From an uncultured Alistipes sp. (GTDB lineage: Bacteria; Bacteroidota; Bacteroidia; Bacteroidales; Rikenellaceae), in contig CALUJN010000085.1 of assembly GCA_944320985.1 (NCBI GenBank), forward strand, positions 1 through 47,946: a stretch of DNA of 47,946 bases. Reading direction: 5' to 3'. This document shows positions 1-47,946 of this stretch, one piece after another; position 1 is the stretch's first letter; every line of letters begins with the position of its first letter. The notes beneath the pieces were generated by a model, which worked only from the letters and a program-made list of their open reading frames with translations, was not told the origin of the DNA and did no database searches. Position numbers and translations under genes: made by a program.

Positions 1-39
1 GTGCACCGTTCGCGCAACAAGGACTTACAGGAAAAATAG
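1..39 (+). CDS. nqrD: NqrD C-terminal end (partial)
   Basis: The first 13 codons of the window are open in frame 1 and end at a TAG at 37-39. Only the last 12 residues of the protein are visible, a short charged tail. The assignment to NqrD, a membrane subunit of the Na+-translocating NADH:quinone reductase, rests on position: nqrD directly precedes nqrE in the conserved nqrABCDEF order, and nqrE and nqrF follow here. The tail alone is too short to prove identity. Confidence 0.6.
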   Translation: MHRSRNKDLQEK

Positions 40-44
40 GAGGG
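38..44 (+). promoter_or_regulatory. Strong Shine-Dalgarno of nqrE
   Basis: AGGAGGG overlaps the stop codon of the upstream gene and lies 6 nt before the nqrE ATG. Most starts in this window lack such a site, as is usual in Bacteroidota. This one suggests efficient re-initiation within the nqr operon. Confidence 0.6.
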
Positions 45-50
45 TAGCAT

Positions 51-680
51 ATGGAATCATTGAATATCTTCATCCGGTCGATCTTCATCGACAACATGGT
101 CTTCGCCTTCTTCTTCGGCATGTGCTCCTACATCGCCGTTTCGAAGAGCGTGAAGACGGCTTTGGGACTGGGTGCCGCCGTTACGTTCGTGATGGTGATG
201 ACCGTGCCGCTGAACTATCTCCTGTATGAATACATCCTCAAACCCGGAGCGCTTCATGCGTGGATTCCGGCCGTTCCGGAGAGCGTGGATCTGAACTTCC
301 TGTCGTTCATTGTCTTCATCGCCACGATCGCGGCCTTTGTGCAGTTGGTGGAGATGATCGTCGAGAAGTTCTCGCCGACGCTTTACAGCCAGCTGGGAAT
401 CTTCCTGCCGCTGATTGCTGTGAACTGCGCCATCATGGGCGGTTCGCTCTTCATGCAGCAGAAGGTGGATGCGGGCGATCTTCAGACGCTCTGGCAGTCG
501 ATCGTCTACGGTCTGGGCTCGGGTCTGGGCTGGTGGCTGGCGATCGTCATGATGGCTGCCATCCGCGAGAAGACGGCCTATTCGCACATTCCCGCGGCGT
601 TGAAGGGCCCGGGCATCGCCTTCATCATCACGGGTCTGATGGGTATCGCCTTCATGATCTTCTCGGGCATTCAGTTCTAA
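51..680 (+). CDS. nqrE: Na+-translocating NADH:quinone reductase subunit E
   Basis: A 209-residue, almost wholly hydrophobic protein with about six membrane segments, the usual length for NqrE. NqrE and NqrD form the membrane core that carries electrons across the bilayer while Na+ is exported. Cys25 (in FFFGMC) and Cys126 (in VNCAIMGG) match the half-membrane cysteines which, with two from NqrD, hold the intramembrane iron-sulfur centre in characterised NQR. The ATG at 51 follows a strong ribosome-binding site and the upstream stop. nqrF follows after 19 bp, so this is the distal part of an nqr operon whose promoter and first genes lie left of the window. Confidence 0.97.
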   Translation: MESLNIFIRSIFIDNMVFAFFFGMCSYIAVSKSVKTALGLGAAVTFVMVMTVPLNYLLYEYILKPGALHAWIPAVPESVDLNFLSFIVFIATIAAFVQLVEMIVEKFSPTLYSQLGIFLPLIAVNCAIMGGSLFMQQKVDAGDLQTLWQSIVYGLGSGLGWWLAIVMMAAIREKTAYSHIPAALKGPGIAFIITGLMGIAFMIFSGIQF

Positions 681-699
681 ACCAAGCGAAATCATAACA

Positions 700-1962
700 A
701 TGACTACAACGATTATCATAGCGATCGTGGCCTTCCTGGTCATCACGCTGGCGCTGGTGGCTCTGCTGCTGTATGCCAAGGCGAAGCTGACCTCGTCGGG
801 GGCCGTTACGATCGACATCAACAACGGTGAGAAGGTCATCACGACGGAAAGCGGATCGACGCTTCTCTCGACGCTTGCCAACAACAAGGTATTTCTTCCG
901 TCGGCCTGTGGCGGAGGCGGCTCGTGCGGCATGTGCAAATGCCAGGTGCTGGAGGGCGGTGGTGATATCCTGCCCACGGAGACGGGCTTCATCACGCGCA
1001 AGATGGCCAAGGACCACTGGCGTCTGGGCTGCCAGGTGAAGGTGAAAAACGATCTGAAGATCAAGGTTCCGGAGGCGGTTCTGGGCGTGAAGAAGTGGGA
1101 GTGCACGGTGGTTTCGAACCGCAACATCTCGACCTTCCTCAAGGAGTTCGTGGTGAAGCTCCCGGAGGGCGAGAATCTGAAGTTCCGCAGCGGCGGTTAC
1201 ATCCAGATCGACATTCCGAAGTACGATGCGATCAAGTTCTCGGACATGGACGTGGACGAGAAGTTCCGCGCCGACTGGGACAAGATGAAGATGTGGGATC
1301 TGGTGACGACGAATCCCGAGCCGACGTTCCGCGCCTACTCGATGGCCAACCACCCGGCCGAGGGGAACATCATCATGTTGAACATCCGTATCGCCACGCC
1401 GCCGTTTGACCGTGCCACGGGGTCGTTCATGAAGGTGAACCCGGGCATCTGCTCGTCGTACATCTTCTCGCGCAAGCCGGGTGACAAGGTGACGATTTCG
1501 GGCCCTTACGGAGAGTTCTTCCTGCCGGACAACCTGCCCGACACGCAGGAGCTGATCTTCATCGGCGGAGGTGCCGGTATGGCGCCGATGCGCAGCCACA
1601 TCATGCACCTGTTCAAGACCGAAAAGACGAAGCGTCCGGTATCGTTCTGGTATGGAGCCCGCGCCATGAAGGAGGCCCCCTACCTGCACGAGTTCCACGA
1701 GATCGAGGAGGAGTTCCCGAACTTCAAGTTCAACCTGGCGCTGGACCGTCCCGATCCGGAGGCCGATGCCGCCGGGGTGAAGTATACGCCGGGCTTCGTG
1801 CACAACGTGCTCTACGAGAACTACCTGAAGCACCATCAGGCTCCGGAGGACTGCATCTACCTCATGTGCGGACCTCCGATGATGATCTCTTCGGTGGTGA
1901 AGATGCTCGATTCGCTGGGTGTGCCGCCGGAGAACATCCTCTACGACAACTTCGGATCGTAA
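700..1962 (+). CDS. nqrF: Na+-translocating NADH:quinone reductase subunit F
   Basis: A 420-residue electron-entry subunit of NQR that oxidises NADH and passes electrons through FAD and a [2Fe-2S] cluster. One N-terminal membrane helix (about 4-25) is followed by a ferredoxin domain with cluster cysteines C70, C76, C79 and C111. An FAD-binding stretch is RAYSMAN (211-217), and the nucleotide-binding GGGAGMAP is at 289-296. The C-terminus ends in an aromatic DNFGS. All key residues are present and the length is typical. It is the last gene of the operon, closed by a strong terminator. Confidence 0.98.
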   Translation: MTTTIIIAIVAFLVITLALVALLLYAKAKLTSSGAVTIDINNGEKVITTESGSTLLSTLANNKVFLPSACGGGGSCGMCKCQVLEGGGDILPTETGFITRKMAKDHWRLGCQVKVKNDLKIKVPEAVLGVKKWECTVVSNRNISTFLKEFVVKLPEGENLKFRSGGYIQIDIPKYDAIKFSDMDVDEKFRADWDKMKMWDLVTTNPEPTFRAYSMANHPAEGNIIMLNIRIATPPFDRATGSFMKVNPGICSSYIFSRKPGDKVTISGPYGEFFLPDNLPDTQELIFIGGGAGMAPMRSHIMHLFKTEKTKRPVSFWYGARAMKEAPYLHEFHEIEEEFPNFKFNLALDRPDPEADAAGVKYTPGFVHNVLYENYLKHHQAPEDCIYLMCGPPMMISSVVKMLDSLGVPPENILYDNFGS

Positions 1963-1982
1963 CATTCGAAGGGAACTTTTTG

Positions 1983-2013
1983 AAAATCGGGACCATGAGT
2001 CCCGATTTTTTTT
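1983..2013 (+). terminator. Intrinsic terminator of the nqr operon
   Basis: A perfect 11-bp stem (AAAATCGGGAC with GTCCCGATTTT), a 5-nt loop and a run of eight or more T, starting 20 nt after the nqrF stop. Confidence 0.93.
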
Positions 2014-2015
2014 AC

Positions 2016-2023
2016 TATATTTG
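2016..2023 (+). promoter_or_regulatory. Probable minus-7 box of hppA
   Basis: TATATTTG fits the Bacteroidota minus-7 consensus TAnnTTTG. It lies just after the nqr terminator and 28 nt before the hppA ATG. No well-spaced minus-33 TTTG was found, so this is suggestive only. Confidence 0.5.
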
Positions 2024-2051
2024 TAGAAATACAACCTAAAAAGTCGAGCTT

Positions 2052-4268
2052 ATGAACATTCCAACCATTTTCTGGGTCGTACCTGCGGCCTCGGTCGTGG
2101 CGTTGCTCTTCGCGTGGGCCTTCTACCGGCTGATGAAGCGCGAGGACGAGGGCACGGACCGCATGCGTGAAATTGCCGACCATGTGCGCAAGGGGGCGAT
2201 GGCCTACCTGCGTCAGCAATACAAGGTCGTGGGGCTTGTTTTCGTGATTCTGGCGCTCTTTTTCGCCTATCTGGCCTACGGGGCCGGTGTGCAGAACGGC
2301 TGGGTTCCCTTCGCCTTCCTGACGGGCGGTTTCTTCTCGGGCCTGGCCGGATACTTCGGCATGAAGACGGCGACCTATGCTTCGGCGCGTACGGCCAATG
2401 CCGCGCGGCAGTCGCTGGACCGCGGACTGAAGGTTGCCTTCCGCAGCGGTGCCGTGATGGGACTGGTGGTTGTCGGATTGGGATTGTTGGATATTTCGTT
2501 CTGGTATATCGTGCTGAACGCCTTTGTCGATGTGGCCGGGCCGCAGAAACTGGTGGTCATCACCACGACGATGCTGACCTTCGGCATGGGCGCTTCGACG
2601 CAGGCGCTCTTCGCGCGTGTCGGCGGCGGCATCTATACGAAGGCCGCCGATGTGGGGGCCGATCTGGTGGGCAAGGTCGAAGCCGGCATTCCGGAGGACG
2701 ACCCGCGCAATCCGGCGACGATCGCCGACAACGTGGGTGACAACGTGGGTGACGTGGCCGGCATGGGTGCCGACCTCTACGAGAGCTACTGCGGGTCGAT
2801 TCTCGCTACGGCAGCCCTCGGTGCCGCGGCCTTTGCCACGGCCGGGAGTGAGGCCCTGCAGCTGAAGGCCGTGCTGGCTCCGATGCTGATTGCGGCGGTG
2901 GGTATCGTGCTGTCGATTCTGGGCATCTACCTCGTACGCACGAAGGAGGGGGCCTCGATGCGCGATCTGCTGCGTTCGCTGGGTGTAGGCGTCAATTTCA
3001 GCTCGTTGCTTATCGCCCTGGCGACGTTCGGCATCCTCTACCTGCTGGGTATCCAGAACTGGTTGGGACTCTCCTTCTCGGTCATCACGGGTCTTGTGGC
3101 CGGCATCGTCATCGGACAGGCCACGGAGTACTATACCTCGCATTCGTACAAACCGACGCAGAAGATCGCCGGAAGCTCGCAGACGGGACCTGCAACGGTT
3201 ATCATCGCGGGTGTGGGTTCGGGAATGATCTCGACGGCCGTTCCTGTGGTGACGATCGGCGTGGCGATCATTCTGGCCTACCTCTGTGCCATCGGCTTCG
3301 ATATCGAGAACATGCTGGCACCGCAGAACCTCTCGCAGGGACTCTATGGTATCGGCATTGCGGCGGTGGGCATGCTTTCGACGCTGGGCATCACGCTCGC
3401 TACGGATGCCTACGGTCCGATTGCCGACAATGCCGGCGGCAACGCCGAGATGAGCGGCCTGGGCCCCGAGGTCCGCAAACGCACCGATGCGCTCGATGCG
3501 CTGGGCAACACGACGGCCGCCACGGGCAAGGGTTTTGCCATCGGTTCGGCGGCCCTGACGGCGTTGGCCCTGCTGGCCTCCTATATCGAGGAGATCCGCA
3601 TCGGACTGCTGCACAACGGCGTGACGATGCTTGAACTGCCGAGCGGTGCGACCCGCTTCGTGCAGGACGCCTCGATCCTCGACTTCATGGACTACTATCA
3701 TATCTCGCTGATGAATCCCACGGTGTTGATCGGTATCTTCATCGGGGCGATGATGTCGTTCCTCTTCTGCGGTCTGACGATGAATGCCGTGGGCCGTGCT
3801 GCGGAGAGCATGGTGCAGGAGGTGCGTCGTCAGTTCCGCGAGATTAAGGGTATCCTTACGGGGGAGGGTACGCCGGATTATGCCCGTTGCGTGGCGATCT
3901 CGACGCGCGGGGCGCAGCGTGAGATGTTGTTCCCGAGTCTGCTGGCGATCATCGTTCCGGTGGCTGTCGGTCTGATTTTCGGTGTGGCGGGTGTGATGGG
4001 CCTGCTGGTTGGCGGTCTGAGTTCGGGCTTCGTGCTGGCGGTCTTCATGGCCAATGCCGGCGGTGCGTGGGACAACGCCAAGAAGATGGTCGAAGAGGGA
4101 CACTTCGGCGGCAAGGGTTCCGAGTGTCACAAGGCTACGGTCGTGGGCGATACGGTGGGCGATCCGTTCAAGGATACGTCGGGACCGTCGCTGAACATCC
4201 TCATCAAGTTGATGTCGATGGTTTCGATCGTCATGGCAGGCCTCACGGTGGCCTGGCACCTCTTCTGA
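2052..4268 (+). CDS. hppA: K+-dependent ion-pumping membrane pyrophosphatase
   Basis: A 738-residue polytopic enzyme that hydrolyses cytoplasmic pyrophosphate and uses the energy to export cations. The family signature runs from about residue 200 to 246, including DVGADLVGKVEAGIPEDD and the repeated DNVGD elements that bind Mg-PPi. The C-terminal half repeats acidic ligands (DNAGGNAEM, VGDTVGDPFKDTSGPS). At the potassium switch the sequence GNTTAATGKG (485-494) has Ala489 and Gly492 rather than Lys and Thr, the K+-dependent type. Whether it pumps H+, Na+ or both cannot be read with confidence; a related Bacteroides enzyme is known to move both. It follows the nqr operon but has its own promoter and terminator. 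The gap before the terminator is filled by a degenerate repeat. Confidence 0.96.
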   Translation: MNIPTIFWVVPAASVVALLFAWAFYRLMKREDEGTDRMREIADHVRKGAMAYLRQQYKVVGLVFVILALFFAYLAYGAGVQNGWVPFAFLTGGFFSGLAGYFGMKTATYASARTANAARQSLDRGLKVAFRSGAVMGLVVVGLGLLDISFWYIVLNAFVDVAGPQKLVVITTTMLTFGMGASTQALFARVGGGIYTKAADVGADLVGKVEAGIPEDDPRNPATIADNVGDNVGDVAGMGADLYESYCGSILATAALGAAAFATAGSEALQLKAVLAPMLIAAVGIVLSILGIYLVRTKEGASMRDLLRSLGVGVNFSSLLIALATFGILYLLGIQNWLGLSFSVITGLVAGIVIGQATEYYTSHSYKPTQKIAGSSQTGPATVIIAGVGSGMISTAVPVVTIGVAIILAYLCAIGFDIENMLAPQNLSQGLYGIGIAAVGMLSTLGITLATDAYGPIADNAGGNAEMSGLGPEVRKRTDALDALGNTTAATGKGFAIGSAALTALALLASYIEEIRIGLLHNGVTMLELPSGATRFVQDASILDFMDYYHISLMNPTVLIGIFIGAMMSFLFCGLTMNAVGRAAESMVQEVRRQFREIKGILTGEGTPDYARCVAISTRGAQREMLFPSLLAIIVPVAVGLIFGVAGVMGLLVGGLSSGFVLAVFMANAGGAWDNAKKMVEEGHFGGKGSECHKATVVGDTVGDPFKDTSGPSLNILIKLMSMVSIVMAGLTVAWHLF

Positions 4269-4287
4269 TCCCGAGGGGCTCCAGTGT

Positions 4288-4508
4288 CCGGAATGTCTGG
4301 AGTCGCTGGGGCAGCCGGGGGCTCGCGGTGGCCGGGGTGTCTGTCTGGAACAGCCGAGGTGTCTGAGGCGGCCGGGGCGGCCGGAGGGAGGGGTTGCCGG
4401 AGCGTCTGGGGCTTTGCAGTGGCCGGAGTATCTGGAGAAGCCGAAGCAACCGGGGCGGCCAGAGTGGTCGGGTCTCCGAGAGGTTCGAGATGTCCCGGGC
4501 GTCTGGAG
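4288..4508 (+). repeat. Degenerate ~22-nt-phased repeat in the hppA 3' UTR
   Basis: This GC-rich stretch lies between the hppA stop and its terminator. A 15-nt core like CCGGAGTGTCTGGAG recurs at 4288, 4332, 4354, 4397, 4423 and 4494. The spacings of 44, 22, 43, 26 and 71 are near multiples of about 22. The wider span 4270-4560 is similarly G/C-rich and low in complexity. Open frames across it give low-complexity Gly/Ala/Arg protein with no start context, so it is read as transcribed non-coding sequence. Confidence 0.7.
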
Positions 4509-4574
4509 TGACCGGATGTACGGACAGCACGGCGGCCGGCCGGATGTTTTGCACCACGGATTCTGTAATACTTG

Positions 4575-4606
4575 AGACGGTTCTCTGCGGAGAACCGTCT
4601 TTTTTT
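4575..4606 (+). terminator. Intrinsic terminator of hppA
   Basis: A perfect 10-11-bp stem (GACGGTTCTC with GAGAACCGTC), loop TGCG and seven T. It lies about 305 nt after the hppA stop, downstream of the repeat. Confidence 0.92.
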
Positions 4607-4637
4607 CTGTCGCAGAGAGACGGAACGGTTGCGAAAA

Positions 4638-4669
4638 TTTGCTTCTGCGCAGGAGGATCCGTATCTTTG
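4638..4669 (+). promoter_or_regulatory. Promoter of the HAD phosphatase gene
   Basis: A minus-33 TTTG (4638-4641), a 20-nt spacer and a minus-7 TATCTTTG (4662-4669) match the Bacteroidota sigma-70 consensus. The ATG is 18 nt downstream. Confidence 0.8.
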
Positions 4670-4687
4670 CAGCCGAAAACGACGACC

Positions 4688-5278
4688 ATGAAAAATATCA
4701 TATTCGATCTTGGGGGCGTGCTTTTCGCCCGAGACAAACGGAAATGTGATGCGGATCTGCTGGGGTATTTCAGCTTTTTGCGTGCGCCTCAAATGCCTCG
4801 CTTCTGGGAGGATTACGACCGGGGCACCAATACGCTGGAGTCCGTGACCCGCACACTGGTTGAACTGACGGGCCAGACCTATGCGCGCTGTGCCGAGGTG
4901 CTGCAGCAGGCCATTGACCTGCAGGAGCCGATTCCAGTGACCGAGCAGCTCATCCGTGACCTGAAGGCTTCGGGCCGCTACCGGTTGTATGTTCTGTCGA
5001 ATATGGCTCATGAGTTCATTGCCCACCTGCGGCGCTTCCCGGTCTACGGACTCTTCGACGGCGAGGTTATCTCGTGCGAGGAGCTTGTCGTCAAACCCGA
5101 GCCGCGAATCTATGAAATCCTGCTCGAACGCTATGCTCTGACCCCTGCGGAGACCCTTTTCGTTGATGATCGCGAGGCCAATATCGCTACGGCCGAGCGT
5201 TTGGGTATTCACGGGTTTCTCTTCGATCACCGCGATCCGGAGTCGGCATGCGCCACACTGCGAGCGCAGTTGCTGTAA
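4688..5278 (+). CDS. HAD-superfamily (subfamily IA) phosphatase
   Basis: A 196-residue cytoplasmic hydrolase. Motif I is FDLGGVLF with nucleophile Asp7. Motif II is in LSNMAHEF, motif III is Lys136 in VVKPEP, and motif IV is VDDREAN (160-161). The Gly two residues after Asp7, in place of the usual second Asp, also occurs in YihX-like sugar-phosphate phosphatases, so a small phosphorylated substrate is likely but unnamed. The ATG at 4688 is chosen because the TATCTTTG promoter lies just upstream; the frame is open further left, but only across the promoter and terminator. Confidence 0.85.
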   Translation: MKNIIFDLGGVLFARDKRKCDADLLGYFSFLRAPQMPRFWEDYDRGTNTLESVTRTLVELTGQTYARCAEVLQQAIDLQEPIPVTEQLIRDLKASGRYRLYVLSNMAHEFIAHLRRFPVYGLFDGEVISCEELVVKPEPRIYEILLERYALTPAETLFVDDREANIATAERLGIHGFLFDHRDPESACATLRAQLL

Positions 5279-5340
5279 CCACTCCCCGCTCCCGGCCCGG
5301 GACCTGAACTTGCGGCATACTCCTTGCACGGGTGGGGTGT

Positions 5341-6363
5341 ATGCCATCCATCCGCGAAAAATACGGTCGTTATTCACTCTTTGTGCTGATTGCCCTGCTC
5401 GGTGTCACGATCTTCATCAAGATTGTGCCGTTTCTGGGCGGGCTGCTCGGTGCCGTTACGATCTACATCCTGCTGCGCCGGCAGATGGGGCTGCTGACCG
5501 AGCGCCGCGGCTGGCGGCGGAGTCTGGCCGCTTCGGTGCTGCTGGCCGAAGCCGTGATCTGTTTTCTGATCCCCGTATCGTTGATCGGCTGGATGATCGT
5601 GGTCAAGATTCAGGGTATTGTCATCGATCCCCGTTCGCTCCTCGTTCCGGTGAAGCATCTTGCCGAACTCATTGAGGAGCGGACCGGATATGAACTCTGG
5701 TCGGAGGCCAACGTGCGATGGCTTGTGGGGTATATTCCGCGTGTGGGGCAGTGGGTCGTGGCGGGGATGGCCGACTTTGCCGTCAATCTTGTGGTGCTGC
5801 TCTTCGTCCTCTACTTCATGCTCATCGGCGGTCGGCGCATGGAGGAGTATTGCAGTGCGATGATGCCTTTCGACCGGCGGGTCTCGCGCAACGTCCTGCA
5901 TGAAATCCACCTCATCGTCCGTTCGAATGCCATCGGCATTCCGCTGCTGGCCGTGATCCAGGGTTTTGTGGCCTATGGTGGTTATCTGATCTTCGGAGCT
6001 CCGAGCCCGTTGTTCTGGGGTGTACTGACCTGTTTCGCCACGATCATTCCGATCGTGGGAACCGCATTGATCTGGCTGCCTCTGGCCGGCTACATGGCTT
6101 TGACCGGGGCCTGGGCACCGGCCGTCGGACTGGTGCTCTACGGTACGCTGGTCGTTACGCATGTCGACAACGTGGTGCGCTTTCTGATGCAGAAGCGCAT
6201 GGCACACACCCATCCGCTCATCACGATCTTCGGCGTCTTCATCGGCTTGTCGCTCTTTGGATTCATCGGGGTGATCTTCGGGCCGCTGCTTCTGGCGATG
6301 TTCGTCTACTTCGTGAATCTTTTCAAGTGCAAATACCTCGACGGCAACCGGGTCTGCCCGTGA
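5341..6363 (+). CDS. AI-2E family membrane permease
   Basis: A 340-residue integral membrane protein with about eight hydrophobic segments: a pair at the N-terminus (about 12-45), one at 60-85, then a cluster from about 140 to 325. Order and length fit the AI-2E/UPF0118 (TqsA/PerM) family, whose members export or exchange small molecules or ions; the substrate here is unknown. The start is taken at ATG 5341; a GTG at 5332 in frame is an alternative. It lies 62 bp after the HAD gene with no terminator between, so the two may be co-transcribed. Confidence 0.85.
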   Translation: MPSIREKYGRYSLFVLIALLGVTIFIKIVPFLGGLLGAVTIYILLRRQMGLLTERRGWRRSLAASVLLAEAVICFLIPVSLIGWMIVVKIQGIVIDPRSLLVPVKHLAELIEERTGYELWSEANVRWLVGYIPRVGQWVVAGMADFAVNLVVLLFVLYFMLIGGRRMEEYCSAMMPFDRRVSRNVLHEIHLIVRSNAIGIPLLAVIQGFVAYGGYLIFGAPSPLFWGVLTCFATIIPIVGTALIWLPLAGYMALTGAWAPAVGLVLYGTLVVTHVDNVVRFLMQKRMAHTHPLITIFGVFIGLSLFGFIGVIFGPLLLAMFVYFVNLFKCKYLDGNRVCP

Positions 6364-6418
6364 TCCGAACTTGTGTCGATCCGATCCCGTCGCAGCCGGT
6401 CCCGCGCATCGGTTCCGG

Positions 6419-6456
6419 GGGGACGTTCCGTGGGGAGATTTTTCGTCCCCGTTTTC
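6419..6456 (+). terminator. Possible terminator after the AI-2E permease
   Basis: GGGGACG (6419-6425) can pair with CGTCCCC (6444-6450) across an 18-nt loop, followed by GTTTTCTGTT. The long loop and broken T tract make it weak. Confidence 0.35.
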
Positions 6457-6550
6457 TGTTGCCGATGGCCTTTGTGGGGTGTTCCGGAGGGCTTTTTTGA
6501 TAAAAAGTAATCCGCAGGGTGTCTTTTTGTAAAAAATTCCTGTAAAAAAG

Positions 6551-6580
6551 TTGTAATTTTGTACGGCTTTATTACCTTTG
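6551..6580 (+). promoter_or_regulatory. Promoter of the biotin-dependent carboxyltransferase
   Basis: TTG at 6551-6553, a 19-nt spacer and TACCTTTG at 6573-6580 fit the Bacteroidota consensus. The ATG is 31 nt further on. A second box, TAATTTTG (6554-6561), overlaps it. The surrounding 6480-6611 is AT-rich, unlike its neighbours. Confidence 0.65.
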
Positions 6581-6611
6581 TTATTGTAATAACAGTAAAA
6601 TCGGAATACAA

Positions 6612-8465
6612 ATGGCAAGAAATCTCAAAATCAGAGATCTGACGTTGCGCGACGGACAGCAGTCCTCCTTCGCAACGCGTATGAACCAGGCACAGATCGA
6701 TCGTTGCCTGCCGTTCTACAAGGATGCGAATTTCTATGCAATGGAGGTATGGGGTGGCGCCGTGCCCGACTCGGTGATGCGCTATCTGAACGAGAATCCG
6801 TGGACGCGTCTGGAGACGATCTACAAGGCCGTCGGCGACGTTTCGAAACTCACGGCACTCTCGCGTGGCCGCAACCTCTTCGGCTATTCGCCCTATACGG
6901 ACGAGATCATCGACGGATTCTGCCGCAACTCGATTGCGAGCGGTCTGGGCATCATGCGTATTTTCGATGCGCTGAACGATGTCGACAACGTGAAATCCAC
7001 GGTGAAATATGTCAAACAGTATGGCGGGATTGCGGATTGCGCCGTCTGCTACACGGTAGACCCGAAATACCCCGAACTGAGCTTCTGGGACAAACTCAAG
7101 GGCAAACGGAATCCGGCTCCGGTCTTCACCGATGCCTACTTCCTGGACAAGGCGCGTCAGATGGCCGCCCTGGGTGCCGACATGATCACGATCAAGGACA
7201 TGTCGGGTCTGATTCCTCCGCGCCGCGTCGCTACGCTGGTCAAACTCTTCAAGCAGAACCTCTCGATCCCTGTCGATTTCCACACCCACTGTACGCCGGG
7301 TTATGGACTGGCTTCGGTGCTTTCGGCGATCGTGGCCGGCGTGGACATCGTCGATACGAACTGCTGGTACTTTGCCGAAGGTACGGGAGCTCCGGCCATC
7401 GAGTTGGTTTATGTTTTCTGCAAGAAGCTGGGAATCGATCTGGGTGTCAACATGGAGGCCGTTGCGAAGATCAATACGCAGCTGCGTGAGATCCGCAAGG
7501 AGCTCAACCAGTCGGTCTTCGGCGTGGAGAAACCCGAGCCGAAACCGTTCAACCCGCTGACGGATACGCTGCCCAAGGAGATCGATGCGCTGTTCGACCG
7601 CGCTATCCAGGCTGCTCAGGCCGACGATGAGGCCGCTACGATCGATGCCTGCCGCAAGATCGAGGCCTATTTCGGCTTCCCGGCTCCGAACGAACTGGTG
7701 CAGAAGGCCGAGATCCCGGGCGGTATGTATTCGAACATGGTTGCGCAGCTCAAGCAGCTCAAGGCCGAGGAGATCCTGCCGCGGGCCATGGAGTTGATTC
7801 CGACGGTTCGTCTGGCTGCAGGTCTTCCGCCTCTGGTAACTCCGACGTCGCAGATCGTGGGAGCTCAGGCCGTGAACTGCGCGCTGGATGAGAAGGCCGG
7901 GCGCCCGATGTATACGAACAAGTCGTCGCAGTTCGTGGGACTGGTGAAGGGTGAATACGGCAAAACGCCGGTGGAGATCGATCCGGAATTCCGGTTCAAG
8001 ATCTGCGGTGTGCGTGAGGAGACCCCTTACGACACGTCGAAGTATCGGATGCAGCCCAATCCCGAACTTCCGGAGGCCGGAGGCGTGAAGCTGGCCGCCA
8101 ATGAGAAGGAGGTGCTGCTGCTGGAGCTGTTCCCGCTTGTGGCGAAGGGCTTCCTGACGAACGAGAAGGTGAAGGCTTACGAGGCGTCGAAGGCTGCTAC
8201 AGTGGTTGAAGAGAAGGCTGCCGAGCCCGAAGAGGCCCCGATTGTGATCACGGGCAAGGCCGTGACGGCACCGCTGCCGGGACGTGTGATCGAACTGAAG
8301 GTGAAGATCGGCGACAAGGTAAAGGCTGGCGATGAGGTGCTGGTTCTGGAAGCGATGAAGATGGAGAACTCCATTACAACCGATTATGCCGGAGAGGTGA
8401 AGCAGATTTTCGTCAGCGAAGGCCAGAATGTGCCTACGGATGCTCCGCTGGTCGACATCGGATGA
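6612..8465 (+). CDS. Biotin-dependent carboxyltransferase (pyruvate carboxylase subunit B / oxaloacetate decarboxylase alpha type)
   Basis: A 617-residue protein that moves CO2 between a keto acid and biotin. Domains in order: a carboxyltransferase TIM barrel (about 1-290) with RDGQQS near the N-terminus, Lys195 in TIKDMSG and the metal-binding HTHC at 224-227; a PYC/OADA domain (about 300-500); a short Ala/Glu linker; and a biotinyl domain (about 545-617) with EAMKMEN and biotin-accepting Lys583. No biotin carboxylase subunit and no OadB or OadG membrane subunit lies nearby. It could therefore work with a distant carboxylase (pyruvate to oxaloacetate) or a distant Na+-pumping decarboxylase. 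The ion-pump neighbours fit either role. Confidence 0.9.
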   Translation: MARNLKIRDLTLRDGQQSSFATRMNQAQIDRCLPFYKDANFYAMEVWGGAVPDSVMRYLNENPWTRLETIYKAVGDVSKLTALSRGRNLFGYSPYTDEIIDGFCRNSIASGLGIMRIFDALNDVDNVKSTVKYVKQYGGIADCAVCYTVDPKYPELSFWDKLKGKRNPAPVFTDAYFLDKARQMAALGADMITIKDMSGLIPPRRVATLVKLFKQNLSIPVDFHTHCTPGYGLASVLSAIVAGVDIVDTNCWYFAEGTGAPAIELVYVFCKKLGIDLGVNMEAVAKINTQLREIRKELNQSVFGVEKPEPKPFNPLTDTLPKEIDALFDRAIQAAQADDEAATIDACRKIEAYFGFPAPNELVQKAEIPGGMYSNMVAQLKQLKAEEILPRAMELIPTVRLAAGLPPLVTPTSQIVGAQAVNCALDEKAGRPMYTNKSSQFVGLVKGEYGKTPVEIDPEFRFKICGVREETPYDTSKYRMQPNPELPEAGGVKLAANEKEVLLLELFPLVAKGFLTNEKVKAYEASKAATVVEEKAAEPEEAPIVITGKAVTAPLPGRVIELKVKIGDKVKAGDEVLVLEAMKMENSITTDYAGEVKQIFVSEGQNVPTDAPLVDIG

Positions 8466-8497
8466 TCTTCTCCGAGTCGGTTACGGCTCTAAAAACG

Positions 8498-8533
8498 AAT
8501 CCGTCCACAATAATCGTTGTGGACGGATTTTTT
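8498..8533. terminator. Bidirectional terminator between the carboxyltransferase and prs
   Basis: A perfect 13-bp stem (AATCCGTCCACAA with TTGTGGACGGATT) and a 6-nt loop, followed by six T on the plus strand and, after CG, five T on the minus strand. It is 33 nt after the carboxyltransferase stop on the plus side. It is about 385 nt after the prs stop on the minus side, with a repeat in between. Confidence 0.92.
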
Positions 8534-8710
8534 ATGTGGGGATTCCTGCGGAGGCCGGGTTGTTCATGTTTCGGATTGGAGCCATTTGTCCTTTCCGGAC
8601 GGGGCTGTTTGACCTGTTTCAGACCGGACTGTTTTTCCCCGTTCCAGCCCCCCCCCTCCGTTTCTGCCTTGCGCTCTCCGGTTCGAAGTTGCAGGTTTAC
8701 CCCTCCCTTC

Positions 8711-8898
8711 GGTTTGAGGAGATTGCGGAATTCTATCCTTCTTCAGTTTGCGGAGTTGGAGGAATCATGCCCTCCCCCTTGGTTTGAGGAGATTGCAGAA
8801 TTCGCGGTCCCTTCCGGTTTGCGAGGTTGCCCCTCCCTCTGGTTTGCGGAGATTGCGGAATTTACGACCCCTCCCAGTTTGCGGAGACTACGGAATTC
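8711..8898 (-). repeat. Degenerate ~35-bp tandem repeat in the prs 3' UTR
   Basis: The plus-strand core GGTTTGCGGAGATTGCGGAATTC recurs, imperfectly, at 8711, 8745, 8781, 8816 (shortened), 8841 and 8876, with spacings of 34, 36, 35, 25 and 35. C/T-rich spacers such as CCCCTCCC lie between copies. It fills the gap between the prs stop (8917) and the shared terminator, so the prs transcript should carry the G-rich complement. No coding potential was seen, and the left part (8534-8700) has no clear unit. Confidence 0.78.
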
Positions 8899-8916
8899 AC
8901 CCCCCCCTCCCTTGGG

Positions 8917-9858
8917 TTATTTGAAGAAAATCGAGGAGATCTCCTTGTAGTTGTGCACCCGCTCGATGACATTGGCGAAGATGTCTGCAACCGAAAGAAC
9001 CGTGAATTTGTGCAGGTCCTTGTTGGGGTTGAGGGGAATGGTATCGGTGACGATCACCTCCTCGAGGGCGCTGTCGTTGATGCGCTCATAGGCAGGCCCC
9101 GACAGCACGGGGTGGGTGATGGCAGCCCGTACACTCTTGGCACCGCGGGACATGAGCATATCGGCAGCCATGCAGATCGTGCCGGCCGTATCGATCATGT
9201 CGTCGACAATCAGGATGTTGCGGCCCTCGACCTCACCGATGGCCGTCATCTTGCCCACGACGTTGGCCTTGGCGCGCTCCTTGTGGGAGATGATGATCGG
9301 CGTTCCGAGGTGTTTGGCATAGGTGTTGGCCCGTTTGGCGCCTCCCATGTCGGGAGCAGCGATCGAGAGATCCTCGATGTTGAGGCTCTTGATGTAGGGG
9401 ACGAAGATGCCGCTGGCGTAGAGAGCATCCACGGGAACGTCGAAGAAGCCCTGGATCTGGTCGGCGTGGAGGTCCATGGTCATTACCCGGTCAACGCCTG
9501 CAGCCATCAGCAGATTGGCTACCAACTTGGCTCCGATCGGTACGCGCGGACGGTCCTTGCGGTCCTGCCGGGCCCATCCGAAGTAGGGCATCACGGCCAC
9601 AACCTTGTATGCCGAAGCACGACGTGCGGCATCGATCATCATGAGCAACTCCATGAGGTTGTCCGAAGGCGGGAAGGTTGACTGGATGATGAATACCGTG
9701 CAGCCACGGATCGACTCATTGTAGCAGGGCTGGAACTCGCCGTCGCTGAAGCGCAGCACTTCGACCTGACCGAGCGTCGTGCCGAAACTGGCGGCAATCT
9801 TCTTGGCGAGGTATTCCGACCCGCGACCGGAAAAGATTTTGATTTTGTGGATAGCCAT
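8917..9858 (-). CDS. prs: Ribose-phosphate pyrophosphokinase (PRPP synthase)
   Basis: A 313-residue cytoplasmic enzyme that makes PRPP from ribose 5-phosphate and ATP for nucleotide, His and Trp synthesis. The length is typical. Visible landmarks are RQDRKDRP (about 97-104, ATP-binding flexible loop), DLHADQIQGFF (129-139, metal/phosphate contact) and the PRPP-binding signature VDDMIDTAGT (218-227). The ATG is at 9856-9858, with a TATCTTTG promoter box about 23 nt upstream. It is transcribed alone; a terminator of engB separates it from the upstream gene. Confidence 0.98.
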   Translation of the reverse strand: MAIHKIKIFSGRGSEYLAKKIAASFGTTLGQVEVLRFSDGEFQPCYNESIRGCTVFIIQSTFPPSDNLMELLMMIDAARRASAYKVVAVMPYFGWARQDRKDRPRVPIGAKLVANLLMAAGVDRVMTMDLHADQIQGFFDVPVDALYASGIFVPYIKSLNIEDLSIAAPDMGGAKRANTYAKHLGTPIIISHKERAKANVVGKMTAIGEVEGRNILIVDDMIDTAGTICMAADMLMSRGAKSVRAAITHPVLSGPAYERINDSALEEVIVTDTIPLNPNKDLHKFTVLSVADIFANVIERVHNYKEISSIFFK

Positions 9859-9881
9859 AGGTTACGAGGATTTTGACGATG

Positions 9882-9889
9882 CAAAGATA
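9882..9889 (-). promoter_or_regulatory. Minus-7 box of prs
   Basis: TATCTTTG on the minus strand (CAAAGATA on plus), 23 nt before the prs ATG. Confidence 0.7.
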
Positions 9890-9902
9890 GGATAATAGGA
9901 TG

Positions 9903-9925
9903 AAAAAATGCGCCCCGTGGGGCGC
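9903..9925 (-). terminator. Intrinsic terminator of engB
   Basis: On the minus strand GCGCCC, loop CACG and GGGCGC are followed by A and six T. It starts 17 nt after the engB stop. Confidence 0.82.
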
Positions 9926-9941
9926 TAATTATCAACAAAAA

Positions 9942-10535
9942 TTAAACTTTCAGACAAGAGTCGATAAAATCGAGAATTTCGTCGCGTCCGATTCCCTGTT
10001 CGGAGGAGCTGACCAGCATGGGCGGCAACTCCTCCCACTGCTCGGAAAGCGCACGGCGGAAGCGTTCGACGCTTTTTTCGCGCTGGGTTTTGGAGAGTTT
10101 GTCGGCCTTTGTGAAGATGATGCCGAAAGGAATGCCGTTCTCCCCGAGCATCTCGATGAAGCGCAGATCGATGCGTTGCGGCTCGAGCCGGATGTCGACC
10201 AGCACGAAGAGATAATGCATCTTTTCGCAGCGCAGCACGTAATCGGTGATGAGTTTCGAGAACTCGCCGCGCTGGATCTTCGACGTGCGGGCGCATCCGT
10301 ATCCCGGAAGGTCGACCAGATACCACGTGTCATTGATCCGGAAATGGTTGATCAGTCGGGTCTTGCCGGGAGTTCCGGAGACTTTGGCCAGGCCCTGACG
10401 CCCGGTGAGCAGGTTGATCAGGGATGATTTGCCGACGTTGCTCCGCCCGATGAAGGCGATGTCCGGCAGGTTGTCCTTCGGCACCTGTGAGATCCGTTCG
10501 GAGGAGCATTTGAATTCGGCTTTCGAGATTTGCAT
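9942..10535 (-). CDS. engB: Ribosome biogenesis GTP-binding protein EngB/YsxC
   Basis: A 197-residue TrmE-Era-EngA-EngB-Septin-family GTPase that helps assemble the large ribosomal subunit. The G1 motif GRSNVGKSS is at 30-38. The conserved SGTPGKT stretch (switch region) follows, then G3 DLPGYG, G4 TKAD and a late SSSEQG element in the G5 area. Length and motif order are typical. It has its own promoter and terminator. Confidence 0.97.
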   Translation of the reverse strand: MQISKAEFKCSSERISQVPKDNLPDIAFIGRSNVGKSSLINLLTGRQGLAKVSGTPGKTRLINHFRINDTWYLVDLPGYGCARTSKIQRGEFSKLITDYVLRCEKMHYLFVLVDIRLEPQRIDLRFIEMLGENGIPFGIIFTKADKLSKTQREKSVERFRRALSEQWEELPPMLVSSSEQGIGRDEILDFIDSCLKV

Positions 10536-10551
10536 CGGTCCGGTTTTTCGG

Positions 10552-10583
10552 CAAAGATAGCGTTTGTTGCGCGGATCACCAAA
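10552..10583 (-). promoter_or_regulatory. Promoter of engB
   Basis: On the minus strand TTTG (plus 10580-10583), a 20-nt spacer and TATCTTTG (plus 10552-10559) precede the engB ATG by 16 nt. Confidence 0.78.
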
Positions 10584-10614
10584 TTCCGGGCCGCGCTTCC
10601 GTCCTGTTGCCGGA

Positions 10615-11994
10615 TCAGCGGTGGCGGGGATAGCGGTTGTTGAAACGGTAGCCGACGCCGAGCATCAGAAAGTTGGGCATGTGGAAGTCGCGCAGACTGT
10701 ATCCGATGTGGATGAAGGAGTTGTGCATCACGGCCACTTTCAGGGCCAGTATCTGGTAGAAGGACCTCAGATCGCCACCCTTGTGCAGGACGTTGACCCC
10801 CATTCCGATTCCGATGTTGAAGTAGGGCATGACAAACTCCGCCCGGGCCGATACGCCGAGGGCGATCTGCCGGTCGAATCCGGGGTTGATGGTCTCGATC
10901 TGTGCCGTGGAGGCGATTTCTGCGGACGTGTCGTCCGAGATGACGTTGGCACTTCCGTCGTAGACGCCGTCCAGGGAGACTCCGGCGCGGAACATGTAGC
11001 CGAAGTTGTACATCGGCGCGAAGTTGAATCCCACGACGGTGTAGGCATCCGGGGCGGCATATTGTTTGTCTCCGACCTCGATTCCCCTGCGTCGCCACGA
11101 GCCGAAAAGTACCAGATCGTAGCTCATGTGTCGGGGGAAGTCCGGGTCGAGAGCCCGCGCCGGAACTTCGGGTGAGCGTCGTCCGAAGTTGTAGCTCAGC
11201 CCCATCCGCCCGCCGACGGAGTTGAGTCCGGCATTGGGAAATTTGGTGTTGCCGTTGGAGAAGTGGGTGAGGGCGATACCTGCCGAGAGGTCCACCTCGC
11301 GCATGATGCGCCATTTGAGCAGAAGGTCGATGTTGAGGTAGGCGTTGACCTTCGATCCCATCATCTTGTTATAGGGATTCGTCTCGGAGTCAAAGGGTTT
11401 CCATCCGAACGAAAGTCCGAAGTTCCATTCGTAATCGAACGTCAGGCGCGGGGCAAGTCGAGCGATGCGTGCCCCCTGGAAGAGGTACAGGGCAATGGGG
11501 TTACCTACTTCGGCGGGGCGTTGGAAGTCATAGTAGGCGATTCCGAGGCCCTGGTAGGCTCCGCCGTAGATGCGGTCGGGGATTGAACCGGGCCGGAACT
11601 GGAACGAATAGCGGAAGTGTCCCGAAAGTGCCAGATCGATGGGGCGTGCCGTGCGGTTTTCGCCCTTGAGAAACGGGTTGGTAGGGAAGACATACTCGGG
11701 ACGGAACTCGGCGCTGAGGCGGTGCATGAACCGATGCTCGGACCGCTGTGCCGTATCAAGGACGAAGAGGCTTCCGGTATGAAGATTTTCGGGTGGCCTC
11801 CTCCGGGGGGTATGATTCGTCGCTTTTCGGCTGCCGTCACGGTATCCGGCCTCGTATCCGGCTTCATATCCGGCCCTGTATCCGGCCAGCGAATCGCGGG
11901 ATGCGGATGTCGTTTGGGCCCGGACGGAGTGTATGCCGAGGAGGATTGCTCCGGCAAGGAGCAGGATGATCCGGTTCCGAACAGATCGATTCAT
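10615..11994 (-). CDS. PagL-like acyloxyacyl hydrolase family outer membrane protein
   Basis: A 459-residue exported protein. It has a signal peptide (about 1-27, ending SVRAQ), then a Gly/Tyr stretch made of four AGY-type tetrapeptides, then alternating aromatic segments typical of a beta barrel, ending in an aromatic YRF motif near the C-terminus. LTHFSNGNTKFPNAGLNS resembles the His-x-Ser-containing catalytic stretch of PagL lipid A 3-O-deacylases. If active it would trim an acyl chain from lipid A in the outer membrane. The third catalytic residue could not be placed. The ATG at 11994 is chosen because it starts the signal peptide; the frame is open 16 codons further. A near-consensus TATCTTCG lies on the minus strand at 12019-12026. 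Confidence 0.68.
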   Translation of the reverse strand: MNRSVRNRIILLLAGAILLGIHSVRAQTTSASRDSLAGYRAGYEAGYEAGYRDGSRKATNHTPRRRPPENLHTGSLFVLDTAQRSEHRFMHRLSAEFRPEYVFPTNPFLKGENRTARPIDLALSGHFRYSFQFRPGSIPDRIYGGAYQGLGIAYYDFQRPAEVGNPIALYLFQGARIARLAPRLTFDYEWNFGLSFGWKPFDSETNPYNKMMGSKVNAYLNIDLLLKWRIMREVDLSAGIALTHFSNGNTKFPNAGLNSVGGRMGLSYNFGRRSPEVPARALDPDFPRHMSYDLVLFGSWRRRGIEVGDKQYAAPDAYTVVGFNFAPMYNFGYMFRAGVSLDGVYDGSANVISDDTSAEIASTAQIETINPGFDRQIALGVSARAEFVMPYFNIGIGMGVNVLHKGGDLRSFYQILALKVAVMHNSFIHIGYSLRDFHMPNFLMLGVGYRFNNRYPRHR

Positions 11995-12080
11995 GGTGTG
12001 ACGGTTGCGTTTTGTCGTCGAAGATACGAAAAATATCCGCATTTCCGAACGCTTTCGGGTTGCTTTTGGCGTGCGGCAGG

Positions 12081-12115
12081 AAAAACGCCCTCATTCTGTG
12101 ACGAAGAGAGCGTTT
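12081..12115 (-). terminator. Intrinsic terminator of the arginine decarboxylase gene
   Basis: On the minus strand AAACGCTCTC pairs with GAGGGCGTTT (one G-T pair) across a 13-nt loop, ending in five T. It lies about 190 nt after the gene's stop, beyond a repeat. Confidence 0.82.
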
Positions 12116-12163
12116 CGTGTGATGTCGGCGCGATATCGGATGCGGCAGGGGACCCCTTGCCCC

Positions 12164-12281
12164 TTTCCTGCGGCCCTTCCTGCGGCCCTTCCTGCAACCT
12201 CTCTGCGGCCCTTTTTACGGCCTTCCTGCGGAGGTCTTTCCTGCGGTGGTCTTTCCTGCGGTGGTCTTTCCTGCGGTGGCC
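12164..12281 (-). repeat. 12- and 15-bp tandem repeats in the arginine decarboxylase 3' UTR
   Basis: Read on the plus strand, TTCCTGCGGCCC-type 12-mers start at 12165, 12177 and 12189 and decay to the right. TTTCCTGCGGTGGTC 15-mers follow at 12237, 12252 and 12267. The array sits between the gene's stop (12305) and its terminator (12115). It holds no gene. Confidence 0.8.
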
Positions 12282-12304
12282 CCCCCCCTGGTGCCCCTCC
12301 CGGA

Positions 12305-13699
12305 TCAGTAACCCAGGATGCGGAGCATGGAACGATAGGATTGCTCCTTGGCGAAAAGACGCGTGTAATATTCGTTGTTGGACTTGTCGCGGTCGATGAT
12401 GATGTGTTTCGGTGCCGGGATCAGGCAGTGCTGGATGCCGCCGAAACCGCCCAGCGACTCCTGGTAGGCTCCCGTGTGGAAGAATCCGATGTATTGGGTG
12501 TTTCCGGCCTCGAGTTTGGGAAGGAAGATGGCGTTCGAGTGGCACTCGGAGTTGTAGAAGTCCTCGCTGTCGCAGGTCAGGCCTCCGAGCAGCACGCGTT
12601 GGTACTCCTTGTCCCAGTTGTTTATGGCCAGCATGATGTAGCGCTGGTTGATGCCCCAGGTGTCGGGCAGCGTGGTGATGAACGACGAGTCGATCATGTA
12701 CCAGTTCTCCCGGTCGTTCTGCTGCTTCTGGTTGACGATCGAGTAGAGGGCCGCGCCGCTTTCGCCCACGGTGAAGGATCCGAATTCGGTGAAGATGTTC
12801 GGCTCTTCGATTCCGTTTCGCTGGCAGATGTTCTTGATCTGTGCGACGATCTCCTCGGTGAGGTATTCGTAGTCGTATTCGAAGTTCAGGGAGTTCTTGA
12901 TCGGGAATCCGCCTCCGATGTTGAGGCTGTCGAGTTCGGGGCAGCTGGCCTTCAGCTCGCAGTAGACGTTCATGCACTTCGACAACTCGTTCCAGTAGTA
13001 GGCCGTATCCTTGATTCCGGTGTTGATGAAGAAGTGCAGCATCTTGAGCTGGAACTTCTTGCTGTTTTTGAGTTTGGCCTTGTAGAAGGCGACGATGTCG
13101 TTGTAGCGGATGCCGAGACGCGAGGTGTAGAAGTCGAATTTCGGCTCCTCCTCGCAGGCGATGCGGATTCCGACCTTGCACTTTTTGGTGAAGGCGTCCT
13201 CGAAGAGGTCGAGCTCCTCCTTGTTGTCGAGCACGGGGATGGTGTTCGTAAAGCCGTCGTTGACGAGCTGGGCGATGTTTTCGACATACTGCGGGCGTTT
13301 GAATCCGTTGCAGATGATGTAACGGTCCTTGTCGATGATGCCGCTGTCGTAGAGGGCGTTGATGATATGGATGTCGTATGCCGAGGAGGTTTCGAGATGG
13401 ATATCGTTCTTCATGGCCTCTTCAAGCACGAAGGAGAAGTGACTCGACTTGGTGCAGTAACAGTAGTTGTACGACCCCTTGTAGTCGACCTTTGCCATCG
13501 CCACATTGAACATGCGTTTGGCCCGGTTGATCTGCTGGGAGATCTTCGGCAGGTAGGTAATCTTGAGTGGGGTTCCGTACTGTTTGATGAGTTCCATGAG
13601 GGGAATGTCATGGAAATTTAGCTCGTTGTCCTCGACGGAAAACTCATCCTGCGGGAAGTCGAACGACTGTTCGATCAGGTCGATGTACTTGTCTTTCAT
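12305..13699 (-). CDS. speA: Arginine decarboxylase, Bacteroidota short type (fold III PLP enzyme)
   Basis: A 464-residue PLP-dependent decarboxylase of the alanine-racemase fold, expected to convert arginine to agmatine for polyamine synthesis. The PLP lysine is Lys84 in YCTKSSH. HFFINTG and the Gly-rich NIGGGFPIKNS (phosphate binding) lie in the barrel, and TCDSEDF carries the Cys-Asp-x-x-Asp element near the active site. It is much shorter than the ~630-residue enterobacterial SpeA and matches the form found across Bacteroidota. The ATG at 13699 is preferred because conserved sequence (KDKYIDLIEQSF) begins there; the upstream in-frame extension is AT-rich intergenic DNA. The substrate is inferred from family resemblance. 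Confidence 0.85.
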   Translation of the reverse strand: MKDKYIDLIEQSFDFPQDEFSVEDNELNFHDIPLMELIKQYGTPLKITYLPKISQQINRAKRMFNVAMAKVDYKGSYNYCYCTKSSHFSFVLEEAMKNDIHLETSSAYDIHIINALYDSGIIDKDRYIICNGFKRPQYVENIAQLVNDGFTNTIPVLDNKEELDLFEDAFTKKCKVGIRIACEEEPKFDFYTSRLGIRYNDIVAFYKAKLKNSKKFQLKMLHFFINTGIKDTAYYWNELSKCMNVYCELKASCPELDSLNIGGGFPIKNSLNFEYDYEYLTEEIVAQIKNICQRNGIEEPNIFTEFGSFTVGESGAALYSIVNQKQQNDRENWYMIDSSFITTLPDTWGINQRYIMLAINNWDKEYQRVLLGGLTCDSEDFYNSECHSNAIFLPKLEAGNTQYIGFFHTGAYQESLGGFGGIQHCLIPAPKHIIIDRDKSNNEYYTRLFAKEQSYRSMLRILGY

Positions 13700-13859
13700 G
13701 GTCGCATTGGTGGTTTTTCGGGAATCCGGCTCGGCTACATGGCCGAAAAATGGTAAATGTAGCTCGGCTGGATTTTCCTGAATTTCGGGATGCAAAATAG
13801 GTGAATATTTTTTGTATAACCAACACTTTGCCGGATTATTTTGAAAAAGCCGGCCATAT

Positions 13860-13891
13860 TTTGCTTTTTTCTCCGAAAAAGGGTATTTTTG
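13860..13891 (+). promoter_or_regulatory. Promoter of the HU-domain protein gene
   Basis: TTTG (13860-13863), a 20-nt spacer and TATTTTTG (13884-13891), 37 nt before the GTG start. The 229-bp gap 13700-13928 between the divergent genes is AT-rich. No certain promoter for the arginine decarboxylase was found in it. Confidence 0.65.
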
Positions 13892-13928
13892 GAGCCGGAT
13901 TCAATGGACATTTTAGATAGTTTCGATT

Positions 13929-14732
13929 GTGCTGGTATCTGTTTTAACGCAATATCTGGAGTCGCATAAACGGCTTGTGGTGCCGCAGCTCGGCGCATTC
14001 ATCGTCAAGGAACCGGGACGCAGCGTCCTCTTTTCGGAGTTGCTCAAGCGGGACGACGGGGTGTTGCGGGGTTTGTTGCGCGAACGGGGTCTGAGCGATG
14101 TGGAGGCTGCCGGGGAGATCGACCGGCTGGTCTTCGAGGTGCGTCATGCCGTGGAACACGGCGGGGAGTTTCGCCTGGAGGGGTTCGGGACGCTGAAGCC
14201 GGGGCCCAACGCCACGATTGCGTTCCATTATGATCCGCAGGCTGTCGCGGAACCGGCGGCGGAAGCTGATGCAGCCCCGGCGGAGTCTCCGGCGCATAAG
14301 GCGTCCGCGGAGGCGCGCGAAACGGAGCCGTCGCCGTCCGCCATGCCGCACGGAAAGGCATCGCGGCCGCAGCATGCGTCGCAACTGCATCCCGAGCAGG
14401 TTGCCGAAGCGGTGCGGAACGCTTTTGCCGAGCCGCACGTGTCTCGCTCGGCGAAGATGAATCCCGATCCTTCGGTGCGGGGGCTTCGTTACGGCAAGCC
14501 GCCCAAGAATACCGATGCCTATACGTATGTGGACCGTGCGCCGCGCCGCCGGGCCGACTGGTTCATCTGGATCGGCGTGCTTGTAGCGGTTCTGGCGCTG
14601 GGGGCCATCGCCTTCGGCCTGTGGCATGATGCCCGCGAACAGCGGGCCGAAACGGAGTACATCGAACTGCCCGCCGTACCGCAGCCGGAAACGGCGGAGG
14701 ACGCGGAATCCGTACCTTCCACGGCCCAATGA
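13929..14732 (+). CDS. Membrane-anchored protein with N-terminal HU/CCDC81-like domain
   Basis: A 267-residue protein of unknown function. Residues 1-100 resemble the bacterial HU-CCDC81 domain (LTQYLESHKRLVVPQLGAF, then EFRLEGFGTL), a relative of the HU DNA-binding fold. An Ala/Pro/Glu-rich linker (about 100-210) follows, then one membrane helix (about 214-236, FIWIGVLVAVLALGAIAFG) and a short acidic tail. Related Bacteroidota proteins often carry a periplasmic SPOR domain, which is absent here. The start is the GTG at 13929, as no ATG lies before the domain. It could tie chromosome or cell-wall sites to the membrane, but this is inference. Confidence 0.7.
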   Translation: MLVSVLTQYLESHKRLVVPQLGAFIVKEPGRSVLFSELLKRDDGVLRGLLRERGLSDVEAAGEIDRLVFEVRHAVEHGGEFRLEGFGTLKPGPNATIAFHYDPQAVAEPAAEADAAPAESPAHKASAEARETEPSPSAMPHGKASRPQHASQLHPEQVAEAVRNAFAEPHVSRSAKMNPDPSVRGLRYGKPPKNTDAYTYVDRAPRRRADWFIWIGVLVAVLALGAIAFGLWHDAREQRAETEYIELPAVPQPETAEDAESVPSTAQ

Positions 14733-14896
14733 GGCCTCCGGCAGGATCCGTATTGCGCGGCTCGAGTTTTTTTCGGAAGCGGCGCAATCAACGGCATCAC
14801 CGGACCGTTTGCCGATAGGCGGACCGCGACGGCCCGGATGCATGAAAACCGCCCGAATGACCCGGCTGCCCGAAAAACGCCCGAACAGAGAGAAAA

Positions 14897-16210
14897 ATGA
14901 CAGAAATAACGACCGTAAAACAACGCTTCGGCATCATCGGCACCTCCCCCTTGCTGGACAGGGCGCTGGAGGTCGCCCTGCGTGTGGCCCCCACCGATCT
15001 GACGGTGTTGGTCACGGGGGAGAGTGGTGTGGGCAAGGAGTTTTTCCCGCAGGTGATCCACGCCTACTCTTCGCGCAAACACAACAAATACATCGCCGTA
15101 AACTGCGCGGCCATTCCCGAAGGAACGATCGATTCCGAACTTTTCGGACATGAAAAGGGGGCCTTTACCGGGGCTGTTGAAGCCCGCAAGGGGTATTTCG
15201 AGGAGGCCGACGGCGGAACGATCTTCCTGGACGAGGTGGCCGAACTGCCTCATTCGACGCAGGCGCGTCTGCTGCGTGTGCTGCAGACCGGCGAATTCAT
15301 CCGGGTGGGCTCCTCGAAGGTCCAGAAGACCAACGTGCGTGTGGTTGCCGCCACGAATGTTCATCTTTCCGAGGCCATTGCCGCGGGCCGTTTCCGCGAA
15401 GACCTCTACTATCGGCTGGCAACGGTGCCCATCTCGGTTCCGGCGCTGCGCGAACGCCCCGAGGATATTCCGTTGCTGTTCCGCAAATTCGCCGCGGATG
15501 TGGCCGTGCAGTATCGCATGCCGGCCGTGACGCTCGACGATGCGGCACGCGAAATGCTTAAGAATTACTACTGGCGGGGCAACATCCGCCAGTTGAAGAA
15601 CGTTGCCGAACAGATCTCGGCGATCGAACAGGTCCGGGTCATCACCCCCGAGGTGCTGTCCAAATACCTGCCTGTACAGGAGGGGGCCTCGGCCATGGCG
15701 GCGGCCGGCGCTCCGCGTATGGGCGACGATACGATGTCGACCGAACGCGAACTGCTCTACAAGGTGCTCTTCGACATGCGGGCCGACATCAACGACCTGA
15801 AGCGCATGATGGCGGAGTTGATCCGCAACGGAGGTGTGACGGCATCCGAACCGGTTCGTGATATCCGGGGGCTGCTGCCGACCTCGACCCAGAGCCGCTA
15901 CGTTCCGGCTGTACAGACTCCGGGAGCCTACGGACAGCCTGCCGGTCCGGCTTTCGGACAGCCCGCAGGCACCTTCGGCTCCTCGTCGGCACCGCTCTAC
16001 GAACAACCCTCGACGCCGGTTTATGCCGAGAGCGAGGAGGTGACGGACGAGCCGCCCCGCGAGAAGACCAAGGCCGACATGCAGCGCGAGCAGATCATCC
16101 GGGCGCTGAAGCGCAACAACGGACGCCGCCGTGAGGCCGCTGCCGAGTTGTTCATGTCGGAACGTACGCTGTACCGTAAAATCAAGGAGTTGGGCATCGA
16201 GGATGTCTGA
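14897..16210 (+). CDS. Sigma-54-dependent transcriptional activator (AAA+, Fis HTH, no receiver domain)
   Basis: A 437-residue enhancer-binding protein that remodels RNA polymerase-sigma-54 complexes with ATP. The AAA+ domain starts within 15 residues of the N-terminus: Walker A GESGVGKE (41-48), sigma-54 contact loop GAFTGA (88-93), Walker B GGTIFLDE (106-113). A Gly/Pro/Gln-rich linker (about 320-380) leads to a Fis-type helix-turn-helix (about 395-437). There is no receiver, GAF or other sensor domain, so activity may be set by expression level or a partner. lptE follows after 3 bp, so it heads an envelope operon. The preceding gap (14733-14896) shows no clear promoter. Confidence 0.93.
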   Translation: MTEITTVKQRFGIIGTSPLLDRALEVALRVAPTDLTVLVTGESGVGKEFFPQVIHAYSSRKHNKYIAVNCAAIPEGTIDSELFGHEKGAFTGAVEARKGYFEEADGGTIFLDEVAELPHSTQARLLRVLQTGEFIRVGSSKVQKTNVRVVAATNVHLSEAIAAGRFREDLYYRLATVPISVPALRERPEDIPLLFRKFAADVAVQYRMPAVTLDDAAREMLKNYYWRGNIRQLKNVAEQISAIEQVRVITPEVLSKYLPVQEGASAMAAAGAPRMGDDTMSTERELLYKVLFDMRADINDLKRMMAELIRNGGVTASEPVRDIRGLLPTSTQSRYVPAVQTPGAYGQPAGPAFGQPAGTFGSSSAPLYEQPSTPVYAESEEVTDEPPREKTKADMQREQIIRALKRNNGRRREAAAELFMSERTLYRKIKELGIEDV

Positions 16211-16213
16211 CGC

Positions 16214-16756
16214 ATGAAATATATGAAATACGACATGTTGAAACGCAGGAATCTGAAACGCCTTGTAGCCGTGCTGGGAGTTTGTCTGTTGGCCGGCTGC
16301 GGGGTGTCGATCAAATATTCGCTGTCGGGAGCCTCGATTCCTCCCGATGCCAAGACCTTCTCGGTGGCCTACTTCCCGAACAACGCCACGATGGTCTCGC
16401 CGATTCTGAGCTCGACGCTCACCGATGCGCTGGTGGACATGTTCTCGCGCCGCACGCGGCTCATGCAGGTCGACGAAGGGGGTGATTTCGCCTTCGAGGG
16501 GGAGATCACGAACTACACCTCGACGACCTCTTCGGTCTCGAGCGACGACTACGCGTTGCTGAACCGCCTGACGATTACCGTCAAGGTGCGCTTCACGAAC
16601 GCCCTGGATGAGAAGGCGTCATGGAACCGGACCTTCTCGGCCTACGAAGACTACGAGTCGACGCAGCTGCTGACCGAGGTCGAGGGAACGCTCATCCCCG
16701 AGATCGTCGACAAGATCGTGACGGATATTTTCCAGGCTTCGGCCTCCAACTGGTAA
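16214..16756 (+). CDS. lptE: LPS assembly lipoprotein LptE
   Basis: A 180-residue outer membrane lipoprotein, expected to plug and support the LptD barrel that inserts LPS. The signal sequence ends in lipobox LLAGC with acylated Cys29. It is followed by VSIKYSLSGASIPPDAKTF, a typical Bacteroidota LptE start, and alternating beta strands with a C-terminal helix. The start lies 3 bp after the sigma-54 activator stop and the next gene begins 5 bp after its stop, so the genes are co-transcribed. Confidence 0.88.
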   Translation: MKYMKYDMLKRRNLKRLVAVLGVCLLAGCGVSIKYSLSGASIPPDAKTFSVAYFPNNATMVSPILSSTLTDALVDMFSRRTRLMQVDEGGDFAFEGEITNYTSTTSSVSSDDYALLNRLTITVKVRFTNALDEKASWNRTFSAYEDYESTQLLTEVEGTLIPEIVDKIVTDIFQASASNW

Positions 16757-16761
16757 TCGGA

Positions 16762-17238
16762 ATGGGGAATCTGAAAGAGTTTCTGACGGCGGCCGCGGAA
16801 GCAAGGGGCGGTCTCGATGCGGCGATTGCCGCGATGCCGTGGTTCGTGCCGTGGCGGGTGTTGCGCGCGCAGCGGACGGGAGAGGCGGATCCGGTTGTGA
16901 CGCTGTTGGCGCCCTGGCGCTCCGAGAGTTTGCTGTGCCGTGAGGAGGTGGATGCCGCCTCCATGCTCCGTCGCTCTTCCGATGAGATCATCGACACGTT
17001 CCTTCAGGAGCGGGATCTGCGGATCGTGGCCCGGGAGGATGAACCCGAAGGGGAGGTTCGTTTGGAGCCCGATTTGGAGGACGACGACGAGGTTGTCAGC
17101 GAGGAGCTTGCCGAAATCTATCTTGCCCAGGGGCTTCGGGAGCGTGCTGCAGCGATTTATCGCAAATTAAGTTTGCTAAATCCCGAAAAAAGTGTTTACT
17201 TTGCCGAGCTAATTCGCAAAACGCAGAACAATAATTAA
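16762..17238 (+). CDS. Small acidic TPR-like protein between lptE and secG
   Basis: A 158-residue soluble protein with no signal peptide. An N-terminal helical part (MPWFVPWRVLRAQ near 25-37) is followed by a very acidic stretch (about 95-115). One TPR-like pair follows (about 118-150: EIYLAQGLRERAAAIYRKLSLLNPEKS). The ATG at 16762 is 5 bp after lptE and gives this compact protein; the longer open frame would run back through lptE. Function is unknown. Placement in an lptE-secG operon suggests an envelope or export-related scaffold. Confidence 0.7.
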   Translation: MGNLKEFLTAAAEARGGLDAAIAAMPWFVPWRVLRAQRTGEADPVVTLLAPWRSESLLCREEVDAASMLRRSSDEIIDTFLQERDLRIVAREDEPEGEVRLEPDLEDDDEVVSEELAEIYLAQGLRERAAAIYRKLSLLNPEKSVYFAELIRKTQNNN

Positions 17239-17249
17239 AATTTGACGAT

Positions 17250-17642
17250 ATGTTATACACGATTTGCATTGCGCTGATCCTCGTAGCGAGTGTGTTGGTT
17301 ATTCTCGCGGTATTGGTGCAGAACCCCAAGAGCGGTATGGCCGCGAACTTTGGAGCCTCGAACCAGGTGATGGGAGTCCGTGAGACGACGCACTTCCTGG
17401 AGAAGTTCACGTGGGCAATGGCCATTACCATTCTGGTATTGAGCCTGGTAGCTACGCTGGCAATGGACCGTTCGAAGGTTGCCGAGAGCAATTCGGAGGT
17501 TGCCAAGGATGCGAAGGCCCTGCAGGAGCGGGTTCTTGAAACGGAGGTTCCGGCTGCGATTCCTCAGGCCGAGATTCCTGCCGCTGAAACTCCTGCCGAG
17601 ACTCCTGCCGCTGAGACTCCTGCTGCCGAATCCGCCGAATAA
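17250..17642 (+). CDS. secG: Preprotein translocase subunit SecG with extended acidic tail
   Basis: A 130-residue protein, part of the SecYEG channel. Two membrane helices (about 3-23 and 53-72) flank the conserved cytoplasmic loop LVQNPKSGM...NFGASNQVMG. Residues 76-130 form a Pro/Ala/Glu/Thr-rich tail built of repeated PAAETPA-like units, probably disordered. The tail makes it longer than the ~75-110 residues of many SecG proteins. It is 11 bp after the previous gene and ends the operon. Confidence 0.93.
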   Translation: MLYTICIALILVASVLVILAVLVQNPKSGMAANFGASNQVMGVRETTHFLEKFTWAMAITILVLSLVATLAMDRSKVAESNSEVAKDAKALQERVLETEVPAAIPQAEIPAAETPAETPAAETPAAESAE

Positions 17643-17742
17643 CCCCGGAGGGGCTGGCACCGAAGAGGGGTGACAAGCCGGAACCGATCCTGAGAGAGCG
17701 AGGGGGGGGAGGAAAAGAGAAATTTTTTAGTGAGACGGAACG

Positions 17743-17830
17743 GAGGCGGACGAGCTTTGACAACAAGACGGAAGAGCCTTGACAACGAGACGGACGAACC
17801 TTGACGACGAGACGGACGAGCCTTGATAAC
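17743..17830 (+). repeat. Four tandem 22-bp repeats in the secG 3' UTR
   Basis: Four exactly 22-nt units at 17743, 17765, 17787 and 17809, of the form GAGACGGACGAGCCTTGACAAC with a few changes each. They lie within the 458-bp gap between secG and the next gene, upstream of the secG terminator. The flanks 17643-17742 and 17831-17946 are G/A-rich or plain and hold no supported gene. Confidence 0.85.
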
Positions 17831-17946
17831 AGCCTCGAATAACGAACATCCGAGCCCGAACCCCCATAAAAGAGATCGGAAAAAATCTGACCTTCTCATA
17901 ACCTCCTGCCGTTGATCGTGATAACGACGGAATCTGTCATCTGAAT

Positions 17947-17982
17947 AAAAAGATCGTGGTTTTTCCACGATCTTTTTGTTTT
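17947..17982 (+). terminator. Intrinsic terminator of the lptE-secG operon
   Basis: A perfect 13-bp stem (AAAAAGATCGTGG with CCACGATCTTTTT), a 5-nt T loop and a T-rich tail. It lies about 305 nt after the secG stop. Confidence 0.9.
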
Positions 17983-18051
17983 TACACTCCGCCAATACGG
18001 ATTTTTTCAATTTTCTGAGAATACTCCCGACTTTTTGCGCGCCGATCGCAA

Positions 18052-18068
18052 TATCTTTGCTATCTTTG
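18052..18068 (+). promoter_or_regulatory. Doubled minus-7 box of the GH3 gene
   Basis: Two TATCTTTG boxes, at 18052-18059 and 18061-18068, exactly 9 bp apart, 33 nt before the ATG. A TTTG at 18034-18037 gives spacers of 14 and 23 nt, neither ideal. Confidence 0.6.
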
Positions 18069-18101
18069 TTCTCGATTATTCTAAATCAAACTTACATATC
18101 G

Positions 18102-20330
18102 ATGAACTTCAAAATCCTTTTCAATGTGGTTCCGGCCCTCTTCTTGGCGGGGTGTGCCGGAAACGGAGGCGGTTCGAAAGACCTCGCTCCGTACCAGAAT
18201 GAGACTCTTTCGCTCGAAGAGCGCGTCGAGGACGCCCTGTCGCGCATGACGCTCGAGGAGAAGGTCGCGGTTCTGCATGCGCAGTCGAAATTCTCGTCGG
18301 CAGGAGTTCCGCGGCTGGGCATTCCCGAGTTGTGGTGTACGGACGGCCCGCACGGTATCCGCCCCGAAGTGCTGTGGGACGATTGGGATCAGGCCGGCTG
18401 GACGAATGACTCCTGTACGGCCTTCCCGGCCCTGACGTGCCTTGCCGCAACGTGGAATCCCGAGATGTCGGCCCTCTATGGCAAGTCGATCGGCGAAGAG
18501 GCCCGCTACCGCGAAAAGGATGTGCTGCTGGGCCCGGGCGTGAACATCTACCGTACGCCGCTCAACGGCCGGAACTTCGAATATATGGGTGAGGATCCCT
18601 ACCTGGCTTCGCGCATGGTGGTTCCCTACGTGCAGGAGGTGCAGAAGAACGGCGTTGCCGCCTGCGTGAAGCACTTCGCGTTGAACAACCAGGAGACGAA
18701 CCGCCAGTCGGTCAATGTTGTCGTCGACGACCGGGCGCTGTACGAGATCTACCTGCCGGCCTTCAAGGCTGCGGTTCAGGAGGGCGGAGCATGGTCGGTG
18801 ATGGGCTCCTACAACAAATACAAGGGTGAGCACTGCTGCCACAACCAGTATCTGCTGAACGGCATCCTGAAGCGCGACTGGGGCTTCGACGGGGTGGTGA
18901 TCTCCGACTGGGGCGGAGCCCACGACACGAAACAAGCCGTGGAGAACGGGCTGGATCTGGAGTTCGGATCGTGGACCAATGGCCTGGACTGGGGCGCCAG
19001 CAACGCCTACGACAACTACTACCTGGCGCATCCCTATCTGGAGTTGCTGAAGAAGGGCGAGGCTGACGAGAAGACGCTCGACGACAAGGTTCGTCGGGTT
19101 CTGCGTCTGATCTTCCGCACGGCGATGAACACCCGCAAACCTTTCGGGTCACTGAATTCTCCCGAGCATCTGGCTGCGGCACGACGGATCGCCGGCGAGG
19201 GAATGGTTCTGTTGAAGAACGAGGGTGGAGTCCTTCCGCTGGATCCCGCCGCAACGAAACGCCTGCTCGTTGTGGGAGAGAATGCCGTGAAGATGATGAC
19301 CGTCGGCGGCGGTTCGTCGTCGCTCAAGGTGCGCCACGAGTGCCTGCCGCTGGAGGGAATCCGCACGGCCGCGGAGGCTGCGGGTTGCGAGGTTGCCTTC
19401 GAACGCGGGTATGTCGGGGATCTCCGCACCGAGTTCGACGGCGTGAATTCGGGACAGGATCTTTCCGAAACGCGCAGTGAGGAGCAGTTGATCGCCGATG
19501 CGGTTGCAGCTGCGAAGGAGGCTGATGCGGTGATCTTTGTCGGCGGTTTGAACAAGAGCCGCCATCAGGACAGTGAAGGTTCCGATCGGGAACAGTACGG
19601 ACTTCCCTACGCACAGGATCGCGTGATCGAAGCATTGTCAGCTGCGAATCCGCGGCTCGCGGTGGTGCTCGTCTCGGGCAATGCCGTAGCGATGCCGTGG
19701 CTCGACCGGGTTCCGGCCGTTCTGGAGGCGTGGTTCTCGGGTTCGGAAACCGGCAATGCGCTGGCCGACGTGCTGTTCGGCAAGGTGAACCCTTCGGGCA
19801 AACTGCCCTTCACCTTCCCGGTGCGCCTGGAGGACAACGGCGCGCACGCTATGGGCGAGTTCCCGGGCGGGGATTCGGTGCGCTACAACGAGAGCATCTT
19901 CGTGGGATACCGCTGGCACGATGCGAAGGCGATCCGTCCGCTCTTCGCCTTCGGTCACGGTTTGAGCTATACGACCTTCGAGGTTGAGAACGTGAAGGCC
20001 GACCGCATGTCGCTCTCCGCAAAGGGAACGCTTCGCGTGACGGCCGACGTGACGAATACGGGCGATCGTGCCGGAGCCGAGGTGGTGCAGCTCTATGTCG
20101 GCGACGAGGAGTCGACGCTGCCGCGACCGGTCAAGGAGCTGAAGGGCTTCGAGAAGGTGATGCTCGAGCCGGGCGAGACCCGGACCGTGGCCTTCGAGAT
20201 CACGCCCGAGGCTTTGAGCTACTACGACGACACGAAGGGTGAGTGGACGGCCGAGCCGGGTGCCTTCACGGCCTTTGTGGGTGTCGCTTCGGATGATATC
20301 CGCGGAAGTGTGAATTTCACGTTGGAATAG
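18102..20330 (+). CDS. bglX: GH3 family beta-glucosidase lipoprotein (BglX-like)
   Basis: A 742-residue exported glycoside hydrolase that should release terminal beta-linked sugars, most often glucose, from oligosaccharides. A lipobox (FLAGC, Cys17) anchors it to a membrane. The GH3 N-domain (about 45-370) carries KHFALNNQE and the nucleophile Asp269 in VISDWGG. The GH3 C-domain (about 390-600) follows, then a fibronectin-III-like domain (about 640-740). The start at 18102 gives the lipoprotein signal; the open frame further left covers the promoter. It is monocistronic, with no transporter genes around it, so the substrate is not indicated. Confidence 0.93.
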   Translation: MNFKILFNVVPALFLAGCAGNGGGSKDLAPYQNETLSLEERVEDALSRMTLEEKVAVLHAQSKFSSAGVPRLGIPELWCTDGPHGIRPEVLWDDWDQAGWTNDSCTAFPALTCLAATWNPEMSALYGKSIGEEARYREKDVLLGPGVNIYRTPLNGRNFEYMGEDPYLASRMVVPYVQEVQKNGVAACVKHFALNNQETNRQSVNVVVDDRALYEIYLPAFKAAVQEGGAWSVMGSYNKYKGEHCCHNQYLLNGILKRDWGFDGVVISDWGGAHDTKQAVENGLDLEFGSWTNGLDWGASNAYDNYYLAHPYLELLKKGEADEKTLDDKVRRVLRLIFRTAMNTRKPFGSLNSPEHLAAARRIAGEGMVLLKNEGGVLPLDPAATKRLLVVGENAVKMMTVGGGSSSLKVRHECLPLEGIRTAAEAAGCEVAFERGYVGDLRTEFDGVNSGQDLSETRSEEQLIADAVAAAKEADAVIFVGGLNKSRHQDSEGSDREQYGLPYAQDRVIEALSAANPRLAVVLVSGNAVAMPWLDRVPAVLEAWFSGSETGNALADVLFGKVNPSGKLPFTFPVRLEDNGAHAMGEFPGGDSVRYNESIFVGYRWHDAKAIRPLFAFGHGLSYTTFEVENVKADRMSLSAKGTLRVTADVTNTGDRAGAEVVQLYVGDEESTLPRPVKELKGFEKVMLEPGETRTVAFEITPEALSYYDDTKGEWTAEPGAFTAFVGVASDDIRGSVNFTLE

Positions 20331-20372
20331 TCCCGGAGCCGATTGCCGGGAGCCGAATGCCCCGATTGACAA

Positions 20373-20413
20373 AACGAGATCCGCAGCCCGAGAGGGCCGC
20401 GGATCTCGTTTTT
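20373..20413. terminator. Bidirectional terminator between bglX and rfbB
   Basis: ACGAGATCCGC pairs with GCGGATCTCGT across a 14-nt loop, with five T on the plus side and four T on the minus side. It serves two converging units. Confidence 0.85.
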
Positions 20414-20452
20414 GTGGAAGGAACGGGAGCCCGAAATCTTCCGAGACCGGGA

Positions 20453-21595
20453 CTATCTGCCCCGATACATCTCGTCGTAATACTTCTCGTAGTCTCCGGA
20501 GGTGATGTTGTCCATCCAGGCCTGGTTGTCGAGATACCAGCGCACGGTCTTCTCGATGCCCTCCTCGAACTGCAGCGAGGGCTCCCAACCCAACTCACGC
20601 TGCAGCTTTGACGAATCGATCGCATAACGCATGTCGTGACCCGGACGGTCCGTTACATAGGTGATCAGATCCAGATCCTCGCCCTCCGTGCGGCCCAACA
20701 AACGATCGACCGTCTTGATGACGACCTTGATCAGATCGATGTTTTTCCACTCGTTGAATCCGCCGATGTTGTAGGTCTCGGCCACCTTGCCGCGATGGAA
20801 AATCAGGTCGATGGCCCTTGCGTGGTCCTCGACGTAGAGCCAGTCGCGGACGTTCTCGCCTTTGCCGTAGACGGGCAGCGGCTTGCGGTGGCGGATATTG
20901 TTGATGAACAGCGGAATCAGCTTCTCCGGGAACTGATAGGGCCCGTAGTTGTTCGAGCAGTTGGTCACCAGCGTCGGCATGCCGTAGGTGTCGTGATAGG
21001 CCCGGACGAAATGGTCGCTCGAGGCCTTCGATGCCGAGTAGGGGCTGTGGGGATTATACTTCGTTGTTTCGTAGAAGAACTCCGTGCCGTAGGCCAGATG
21101 GTGTTCCGACGACGAGGCGGTCGTTGTAAAGGGAGGTTCGACGCCCTCGGGATGGCTCAGCTCCAGGGCTCCGTAGACCTCGTCGGTGGAGATGTGGTAG
21201 AAGAGTTTTCCCTCGAACCGCTCGGGACGTGACTCCCAATAGCGGCGTGCGGCCTCGAGCAGCGAGAGCGTTCCCAGGACGTTCGTGCGGGCGAAGGTGA
21301 AGGGATCACGGATCGAACGGTCCACATGGCTTTCGGCCGCCAGGTGGATGATTCCGTCGATCTCGTAGCGCTGCATCAACTCCCCGACGGCCTCGAAATC
21401 GCAGATGTCGCCCCGGACGAAGGTGTAGTTCGGCGCCTGTTCGATGTCGCTGAGGTTGGCCAGATTGCCGGCATAGGTCAGTTTGTCGAGGTTGATGATC
21501 CGGTAGTCGGGGTACTTCGTGACGAAGAGCCGCACGACATGCGAGCCGATGAATCCGGCGCCGCCCGTGATGAGAAGGTTGCGTTTGTATGCCAT
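20453..21595 (-). CDS. rfbB: dTDP-glucose 4,6-dehydratase
   Basis: A 380-residue short-chain dehydrogenase-type enzyme, the second step of dTDP-L-rhamnose synthesis. NAD-binding GGAGFIG is at 11-17, the catalytic STDEVYG triad (Thr-Asp-Glu) lies near 140, and YSASK gives Tyr186 and Lys190. NNYGPYQFPEKLIPLF and GENVRDWLYVEDH are classic RmlB stretches. It is the last gene of the minus-strand rhamnose cluster, 13 bp after a glycosyltransferase, and is followed by a bidirectional terminator. Confidence 0.97.
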   Translation of the reverse strand: MAYKRNLLITGGAGFIGSHVVRLFVTKYPDYRIINLDKLTYAGNLANLSDIEQAPNYTFVRGDICDFEAVGELMQRYEIDGIIHLAAESHVDRSIRDPFTFARTNVLGTLSLLEAARRYWESRPERFEGKLFYHISTDEVYGALELSHPEGVEPPFTTTASSSEHHLAYGTEFFYETTKYNPHSPYSASKASSDHFVRAYHDTYGMPTLVTNCSNNYGPYQFPEKLIPLFINNIRHRKPLPVYGKGENVRDWLYVEDHARAIDLIFHRGKVAETYNIGGFNEWKNIDLIKVVIKTVDRLLGRTEGEDLDLITYVTDRPGHDMRYAIDSSKLQRELGWEPSLQFEEGIEKTVRWYLDNQAWMDNITSGDYEKYYDEMYRGR

Positions 21596-21608
21596 AGTTC
21601 GATCGTTG

Positions 21609-22769
21609 TTATTGTTCTTTGGTTGTATTTTGAGCCAGTTTCAGGATTTTGTCCACATAGTTGTCCCACGTATAATGTTCCGTACGGCGATGGGCTTCGA
21701 GACACATCGCCTCGTAATGGGGATTGTCGAGAACTTCCCGCAGGCTCCGGTACAGACATTCGGGCATGAATTCCCGGTTGTAGGCCCCGAATGCCGGGGC
21801 ATTTCCGAATTCCGCGACGAAATCCCCGTAGGGCGCCACGATGACCGGCGTGTAGAAAAACATCGCCTCGATGGTCGAGGAGTATCCACCCCAGACCATG
21901 GTGGGGTTGACGAATACGGAGGCATTCAGCAGCAGTTCGTAATAGCGCCGGCGCTCCGGTTCGTGGTCCTTCTTCAGATAGCCGTGGAAGGTGACGTGCG
22001 GCGGGATCTGCACGTCGGAGAAGTGGTCGGCATGCATTCCGATCACATCCAGTCCGTATTCGGGATCCTCCTTCTGCAGTCGGCGGAAAGCCTCCAGAAG
22101 CAGCCGGCATCCCTCTTCGTATTTCCGGCCGCCGATGAAAAGGAGGCGTTTGGCGCCTTTTTTCCGGGGAATGATCTTTTCGGGAAGCAACACTCCGTCG
22201 TAAAGGTTGTTGACGACATTGCTCCCCAGGTGGTGGATGTTTGCCGCGGGGAGCCTCTCCCTCATCGAGCGGGCGCATTCCGGAAAGAGCGAGACGACCG
22301 CTCCGGCCGAAGAGATGGCCTCGGCCTGCCATTGGACATACCGCTGCTCAAAGGGATACAGGGCGCGTTTCAGCCGCTCCGCAATGAGTATTTCGTAGGT
22401 CCAGTCGCTGAAGAGCAGCGTCGGGATCCCGTTGAACGGGTTCCAGAAGTCGAAACAGGTGAAGATGCACAGGTCGGCCTTGTCGTATCGCTTTACCGCA
22501 CGGCGGATCTTGCGGAACGCCCCTCTTCTGTATAACGGAGTCCGGAGGTATCCGTATGCGTGCCCCGGGAAGAAGAGCGGGTAGATCCACTTGATGAATT
22601 CGTTGCAGAGCCACACCCAGGGCCCCTGTCTGAACAGTCGGACTCTCCGCACCCGAATGCCCTTCTCTTCGAGAGCCCGGGTGAACAGATAGGGAACGTT
22701 GCTCCAGGTCGAGGCTTTCGTCGAATCACCATAGCTGAAGAAGATCACCTCTTTGATTGCCGGTGTCAT
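21609..22769 (-). CDS. GT-B fold glycosyltransferase in the rhamnose cluster
   Basis: A 386-residue cytoplasmic glycosyltransferase (GT1/GT4-like). The C-terminal Rossmann half has LLFIGGRKYEEGCRLLLEAF (phosphate/nucleotide loop region) and GGYSSTIEAMFFYTPVIVAP, the usual acidic donor-binding element. The start ATG at 22769 overlaps the rfbD stop as ATGA, giving translational coupling. The longer open frame upstream lies inside rfbD and is rejected. Its place between rfbD and rfbB makes a rhamnosyltransferase possible, but the donor cannot be read from sequence. Confidence 0.85.
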   Translation of the reverse strand: MTPAIKEVIFFSYGDSTKASTWSNVPYLFTRALEEKGIRVRRVRLFRQGPWVWLCNEFIKWIYPLFFPGHAYGYLRTPLYRRGAFRKIRRAVKRYDKADLCIFTCFDFWNPFNGIPTLLFSDWTYEILIAERLKRALYPFEQRYVQWQAEAISSAGAVVSLFPECARSMRERLPAANIHHLGSNVVNNLYDGVLLPEKIIPRKKGAKRLLFIGGRKYEEGCRLLLEAFRRLQKEDPEYGLDVIGMHADHFSDVQIPPHVTFHGYLKKDHEPERRRYYELLLNASVFVNPTMVWGGYSSTIEAMFFYTPVIVAPYGDFVAEFGNAPAFGAYNREFMPECLYRSLREVLDNPHYEAMCLEAHRRTEHYTWDNYVDKILKLAQNTTKEQ

Positions 22770-23677
22770 GCTTGCCTGCGGAGGTTGTCCATACAGATCT
22801 TGAGCGAATCGACCCAATAGGGGATCCTGATGCCGAACGTCTCCTTGATCCTGGTCTTGTCCAGCACGGAGTAGGCCGGACGCTTGACCGGACTGGGGAA
22901 CTCGTCGCTGTGGCAGGGCTGGATGTCGCACGATGTATTCCCGGCCAGTGCGGCAATCATCTTCGTAAAGTCGAACCACGAGCAGACCCCCTCGTTCGAG
23001 TAGTGGTAGATGCCGCCTTTGGCATACCCCTGCGTCGTGTCGCCGGCCGCATAATCGTCGAGGACCGTCCGGATCGCCTGCGCCAGATCATAGGCATAGG
23101 TCGGCGTGCCGGCCTGGTCGAACACGACCTTCAGCTGCGGTTTGGTCGACGTGAGGTTGAGCATCGTCTTGACGAAGTTCCGCCCAAACTCCGAATAGAG
23201 CCACGCCGTACGCAGAATGACATACTTGCACCCCGTGGCGAGGATATGCTGTTCGCCCTCGAGTTTGGTCCGTCCGTAGACCCCGGTTGGAGTTCCCTTC
23301 TGCTCCTCCCGGCAAGGCGTATTGTAGGGATCGCCGCCGAAGACATAATCCGTCGAGATGTGGATCAACAGTCCGTTCACCTCCTTCATGGCCCGGGCCA
23401 GATTGCGGGGCGCCTCGGCATTCAACACCCGGCAGAAAGCCTCGTCGCTCTCCGCCTTGTCGACATTCGTATAGGCGGCACAGTTGACCACGCAGTCGAT
23501 GCGCTCCTCCCGGACGATACGGCGGATGGCCTCCGGATCGGTGATGTCGAGCAGGGTCGTCTGCACACCTTCCGCCTCGACGACATCCGTAAAGACGAAT
23601 TCGTGTTCCGTCTCCCGGCCGACGATACGCATTTCACGCCCCAACTGCCCGTTGGCCCCCGTTACAAGAATCTTCAT
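22766..23677 (-). CDS. rfbD: dTDP-4-dehydrorhamnose reductase
   Basis: A 303-residue NAD(P)H-dependent reductase that makes dTDP-L-rhamnose. VTGANGQLG (about 5-13) binds the cofactor. YGRTKLEGE carries catalytic Tyr134 and Lys138, and STDYVFGG lies upstream of it. It starts 3 bp after rfbC and overlaps the next gene by 4 bp, so the operon is tight. Confidence 0.97.
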   Translation of the reverse strand: MKILVTGANGQLGREMRIVGRETEHEFVFTDVVEAEGVQTTLLDITDPEAIRRIVREERIDCVVNCAAYTNVDKAESDEAFCRVLNAEAPRNLARAMKEVNGLLIHISTDYVFGGDPYNTPCREEQKGTPTGVYGRTKLEGEQHILATGCKYVILRTAWLYSEFGRNFVKTMLNLTSTKPQLKVVFDQAGTPTYAYDLAQAIRTVLDDYAAGDTTQGYAKGGIYHYSNEGVCSWFDFTKMIAALAGNTSCDIQPCHSDEFPSPVKRPAYSVLDKTRIKETFGIRIPYWVDSLKICMDNLRRQA

Positions 23678-23680
23678 CGC

Positions 23681-24250
23681 CTAATAGAGTTTTTCGTTAT
23701 AGTCAAAAAGCCACTCGGCATCGCGCAGACGGCTGTGGTGGCGGTCCTTCTCCGAAAGGAGGACCTTGTCCGTCGGAATCCGCCAGTCGATCCCCAGATC
23801 GGGATCATCCCAGGCCAACGCCCCCTCCGACTGCGGGGCATAGAAGTTGTCGCACTTGTACTGGAAGATCACCTCGTCGGTCAGCACGCTGAAGCCATGG
23901 GCAAAACCGCGCGGGATGAAGAACTGCCGATGGTTCTCTTCGGAGAGTTCCACGGCGACATGCTGCCCGAAGGTCGGCGAGCCCCGGCGGATATCCACCG
24001 CCACATCCAATACGGCACCCTTGATCACCCGCACGAGTTTCGACTGTGCATGAGGCGGTTTCTGGAAATGCAGCCCGCGGAGCACGCCGTAGCTCGATTT
24101 CGATTCGTTGTCCTGTACGAACACTGTCCGGCAGACCTTTTCCTGAAAATCACGCTGTGAGAACGACTCGAAGAAATAGCCGCGGTCGTCGCGGAACAGA
24201 CGGGGTTCGATGATCACCACACCGTCGATTTTTGTCTTGATTACTTCCAT
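23681..24250 (-). CDS. rfbC: dTDP-4-dehydrorhamnose 3,5-epimerase
   Basis: A 189-residue cupin-fold epimerase of dTDP-rhamnose synthesis. LRGLHFQ carries the catalytic His61, and PRGFAHGF is the conserved core strand. The partner Tyr and Asp lie in the FQYKCDNFYAP and WDDPDLGIDW segments. The length is typical. It lies 22 bp after rfbA and 3 bp before rfbD. Confidence 0.97.
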   Translation of the reverse strand: MEVIKTKIDGVVIIEPRLFRDDRGYFFESFSQRDFQEKVCRTVFVQDNESKSSYGVLRGLHFQKPPHAQSKLVRVIKGAVLDVAVDIRRGSPTFGQHVAVELSEENHRQFFIPRGFAHGFSVLTDEVIFQYKCDNFYAPQSEGALAWDDPDLGIDWRIPTDKVLLSEKDRHHSRLRDAEWLFDYNEKLY

Positions 24251-24272
24251 CTCTGTATATTCGGAATCCGTA

Positions 24273-25178
24273 TCAGTCGAGATTGCTTCGCCCGGTCTGT
24301 CCCAGTTCGTCGACCACCTTCAGCAGGTATTGCCCGTACTGGTTCTTCAGCATCGGCCGGGCCAGTTCACGCATCTTGTCGGCCGTAATCCACCCCTTGC
24401 GATAGGCGATGCCCTCCAGACAGGCGATCTTCAGCCCCTGCCGTTTTTCGATCACCTCCACATAGGTCGAGGCTTCGGCCAGCGAATCGTGCGTCCCGGT
24501 GTCGAGCCATGCGAAGCCGCGCCCGAGGGTCTGAACCTTCAGCTCACCGTCCTTGAGGAACCACTGGTTCACCGACGTGATCTCCAGTTCTCCGCGGGCC
24601 GACGGCTTGATGTTCTTGGCCACATCGACCACCTTGTTGGGATAGAAGTAGAGCCCCACGACGGCATAGTTGGATTTGGGTTTGGCCGGTTTCTCCTCGA
24701 TCGAGAGGCAGTTGCCCTCGCTGTCGAACTCCGCCACACCGTAGCGTTCGGGGTCGCTGACCCAATAGCCGAAGACCGTAGCCTTGCGGTCCTCCTCGGC
24801 GGCCCTGACGGCCTCGTGCAGCATCGCCGAGAAACCGTTTCCGTTGAAGATGTTGTCGCCGAGCACCAGGCAGACCGAGTCGTCTCCGATGAACTTCTCG
24901 CCGATCAGAAAGGCCTGGGCCAGTCCGTCGGGCGAGGGCTGCTCGGCATATTCGAAGCGGACCCCGAAGTCGGAACCGTCTCCCAACAGGCGTTGGAAAC
25001 CGGGCAGGTCGGCCGGCGTCGAGATGATCAGAATCTCCCGGATCCCGGCCAGCATCAGCACCGAAATCGGGTAATAGATCATCGGTTTGTCGAAGATGGG
25101 AAGCATCTGCTTGCTGACCCCTTTCGTAATCGGGTAGAGACGCGTGCCGGATCCTCCGGCCAGAACGATGCCTTTCAT
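24273..25178 (-). CDS. rfbA: Glucose-1-phosphate thymidylyltransferase
   Basis: A 301-residue nucleotidyltransferase that makes dTDP-glucose, the first step of the rhamnose pathway. The N-terminal [12 protein letters not shown] (7-18) and Lys in [11 protein letters not shown] bind dTTP. LGDNIF holds a metal-binding Asp, and [19 protein letters not shown] and [13 protein letters not shown] are standard RmlA elements. It is the first gene of the cluster, with a TATCTTTG box 26 nt upstream. Confidence 0.97.
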
Positions 25179-25204
25179 AAGCGGAAATTCTTGATTCAGT
25201 CTGA

Positions 25205-25212
25205 CAAAGATA
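25205..25212 (-). promoter_or_regulatory. Minus-7 box of the rhamnose operon
   Basis: TATCTTTG on the minus strand, 26 nt before the rfbA ATG. No minus-33 TTTG at a good distance. Confidence 0.65.
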
Positions 25213-25324
25213 GTTTTTTATTTTCGTTTGGGAAAATATTTGTCGCTCTTCTCCTTCGGCCGGGATCGGGGCCCGGTTTTTGCGGATGCCGCATGGACCG
25301 GCACCATCCCGAACCGGCTTCGGA

Positions 25325-26488
25325 ATGGCATTGGCGGCAATGGAATCACGCATGCAGAAAAACGATCCGACGACCCTGCTGTTCGACCTGCTCCGAGAGG
25401 CGCTGTGGCACACTGCCGGGGCGTCCCTCTGCTTGGCGTCGTATGATGCCGCGGAGTGGGAGCGCCTCTTCCGGCTTGCCGTCCGACAAGGGGTGGCCGC
25501 TGTGGTTTGGGAGGTTGTCGAACGCCTTCCTGCCGAACTGCAGCCGCCCCGGGCGCTGCGCCTGCGCTGGGCCTTCGAAACCGGACGGATCGAACGGCGT
25601 TGGCAACGGCAGCGGCGTTGTGTGGCGCGTCTGGCGGCGTTTTATGCCCGGCACGGGATCCGGATGATGTTGCTCAAGGGGTATGGTCTGAGTCTCTGTT
25701 ATCCCGTTCCGGAACATCGTCCGTGCGGCGATGTCGACATCTGGCTCTTCGGACGCCAGGCCGAGGCCGATGTGCTGATTACCCGCGAGTGGGGGATTGC
25801 GGTCGATACGGGCAAGGAGCACCATACGACCTTTCGCCTCGACGACATCCCCGTCGAGAATCACTACGATTTTCTCGATACCTTCACCCATGCCTCGAAT
25901 CGCCGGCTCGAGCTGCTGCTCAAAAGGCTGGCCGCACGGCCCGTAGCGTCGGTTCCGGTTGCCGATACGCGGGTTTATCTTCCTTCGGCAACCTTCCAGG
26001 CGCTCTTTCTGCTGCGTCATGCCGCCGGACACTTCGCCGCATGCGGAATCGGGGTGCGGCACTTGGTGGACTGGACGCTCTTCGTGGCCCGCAGCCACGA
26101 CCGTATCGACTGGCCGCTGGTCGAGCGTGCCGTCCGCGAATCGGGTATGGAGACCTTTACGCAGTGTTTCCGGGCGTTGTGCGTCGAACATCTGGGGCTG
26201 GACGAAACGTGGATGCCGCCCCTTCGTCGGAATCGGCCCCTCGAACGCCGCATGCTGCAGGCCCTGCTGAATATCAGCCTTTCGCCCGACATTCCGGCAA
26301 ACCGACTGCACGGCATCTGGTTTCGGTTGCGGCGCTGGTGGTCGTTCCGTTGGATGCGCCGCATGGTCTACGACGAAGGGCTTGCGAAGAGTTTTCTACG
26401 GATGTCTTGGAGCCATCTCAGGCGCCATCTGCCTCCGCTCCGCAATCGGGAGGAGGCGGACCGCATCCGCCGGGCAACCCGGATCTGA
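25325..26488 (+). CDS. Nucleotidyltransferase-fold protein (NTP_transf_5 / PF14907-like)
   Basis: A 387-residue protein of uncertain function. MLLKGYGLSLCYPVPEHRPCGDVDIWLF, with Gly135-Asp136-x-Asp138, is the hallmark of the uncharacterised NTP_transf_5 nucleotidyltransferases. The N-terminal ~100 residues are helical and the C-terminal half is Arg/Trp-rich and helical. Relatives occur near polysaccharide and peptide-modification genes in Bacteroidota. Here it diverges from the dTDP-rhamnose operon, which may point to surface glycan work. The start is uncertain: ATG at 25325 is taken, with ATG 25286, 25340 and 25352 and TTG 25280 as alternatives. It is Arg-rich and very GC-rich. Confidence 0.65.
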   Translation: MALAAMESRMQKNDPTTLLFDLLREALWHTAGASLCLASYDAAEWERLFRLAVRQGVAAVVWEVVERLPAELQPPRALRLRWAFETGRIERRWQRQRRCVARLAAFYARHGIRMMLLKGYGLSLCYPVPEHRPCGDVDIWLFGRQAEADVLITREWGIAVDTGKEHHTTFRLDDIPVENHYDFLDTFTHASNRRLELLLKRLAARPVASVPVADTRVYLPSATFQALFLLRHAAGHFAACGIGVRHLVDWTLFVARSHDRIDWPLVERAVRESGMETFTQCFRALCVEHLGLDETWMPPLRRNRPLERRMLQALLNISLSPDIPANRLHGIWFRLRRWWSFRWMRRMVYDEGLAKSFLRMSWSHLRRHLPPLRNREEADRIRRATRI

Positions 26489-26497
26489 GCAAGGATT

Positions 26498-26830
26498 CAG
26501 CCCGGAGCCAGCGCAGTCCGACCCGGAGCCAGCGCAGTCCGACCCGAAGCCAGTTCAGTCCGACCCGAAGCCAGTTCAGCCCGACCCGGAATCAGCCCCG
26601 CCCCGCCCGAAACCAGCCCAGCCCAGTCCAGCCCCGCCAGCTCGACCCGGCCATCCCCGGACCCAATGCGAACTTGGATCCGGAACCAGCGTGGGCCCGA
26701 TCCCGGAGCCAGCCCAGTCCGACCCGGAATCAGCCCAGTCCAGTCCCGCCAGCTCGACCCGGCCAGCTCCGGACCCAGTGCGAACTTGGATCCGGAACCA
26801 GCGTGGGCCCGATCCCGGCCCCAGCGTGAC
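26498..26830 (+). repeat. 21-bp tandem repeats plus a 112-bp direct duplication downstream of the nucleotidyltransferase gene
   Basis: CAGTCCGACCCGGAGCCAGCG-type 21-mers stand at 26514, 26535, 26556 and 26577, preceded by a 16-nt partial at 26498. A ~90-bp block at about 26629-26718 recurs at about 26741-26830 with few changes, an offset of 112 bp. One plus frame reads the 21-mers as repeated SDPEPAQ. The 112-bp period is not a multiple of three, and the frame runs into the SRP RNA gene, so this is treated as non-coding. The flank 26831-26885 shows nothing else. Confidence 0.82.
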
Positions 26831-26885
26831 TCCGACCCGCCCGTCTCGGTCTCTCCCCTCAAATACACCCCATGCTTTGCGCCAC

Positions 26886-26918
26886 AAAAAAGCGGCGCCC
26901 GGAATCTCCGGACGCCGC
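26886..26918 (-). terminator. Intrinsic terminator of the SRP RNA gene
   Basis: On the minus strand GCGGCGTCCGG pairs with CCGGGCGCCGC (one mismatch) around a 5-nt loop, then six T. It begins 14 nt past the RNA's closing stem. The plus strand has no T tract. Confidence 0.82.
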
Positions 26919-26932
26919 AGGGCACAAAAAAA

Positions 26933-27028
26933 GGGTGAGCTACTTGCATCGCACCGCTACAACCGCATACCCTTGCTCGATTCCTCGCCTGGGGGATTCT
27001 GCAGGAGCTGGTCGTGTAAGACTCACCC
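26933..27028 (-). ncRNA. ffs: Signal recognition particle RNA (4.5S-type)
   Basis: About 96 nt on the minus strand. The ends pair (GGGTGAG with CTCACCC), and the apical domain CCCCCAGGCGAGGAATCG followed by AGCAAGGG shows the SRP signature: a CAGG/AGCA internal loop and a GGAA tetraloop closed by CGA/TCG. It binds Ffh to target membrane proteins to SecYEG. A TACTTTTG promoter box lies 6 nt upstream and an intrinsic terminator follows. The exact ends are estimated from the terminal stem. Confidence 0.88.
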
Positions 27029-27034
27029 GGGGAG

Positions 27035-27042
27035 CAAAAGTA
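27035..27042 (-). promoter_or_regulatory. Minus-7 box of the SRP RNA gene
   Basis: TACTTTTG on the minus strand fits TAnnTTTG and lies 6 nt before the expected RNA 5' end. Confidence 0.75.
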
Positions 27043-27054
27043 GGAATATTTTCC

Positions 27055-27062
27055 TATCTTTG
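27055..27062 (+). promoter_or_regulatory. Minus-7 box of mltG
   Basis: TATCTTTG on the plus strand, 17 nt before the mltG ATG. It is 12 bp from the divergent SRP RNA box, so the two promoters overlap. Confidence 0.72.
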
Positions 27063-27079
27063 CAAAAAAATTGTGCGAA

Positions 27080-28093
27080 ATGCAGAAAAAAAACTGGCTC
27101 CGTATCTCTCTGGCCGGATTCGTGCTGGTCGCAGCCGTCGCCGGAACGGCTCTTGTTCAGTTCAAGGGAAACGCCGTGGTGCGAGAACACGAACTCTTCG
27201 TAAGTGCACGGGCCTCCTACCAGACCCTGACCGATTCGCTGATGCCTGTGATCCGTCATCATGCCGCTTTCGGAATCTATGCCCGGCGACTCGGCCTGGC
27301 GCAGAGTTTCAAGCCCGGACACTATGTGCTGCGCCCCGGCATGAACGTCATCGAGATCGTGCGGATGCTCAAACTCGGAGTTCAGACGCCCGTTCGGGTG
27401 ACGATCCAGAACGTGCGGACTCCGGCCCAACTGGCCCAACGCCTCTCCCGACAGCTCGATGCCGATTCGACGGCCTGGATGGCGGCGCTGACCTCGAAAC
27501 AGCTGGCCGGGGAGGTGGGCTTCGACAGCGTGACGCTCTTTTCGATGTTCATTCCCGACACCTATGAATTCTATTGGACGGTTTCGCCGCAGGACTTCGT
27601 GCATCGCATGAAACGCGAATACGACCGTTTCTGGACTCCGGAGCGGGATGCACGGCGGCAGCGCAGCGGATTGAGCCGCCTGGAGGTGATGACCCTGGCC
27701 TCGATCGTCTATGAGGAGACGCGCAAGACGGACGAAATGCCCCGCATCGCCGGAGTCTACATCAACCGCCTGCGCCGAGGAATCCCCTTGCAGGCCGATC
27801 CCACGGTGAAGTACGCCATGCAGGACTTCGCCCTGCGCCGCATCCTCTACAAACACCTCAAATACCCCTCGCCCTACAATACCTATGTGAACAAGGGGCT
27901 GCCGCCCTCGCCGATCTGCATGCCGGGGAAGAATGCCATCGAGGCGGTTCTCGATTTCGAGAAGCATGATTATATCTTCTTCTGTGCCCGACCGACGTTC
28001 GACGGCTATCACAACTTCGCCCGGACGCTGAGCGAACACAATCGCAATGCCCGAGCCTATAGTGCCGAACTGAATCGGCGAAAGATAAAATAA
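27080..28093 (+). CDS. mltG: Endolytic murein transglycosylase MltG
   Basis: A 337-residue inner-membrane enzyme that cleaves nascent peptidoglycan strands. One N-terminal membrane anchor (about 6-27) is followed by a LysM-like region with FKPGHYVLRPGMNVIEIVRML. The YceG catalytic domain has LASIVYEETRK, with Glu213 (or neighbouring Glu212) at the catalytic position. LQADPTVKYA and SPYNTYVNKGLPPSPICMPG are family signatures. ATG 27080 is preferred over an in-frame TTG at 27071, which is nearer the promoter box. Confidence 0.95.
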   Translation: MQKKNWLRISLAGFVLVAAVAGTALVQFKGNAVVREHELFVSARASYQTLTDSLMPVIRHHAAFGIYARRLGLAQSFKPGHYVLRPGMNVIEIVRMLKLGVQTPVRVTIQNVRTPAQLAQRLSRQLDADSTAWMAALTSKQLAGEVGFDSVTLFSMFIPDTYEFYWTVSPQDFVHRMKREYDRFWTPERDARRQRSGLSRLEVMTLASIVYEETRKTDEMPRIAGVYINRLRRGIPLQADPTVKYAMQDFALRRILYKHLKYPSPYNTYVNKGLPPSPICMPGKNAIEAVLDFEKHDYIFFCARPTFDGYHNFARTLSEHNRNARAYSAELNRRKIK

Positions 28094-28099
28094 TTTTCT

Positions 28100-28107
28100 T
28101 ATCTTTG
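28100..28107 (+). promoter_or_regulatory. Minus-7 box of the TsaC/Sua5 gene
   Basis: TATCTTTG ends only 7 nt before the ATG, so the transcript would begin at or within a few bases of the start codon. It begins 6 nt after the mltG stop. Confidence 0.68.
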
Positions 28108-28114
28108 CGATCCC

Positions 28115-28717
28115 ATGCTGGTGAAGATCTATGGACAGAACCCTTCGGAGAGGGAGTTGAGGCGGGTCGTGGAGGCCCTGGAGCACGATGGAATCGTGAT
28201 CTATCCCACCGACAGCGTCTATGCCTTCGGGTGTTCGCTGCGCTCGGCCAAGGCCGTGGAGCGCCTGCGGCGTCTGCGGGGGCGTGGGGAGGGACCTCTG
28301 AGTGTAGTTTTCGACAACATCGCCCAGGTCTCCGAATATTGCCGGGTAGACAATGCAACGTTCCGGATCCTGAAGCGCAACCTGCCGGGGCCCTTCACCT
28401 TCCTGCTGCCGGCCTCGTCGCGAGTGCCGGACAAGGCGCTGGAGCGGCGCCGCACGATCGGCATCCGGATTCCGTCGCATCCCGTGGCGCGGGCCGTTGT
28501 CGAGGCGCTCGGCTGCCCGATGATTACGGCGTCGGTCAAGGACGACGACCAGGTGGTCGAATACACGACCGATCCCGAACTGATCGAGGAGCGTTACGGC
28601 CGCGAGGTGGCGCTGGTTATCGACGGGGGAATGGGCGACAATGTTCCCACGACGGTGGTGGATCTCACGGGTGATGAGCCGGAGATCCTTCGCGAGGGCA
28701 AGGGTGAATTGCAGTAG
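28115..28717 (+). CDS. L-threonylcarbamoyladenylate synthase (TsaC/Sua5 family)
   Basis: A 200-residue YrdC-fold enzyme that makes threonylcarbamoyl-AMP from Thr, bicarbonate and ATP for the t6A37 modification of tRNA. IVIYPTDSVYAFGC (about 27-40) is the conserved substrate-binding start. LPGPFTFLLPAS and TIGIRIPSHPVARAVVEALG follow in the usual order, and the C-terminus has PTTVVDLTGDEPEILREGKG. The length fits the YrdC domain alone, without the Sua5 C-terminal extension. The ATG directly follows the promoter box. Confidence 0.93.
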   Translation: MLVKIYGQNPSERELRRVVEALEHDGIVIYPTDSVYAFGCSLRSAKAVERLRRLRGRGEGPLSVVFDNIAQVSEYCRVDNATFRILKRNLPGPFTFLLPASSRVPDKALERRRTIGIRIPSHPVARAVVEALGCPMITASVKDDDQVVEYTTDPELIEERYGREVALVIDGGMGDNVPTTVVDLTGDEPEILREGKGELQ

Positions 28718-28781
28718 CGGGACCGGAGGTGCATAATAAAAAAGGTGCTCCTTAGAAAGAAAAAAGTTAAAAAAGAGGATA

Positions 28782-29342
28782 ATGGAAAAGACGAATTTCT
28801 GGAACGATGCCGCACGTTATGGCGTGATCATGGCCTTGGTGGCGATCGTCTTCGATACGCTGGGATTCTACACGCAGCATGCGCTGGTGTCGCTGGTGTC
28901 GCTGCTGCTGTTCGTGCTGCTGCTGACGTGGTTCATGAAACTCCGTGTCGCGCAGTACGGCACCAACGGTTACGGTTACGGCAAGTGCCTGGGTTTCATG
29001 GTGGGGGTGATGCTCTGCGCAGGCTTCATCGAAGGGGCCTACATGAGTGCCGCTGCCAACTGGCTCTTTGCCGCGAAATACGACGCCATGATGAGCCAAC
29101 AGATCGGACTGCTCGAAAATACCGGACTCTACACCACCGACCAGCTGGATCTGATGGCCCGCTGGCTGCGCTCTCCGCTGTGGCTGATCTTCGGATCGAT
29201 GGTCGGTTCGGCGATCAAGGGGGGCTTTTTCGGACTGTTCATTGCGGCCTATACGCGTCGGGAGCCGCAACCCTTCCCCGCAAGCGACGACTCGCATGAC
29301 AGCCATGCGGCCGCAGACCATGACAACGACGCAAACGCATGA
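28782..29342 (+). CDS. DUF4199 family membrane protein
   Basis: A 186-residue protein with about four membrane helices (about 13-28, 33-51, 71-94 and 128-156) and a polar His/Asp-rich C-terminal tail. It matches the DUF4199 pattern of Bacteroidota, usually encoded just before a GT2 glycosyltransferase, as here. The stop overlaps the next start (ATGA). It may help place or regulate the glycosyltransferase; function is unknown. Confidence 0.8.
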   Translation: MEKTNFWNDAARYGVIMALVAIVFDTLGFYTQHALVSLVSLLLFVLLLTWFMKLRVAQYGTNGYGYGKCLGFMVGVMLCAGFIEGAYMSAAANWLFAAKYDAMMSQQIGLLENTGLYTTDQLDLMARWLRSPLWLIFGSMVGSAIKGGFFGLFIAAYTRREPQPFPASDDSHDSHAAADHDNDANA

Positions 29343-30298
29343 TGGACAAACTGGACATATCGGTTGTCGTACCGCTCTATAACGAGGAGGAGTCTCTGCC
29401 CGAACTGACGGCGTGGATCGACCGGGTGGCTCGGGAGAACAGCCTCGGCTACGAGTTGATCTTTGTGGACGACGGTTCGTCGGACTCCTCGTGGCAGGTG
29501 GTCGAGGACTTGAAACAACACTATCCGGCCATCCGCGGCATCCGCTTCGGACGCAACTACGGCAAGTCGGCGGCATTGTACTGTGGATTTGCCGCAGCCC
29601 GTGGCGAGGTTGTCTTCACGATGGATGCGGACCTGCAGGACTCTCCGGACGAGATCCCGGCCATGCGGCGGATGATTCTGGAGGAGGGATACGACCTGGT
29701 TTCCGGCTGGAAGAAGAAGCGTTACGACCCGATCGGGAAGCGCTGGCCGAGTAAATTCTTCAACTGGACGGCGCGACGCGCCTCGGGGATCCGGCTTCAC
29801 GACTTCAATTGCGGATTGAAGGCCTACCGGCAGAAGGTCGTCAAGTCGATCGAGGTTTACGGCGAGATGCACCGCTTCCTTCCGATTCTGGCCCAACAGG
29901 CGGGTTTCCGTCGCATCGGCGAGAAGGTCGTCGAACACCGCGCCCGCAAGTACGGACATTCGAAATTCGGTCTGGAGCGTACCGTGAAGGGGTACCTGGA
30001 TTTGATTTCGGTGATGTTCATGACCCATTTCGGGCGTTCGCCGATGTACTTTTTCGGAGGCTTGGGCACGGTGATGTTCCTGTTGGGCGGAGGCACGACG
30101 TGCTGGCTCATCGGCGAGAAGTTGTGGAAACAGTTCCACGGCGTACCGTTGCGGGCCGTTACGGACCAGCCATTGTTCTATCTGGCCATTCTGGCCGTGA
30201 TTCTGGGCGTTCAGCTCTTTCTGGCGGGCTTCCTGGGCGAGTTGATCAACCGCAACGCCACGGACCGCAACAAATACCTGATTGATAAAACCCTGTAA
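29339..30298 (+). CDS. GT2 polyprenyl-phosphate glycosyltransferase (DPM/GtrB-like)
   Basis: A 319-residue family 2 glycosyltransferase with a GT-A domain (about 5-230) and two C-terminal membrane helices (about 232-256 and 276-300). VVPLYNEEESL, IFVDDGSSDSS and FTMDADLQDSPDEIPAM are the nucleotide- and metal-binding motifs, and the final TMs place it with DPM1/GtrB-type enzymes. These load a sugar on undecaprenyl phosphate for use outside the membrane; the sugar is unknown. It is coupled to DUF4199 by a 4-bp overlap and followed after 2 bp by DUF4293. Confidence 0.92.
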   Translation: MMDKLDISVVVPLYNEEESLPELTAWIDRVARENSLGYELIFVDDGSSDSSWQVVEDLKQHYPAIRGIRFGRNYGKSAALYCGFAAARGEVVFTMDADLQDSPDEIPAMRRMILEEGYDLVSGWKKKRYDPIGKRWPSKFFNWTARRASGIRLHDFNCGLKAYRQKVVKSIEVYGEMHRFLPILAQQAGFRRIGEKVVEHRARKYGHSKFGLERTVKGYLDLISVMFMTHFGRSPMYFFGGLGTVMFLLGGGTTCWLIGEKLWKQFHGVPLRAVTDQPLFYLAILAVILGVQLFLAGFLGELINRNATDRNKYLIDKTL

Positions 30299-30300
30299 CG

Positions 30301-30765
30301 ATGATACAACGGATTCAAACACTTTATCTATTGCTTGTCACGGCCTTGATGGCCGTTACGTTGACGACGCGTCTGGCCTGGTTCGGGGGTGCGGGCGAGG
30401 AGTTTTCGCTCTATGCCTTTTCGCTGAAGGGAGCCGATGGCGAAGTGCTTCATTCGGCCGTCTACCTGGGTATTCTGCTGATTCTGTCGGCGGTTCTTCC
30501 GTTGGTTACGATTTTTCTCTACCGTCGTCGGATGCTTCAGATCCGGTTGTGCGTCGTGGAGATGGTCTTTTTGGTGGGGAGCGCCCTGATGGAGGGTATT
30601 TATTACTATCTGGGTTGCCGGATGGTTTCGGACCTGGCGCTTTCCGCGCACGGACTTCGGGCTCCGATCGCCTTGCCTGTTGTGGCACTTTTGCTTACGT
30701 GGTTGGCTGTTCGGGCCATTTTCCGGGATGAATTATTGGTGCGGAGTGCCGATCGGATCCGATAA
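30301..30765 (+). CDS. DUF4293 family membrane protein
   Basis: A 154-residue protein with four membrane helices (about 7-26, 55-75, 82-105 and 118-140) and the typical start MIQRIQTLYLLL. DUF4293 is a Bacteroidota-specific family of unknown function. Tight spacing puts it in the DUF4199-GT2 unit. No terminator is seen after it before the next promoter. Confidence 0.85.
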   Translation: MIQRIQTLYLLLVTALMAVTLTTRLAWFGGAGEEFSLYAFSLKGADGEVLHSAVYLGILLILSAVLPLVTIFLYRRRMLQIRLCVVEMVFLVGSALMEGIYYYLGCRMVSDLALSAHGLRAPIALPVVALLLTWLAVRAIFRDELLVRSADRIR

Positions 30766-30810
30766 TTTGGTCGAAAATACCACAATTATATTAAAAGATT
30801 GTTACAAAGC

Positions 30811-30841
30811 TTTGCGGAATCGGGAAATAAATTTAACTTTG
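30811..30841 (+). promoter_or_regulatory. Promoter of the nuclease/TonB locus
   Basis: TTTG (30811-30814), a 19-nt spacer and TAACTTTG (30834-30841), with a leader of about 85 nt before the ATG at 30931. The leader holds a direct repeat TAGGCTGC/TAGGCTAC and an AT-rich end. Confidence 0.75.
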
Positions 30842-30930
30842 GGGATGCAATATTGATATTATGTAGGCTGCTTTTAAAATCAGAACAAGAATAGGCTACA
30901 GTTTTTATTTTTTAACTAACACTCACTTTT

Positions 30931-33261
30931 ATGAAAAGAGTTAACATTTGGAAGACTTTGTTCTTCTCGGTATTGACCGTTGCGGCCTTTACGGGATGTT
31001 CGAAGGATGATTCGGACGATGGCGGCAGCAGTGTCATGCCTTCGATTACGGTCAACGGAAGCAATTCGACTACTGTTGGCATAGGATATTCGGGTGGCCG
31101 GACGAGTAATGTCGAGGTCGTATCTTCGGGAGACTGGACGCTGTCGATCACTTCGGGGGACGGCACGGCCTGCCAGGCATCGCCTGCTTCGGGCAAGGCC
31201 GGCACGACGTCCGTTTCGTTCAATGTTACCGAGGCGTCTGCAGACCGCACGTTTGTTGCTACGCTGACGACGTCGGGCAAGATTGCCGGGTATGAGCAGA
31301 CCGTATCTGCAAAGATCATGATCGATCAGACCAATGCCCTTTACAAGGAGAACTGCGGTTCAAATGTAGAAAAGGGTGACGGATGGCCGAAAGTGACGGA
31401 GTATAGCGGCTGGATCAAAGGCGGTCTGAACGATCAGTCGGGTGTCACTTATGGCGGCAGCAGTGCTTTCGTTGCCAACAGCGGTAACGCATTTAAACCG
31501 ACTGAGGCTGAACTGGCTGTTGCTTCGGGGGCTCCCTATGCATCGATGAACACGGCTTCGTCGAAGTTCTATATCAATGACATTAACATTGGATCGAGCA
31601 AGAACTTCACCTTCACCTTCACGGCCATCCAGCAGGTCGACTATACCGGTTCTTCGGTATTCGGCCCCGTTGAGGCTTCGACGATTCGTCTGGGTGTTTC
31701 GGTAGACGGTGGTACGAAATTCCTGCCCGCAACCTACACGGTTGACCAGATTGCAGACGGCGGTAACTGGTATCTCTGTACTTCGGAGTTCAAACTGCCT
31801 GCAACCGCTTCGACGGATAAGATCTCGATCCGTTTCGACAATTTTAATTGTCCCACATCGCAATATGGCCTTCGTCTGGATGACCTCAAGCTCATCGAAG
31901 GCGGTAATGGCACCGAACTGACTCCGGCTGAAACCACGACGGTTTCCATTTCGGAGATCGTAACATCGGGTGAATTCTATGAGGTTGAAGGAGCTACGGT
32001 TGTTGGAACCTACCAGCAGGGCTTCGTCATGCAGGACGAAACGGGTGCGATTCTCGTATATATGGGTTATGGCGCCAAAGATATTCCTGCCGAGGGCAGC
32101 ATTGTTACCGTTTCGGGAGAGGCTGCCAAGCACGGAGATGCATTGCAACTCAAAGATGTGAAAATCAGTTCCAAGACAGACGGTACGATGCCCACGTTGA
32201 CTCCGACTGTGGTTACGGCGGACAATATCACCGGCATGATGACCTCTCCGAAGGCTACGTACGTTAAGATGACCGGAACGGTGGATGTCTCCACGAATGA
32301 TGGTAAAACCTATTATAATGTAAAATTCCTGTTCAATAGCTCCTATACGGGTTCCATTTCCTATCCGAATGAGAATCTGAACGTCTCCTCTTTTGATGGG
32401 AAGACCGTTGATGTCGAGGGTTGGTTCGTAAATAACGGTTTGCAGAACGGCGGTGGAAAATATTTCACGGTTGTAGCACGTTCGATCACGGAGAATTCGA
32501 ACCCTGCATCGGCCAGTTTCACGACGCAGCCGACGGCATTTGCCGCTACGGACCCCGTAGCTCAGGATCTGACCTTTACGACGAACAATGTGGAGACGGT
32601 TGAATTCGAGATCACGGGAACCGATGCCGACAAGTTCTCCTATGAGTACACGTCGGGTACGACCGTGAAAGTAAGTGCCAAGGGCAACAACGAGTCGGAT
32701 GCCGCCTATACGGCCACGCTGAATCTGAAGGGTGACGGTGTTGTACTTGCTTCGGTTCCGCTGACGCAGTCAAAAGCTGTGACTTCCGGAAGCAAATGGG
32801 TCAAGGTGACGGAGGCTCCGGCAGACTGGAGCGGCGATTATCTGATTGTTTATGAGGCAGAGAATATGATCTTTGACGGATCTCTTACTGATCTTGATGT
32901 CGCAAGTAATTATAAGACTGTCGCGATTGCAGACAATGCTATTGCAAACAGTGCGGAAATCGAGGCCTGCAAGTTTACCATTGCAACAGTAACTGGAGGT
33001 TATTCGGTCAAGAGTGCCAGCGGATTTTATATTTACAATAGTGGAAGCAGTAAGAATCTTTTGAATACGAAGGCTGAATATTCGGATGATATGGTGAATG
33101 TGATTTCTGTGGATAAGGATCAAAGTATTCTGATCACAGGTAAGGCAGGTGCTGTTCTTCGGTTCAATACGGCCTCTGGAGATGATCGTTTCCGCTATTA
33201 TAAACCGACTTCGTATACTGCACAGAAACCTATAACTCTGTACAAATATACGGCTGAATAG
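30931..33261 (+). CDS. Surface lipoprotein with BACON-like and OB-fold-like domains
   Basis: A 776-residue lipoprotein (lipobox ending at Cys23, then SKDDSDDGG, an acidic start typical of surface export). Order: a BACON/Ig-like domain (about 37-135); a beta-rich module (about 140-330) ending RLDDLKLIEGG; an OB-fold-like domain (about 336-505, with FVMQDETGAILVYMG and VTVSGEA) of the type linked to secreted nucleases; a second Ig-like domain (about 512-610); and a C-terminal module (about 615-776) ending TLYKYTAE. No catalytic motif is seen, so a binding role is likely. It heads a locus with two nucleases and a TonB receptor, so nucleic acid is a plausible ligand. Ligand and domain boundaries are inference. 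Confidence 0.72.
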   Translation: MKRVNIWKTLFFSVLTVAAFTGCSKDDSDDGGSSVMPSITVNGSNSTTVGIGYSGGRTSNVEVVSSGDWTLSITSGDGTACQASPASGKAGTTSVSFNVTEASADRTFVATLTTSGKIAGYEQTVSAKIMIDQTNALYKENCGSNVEKGDGWPKVTEYSGWIKGGLNDQSGVTYGGSSAFVANSGNAFKPTEAELAVASGAPYASMNTASSKFYINDINIGSSKNFTFTFTAIQQVDYTGSSVFGPVEASTIRLGVSVDGGTKFLPATYTVDQIADGGNWYLCTSEFKLPATASTDKISIRFDNFNCPTSQYGLRLDDLKLIEGGNGTELTPAETTTVSISEIVTSGEFYEVEGATVVGTYQQGFVMQDETGAILVYMGYGAKDIPAEGSIVTVSGEAAKHGDALQLKDVKISSKTDGTMPTLTPTVVTADNITGMMTSPKATYVKMTGTVDVSTNDGKTYYNVKFLFNSSYTGSISYPNENLNVSSFDGKTVDVEGWFVNNGLQNGGGKYFTVVARSITENSNPASASFTTQPTAFAATDPVAQDLTFTTNNVETVEFEITGTDADKFSYEYTSGTTVKVSAKGNNESDAAYTATLNLKGDGVVLASVPLTQSKAVTSGSKWVKVTEAPADWSGDYLIVYEAENMIFDGSLTDLDVASNYKTVAIADNAIANSAEIEACKFTIATVTGGYSVKSASGFYIYNSGSSKNLLNTKAEYSDDMVNVISVDKDQSILITGKAGAVLRFNTASGDDRFRYYKPTSYTAQKPITLYKYTAE

Positions 33262-33287
33262 TCAGACAGTCGAGGAAACCGACTTAT

Positions 33288-33341
33288 AAACCAACCACTC
33301 TTGGCGGGATATTTCCGGATATCCCGTCAAGAGTTTGGTTT
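33288..33341 (+). other. Long near-perfect hairpin between lipoprotein and nuclease genes
   Basis: AAACCAA pairs with TTGGTTT, and after a 2-nt bulge ACTCTTGGCGGGATAT pairs with ATATCCCGTCAAGAGT (one G-T), with a 6-nt loop: about 23 pairs. Only three T follow before CTAAAAA, so it is a poor intrinsic terminator. It could be a processing or mRNA-stability element, or a leaky terminator that lowers expression of the nuclease genes. Confidence 0.75.
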
Positions 33342-33384
33342 CTAAAAACGATCTTGGGATCCCCAGTTTTTTACCTTTTACCGG

Positions 33385-34653
33385 ATGTTTTCCACCTTTT
33401 TCAAATCGGCAGGCTGGCCGGGAATTCTTTTTACGACCCTGCTTGTCCTTTTCACGGGCTGTTCCAAGGACGAGGATGCACCCTCTGCGGCGTCGCTCGC
33501 CGAACCCTTCGTGAATTGTAATACCACATCGAACCGACTCATCCTCCAGGGCTCGTCGGGCGTCTCTTTCGAGGCTGTGATCACCCTCGACGACAACGGG
33601 GACGATACGACCGACGGCAACGAATCCGGGGCATGGTGTTCGTTCGAATCCAATACCTCCGTGGCCAACGGCTCCGTGGGGCGCGAGGTGCCCCTTTTGT
33701 TGGAGGCCAACACCTCCGGCAAATACCGTGCGGCCCGAATCCAGGTAACTTATACCGACGGTTATTCCACCACCTTGATTTTGTGGCAGATGCCTGCCTC
33801 ACCCGATCCGCAGTTCCAATGCCCCTGGGGAGAGCAGCCCGTCTACCGCGCAGGTGCCGATTATATCTACAAGACCTATTTTACGTCGCTTCTCTCCACG
33901 AACAAATACCTCATGGGCGGAAGGCGGCGGAATTTCTCGATCTGCTTCGACAGCCGCTACCGGGTGTCGCTGTGGGTGGCCTATCCGTTGCACGGATGCT
34001 ACACCTCGCCGCGAGCCGGGCGCTCCAATGCATGGGCTTACGACCCCAACAACCAGCTGCCCGAGATTGCGGAGTCACAGCAGGCTTATATCATAGACTC
34101 GTATGGTTCGGGTGCCGCCCGCGGTCACCAGTGCCCCTCGGCCGACCGCTTCAACACCGCGGCAACCAACGAGATGACCTTCTACTCCACGAATATCATG
34201 CCCCAGAACTACGATTTTAACGGCGGCTCCTGGAGGAGGCTCGAGGATAAGATCCGCGACTGGGCGCCGACGACCGTCACCTCGATGCGTTACGATACGC
34301 TCTTTGTCGTGACGGGGGCCCACCTTACGGGAGCGACGTTTTCCGACCGCAAGGGCAAGCAGGTCGGCTACCCGGACAAATGCTGGAAGGTGCTTCTCAA
34401 GCAGAAACGCGGTCTGAATAAGAACCGGCAGATCTGGGAGTTCTCGGCCGACGAACTGCAGGCCATCGGGTTTATCTTCCCGAACAACGCCTCCAGTGCG
34501 GAGATGAAACTTCTCGATGCGGCCTGCCCGGTTGCGGAGGTCGAGCGTCTGACGGGCTTTACGTTCTTTGCGAATCTCGACCCCGAAGTGGCCGAGGAGC
34601 TCCGGAATCGCGAACCCGATGCCACCCAATGGCCCGGATTGTCCACCTTGTGA
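33385..34653 (+). CDS. DNA/RNA non-specific endonuclease (NUC1-like) lipoprotein
   Basis: A 422-residue exported nuclease. The lipobox gives Cys26 followed by SKDED. An Ig/BACON-like domain (about 40-138) precedes a NUC1 beta-beta-alpha-metal domain (about 150-410). The catalytic signature reads ARGHQCPSADR with general-base His248; the usual DRGH has Ala in place of the Asp. The metal-site element NIMPQ...FNGGSWRRLE is intact (Asn279, Glu287). It should cut DNA and RNA outside the cell or on its surface. It lies 123 bp after the lipoprotein gene, with the hairpin between and only a weak promoter-like TACCTTTT. Confidence 0.88.
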   Translation: MFSTFFKSAGWPGILFTTLLVLFTGCSKDEDAPSAASLAEPFVNCNTTSNRLILQGSSGVSFEAVITLDDNGDDTTDGNESGAWCSFESNTSVANGSVGREVPLLLEANTSGKYRAARIQVTYTDGYSTTLILWQMPASPDPQFQCPWGEQPVYRAGADYIYKTYFTSLLSTNKYLMGGRRRNFSICFDSRYRVSLWVAYPLHGCYTSPRAGRSNAWAYDPNNQLPEIAESQQAYIIDSYGSGAARGHQCPSADRFNTAATNEMTFYSTNIMPQNYDFNGGSWRRLEDKIRDWAPTTVTSMRYDTLFVVTGAHLTGATFSDRKGKQVGYPDKCWKVLLKQKRGLNKNRQIWEFSADELQAIGFIFPNNASSAEMKLLDAACPVAEVERLTGFTFFANLDPEVAEELRNREPDATQWPGLSTL

Positions 34654-34696
34654 CGCCCCGGAATGTTATGAATCGTTCATTTAACCGTATAACCTT

Positions 34697-35731
34697 ATGA
34701 AGAAAAACCTTTTGACAGGACTGGTTGCCGTATTGATTGCGGTGGCGTGCTTTGCACAGAAGCCCTATAAAGTGGTCTTCTACAACTTCGAGAACCTGTT
34801 CGACACGATCAACGACCCCGGAGTGAGCGACGAGGAGTTCACCCCCGAGGGTCCCAAGAAGTGGAACACGGTGAAGTATGAGAAAAAACTTGCGAATCTC
34901 GACCGGGTATTGTTCGACATCGCCTCGGAGGATCGGGATTTCCCGATCGTGATCGGAGTCTCGGAGATCGAGAACCGTTCGGTGATGGAGGATGTCATTG
35001 CGCAGCCCAAACTCGCGCACGGCAACTACCGGATCGTGCATTTCGATTCGCCGGATGCCCGAGGAGTGGATGTTGCGTTTTTCTACCGTCCGGACGTCTT
35101 CAAGCTCGAGGGCAGCAAGGCCCATCGGTTCGTGATGCCGGGGATGCCGGATTTCAAGACGCGTGATTTCGTGACGATGTGGGGTACGATCGAGGGCGAG
35201 CCGTTCTTCTTCGTGGTGAACCACTGGCCGTCGCGTCTGGGTGGCAAGGAGGCCTCGTCGCCCGAGCGTGAGGAGGCGGCACGTCAGGTGAAGCACATCG
35301 TCGATTCGGTGATGGCAGCCAACCCCGCCACGAAGGCTGTGGTGATGGGCGACCTGAACGACGATGCTACGGACCGCAGCGTCGTCGAGGGACTTTGTGC
35401 CAAGGGCAAGATCAAGGATGTGAAACCCGGCGAGATGTTCAATCCCTTCATCGCGCTGCTCAAGGCCGGTTACGGAACGCTGGCCTACCGCGACGAGTGG
35501 AATCTGTTCGACAACATCGTCGTGTCGGAGAACCTTGCTACGGGTTCGACCGGCCAACTGAAGATCCTTCCGGTGAAGGAGTCGAAGTTCTACGGGGGTA
35601 TTTTCCGCCGGCCCTACATGCTCCAGAAGGATGGACAGTACAAGGGATATCCGTTGCGGACGTTCGTGGGGAATGATTTCCAGGGCGGTTTCAGCGACCA
35701 CTTCCCCGTCTATATCTATATCGGCAAATAA
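34697..35731 (+). CDS. Secreted endonuclease/exonuclease/phosphatase (EEP) family protein
   Basis: A 344-residue EEP-fold hydrolase with a signal peptide (about 1-20, ACFA before Gln21). Motifs: YNFENLFD (Asn30, Glu32), SEIEN (89-93), NHWPSR (His176), GDLNDD (Asp219, Asn221) and SDHF (Asp334, His335), the full set for metal-dependent phosphodiester cleavage. It could be a nuclease or a phosphatase; the paired NUC1 nuclease makes digestion of oligonucleotides likely. It is followed after 18 bp by the TonB receptor. Confidence 0.88.
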   Translation: MKKNLLTGLVAVLIAVACFAQKPYKVVFYNFENLFDTINDPGVSDEEFTPEGPKKWNTVKYEKKLANLDRVLFDIASEDRDFPIVIGVSEIENRSVMEDVIAQPKLAHGNYRIVHFDSPDARGVDVAFFYRPDVFKLEGSKAHRFVMPGMPDFKTRDFVTMWGTIEGEPFFFVVNHWPSRLGGKEASSPEREEAARQVKHIVDSVMAANPATKAVVMGDLNDDATDRSVVEGLCAKGKIKDVKPGEMFNPFIALLKAGYGTLAYRDEWNLFDNIVVSENLATGSTGQLKILPVKESKFYGGIFRRPYMLQKDGQYKGYPLRTFVGNDFQGGFSDHFPVYIYIGK

Positions 35732-35749
35732 CATGCTAACAATAAACGT

Positions 35750-38584
35750 ATGAAACTGAAAACTCTACTTTTTCTGATGCTCGCCATCGTGAGCTTTGCC
35801 GCCTATGCGCAGGACGGCGGTGTTCGCGGCAAGGTGGTTTCGCGCAACGGACGCGAGGCACTGAGTAACGTCGAGGTGAAGATCGAGTCGCTGGGACTTA
35901 CGGCCACGACGGACAACGAGGGAAATTTCGCCTTGGAGAATCTTCCCGCCGGCAGCTATACGCTGCAATTCACGACATCCGATTTCGAGCCGTTGAGCCT
36001 GATGGTCCGTGTGGGTGCGGAGCAGGTTCAGAACCTCAAGCAGGTTGTGCTGGTTCCGCTGGGCCCCACAACCACGGCCTTTTTCGATGATGCGATCTTT
36101 GCGGAGTTCGACACCGACTCTTCGGCGTCGGATACGCAGGCGCTTCCTTCGTCGCTGTCGGCCTCGAAGGATCTGTTCAACAACATCGCGTCGTATCGTT
36201 TCAGCGAGATGCGTTTCAATGTCCGGGGTTACGATTCGCAGTATTCGGACATCTATCTGAACGGCATCCGCTTCAACGATGCCATGACGGGCTACGGACC
36301 GTGGTCGTTGTGGAGCGGTCTGAACGATGCCACGCGCAACCAGGAGAACTATACGGGCCTCGAGATGGCGGACTTCGGCATCGGCGGCATCGGCGGCATT
36401 ACGAACGTCAATGCCCGTGCGTCGCAGGTTCGCAAGGGTTTCCGTGTGAGTGTTTCGAACGGCAACCAGATGTATCGTTTCCGTGCGATGATCTCCTACG
36501 GTTCGGGACAGCTCGACAACGGCTGGTCGTATGCCTTCTCGGTCGGAACGCGTCAGGGCGGCAACGGCTATGTCGACGGAGTCTATTACAACTCGTATGC
36601 CTATTTCGCCTCGGTGGAGAAGCTCTTCGGCGACAACCACCGTCTGGCCTTCACGTTCCTGGCATCGCCTGCGGAGCGTGGCGCGCAGCAGGCCTCGACC
36701 GATGAGGCGTATGCCCTGTTCGGCAACAACTACTACAACCCCAACGTGGGCTACCAGGCCGGCAAACTGCGCAACTCGCGTGTGCGCAACACGCATGAGC
36801 CGATCGCCATGTTGAACTACACGTGGGATATTTCGGAGAATACGCGTCTGAATGCGGCCACGTCGCTGCGTTTCGGAAAGAACGGTTATTCGGCGCTGAC
36901 GTGGAACGGCGGCTCGGATCCGCGCGGGGATTACTACCGCTACATGCCGTTGTCGGACATGACGCAGATCCTGCCGGGGGTAACGACCCAGCAGACGATC
37001 TACTACTACCTGCAGAGTGCCGTTCAGGCCGGACAGGTATGGACCGGCATGCTGGACTACGATGATTTCTTCCACAAGAACCAGTACGTCGATACGGAGC
37101 TGACGGATCTGATGGGCGACAGCCGTCGTTCGAACTACATGATCGAGGAGCGCCATACGGACCAGCTGGACTACAACCTGGCGGTGAACCTGCAGCACAA
37201 TATGCGCCACAACATGAAGATCGTCGGAGGCGTGAATCTGCGCGTGAACCGTACGAACTACTATTCGCAGGTGAAGGATCTGCTGGGCGGCGACTACTGG
37301 TACGACATCGACAAGTTTGCCGAGCGTGACATGGCCAGCGAGACGGCTTATCAGAACGATCTGGACTACTATTGGGCAACGGGACACGCCCGTATTGCGC
37401 GCAAGGGTGACAAGTACGGCTATTACTATCGAGCACATCTGCTTGAGACGGACGCCTGGGCCAACTACACGTGGGCTATCGGCGGATTCTCGCTGGGAGT
37501 CGGCGCATCGGTGGGTTATTCGGAGATGTACCGCGAGGGTATGTGGCGCAAAGGCCTCTTCCCGAATAGCTCGAAGGGCGATTCGAAGAAACTGGACTAC
37601 CTGATCTATGAAGGCAAACTCTCGCTGGGTTACAAATTCTCGGGTGCCCATTCGCTGGAGGCCAATGCGGTGATCGAGCAGAACGCCCCGAAATTCAATA
37701 CGGCCTTCGTGTCGCCGCGTACGCGCAACAACACGACGCCGGGTCTGAAGGCCGAGAAGGTCTTCGGTGTGGATCTGACCTACAACCTCAATCTGCCCTA
37801 CATCAAGGCCCGTGTGTCGGGATACTACACGACGATCCAGGATCAGTCGAAGGTGATCTCGTTCTACGACGATACGCGCAGTTCGTTCACGAACTTTGCG
37901 ATGAGCGGCATCGACAAGCGTCATTACGGCGTGGAACTGGGTCTTTCGGTTCCGGTCTGGAACGGCATCTCGGTTGTGGGCGCCCTCAGCTGGGGTGACT
38001 ACACCTACACGTCGAACGCGAACTTCGTGCAGACGGTGGACAACGTGGACCGGATCGTACTTCGCGACAAGGTCAACTGGAAGGGTCTCCATGTGGAGAG
38101 TTCGCCGCAGTTGGCCGCCAACGTGGGTCTGGACTACCGTGGAGCCCGCAACTGGTTTGCCGGCGTGAATCTGAACTATTATGACAATCTCTACCTGTCG
38201 ATGAACCCCTTCTACCGTACGAATACGGCCGTGGAGTATTATACGAATCTCATCTCTACGGAGCTGAACAACGGCAATTATGAGGCCGTAGCCGGAGCCC
38301 TTGAGGCGATCGATGAGCTTCAGGCCCAGGAGAAGTTCGGCGGATACTTCACTTTGAGCGCCAATGTGGGCAAGAACTGGTATCTGGGCCGTTACATGCT
38401 GGGCATGAGCCTGGAGGTGAAGAACATTCTCAACGACCAGGACATCCGTACGGGCGGTTACGAGCAGATGCGAATGAGCAAGGTGCGCAGCACCACGGGA
38501 GAGTATATCTTCGGACGTTTCCCGTCGAAGTACTTCTACATGCTGGGTACGACCTATTTCCTGAATGTCTATTTACGATTCTAA
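35750..38584 (+). CDS. TonB-dependent outer membrane receptor with N-terminal regulatory-like domain, no SusD partner
   Basis: A 944-residue protein. A signal peptide (about 1-20, AYAQ) is followed by a carboxypeptidase-regulatory-like domain (about 24-105), a plug domain (about 110-240, with FNVRGYDSQYSDIYLNG) and a long barrel rich in aromatic strands ending FLNVYLRF. It should import a substrate across the outer membrane using TonB energy. The usual SusD lipoprotein is missing; a DUF5689 lipoprotein follows after 21 bp and two nucleases precede it, so nucleic-acid fragments are the best candidate cargo. Codon use is like its neighbours. Confidence 0.9.
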   Translation: MKLKTLLFLMLAIVSFAAYAQDGGVRGKVVSRNGREALSNVEVKIESLGLTATTDNEGNFALENLPAGSYTLQFTTSDFEPLSLMVRVGAEQVQNLKQVVLVPLGPTTTAFFDDAIFAEFDTDSSASDTQALPSSLSASKDLFNNIASYRFSEMRFNVRGYDSQYSDIYLNGIRFNDAMTGYGPWSLWSGLNDATRNQENYTGLEMADFGIGGIGGITNVNARASQVRKGFRVSVSNGNQMYRFRAMISYGSGQLDNGWSYAFSVGTRQGGNGYVDGVYYNSYAYFASVEKLFGDNHRLAFTFLASPAERGAQQASTDEAYALFGNNYYNPNVGYQAGKLRNSRVRNTHEPIAMLNYTWDISENTRLNAATSLRFGKNGYSALTWNGGSDPRGDYYRYMPLSDMTQILPGVTTQQTIYYYLQSAVQAGQVWTGMLDYDDFFHKNQYVDTELTDLMGDSRRSNYMIEERHTDQLDYNLAVNLQHNMRHNMKIVGGVNLRVNRTNYYSQVKDLLGGDYWYDIDKFAERDMASETAYQNDLDYYWATGHARIARKGDKYGYYYRAHLLETDAWANYTWAIGGFSLGVGASVGYSEMYREGMWRKGLFPNSSKGDSKKLDYLIYEGKLSLGYKFSGAHSLEANAVIEQNAPKFNTAFVSPRTRNNTTPGLKAEKVFGVDLTYNLNLPYIKARVSGYYTTIQDQSKVISFYDDTRSSFTNFAMSGIDKRHYGVELGLSVPVWNGISVVGALSWGDYTYTSNANFVQTVDNVDRIVLRDKVNWKGLHVESSPQLAANVGLDYRGARNWFAGVNLNYYDNLYLSMNPFYRTNTAVEYYTNLISTELNNGNYEAVAGALEAIDELQAQEKFGGYFTLSANVGKNWYLGRYMLGMSLEVKNILNDQDIRTGGYEQMRMSKVRSTTGEYIFGRFPSKYFYMLGTTYFLNVYLRF

Positions 38585-38605
38585 CAACCGGGAAGAGCAG
38601 ATATT

Positions 38606-39889
38606 ATGAAAAGTCTTAAAATAGCAATTGCAGTTCTTGTCGGCGCGTTGGCCGCGGGCTGCTACAATGATTTCGACACGCCGGCCCCTCTGAAGGTCTA
38701 CACCGATGCGGACATGACGGCACAGGGCCTGGAGCAGGTGACGATCAAGGAGGTGAAGGGCTGGTTTGATTCGGCCTTCGGAGGCATCTCGAACACGGGC
38801 ACCAACAAGGACTGGTCGACGACCAAGACGTTGAAGTTCGGGACCCTGACATCCCAGGAGGAGGAGTTCGCCGGGATGAAAGGCTGGCCGAATGCCTCGA
38901 ACAAGTACATCAAGGGCAAGGTGATCAGCAGCGACCGCCAGGGCAATATCTACAAATCGCTCTATATCGATGACGGCACGGCCGGTATCGAGCTGAAGCT
39001 CTACAACGGACTCTATCTGGATTACTACCTGAATCTGAATACGATGGAGAGCCAGTGGGTGTATGTTAAGCTGGATGGTCTTTTCCTGGGCAACTACCGG
39101 ATGATGCTTTCGATCGGTGATGCACCGTCGGATGCGATCAATACGTCGGGAACGCACAAATTCTATGCGAACTCGAACCTCGACAACCCGAACATTGCCA
39201 AACAGTATGTCTTCCCGGGCGAGCGGGTGATGCTGGACGATACGAATATCGTGGAGATCAACTCGCAGAACTACACCACGTTGGGCGAGGCCCAGCTCGG
39301 GCGTCTGGTCCGCTTCAAGGATGTGAAGGTCCGTTATGCGGGTATCCCGAACCAGGATCATGTCACGAATCCGATCATGACGAACGGTAGCTTTACCAGC
39401 GTGTTCCCGACGTGGATCGTGACCGACTGGGGACAACCCAAATATGGACCTTGGTATCGTTGGGCCTACAACATCGACAACGTCCGGCTGTATGCTTCGG
39501 TGTTGATCTCCTATAACGATGCGGCCAAGTACATGTCGGACAAGGGCGTCTATTCGATTCGTACGAGCGGCTATTCGCAATTTGCGATGAAGCCCATCCC
39601 GAAGGACGGAGCGGTCGGTACGGTGCTGGGTATCTATGGAATTTATGCGCGGGAGAGCACCTTTACCGGAGGTGCGAGTGATTATGCCCAGTATCAGGTA
39701 TCCGTGAGCCGACTTGAGGACCTCGACTTCAAGGCGGAGGATGTCTTCACGGAAGCCGAAGCGGATGAGCTGGCCCGTTGGGCCGGGGACAACCTGAGCT
39801 CTTGGAACACGGTGGATGTTGAGATTTACGATCCGTATGAGCCGCCCGTGAAGAACGATCCCATGGGAGACGATTTCGGAGGCGAATAG
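38606..39889 (+). CDS. DUF5689 domain lipoprotein
   Basis: A 427-residue lipoprotein (lipobox AAGC, Cys19). The DUF5689 region (about 55-290) has YIKGKVISSDRQGNIYKSLY and IDDGTAGIELKLY, a beta-barrel pattern like an OB fold. A C-terminal part (about 290-427) ends in an acidic, disordered tail. Function is unknown. Position directly after a TonB receptor, where a SusD would normally be, suggests a surface substrate-binding partner. It ends the locus, 23 bp before a strong terminator. Confidence 0.82.
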   Translation: MKSLKIAIAVLVGALAAGCYNDFDTPAPLKVYTDADMTAQGLEQVTIKEVKGWFDSAFGGISNTGTNKDWSTTKTLKFGTLTSQEEEFAGMKGWPNASNKYIKGKVISSDRQGNIYKSLYIDDGTAGIELKLYNGLYLDYYLNLNTMESQWVYVKLDGLFLGNYRMMLSIGDAPSDAINTSGTHKFYANSNLDNPNIAKQYVFPGERVMLDDTNIVEINSQNYTTLGEAQLGRLVRFKDVKVRYAGIPNQDHVTNPIMTNGSFTSVFPTWIVTDWGQPKYGPWYRWAYNIDNVRLYASVLISYNDAAKYMSDKGVYSIRTSGYSQFAMKPIPKDGAVGTVLGIYGIYARESTFTGGASDYAQYQVSVSRLEDLDFKAEDVFTEAEADELARWAGDNLSSWNTVDVEIYDPYEPPVKNDPMGDDFGGE

Positions 39890-39912
39890 TCTCTCATCGA
39901 TTCTGAAAACGG

Positions 39913-39953
39913 AAGGCGGTCCGAACCATGTTCGGACCGCCTTTGTCTGTTTC
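39913..39953 (+). terminator. Intrinsic terminator of the nuclease/TonB locus
   Basis: A perfect 14-bp stem (AAGGCGGTCCGAAC with GTTCGGACCGCCTT), loop CAT, then TGTCTGTTT. Confidence 0.88.
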
Positions 39954-39994
39954 GGAGCGGGTCTTGTCCTGTATTCCGGTCCTGTCGGTTGTTT

Positions 39995-40216
39995 TCAGCG
40001 ATTTTCCGGCCTTTCGGGACGGTATTCGATGATGTCGCCGGGTTGACAGTCGAGTTCGCGGCAGAGGGCCTCAAGCGTCGAAAAACGGATGGCACGGGCC
40101 TTTCCGTTCTTGAGGATCGAGAGGTTGGCAGGGGTGATGCCGACGCGTTCGGCGAGTTCGCCGAGAGACATTTTGCGTTTCGCCATCATGACGTCGATGT
40201 TGGTGATGATGCCCAT
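39995..40216 (-). CDS. Small XRE-family HTH regulator
   Basis: A 73-residue DNA-binding protein that is almost entirely a helix-turn-helix: MSLGELAERVGITPANLSILKNGKARAIRFSTLEALCRELDCQPGDIIEY. Size and sequence match the small Cro/CI-type regulators of Bacteroidota that often sit beside a DUF2975 membrane protein; none is seen here. The ATG at 40216 starts the conserved part. The frame stays open for about 176 codons upstream, but without recognisable protein. Confidence 0.85.
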   Translation of the reverse strand: MGIITNIDVMMAKRKMSLGELAERVGITPANLSILKNGKARAIRFSTLEALCRELDCQPGDIIEYRPERPENR

Positions 40217-40424
40217 AATTGAGGGAGGAATCAGATGGTGAATATCAGCTTTTCGTGACGATGTCTGGTCAGGGTCTTCAGCAGGCCCCCGCGTGATGTC
40301 GGAGATGGCGTTGCCTGCGATGCCGGCCACCCGTGTGATGCGAAGGTGCCGCGGCAGCCCCGAAGTCGTAAGAGACCCGATTTTTTGTTCTGCATACCCC
40401 GATTCGTAGTCCGTTATCGGAACA
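40217..40424 (-). other. Long leader of the HTH gene, no supported gene
   Basis: About 208 nt lie between the nearest minus-7 box and the HTH start. The HTH frame is open through it and another frame holds a 54-codon ORF (starting near 40394); neither resembles a known protein. It may be an untranslated leader or the eroded end of a lost neighbour gene. Confidence 0.4.
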
Positions 40425-40432
40425 AAGATAGT
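40425..40432 (-). promoter_or_regulatory. Possible minus-7 box of the HTH gene
   Basis: TATCTTTG on the minus strand. A TTTG lies 15 nt upstream (plus 40448-40451), closer than the usual 19-21. Confidence 0.5.
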
Positions 40433-40492
40433 GAAAATTCCGAGAAACAAATAATATTTATCGTTTTTCGATAATTTTTTAAGGCGGGGACG

Positions 40493-40524
40493 AAAAAACG
40501 GCTGACCCTCATCGGGCAGCCGTT
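40493..40524 (-). terminator. Intrinsic terminator of the membrane protein gene
   Basis: On the minus strand AACGGCTG plus CCC pairs with GGG plus CAGCCGTT, ending in six T, 21 nt after the gene's stop. Confidence 0.87.
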
Positions 40525-40545
40525 CTGTTATGGAAAAGAGTCGGA

Positions 40546-41157
40546 TTATTCGACGTTGTCCTTGAGCTGCTTCCAGAAGGAGGCGTTCACGGCCATGTTG
40601 ATCGAGATGGCGAGGACGTAGAGGACGAACATCACGATGAAGGTGATGACTCCGACGTTGATGGCGTTGCAGAGGGTCTGGAAGATGGCTATGACGATTC
40701 CGATAACTGCACCGACGACCAGCGAGACGAAGAACATGGTCCATTTGCTGCCGTAGGTGGCATCGTTGGAGGCTTTGATGGCCTGAATGGGGTTCTTGCC
40801 CTTTTCGATGAGGTAATAGTAGGAGAGCGACCAGGCGATGGCGAGGACGATGGCCGGTACGAACATGAAGATGAAGCCGATAAGTACGGGGAAGACCATC
40901 AGCCCCATGGTGATGAAGAATTCACCCATGTAACGGCGGTATTTGCTGTCGAAGATGGCCAGGGGATTTACGATTTCGCCTTTGGCGAGCTGTGTGGGAA
41001 GCAGGGTGATGGCAATCGTCGTTCCGACGTTGAGGTAGGGGATCCAGATGGTGATGAGCCAGAGCGCCACGGCAGCGATAACCGAGGGGGCGTTCTTCAC
41101 ACCGATCGTGATGGCATCCTTGAGTGTTGCCGAGAAATCGAGTTTTTTCGTCTCCAT
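40546..41157 (-). CDS. Polytopic membrane protein of unknown function
   Basis: A 203-residue protein with about five hydrophobic segments (about 25-55, 80-117, 139-160 and 168-192; the second is long enough for two). The sequence is Gly/Ile/Val-rich with no enzymatic motif. The layout resembles DUF975/DUF4013-like bacterial membrane proteins, but I do not recognise it firmly. It has its own promoter and terminator and diverges from the thioesterase gene. Confidence 0.72.
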   Translation of the reverse strand: METKKLDFSATLKDAITIGVKNAPSVIAAVALWLITIWIPYLNVGTTIAITLLPTQLAKGEIVNPLAIFDSKYRRYMGEFFITMGLMVFPVLIGFIFMFVPAIVLAIAWSLSYYYLIEKGKNPIQAIKASNDATYGSKWTMFFVSLVVGAVIGIVIAIFQTLCNAINVGVITFIVMFVLYVLAISINMAVNASFWKQLKDNVE

Positions 41158-41189
41158 GGTAGAATGGTTTTAAGGGTTAAGATCATTAA

Positions 41190-41197
41190 CAAATATA
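41190..41197 (-). promoter_or_regulatory. Minus-7 box of the membrane protein gene
   Basis: TATATTTG on the minus strand, 32 nt before its ATG, in an AT-rich divergent promoter region. Confidence 0.6.
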
Positions 41198-41208
41198 CAA
41201 AAAATCTT

Positions 41209-41216
41209 TATCTTTG
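41209..41216 (+). promoter_or_regulatory. Minus-7 box of the thioesterase gene
   Basis: TATCTTTG on the plus strand, 18 nt before the ATG. It lies 11 bp from the opposing box, so the two promoters overlap. Confidence 0.68.
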
Positions 41217-41234
41217 TGTGTATAAAACAGGAAT

Positions 41235-41972
41235 ATGGCGGAAAAATCGTTTTACAGCTATCGGGTAGATCCCCAGGATGTGGATTTTACGTTGCGTGCG
41301 ACGTTGGCCTCGTTGGGCTCGTCGATTCTCAACACGGCGGGACTGGATGCCTACGGCAAGGGTTTTGGCGTGGATGTGCTCAATGCGGAGAACCATTCGT
41401 GGGTTCTTTCGCGCATGGCGATCGAGATCGACCGGCGCCCCGAGCAGTATACGGACTATACGGTTGCCACCTGGATCAGCGATTACGGCCGGGTGTTGTC
41501 GACGCGTAACTTCACGTTGACCGACGCCTCGGGGCATGAATTCGGGCGTGCGGTGACGCAGTGGGCGATGATCGACCTGACGACGCGTTCGGCGGTGGAT
41601 CTTTCGTGGGTGGGTCGCGAGCACGACGATGCGGTGGTCCCGGTCCCCCCGCCGACGGATCGGCCCCGCAAGATTCGGGAGGTGGTCCCCACGCTGCAGA
41701 CCGAACACCGGGTCGTCTACAGCGATATCGATTTCAACCGCCATGTCAATACGATGCGTTATATCGAGATGATGCTGGACCTGCTGCCCGTGGAGCGTCT
41801 GACGCAGGAGGCCGCGGTTCGTCTGGACATCCATTTCCTGAAGGAGTGCCGTTTGGGTCAGACCTTGCGCGTGGGATGCGAGGAGCGGGACAGTTCGGCG
41901 TTGTTCGAGATCTCGGGCGACGGTGTGACGGCCGCCGTTCGGGCCAGTGTCGAGTGGACGCCGCGTTCTTAG
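41235..41972 (+). CDS. Acyl-ACP thioesterase
   Basis: A 245-residue double hot-dog enzyme that releases free fatty acids from acyl carrier protein. The N-terminal half has WVLSRMAIEIDRRPEQ (family signature). The C-terminal half has YSDIDFNRHVNTMRYIEMML with catalytic Asn168 and His170, the FatA/FatB-like arrangement, and the acidic partner may be in IHFLKE. Length fits bacterial PF01643 proteins. It has its own promoter; a glycosyltransferase follows after 65 bp. Confidence 0.9.
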   Translation: MAEKSFYSYRVDPQDVDFTLRATLASLGSSILNTAGLDAYGKGFGVDVLNAENHSWVLSRMAIEIDRRPEQYTDYTVATWISDYGRVLSTRNFTLTDASGHEFGRAVTQWAMIDLTTRSAVDLSWVGREHDDAVVPVPPPTDRPRKIREVVPTLQTEHRVVYSDIDFNRHVNTMRYIEMMLDLLPVERLTQEAAVRLDIHFLKECRLGQTLRVGCEERDSSALFEISGDGVTAAVRASVEWTPRS

Positions 41973-42037
41973 CGGGAACTTGTTGCGGTGGGGCCTTCGG
42001 ACCATCTCCGGGGCCTTGCGAAAATCCATACAACGTT

Positions 42038-43180
42038 ATGAAAATCACGATCGTGGGACCCGCCCATCCGTATCGGGGCGGTTTGGCCTCCATTCTGGAG
42101 ATCCTGGCCCGGACGTTTCAGCGTCGGGGTGCGGAGGTCGATATCCGGACCTTTACGCTGCAATATCCGTCGCTGCTCTTCCCGGGGGAGAGCCAGACTG
42201 TCACGACACCTCCGCCGGGGGATCTGCATACCACGCGATGCGTCAATACGGTGAATCCCTTCAACTGGCTGCGGGTCGGAGGGCAGATCCGGCGCGAGCG
42301 GCCCGATTTCGTGCTGATGAAGTACTGGACGCCCTTCATGGCGCCCTGCTTCGGAACCATCGCACGCCTGGCGCGTCGGAACGGCCATACGCGGGTGCTG
42401 TGCCAGATCGACAACGTGGAGCCGCACGAACACCACCTGATTGACCGCCCCTGCAACCGATATTTTCTCCGTTCGGTCGACGGATTCATCTACATGTCCG
42501 AGCAGGTGCATGGCGAACTGAAGGCCTATACATCCGTTCCGGCCCTGTTTTCGCCCCATCCGTTGTTCGAGAACTTCGGCGAGCGGGTCGAACGTTCGGA
42601 AGCGTGCGTGCGTCTGGGCCTGAATCCCGAGATGCAATACGTGCTCTTTTTCGGGCTGATCCGTGACTACAAGGGGTTGGATCTGTTGTTGGATGCCTGG
42701 GGGCGGCTTCGGCGTGAGGGCCGCACGCAGGGTCGGCGGCTGATCGTGGCCGGGGAGTTCTATACCTCGAAGGAGCCCTACCTGCGGCAGATCGCGGATC
42801 TTGGGCTGCAGGAGGAGGTGCTTCTTCACGACCGGTTCGTTCCGGACGAAGAGGTCAAGTATTACTTTTCCGCGGCGGATTTCGTCGTGCAGCCCTACAA
42901 GACGGCGACACAGAGCGGTGTGACGCAGATAGCCTACCAGTTTTGTGTGCCGATGGTCGTCACGGACGTCGGAGGGCTTGCCGAGATCGTTCCGGACGGT
43001 CGGGTGGGGTATGTCTGCGCTCCGACGGCCGCGAGTGTCGCGTCGGCGATTGTCCGGATGTACGACGGGGATACGCTCGCGCGTTTCCGTCACAACTGCG
43101 TGGAGGAGCGGCGTCGATTCTCCTGGGAGGAGATGGGCAACCGTATTACGGAGCTCTACGCGCTTGTCCGTGGGCGGTGA
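42038..43180 (+). CDS. GT4 family glycosyltransferase
   Basis: A 380-residue GT-B enzyme. The N-terminal Rossmann half starts MKITIVGPAHPYRGGLAS (Gly-rich acceptor loop). The C-terminal half has VLFFGLIRDYKGLDLLLDAW and SGVTQIAYQFCVPMVVTDVGGLAEIV, the donor phosphate and acidic nucleotide-sugar site. It is cytoplasmic or membrane-peripheral and sugar specificity is not evident. The ATG at 42038 starts the conserved fold; the open frame further left lies in the thioesterase gene and is rejected. No promoter box lies just upstream, so it is probably read with the thioesterase. Confidence 0.88.
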   Translation: MKITIVGPAHPYRGGLASILEILARTFQRRGAEVDIRTFTLQYPSLLFPGESQTVTTPPPGDLHTTRCVNTVNPFNWLRVGGQIRRERPDFVLMKYWTPFMAPCFGTIARLARRNGHTRVLCQIDNVEPHEHHLIDRPCNRYFLRSVDGFIYMSEQVHGELKAYTSVPALFSPHPLFENFGERVERSEACVRLGLNPEMQYVLFFGLIRDYKGLDLLLDAWGRLRREGRTQGRRLIVAGEFYTSKEPYLRQIADLGLQEEVLLHDRFVPDEEVKYYFSAADFVVQPYKTATQSGVTQIAYQFCVPMVVTDVGGLAEIVPDGRVGYVCAPTAASVASAIVRMYDGDTLARFRHNCVEERRRFSWEEMGNRITELYALVRGR

Positions 43181-43323
43181 TTTTTCCGTGACAGGGCCTC
43201 TCCCCGGTTTTGTCTGGCGTGCATGGTTCGGGGAAGTCGCATCCGTTTTCCCGGGATGATGCATTCGTTTTTCGGGGGCCGGCCTCGGGTCGTTTTCCAG
43301 GGGCGTGTCGCCGTGTTACCATG

Positions 43324-43366
43324 AAAACCCCCTGCCGGGTTCTACCGGGCAGGGGGTCTTCTTCAT
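43324..43366. terminator. Terminator between glycosyltransferase and MFS genes
   Basis: ACCCCCTGCCGGGT pairs, with one swapped pair, to ACCGGGCAGGGGGT across a 3-nt loop. It is followed by TCTTCTTC on plus and TTTT on minus, and serves convergent genes. The rest of the 206-bp gap holds three TCGTTTTCC(A)GGGG-like units near 43243, 43265 and 43290. Confidence 0.78.
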
Positions 43367-43386
43367 TTATTTTGCTGTAGCTTGGG

Positions 43387-44757
43387 CTACTTCTTGATGT
43401 TGGGCAACTCGAGCCCGTATCCCTTCTTGCGGTCCTCGATCTTGAGGTAGAAACTGAAGATAAAGGCCAGTACGCCGAATGTCGAGAAGATGATCATCGG
43501 CATGGTATAGCCGCCTGTTGCATCGAGTACCTCGCCGATGAGCAGCGGCACAAGGCAGAGACCGACATTCTGGATCCAGAAGATCAGACAGTAGGCAGAG
43601 CCGAGGATCTTGGCGTCGATGATCTTCGGTACCGAGGGCCAGAGCGCCGCGGGAACGAGCGAGAACGATACACCGAGCGTTACGACCAGCAGCAGTGCGA
43701 GCCACTTCGACGGGAAGAGGGGCAGCAGGAAGGCGAAGCTCAGGTGGCAGGCGATCATGATGATGGCCCCGACCATAAGCATCGTGGCACCCTTGCCGCG
43801 GAAGTCGAGCATGGCACCGAGGAACGGCGTGAGAACCATGGCCAGAATCGGGAAGCAGCTGAAAAGACGGGCAGCCGATTCGGCATCGATCTGAAGCGTC
43901 ACCTCGAGGAAATTGGGGGCATAGCGCTGGAAGGGGAAGATGGCCGAGTAGTAGAGCACGCACAACAGGGCTACGAGCCAGAACATCTTGCTGCGGAAGA
44001 TCAGCCCCAGATCCTTGACATGGAACTCCTCATCGGACGACTTCTGCTCTTTCATTTCGCCGGCGGCGATGAGCTGGCGGTCGAGTTTGCGGTCCATGTA
44101 GACGAATACGGTGTAGCAGAGCAGACCGATGATGAGCAGCACGGTGCAGAAGGCTACGGGAGCGACGACCGATTTGTCGAAGTGGTTCGAGATCATCGGG
44201 GCGAGCCACATGACGGCGAAGACACCCAGACGTGCGATAGCCATTTCGAGACCCATTGCCAGCGCCATCTCCTTCCCTTCGAACCATTTGGCAATGGCCT
44301 TGGAGACGGTCGTACCGGCCATTTCGCAGCCACAGCCGAAGATCATGAATCCCAGCGAGGCCATTTTGGCGCTTCCGGGGAATGCAACCCACCAGCTGTT
44401 GAGCCACTCGTTGAGGGCCGTGGTCTGGAACCAGTCGGAGATCCCGATGAACTTGATCGAGGCACCGATAACCATCAGCGAGGCGGAGAGCAGTCCGGTG
44501 AATCGGATTCCCATCTTGTCGAGAATGATGCCGGCGAAGATCAGGAAGAAGAAGAATACGTTGAGGAAGTATTCCGATGCGGCATAGGTTCCGAACGTTC
44601 CGCTGTCCCAGCCGCGAGCCGACTCGATGAGGGATTTGAGCGGAGACATGACGTCCACGAACATGTAGCCGAAGAACATCATCAGAGCGATGAGCACCAG
44701 GGCCGTCCACCGCGCCACGGGTGAATCGTTGAGTTTGCGTTGGATAGTTGCAGTCAT
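43387..44757 (-). CDS. Major facilitator superfamily transporter
   Basis: A 456-residue protein with about twelve membrane helices and a charged central loop (about 220-245, GEMKEQKSSDEEFH). The N-terminal half has DVMSPLKSLIESARGWDSGTFG and KWFEGKEMALAMGLEMAIARLG. The pattern is like MFSD1-type or other unassigned MFS carriers. The substrate is unknown. It starts 18 bp after the stop of the TPR protein gene and is probably co-transcribed with it. Confidence 0.88.
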   Translation of the reverse strand: MTATIQRKLNDSPVARWTALVLIALMMFFGYMFVDVMSPLKSLIESARGWDSGTFGTYAASEYFLNVFFFFLIFAGIILDKMGIRFTGLLSASLMVIGASIKFIGISDWFQTTALNEWLNSWWVAFPGSAKMASLGFMIFGCGCEMAGTTVSKAIAKWFEGKEMALAMGLEMAIARLGVFAVMWLAPMISNHFDKSVVAPVAFCTVLLIIGLLCYTVFVYMDRKLDRQLIAAGEMKEQKSSDEEFHVKDLGLIFRSKMFWLVALLCVLYYSAIFPFQRYAPNFLEVTLQIDAESAARLFSCFPILAMVLTPFLGAMLDFRGKGATMLMVGAIIMIACHLSFAFLLPLFPSKWLALLLVVTLGVSFSLVPAALWPSVPKIIDAKILGSAYCLIFWIQNVGLCLVPLLIGEVLDATGGYTMPMIIFSTFGVLAFIFSFYLKIEDRKKGYGLELPNIKK

Positions 44758-44775
44758 ATTGTTGTAAGGTTTGAG

Positions 44776-46764
44776 TTAGTCTTCGAGACCTGCGTAACGT
44801 TTGAGCACCTCATAGGCTTCGGCGATTCCGAGCTCTCCGGCCTTCGAGAGGTCGAGACACCCCTTGCGGGTATCCTTCATGAAGATCTGGATCACGCCCC
44901 GGTTATAGTATGCCTCGGCGAACGAGGGGTTCAGTTCGATGGCCTTCGAGTAGTCCTCGTAAGCTTCGGGGAGGCTTCCGGAGAGCGCCTGCAGATTGGC
45001 CCGGTTGTAATAGGCCTCGGCGAAGTCCGGGAATAGTTTGACGGCCTTGTTCAGGTCGGCCACGGCCTCGTCGTAGCTGTAGGTGCGTTTCGAATTGTTG
45101 TTCAGCCGGTTGGCCGGATCCGAATCGATCGAGATGCGCTGATAGGAGTTGTCGATCGAGGAGATGAAGTCGATCATTTCGGCGCGGGTGGTCGAACGGT
45201 TCAGATAGAGGAACGGATTCGAGGGATTCTGCTCGATGGCCGTGGAGAAGGTGTTCACCGAGTTGGTATACTGTTTGATCAGGGACTGCGAGACGCCGCG
45301 CTGGAAGAGCAGCGTCCAGTCCGTTTCGCCGCTCTTCAGGCGCTGGACATACTCCTTGTCGAGCATCACGAGCGTGTCGGGAGCAATGTTGCTTTCTCGG
45401 CACGAGAGGGTGAGATACTCGTTTCCGATCCGCTTCTTGAAGTCCTCGACGCGTTGCAGACGATAGGGCCGGGCCTCGGGCAGGGTGTCGGGGCGCATGA
45501 GCGTGAACTTGAACAGAGGCAGCAGACGCATCTCCTCGTGTCCGCCGTTGTGGCCGGTGATGCGGTCGAAGCTGCTCCCGGCGAACTTGCTGTCGAACGA
45601 CAACAGACGGTCGAAGCGTTGTGTGGTATCGGCGAAGATCGAATAGGTGCTGTCGCTGAGCCTTGACTTGTATTCTGCGATTTTGCGCTGAGCGGTTTCG
45701 CGGTCGCTGCGGGCCCCCTTGGGGTCGCGCAGCAGTTCACGCAGCTGTCCGCGGTAGATGTAGGCGTTGGCGAAGTCGGGATAGAGCTCGATGGCCGAGG
45801 TATAGTCCTTGACGGCCTCTTCGATCTCTCCCAGCTGGGCATGGACTCCGGCGCGGTTGTAGTAGACCAGGACGTTGTTCGGAGAGTAGAGCGCCACGCG
45901 GTCGTAGTCCTCCAGGGCGCGGTTGTAGTCTCCGATCTGAGCCCGGAGCATGGCGCGGTTGAAGTAGGTGAGCGAGTTCGTGGAGTCGAGCTGGATCACG
46001 CGGTCGAAGTCGGCCAGTGCCTGCATCGGACGGTTTGTGGCGTTGTAGACCAGCGCGCGGTTGAAGAACGAGAGCAGGTAGGTCGAATCGCACTCGATGG
46101 CCTTGTTGAAGTCGGCCTCGGCCTCCTTGTAACGCTCCTGATCGAGATAGAGGCCGCCGCGGCGGTTGTATCCGTTGGGGTTCTCGCGGTTGGTGCGGAT
46201 GGCCGTGTTGAAGTTCTCGTAGGCCTGGACGGTATCCTTGAGGTGGAGGTAGCTCAGGCCGCGGCAGATGAAGGCATCGGCGACCTTGTTCTCTTGGCGG
46301 ATGAACTTGTCGAAGTCGTCGATGGCCTCCTTGAACTGTTGGTTGAGCAGTCGGGTAACGCCCCGGCTGTAGTAGGGTCCGGGCAGGTCGGGCCGCAGTT
46401 CGATGGCTTCGCGGAAGTCCTGCAGGGCATCGTCGTAATTTCCCAGGCGCGAGCGGGTGATGGCCCGATAGGTATAGGCCTGGGTATAGACGGGGTTGAG
46501 TCGGATCGCCGTGGAGAAATCCTCCTCGGCGCCTAACAGGTCATCGAGGTTGTATTTGGCGATACCGCGCAGGAAATACCCTTCGAAGGCATCCTCGTCG
46601 AATCGCAGCAGGATATTGAGCGTGCGGATGGCCTCCTGGTAGTCGTTGTTCATCATGCACGAACGCCCCATCCAGAAGAAATATTCCCGGTTGTACTGGG
46701 CGTGGGCATCGGGTGCGCAGAGCAGTGCGAGCGCCGCGATGATTCCGATGATGAACTGTCGCAT
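44776..46764 (-). CDS. Exported tetratricopeptide repeat protein
   Basis: A 662-residue protein with a signal peptide (about 1-23, DAHA before Gln). At least nine TPRs run from about 25 to 360, with the typical A--YN-RG and A-EDF-KAI patterns. A less repetitive region (about 365-500) follows, then two or more TPRs up to about 655. It should be a periplasmic or outer-membrane scaffold for protein contacts; the partner is unknown. It is followed by the MFS gene. The 167-bp gap to era holds two GACCTTTTTGCGG-like units, and no terminator was found. Confidence 0.87.
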   Translation of the reverse strand: MRQFIIGIIAALALLCAPDAHAQYNREYFFWMGRSCMMNNDYQEAIRTLNILLRFDEDAFEGYFLRGIAKYNLDDLLGAEEDFSTAIRLNPVYTQAYTYRAITRSRLGNYDDALQDFREAIELRPDLPGPYYSRGVTRLLNQQFKEAIDDFDKFIRQENKVADAFICRGLSYLHLKDTVQAYENFNTAIRTNRENPNGYNRRGGLYLDQERYKEAEADFNKAIECDSTYLLSFFNRALVYNATNRPMQALADFDRVIQLDSTNSLTYFNRAMLRAQIGDYNRALEDYDRVALYSPNNVLVYYNRAGVHAQLGEIEEAVKDYTSAIELYPDFANAYIYRGQLRELLRDPKGARSDRETAQRKIAEYKSRLSDSTYSIFADTTQRFDRLLSFDSKFAGSSFDRITGHNGGHEEMRLLPLFKFTLMRPDTLPEARPYRLQRVEDFKKRIGNEYLTLSCRESNIAPDTLVMLDKEYVQRLKSGETDWTLLFQRGVSQSLIKQYTNSVNTFSTAIEQNPSNPFLYLNRSTTRAEMIDFISSIDNSYQRISIDSDPANRLNNNSKRTYSYDEAVADLNKAVKLFPDFAEAYYNRANLQALSGSLPEAYEDYSKAIELNPSFAEAYYNRGVIQIFMKDTRKGCLDLSKAGELGIAEAYEVLKRYAGLED

Positions 46765-46931
46765 TTTTCCGATTTTTTTGTTTTTAACGACCTTTTGTTG
46801 CGGTTTATTGTCTGTCAGGACCTTTTTGCGGCGGGTTTTGCTCCCGGGGCGCAGGTTTCGAACAGGGATTGTGTTTCTCTTCTTTTTTGCGGATACTTTT
46901 GGGGATTCGTGAGCCGAGACGGGGAGTATCT

Positions 46932-47813
46932 CTATTCCAGTTCGTATCCGAAGCGACGCAGTTGCCGGTCGTTGTTGCGCCAGTCGTCGCTGACCTTGAC
47001 GAAGAGCTGCAGGAAGACCTTCTTGCCGAGGAACTCCTCCAGATCCTCGCGTGCGGCCTGCCCGACCTTTTTGAGCTTCTCACCCTTGTGTCCGATGACA
47101 ATGCCCTTCTGCGACTCCCGCGAGACGTAGATCGTCGCCGAGATGCGGTCGATGGCGGGTTCCTCCTTGTAGCTGTCGATCCCGATTTCACAGCAGTAGG
47201 GGATCTCCTTGTCGTAGAAGCGCAGGATTTTTTCGCGGATGATCTCCGAGGCGAAGAAGCGCAGGGTCTTGTCCGTGAGGGTCTCCTTGGGGTAGTAGGC
47301 GGGGCCTTCGGGCAGCAGGGAGAGAATGGTATTGAAGAGCCCCTCGATGTTGAAGTGCTCCTTTGCCGAGACGGGAACGATACGAGCTTCGGGCAGTGTT
47401 TCGTGCCACCTGGCGACCAATGCTTCCAGTGCGGCGGGGTTCGAGAGGTCGATCTTGTTGATGACGACGATGGTCGGGATTCCGCTGTGACGGATGTTCT
47501 CGAGAATTTCGGCCGAACGGTCCGACTGCTCGACGGTGTCGGTGACATAGAGGATGACGTCGGCATCCGTGAGGGCGCCGTTGACGAACTTCATCATCGA
47601 CTCCTGGAGTTTGTAGGCGGGTTTCAGGATGCCCGGCGTATCGGAGTAGACGATCTGGAAATCATCGCCGGAGACGATCCCCATGATGCGATGACGGGTT
47701 GTCTGCGCCTTGGCCGTGATGATCGAGAGTCGTTCGCCGACCAGCGCGTTCATGAGGGTGGATTTCCCGACGTTGGGATTTCCGATGATATTGACGAAGC
47801 CCGATTTGTGCAT
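46932..47813 (-). CDS. era: GTPase Era
   Basis: A 293-residue ribosome-assembly GTPase that binds 16S rRNA. G1 GNPNVGKS (11-18), G2 around KAQTTRH, G3 DTPG, G4 NKID and G5 SAKE are all intact. The C-terminal KH domain has GIVIGHKGEKLKKVG. The length is typical. The start follows a partial upstream gene by 14 bp, so the two are likely in one transcript. Confidence 0.97.
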   Translation of the reverse strand: MHKSGFVNIIGNPNVGKSTLMNALVGERLSIITAKAQTTRHRIMGIVSGDDFQIVYSDTPGILKPAYKLQESMMKFVNGALTDADVILYVTDTVEQSDRSAEILENIRHSGIPTIVVINKIDLSNPAALEALVARWHETLPEARIVPVSAKEHFNIEGLFNTILSLLPEGPAYYPKETLTDKTLRFFASEIIREKILRFYDKEIPYCCEIGIDSYKEEPAIDRISATIYVSRESQKGIVIGHKGEKLKKVGQAAREDLEEFLGKKVFLQLFVKVSDDWRNNDRQLRRFGYELE

Positions 47814-47827
47814 GATGAACTTTCCAG

Positions 47828-47946
47828 TTACAATCCAAATAAATTTGGATCAAAGTTTTTGGTTAGATTTGTTTTTATTTCATTAACAACATATTGCGTT
47901 TCTTGAAGATCTTCCCGGCCAAAGGTCAAGGCACAAGTGACTCCGC
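47828..47946 (-). CDS. 3' end of an AT-rich gene, possibly a class V aminotransferase/cysteine desulfurase-like protein (partial)
   Basis: The frame is open from the window edge to TAA at 47828-47830, 38 codons: TCALTFGREDLQETQYVVNEIK and then NLTKNFDPNLFGL. The pattern FGRE(D)-x-x-E-T-x-YVVNEIK is like the C-terminus of cysteine desulfurase-type PLP enzymes, but the piece is too short to be sure. Codons are much more A/T-rich than in the rest of the window. A perfect dyad (47833-47850) overlaps its end. Confidence 0.4.
   Translation of the reverse strand, partial: GVTCALTFGREDLQETQYVVNEIKTNLTKNFDPNLFGL

Follow-up and report, generated by a model that had tools for sequence, protein, structure and literature searches.

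Five adjacent genes in the window, the whole 47,946-nucleotide stretch of DNA analyzed here, probably encode an outer-membrane port that is driven by TonB, takes up DNA or DNA fragments, and comes with its own surface nuclease. DNA is the most likely substrate and would cross the outer membrane through this port, because homologues of genes 4 and 5 are needed for transformation in Riemerella anatipestifer, the trio of endonuclease/exonuclease/phosphatase (EEP), receptor, and DUF5689 genes recurs, and tonB mutants are impaired in transformation.

Five genes for exported proteins

The genes are forward-strand open reading frames (Table 1), with gaps of 43 nt between genes 2 and 3, 18 nt between genes 3 and 4, and 21 nt between genes 4 and 5. 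The first-pass annotation, made from the letters alone, had proposed that all five adjacent same-strand genes encode exported proteins. Indeed, genes 1, 2, and 5 each show a lipobox with acidic residues after it (GCSKDDSDD in gene 1), and the signal peptides of genes 3 and 4 are of the ordinary kind, judged by eye from the sequence. The promoter proposed at the start of the set fits TTTG-N-TAnnTTTG and is the sole plus-strand site between 28 and 40 kb; this is a consensus match only, not evidence of use, and the whole window holds 9 such sites against 0.34 expected. At the other end, a terminator-like hairpin was found where a terminator had been called.

Another hairpin, absent from the first-pass annotation, lies between genes 1 and 2 and recurs in many relatives. 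Stems of at least 10 bp were present in 29 of the 48 relatives with a gap of 40 to 400 nt between these genes, compared with 7 of 80 random 120-mers (one draw per locus); in 21 other relatives the gap is 2 to 31 nt. Since this recurrent hairpin separates the two genes, gene 1 may be expressed at a level different from that of the rest of the set.

Table 1. Positions of the genes and signals of the locus within the window
Feature	Position	Strand	Basis
Promoter, Bacteroidota-type (TTTG ... TAnnTTTG), 5' of gene 1	30811..30841	+	Consensus match only, not evidence of use
Gene 1, surface lipoprotein, BACON plus OB/DUF5689 family, 776 aa, likely nucleic-acid binder	30931..33261	+	Lipobox, GCSKDDSDD, profile and relatives' domains
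Hairpin, 17 bp, between genes 1 and 2, possible leaky terminator or attenuator	33297..33334	+	Stem 17, z -5.2
Gene 2, surface lipoprotein nuclease, Endonuclease_NS (NucA/EXOG type)	33385..34653	+	Pfam E 5e-36; 2o3b E 4e-16; RGH
Gene 3, exported EEP, PF19580	34697..35731	+	Pfam E 8e-120; four motifs; R. anatipestifer homologue
Gene 4, outer-membrane TonB-type receptor with CarbopepD_reg domain, named T1a	35750..38584	+	Pfam, tree, RS04915 profile match
Gene 5, DUF5689 lipoprotein, presumed receptor partner	38606..39889	+	Pfam E 1e-22; lipobox; RS04920 profile match
Intrinsic-terminator-like hairpin 3' of gene 5	39912..39944	+	15 pairs, 9 G-C; stem 15, z -5.4

The domains claimed for genes 2 to 5 were all matched in Pfam: Endonuclease_NS, EEP (Exo_endo_phos_3), the CarbopepD_reg receptor, and DUF5689. 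In NCBIfam, no family scored above its own cutoff. Pfam gave no SusD or glycosidase domain in any of the five proteins, and no nucleotidase or nucleoside transporter among them. The set had been likened to a polysaccharide utilization locus (PUL), and this parallel holds as an analogy only. Like a SusC/SusD PUL, it combines a TonB-type receptor, surface lipoproteins, and a surface enzyme in one operon, but it is without SusD or glycosidase and its lipoproteins are of the BACON/OB and DUF5689 types. A simple PUL was rejected on this account, both enzymes belonging to nuclease families in Pfam. Our literature search on nucleic-acid utilization operons found no paper that, by its listing, describes this gene set.

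Lipoproteins and nucleases

The BACON/OB-like character assigned to gene 1 by the first-pass annotation stood in part. The window copy has no Pfam match of its own at E 0.05, and the nearest relative (L129) has neither a BACON nor an OB domain in Pfam. In a PDB search, however, the profile of gene 1 relatives matches N-terminal parts of solved glycosidases, which we take to be BACON domains. Some relatives carry BACON domains in Pfam, others carry OB-fold nucleic-acid-binding models (L186, L190, and L206) or DUF5689 (L147, L148, and L166). L166 is from Bacteroides salyersiae DSM 18765, which can be cultured. Comparison of the gene 1 and gene 5 profiles aligned the signal peptides alone. The lipobox of gene 5 is kept in 78 of 78 relatives, and its DUF5689 profile found nothing above chance level among solved structures (best E, 0.6).

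Judged by its domain and RGH catalytic motif, gene 2 is a predicted nuclease of the Endonuclease_NS (NucA/EXOG) type. The motif is present in 76 of 77 relatives and missing only from a 143-aa fragment. The nearest solved relatives are 2o3b, presumably Anabaena NucA, and EXOG. In transformation, DNA-entry nucleases such as EndA and Bacillus NucA make ends or single strands for entry. Gene 2 resembles these as a surface nuclease in a DNA-uptake setting and matches the Endonuclease_NS_2 model weakly (E, 0.037); it differs from them in being a lipoprotein and in its nearest solved relatives. A free-acting surface nuclease might harm transformation, a point against the DNA-port reading. As for gene 3, four sequence motifs are kept in 75 of 78 relatives, and the EEP profile has no PDB match at E 0.001.

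Conservation and relation to a transformation locus

The first-pass annotation would have given way had the five genes rarely been neighbors in relatives. Instead, all 55 of the 55 named Bacteroidales loci that could be assessed, drawn from the best 80 of 585 confirmed matches to the window receptor, have the five genes in the same order and on the same strand; this count describes that subclade and not all T1 loci. Here "gene 1" is any gene matching the gene-1 or DUF5689 profile, and neighboring genes were identified with simple ORF rules and with HMMs that had themselves been built from these loci. What follows the set varies: in ten loci scanned, the next gene encoded peptidase M3 in five, GH20 in two, DsbD in one, and a further nuclease in two. 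L145 and L178 have an additional nuclease of gene 2's family just 3' of the set.

The trio of EEP, receptor, and DUF5689 genes recurs across several families of the window's class, Bacteroidia. With duplicates removed, EEP adjoins the receptor in 52 of 60 assessable genomes, in divergent orientation in 47 and on the same strand in 5, and is missing there in 8, and DUF5689 lies downstream of the receptor in 60 of 61. No nuclease turned up close to the receptor in the loci of Riemerella and other flavobacteria, some with flanks of about 1.5 kb; 19 of the 61 genomes have only such a flank, in which a nuclease could be missed. The surface NucA-type nuclease and the BACON/OB lipoprotein are additions of the window's subclade. 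The nucleases might serve defense or biofilm remodeling by destroying extracellular DNA, the receptor importing something unrelated. The surface-export residues of the nuclease lipoprotein would suit such a role, as would the absence of EEP at 8 of 60 assessable T1 loci. We consider it very improbable given that the order is strict and the gaps are short in 55 of 55 loci (from the best 80 of 585 matches) and that the receptor has a link to transformation in R. anatipestifer.

That link comes from work on a duck pathogen. Transposon work found a carboxypeptidase-domain outer-membrane protein and a DUF5689 protein essential for transformation, and markerless deletion of either RS04915 or RS04920 brought natural transformation below detection (PMC8459023). 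The authors call their model speculative; direct passage of DNA through RS04915 was not demonstrated in the available text, and an indirect role is possible (PMC8459023). Homologues are described there both as widespread in the phylum Bacteroidetes and, for the receptor, as occurring only in Flavobacteriaceae (PMC8459023). A second study reports impaired transformation in tonBA and tonBB mutants of R. anatipestifer, ascribes the tonBB effect to iron, and notes that removal of phosphate lowers transformation (PMC8383284).

By gene order, domains, and exact primer matches, one locus in our set (L121) is assigned to RA0C_RS04915/RS04920 of R. anatipestifer. It reads recA, four genes, comEC, two genes, EEP, receptor, and a gene with DUF5689 and DUF5017, with the spacing that the locus tags demand, and two comEC primers for ATCC 11845 match it exactly. 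The DUF5017 match (E, 4e-5) is below the Pfam cutoff; this domain of RS04920 is also named in the paper (PMC8459023).

As in the window, the RA0C_RS04910-RS04915-RS04920 genes of ATCC 11845 place an EEP, a CarboxypepD_reg receptor, and a DUF5689 lipoprotein side by side, and all three are homologous to the window's. Gene 3 is a full-length homologue of the gene beside RS04915, with 39% identity over 344 columns. Gene 4 matches the RS04915 counterpart by profile over its full length (889 columns; E, 3e-144) at an identity of only about 26 to 28%, and gene 5 matches the RS04920 counterpart over 276 columns (E, 1e-23). The window has two features of the competence pair, a full-length RS04915 homologue and a DUF5689 lipoprotein gene directly downstream. 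In R. anatipestifer, however, the EEP gene is divergent, the locus is near comEC and recA, there is no surface nuclease or gene-1 lipoprotein within the stretch fetched, and the DUF5689 protein carries DUF5017, which Pfam does not find in gene 5. No mutant of the EEP gene, RS04910, is described in the available text of PMC8459023.

Gene 4 matches CarbopepD_reg_2/CarboxypepD_reg in Pfam, with a Plug match below its cutoff. Its profile matched no solved TonB receptor; the only two hits, NOMO2 and a scaffoldin, fell on the N-terminal CarbopepD-like part. The first-pass annotation had reckoned with close relatives that import siderophores or peptides, but the only characterized receptor relative found, RA0C_RS04915, is needed for DNA transformation. 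A siderophore, peptide, or glycan receptor was therefore set aside as a first choice.

In a first receptor tree, a paralogue from the window's own genome (L055_3), provisionally labeled T2, fell inside T1, and L065_1 was a long unrelated row. The second tree was built without L065_1, L048, L231 (a duplicate of the G079 receptor, kept as L062), and eleven further loci (near-duplicates or removed for size), with T1b rows added and two doubtful rows that fell with T2. In both trees, the window receptor and the RS04915 counterpart lie in one group apart from the T2 paralogues, which form a separate branch (support, 100/100 in the second tree); T2 was the root, and the branching does not settle the order of the T1 subgroups beneath. 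T1a, the window receptor's clade, and T1b are sister clades, and both occur in the window's genome (T1b at G000:C78:10721-12994). Gene 4 and RS04915 are consequently not one-to-one orthologues, and once this sister receptor was found we gave up the plain equation of the window receptor with the competence port.

T1b matches start after the CarbopepD_reg part. In 8 of the 14 loci fetched, T1b resembles the window receptor in having DUF5689 genes downstream, two of them in a row. Unlike the window receptor, T1b has no EEP gene in any of the 14 and no nearby nuclease in the window's own genome; in 3 of the 14, a nuclease-family gene lies two genes beyond the DUF5689 pair.

Possible uses of DNA taken in by the proposed port

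The set might be a natural-transformation port proper, whose nucleases make ends or single strands before the DNA passes to a ComEA-like protein and ComEC. This would be a subcase of the DNA port, overlapping our preferred reading, and we regard it as unlikely. The homology of genes 4 and 5 to transformation-essential genes argues for it (PMC8459023), as do the linkage of EEP to the receptor in competent R. anatipestifer as well and the occurrence of a nuclease-family gene close to T1b in 3 of 14 loci. In Porphyromonas gingivalis, ComEA and ComEC are needed, and import into the periplasm, the outer-membrane step, was called unclear (PMC11532111, 2024). The window's genome has comEC, dprA, and HHH (ComEA-like) proteins, which fits; these are near-universal (78/80, 72/72, and 70/72 genomes, respectively), and we rejected their co-occurrence as a discriminating test. 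Against a transformation port, most genomes of the family have T1b-type matches, so that T1b could be the core port, T1a occurring in about 64 of 113 (counted by eye among the matches listed), and flavobacterial loci, including those of Riemerella, showed no nuclease near the receptor (some flanks about 1.5 kb).

A pure nutrient system, unconnected with transformation, would cut nucleic acid outside the cell and import nucleotides or short fragments to supply phosphate, nitrogen, or nucleosides. An operon that combines a surface nuclease and an EEP with receptor and lipoproteins would suit this, as would the presence of T1a in only part of the family. We nevertheless find it doubtful: the homologous receptor and DUF5689 protein, from a locus without nuclease, are transformation-essential in R. 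anatipestifer (PMC8459023), the five genes include no nucleotidase or nucleoside transporter, and the gene after the set differs among the ten loci scanned.

For the DNA port itself, we infer the following order of events. Genes 1 (BACON/OB) and 5 (DUF5689) would hold extracellular DNA at the cell surface, where gene 2, the NucA-type lipoprotein, would cut it. Gene 4, bound by gene 5 as its cap or partner, would move the DNA into the periplasm, and gene 3 may trim it there or outside. The first-pass annotation had proposed capture, cutting, and TonB import of nucleic acid as a source of phosphate, nucleosides, or nitrogen. The first part fits the conserved gene set; the food purpose is conjectural, and the characterized relative, RS04915, points to natural transformation. 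Between DNA as food or phosphate source and gene acquisition, we see a nearly even case with a slight lean to food, because the nuclease is built into the subclade's operon and because transformation could be served by the sister receptor retained in the genome. That lean is narrowed by the 3 of 14 sister-receptor loci that also have a nearby nuclease-family gene. The five genes may have branched off from a competence port to serve foraging, or may themselves form a second such port.

The R. anatipestifer transformation pair, joined to EEP, is now traced to several families within the window's class, and the sampled Bacteroidales subclade strictly conserves the nuclease-armed version. We tentatively propose that much of the class Bacteroidia imports DNA via a TonB-powered receptor with a DUF5689 cap, an analogue of SusC/SusD for DNA, and not via type IV pili. 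The port would have been duplicated in gut Bacteroidales, one copy gaining a surface nuclease plus an OB-fold lipoprotein as tools for DNA foraging. These genes and proteins are concrete candidates for DNA acquisition or DNA eating by gut bacteria, and with them the outer-membrane step becomes testable.

The five-gene set and its close relatives

ORF calling recovered the five adjacent same-strand genes described in the first-pass annotation, with a candidate promoter ahead of them and a terminator-like hairpin behind, both predicted from sequence where that annotation had placed them. The promoter consensus, which we take to be the Bacteroidota type, matches the window 9 times against 0.34 expected. 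A lipobox followed by acidic residues, a mark of surface lipoproteins in Bacteroidota, opens gene 1 (GCSKDDSDD), gene 2 (GCSKDEDA) and gene 5 (GCYNDFD). The lipobox recurs in 61/70, 68/77 and 78/78 relatives of these genes, respectively, and in just 13 of 78 copies of gene 3, the endonuclease/exonuclease/phosphatase (EEP) enzyme. An NCBIfam scan of the five genes gave no model over its cut-off.

Features of the five-gene set and of related loci
Feature	Location	Strand	Assignment
Candidate promoter	30811-30841	+	Match to Bacteroidota consensus; no other + strand match from 28 to 40 kb
Genes 1-5	30931-39889	+	Five ORFs
Gene 1		+	No Pfam match in window copy
Gene 2		+	Endonuclease_NS, E 5e-36 (Pfam); BACON match under its cut-off
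Gene 3		+	Exo_endo_phos_3, E 8e-120 (Pfam)
Gene 4 (receptor)		+	CarbopepD_reg_2/CarboxypepD_reg (Pfam); Plug match under its cut-off
Gene 5		+	DUF5689, E 1e-22 (Pfam)
17-bp hairpin, gene 1-gene 2 gap	33297-33334		
Terminator-like hairpin	39912-39944		After gene 5
T1b receptor, window's genome	C78:10721-12994 (also L055 G000:C78 3560-5995)		T1-type match
Nuclease genes at Rikenellaceae T1b loci	L218 12917; L219 12846; L225 12912		Endonuclease_NS profile

Scanning the named genomes for the pattern of the receptor alignment confirmed at least 585 stretches. We used the best 80 (best-segment identity 39-89%), picked by closeness to the window, so that their figures describe this subclade. They come from Alistipes and other Rikenellaceae, Bacteroides (reticulotermitis, pyogenes, salyersiae), Prevotellaceae and unclassified Bacteroidales; the closest among the matches listed is an uncultured Alistipes (89%), which makes Alistipes a very likely source of the window too. 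Counting among these best 80 of at least 585 only loci whose contig is long enough for the check, the EEP gene (77/77) and the nuclease gene (72/72) lie upstream of the receptor on the same strand, as does a lipoprotein gene that fits either the gene-1 profile or the DUF5689 profile (57/57), and DUF5689 lies downstream (75/75). All five genes stand in the order 1-2-3-4-5 at 55 of 55 assessable loci, bearing out the grouping first read from the window. A peptidase M3 gene directly follows the set in 5 of 10 loci scanned (L165, L169, L172, L181, L067).

The hairpin between genes 1 and 2 was overlooked in the first-pass annotation. Among 48 relatives with a gap of 40-400 nt here, a stem of 10 bp or longer is present in 29 and a fold with z < -4 in 32; random 120-mers drawn from these loci show such a stem in 7 of 80 cases. 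In 21 other relatives the two genes are just 2-31 nt apart, leaving scant room for a hairpin, and in one more they are 846 nt apart. The relatives' hairpins differ in sequence from the window's, making this a recurrent intra-operon hairpin. The window's copy may act as a leaky terminator, giving gene 1 an expression level of its own. Tight gaps elsewhere suggest that gene 1 is nonetheless part of the unit.

All nuclease copies but one (76 of 77) retain the Endonuclease_NS RGH motif, the odd one out being a 143-aa fragment; a stricter joint motif (RGH..P..DR plus N..PQ) is found in 49 of 68 full-length copies, and all four EEP motifs in 75 of 78 EEP copies. The closest solved relatives of the gene-2 nuclease are 2o3b and 1zm8 (both named Nuclease), which we take to be Anabaena NucA, and EXOG. 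The BACON/OB label originally given to gene 1 holds for its family, on the strength of ten scanned relatives and profile matches, and fails as a direct match in the window copy. BACON is over its cut-off in six of the ten; OB-fold nucleic-acid-binding models appear in three, two over cut-off (L206, E 1.4e-14; L190, E 5.8e-11) and one just under (L186); three carry DUF5689 (L147, L148, L166; E 1.5e-20 to 1.7e-23). The nearest relative, L129, had no DUF5689, OB-fold or BACON match in this Pfam-type scan. Against solved structures, the family profile matched N-terminal parts of glycosidases (E 2e-15 and 1e-11), presumably BACON domains; a weak further match (E 0.026) fell on the OB-like region of a protein with an EEP domain.

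A wider trio and its counterpart in Riemerella anatipestifer

Searched with the window receptor, 56 of the 119 genomes from the window's order (by row count) matched it over a long stretch at an E value of 1e-74 or lower. After removal of duplicate loci, we examined 61 receptor-bearing genomes. DUF5689 lies directly downstream of the receptor in 60 of them, and an EEP gene beside it in 52 of 60 assessable (47 divergent, 5 same strand). A nuclease is near the receptor in 6/61, five of the five-gene type; 19/61 have too little flank to exclude one. In genome G079 (L231/L062), a divergent EEP gene, the receptor, DUF5689 and a larger DUF5689-type protein are followed by a nuclease, possibly a step between this trio and the five-gene form. 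Some flavobacteria have a second EEP gene two to four genes from the trio's DUF5689 (L037, with PF19580; L039; L040). At L126 (6104-11167, genome G159), a receptor of the paralogous T2 type precedes one protein with a DUF5689 part, an Endonuclease I part and a type IX secretion tail.

Transformation of R. anatipestifer ATCC 11845 became undetectable when either RA0C_RS04915, encoding an outer-membrane protein with CarboxypepD_reg, or RA0C_RS04920 (DUF5689 + DUF5017) was removed by markerless deletion (PMC8459023, whose authors label their own model speculative). One section of that paper describes homologues as widespread across the phylum Bacteroidetes and also says that the receptor homologue was found only in Flavobacteriaceae. 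According to PMC8383284, tonBA and tonBB mutants are transformation-impaired, the tonBB effect being attributed to iron and the tonBA effect left open by the authors, and phosphate removal lowers transformation. For P. gingivalis, PMC11532111 shows that ComEA and ComEC are essential and calls import into the periplasm still unclear.

Receptors of T1, the group including the window receptor and RS04915, occur in 88 of 90 genomes of the inferred Riemerella family. We tested six genomes from the inferred genus: four have comEC on the receptor's contig, no more than about 13 kb away, and two have it on a different contig. The inferred R. anatipestifer locus, L121, reads recA, four genes, comEC, two genes, EEP, receptor, DUF5689 + DUF5017, exactly the spacing of RS04870, RS04895, RS04910, RS04915 and RS04920. 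Two ATCC 11845 comEC primers printed in PMC8383284 match L121 and L122 exactly and none of the others among the 233 loci. Identity of the L121-type receptor to presumed Chryseobacterium is 63-67%; PMC8459023 gives 65.9%. With L121 equated to that locus in this way, its gene RS04910, upstream of the receptor, is an EEP enzyme. The window family aligns with these counterparts over 889 columns for the receptor (28% identity, E 3e-144), 344 for EEP (39%, E 1e-92) and 276 for DUF5689 (25%, E 1e-23). RS04920 carries DUF5017 besides DUF5689, whereas the Pfam assignment of gene 5 is DUF5689.

Two receptor forms in the window's family

A T1-type match is found in 111 of 113 genomes of the window's family. 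Among the matches listed, the window's long form, T1a, occurs in about 64 of the 113 (one at a contig end), and its sister clade, T1b, supplies the T1-type match in 47 genomes that lack T1a and a second one in most of the rest. T1b matches start only past the CarbopepD_reg part. We retrieved 14 T1b loci: in eight, the receptor is directly followed by two DUF5689 genes; three (L218, L219, L225) show a nuclease-family gene two genes past the DUF5689 pair; and none has an EEP gene. The window's genome carries both forms. Two DUF5689 ORFs (L055, starts 14900 and 15774) lie about 9 kb from its T1b receptor, and the 19.5-kb stretch around that receptor contains no nuclease.

In the tree, support is 100/100 for the T1a clade and for the T1b clade, and 100/99 for the node uniting both with the G079 receptor. 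Riemerella and other flavobacteria form a separate T1 group (100/100), with the T2 paralogues apart (100/100); an earlier tree agrees. Given these groupings, both forms are kin to RS04915 and its role may have stayed with either of them, which speaks against simply equating T1a with the competence receptor. The window's genome also has comEC, dprA and HHH-protein genes, which do not decide the matter, since nearly every genome searched has them.

A candidate DNA port

The five-gene set is most likely a TonB-powered outer-membrane port for DNA. Genes 1 and 5 would be DNA-binding surface lipoproteins and gene 2 a surface nuclease; the gene 3 enzyme would trim DNA in the periplasm or outside, and the receptor would provide the TonB-powered passage. 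We favor DNA as the substrate because the homologous pair is essential for transformation and tonB mutations affect it in R. anatipestifer, because some gene-1 relatives have OB-fold nucleic-acid-binding domains, and because the set has two nucleases, joined at two loci (L145, L178) by an additional one of the same family. Judged by their database entries, none of the papers found describes the trio or the five-gene set; the literature searched covered few subscription journals or preprints. Whether the DNA would serve as food, as first proposed, or for gene acquisition is nearly even; we lean slightly to food, since a nuclease is built into the operon and T1b would be available for transformation.
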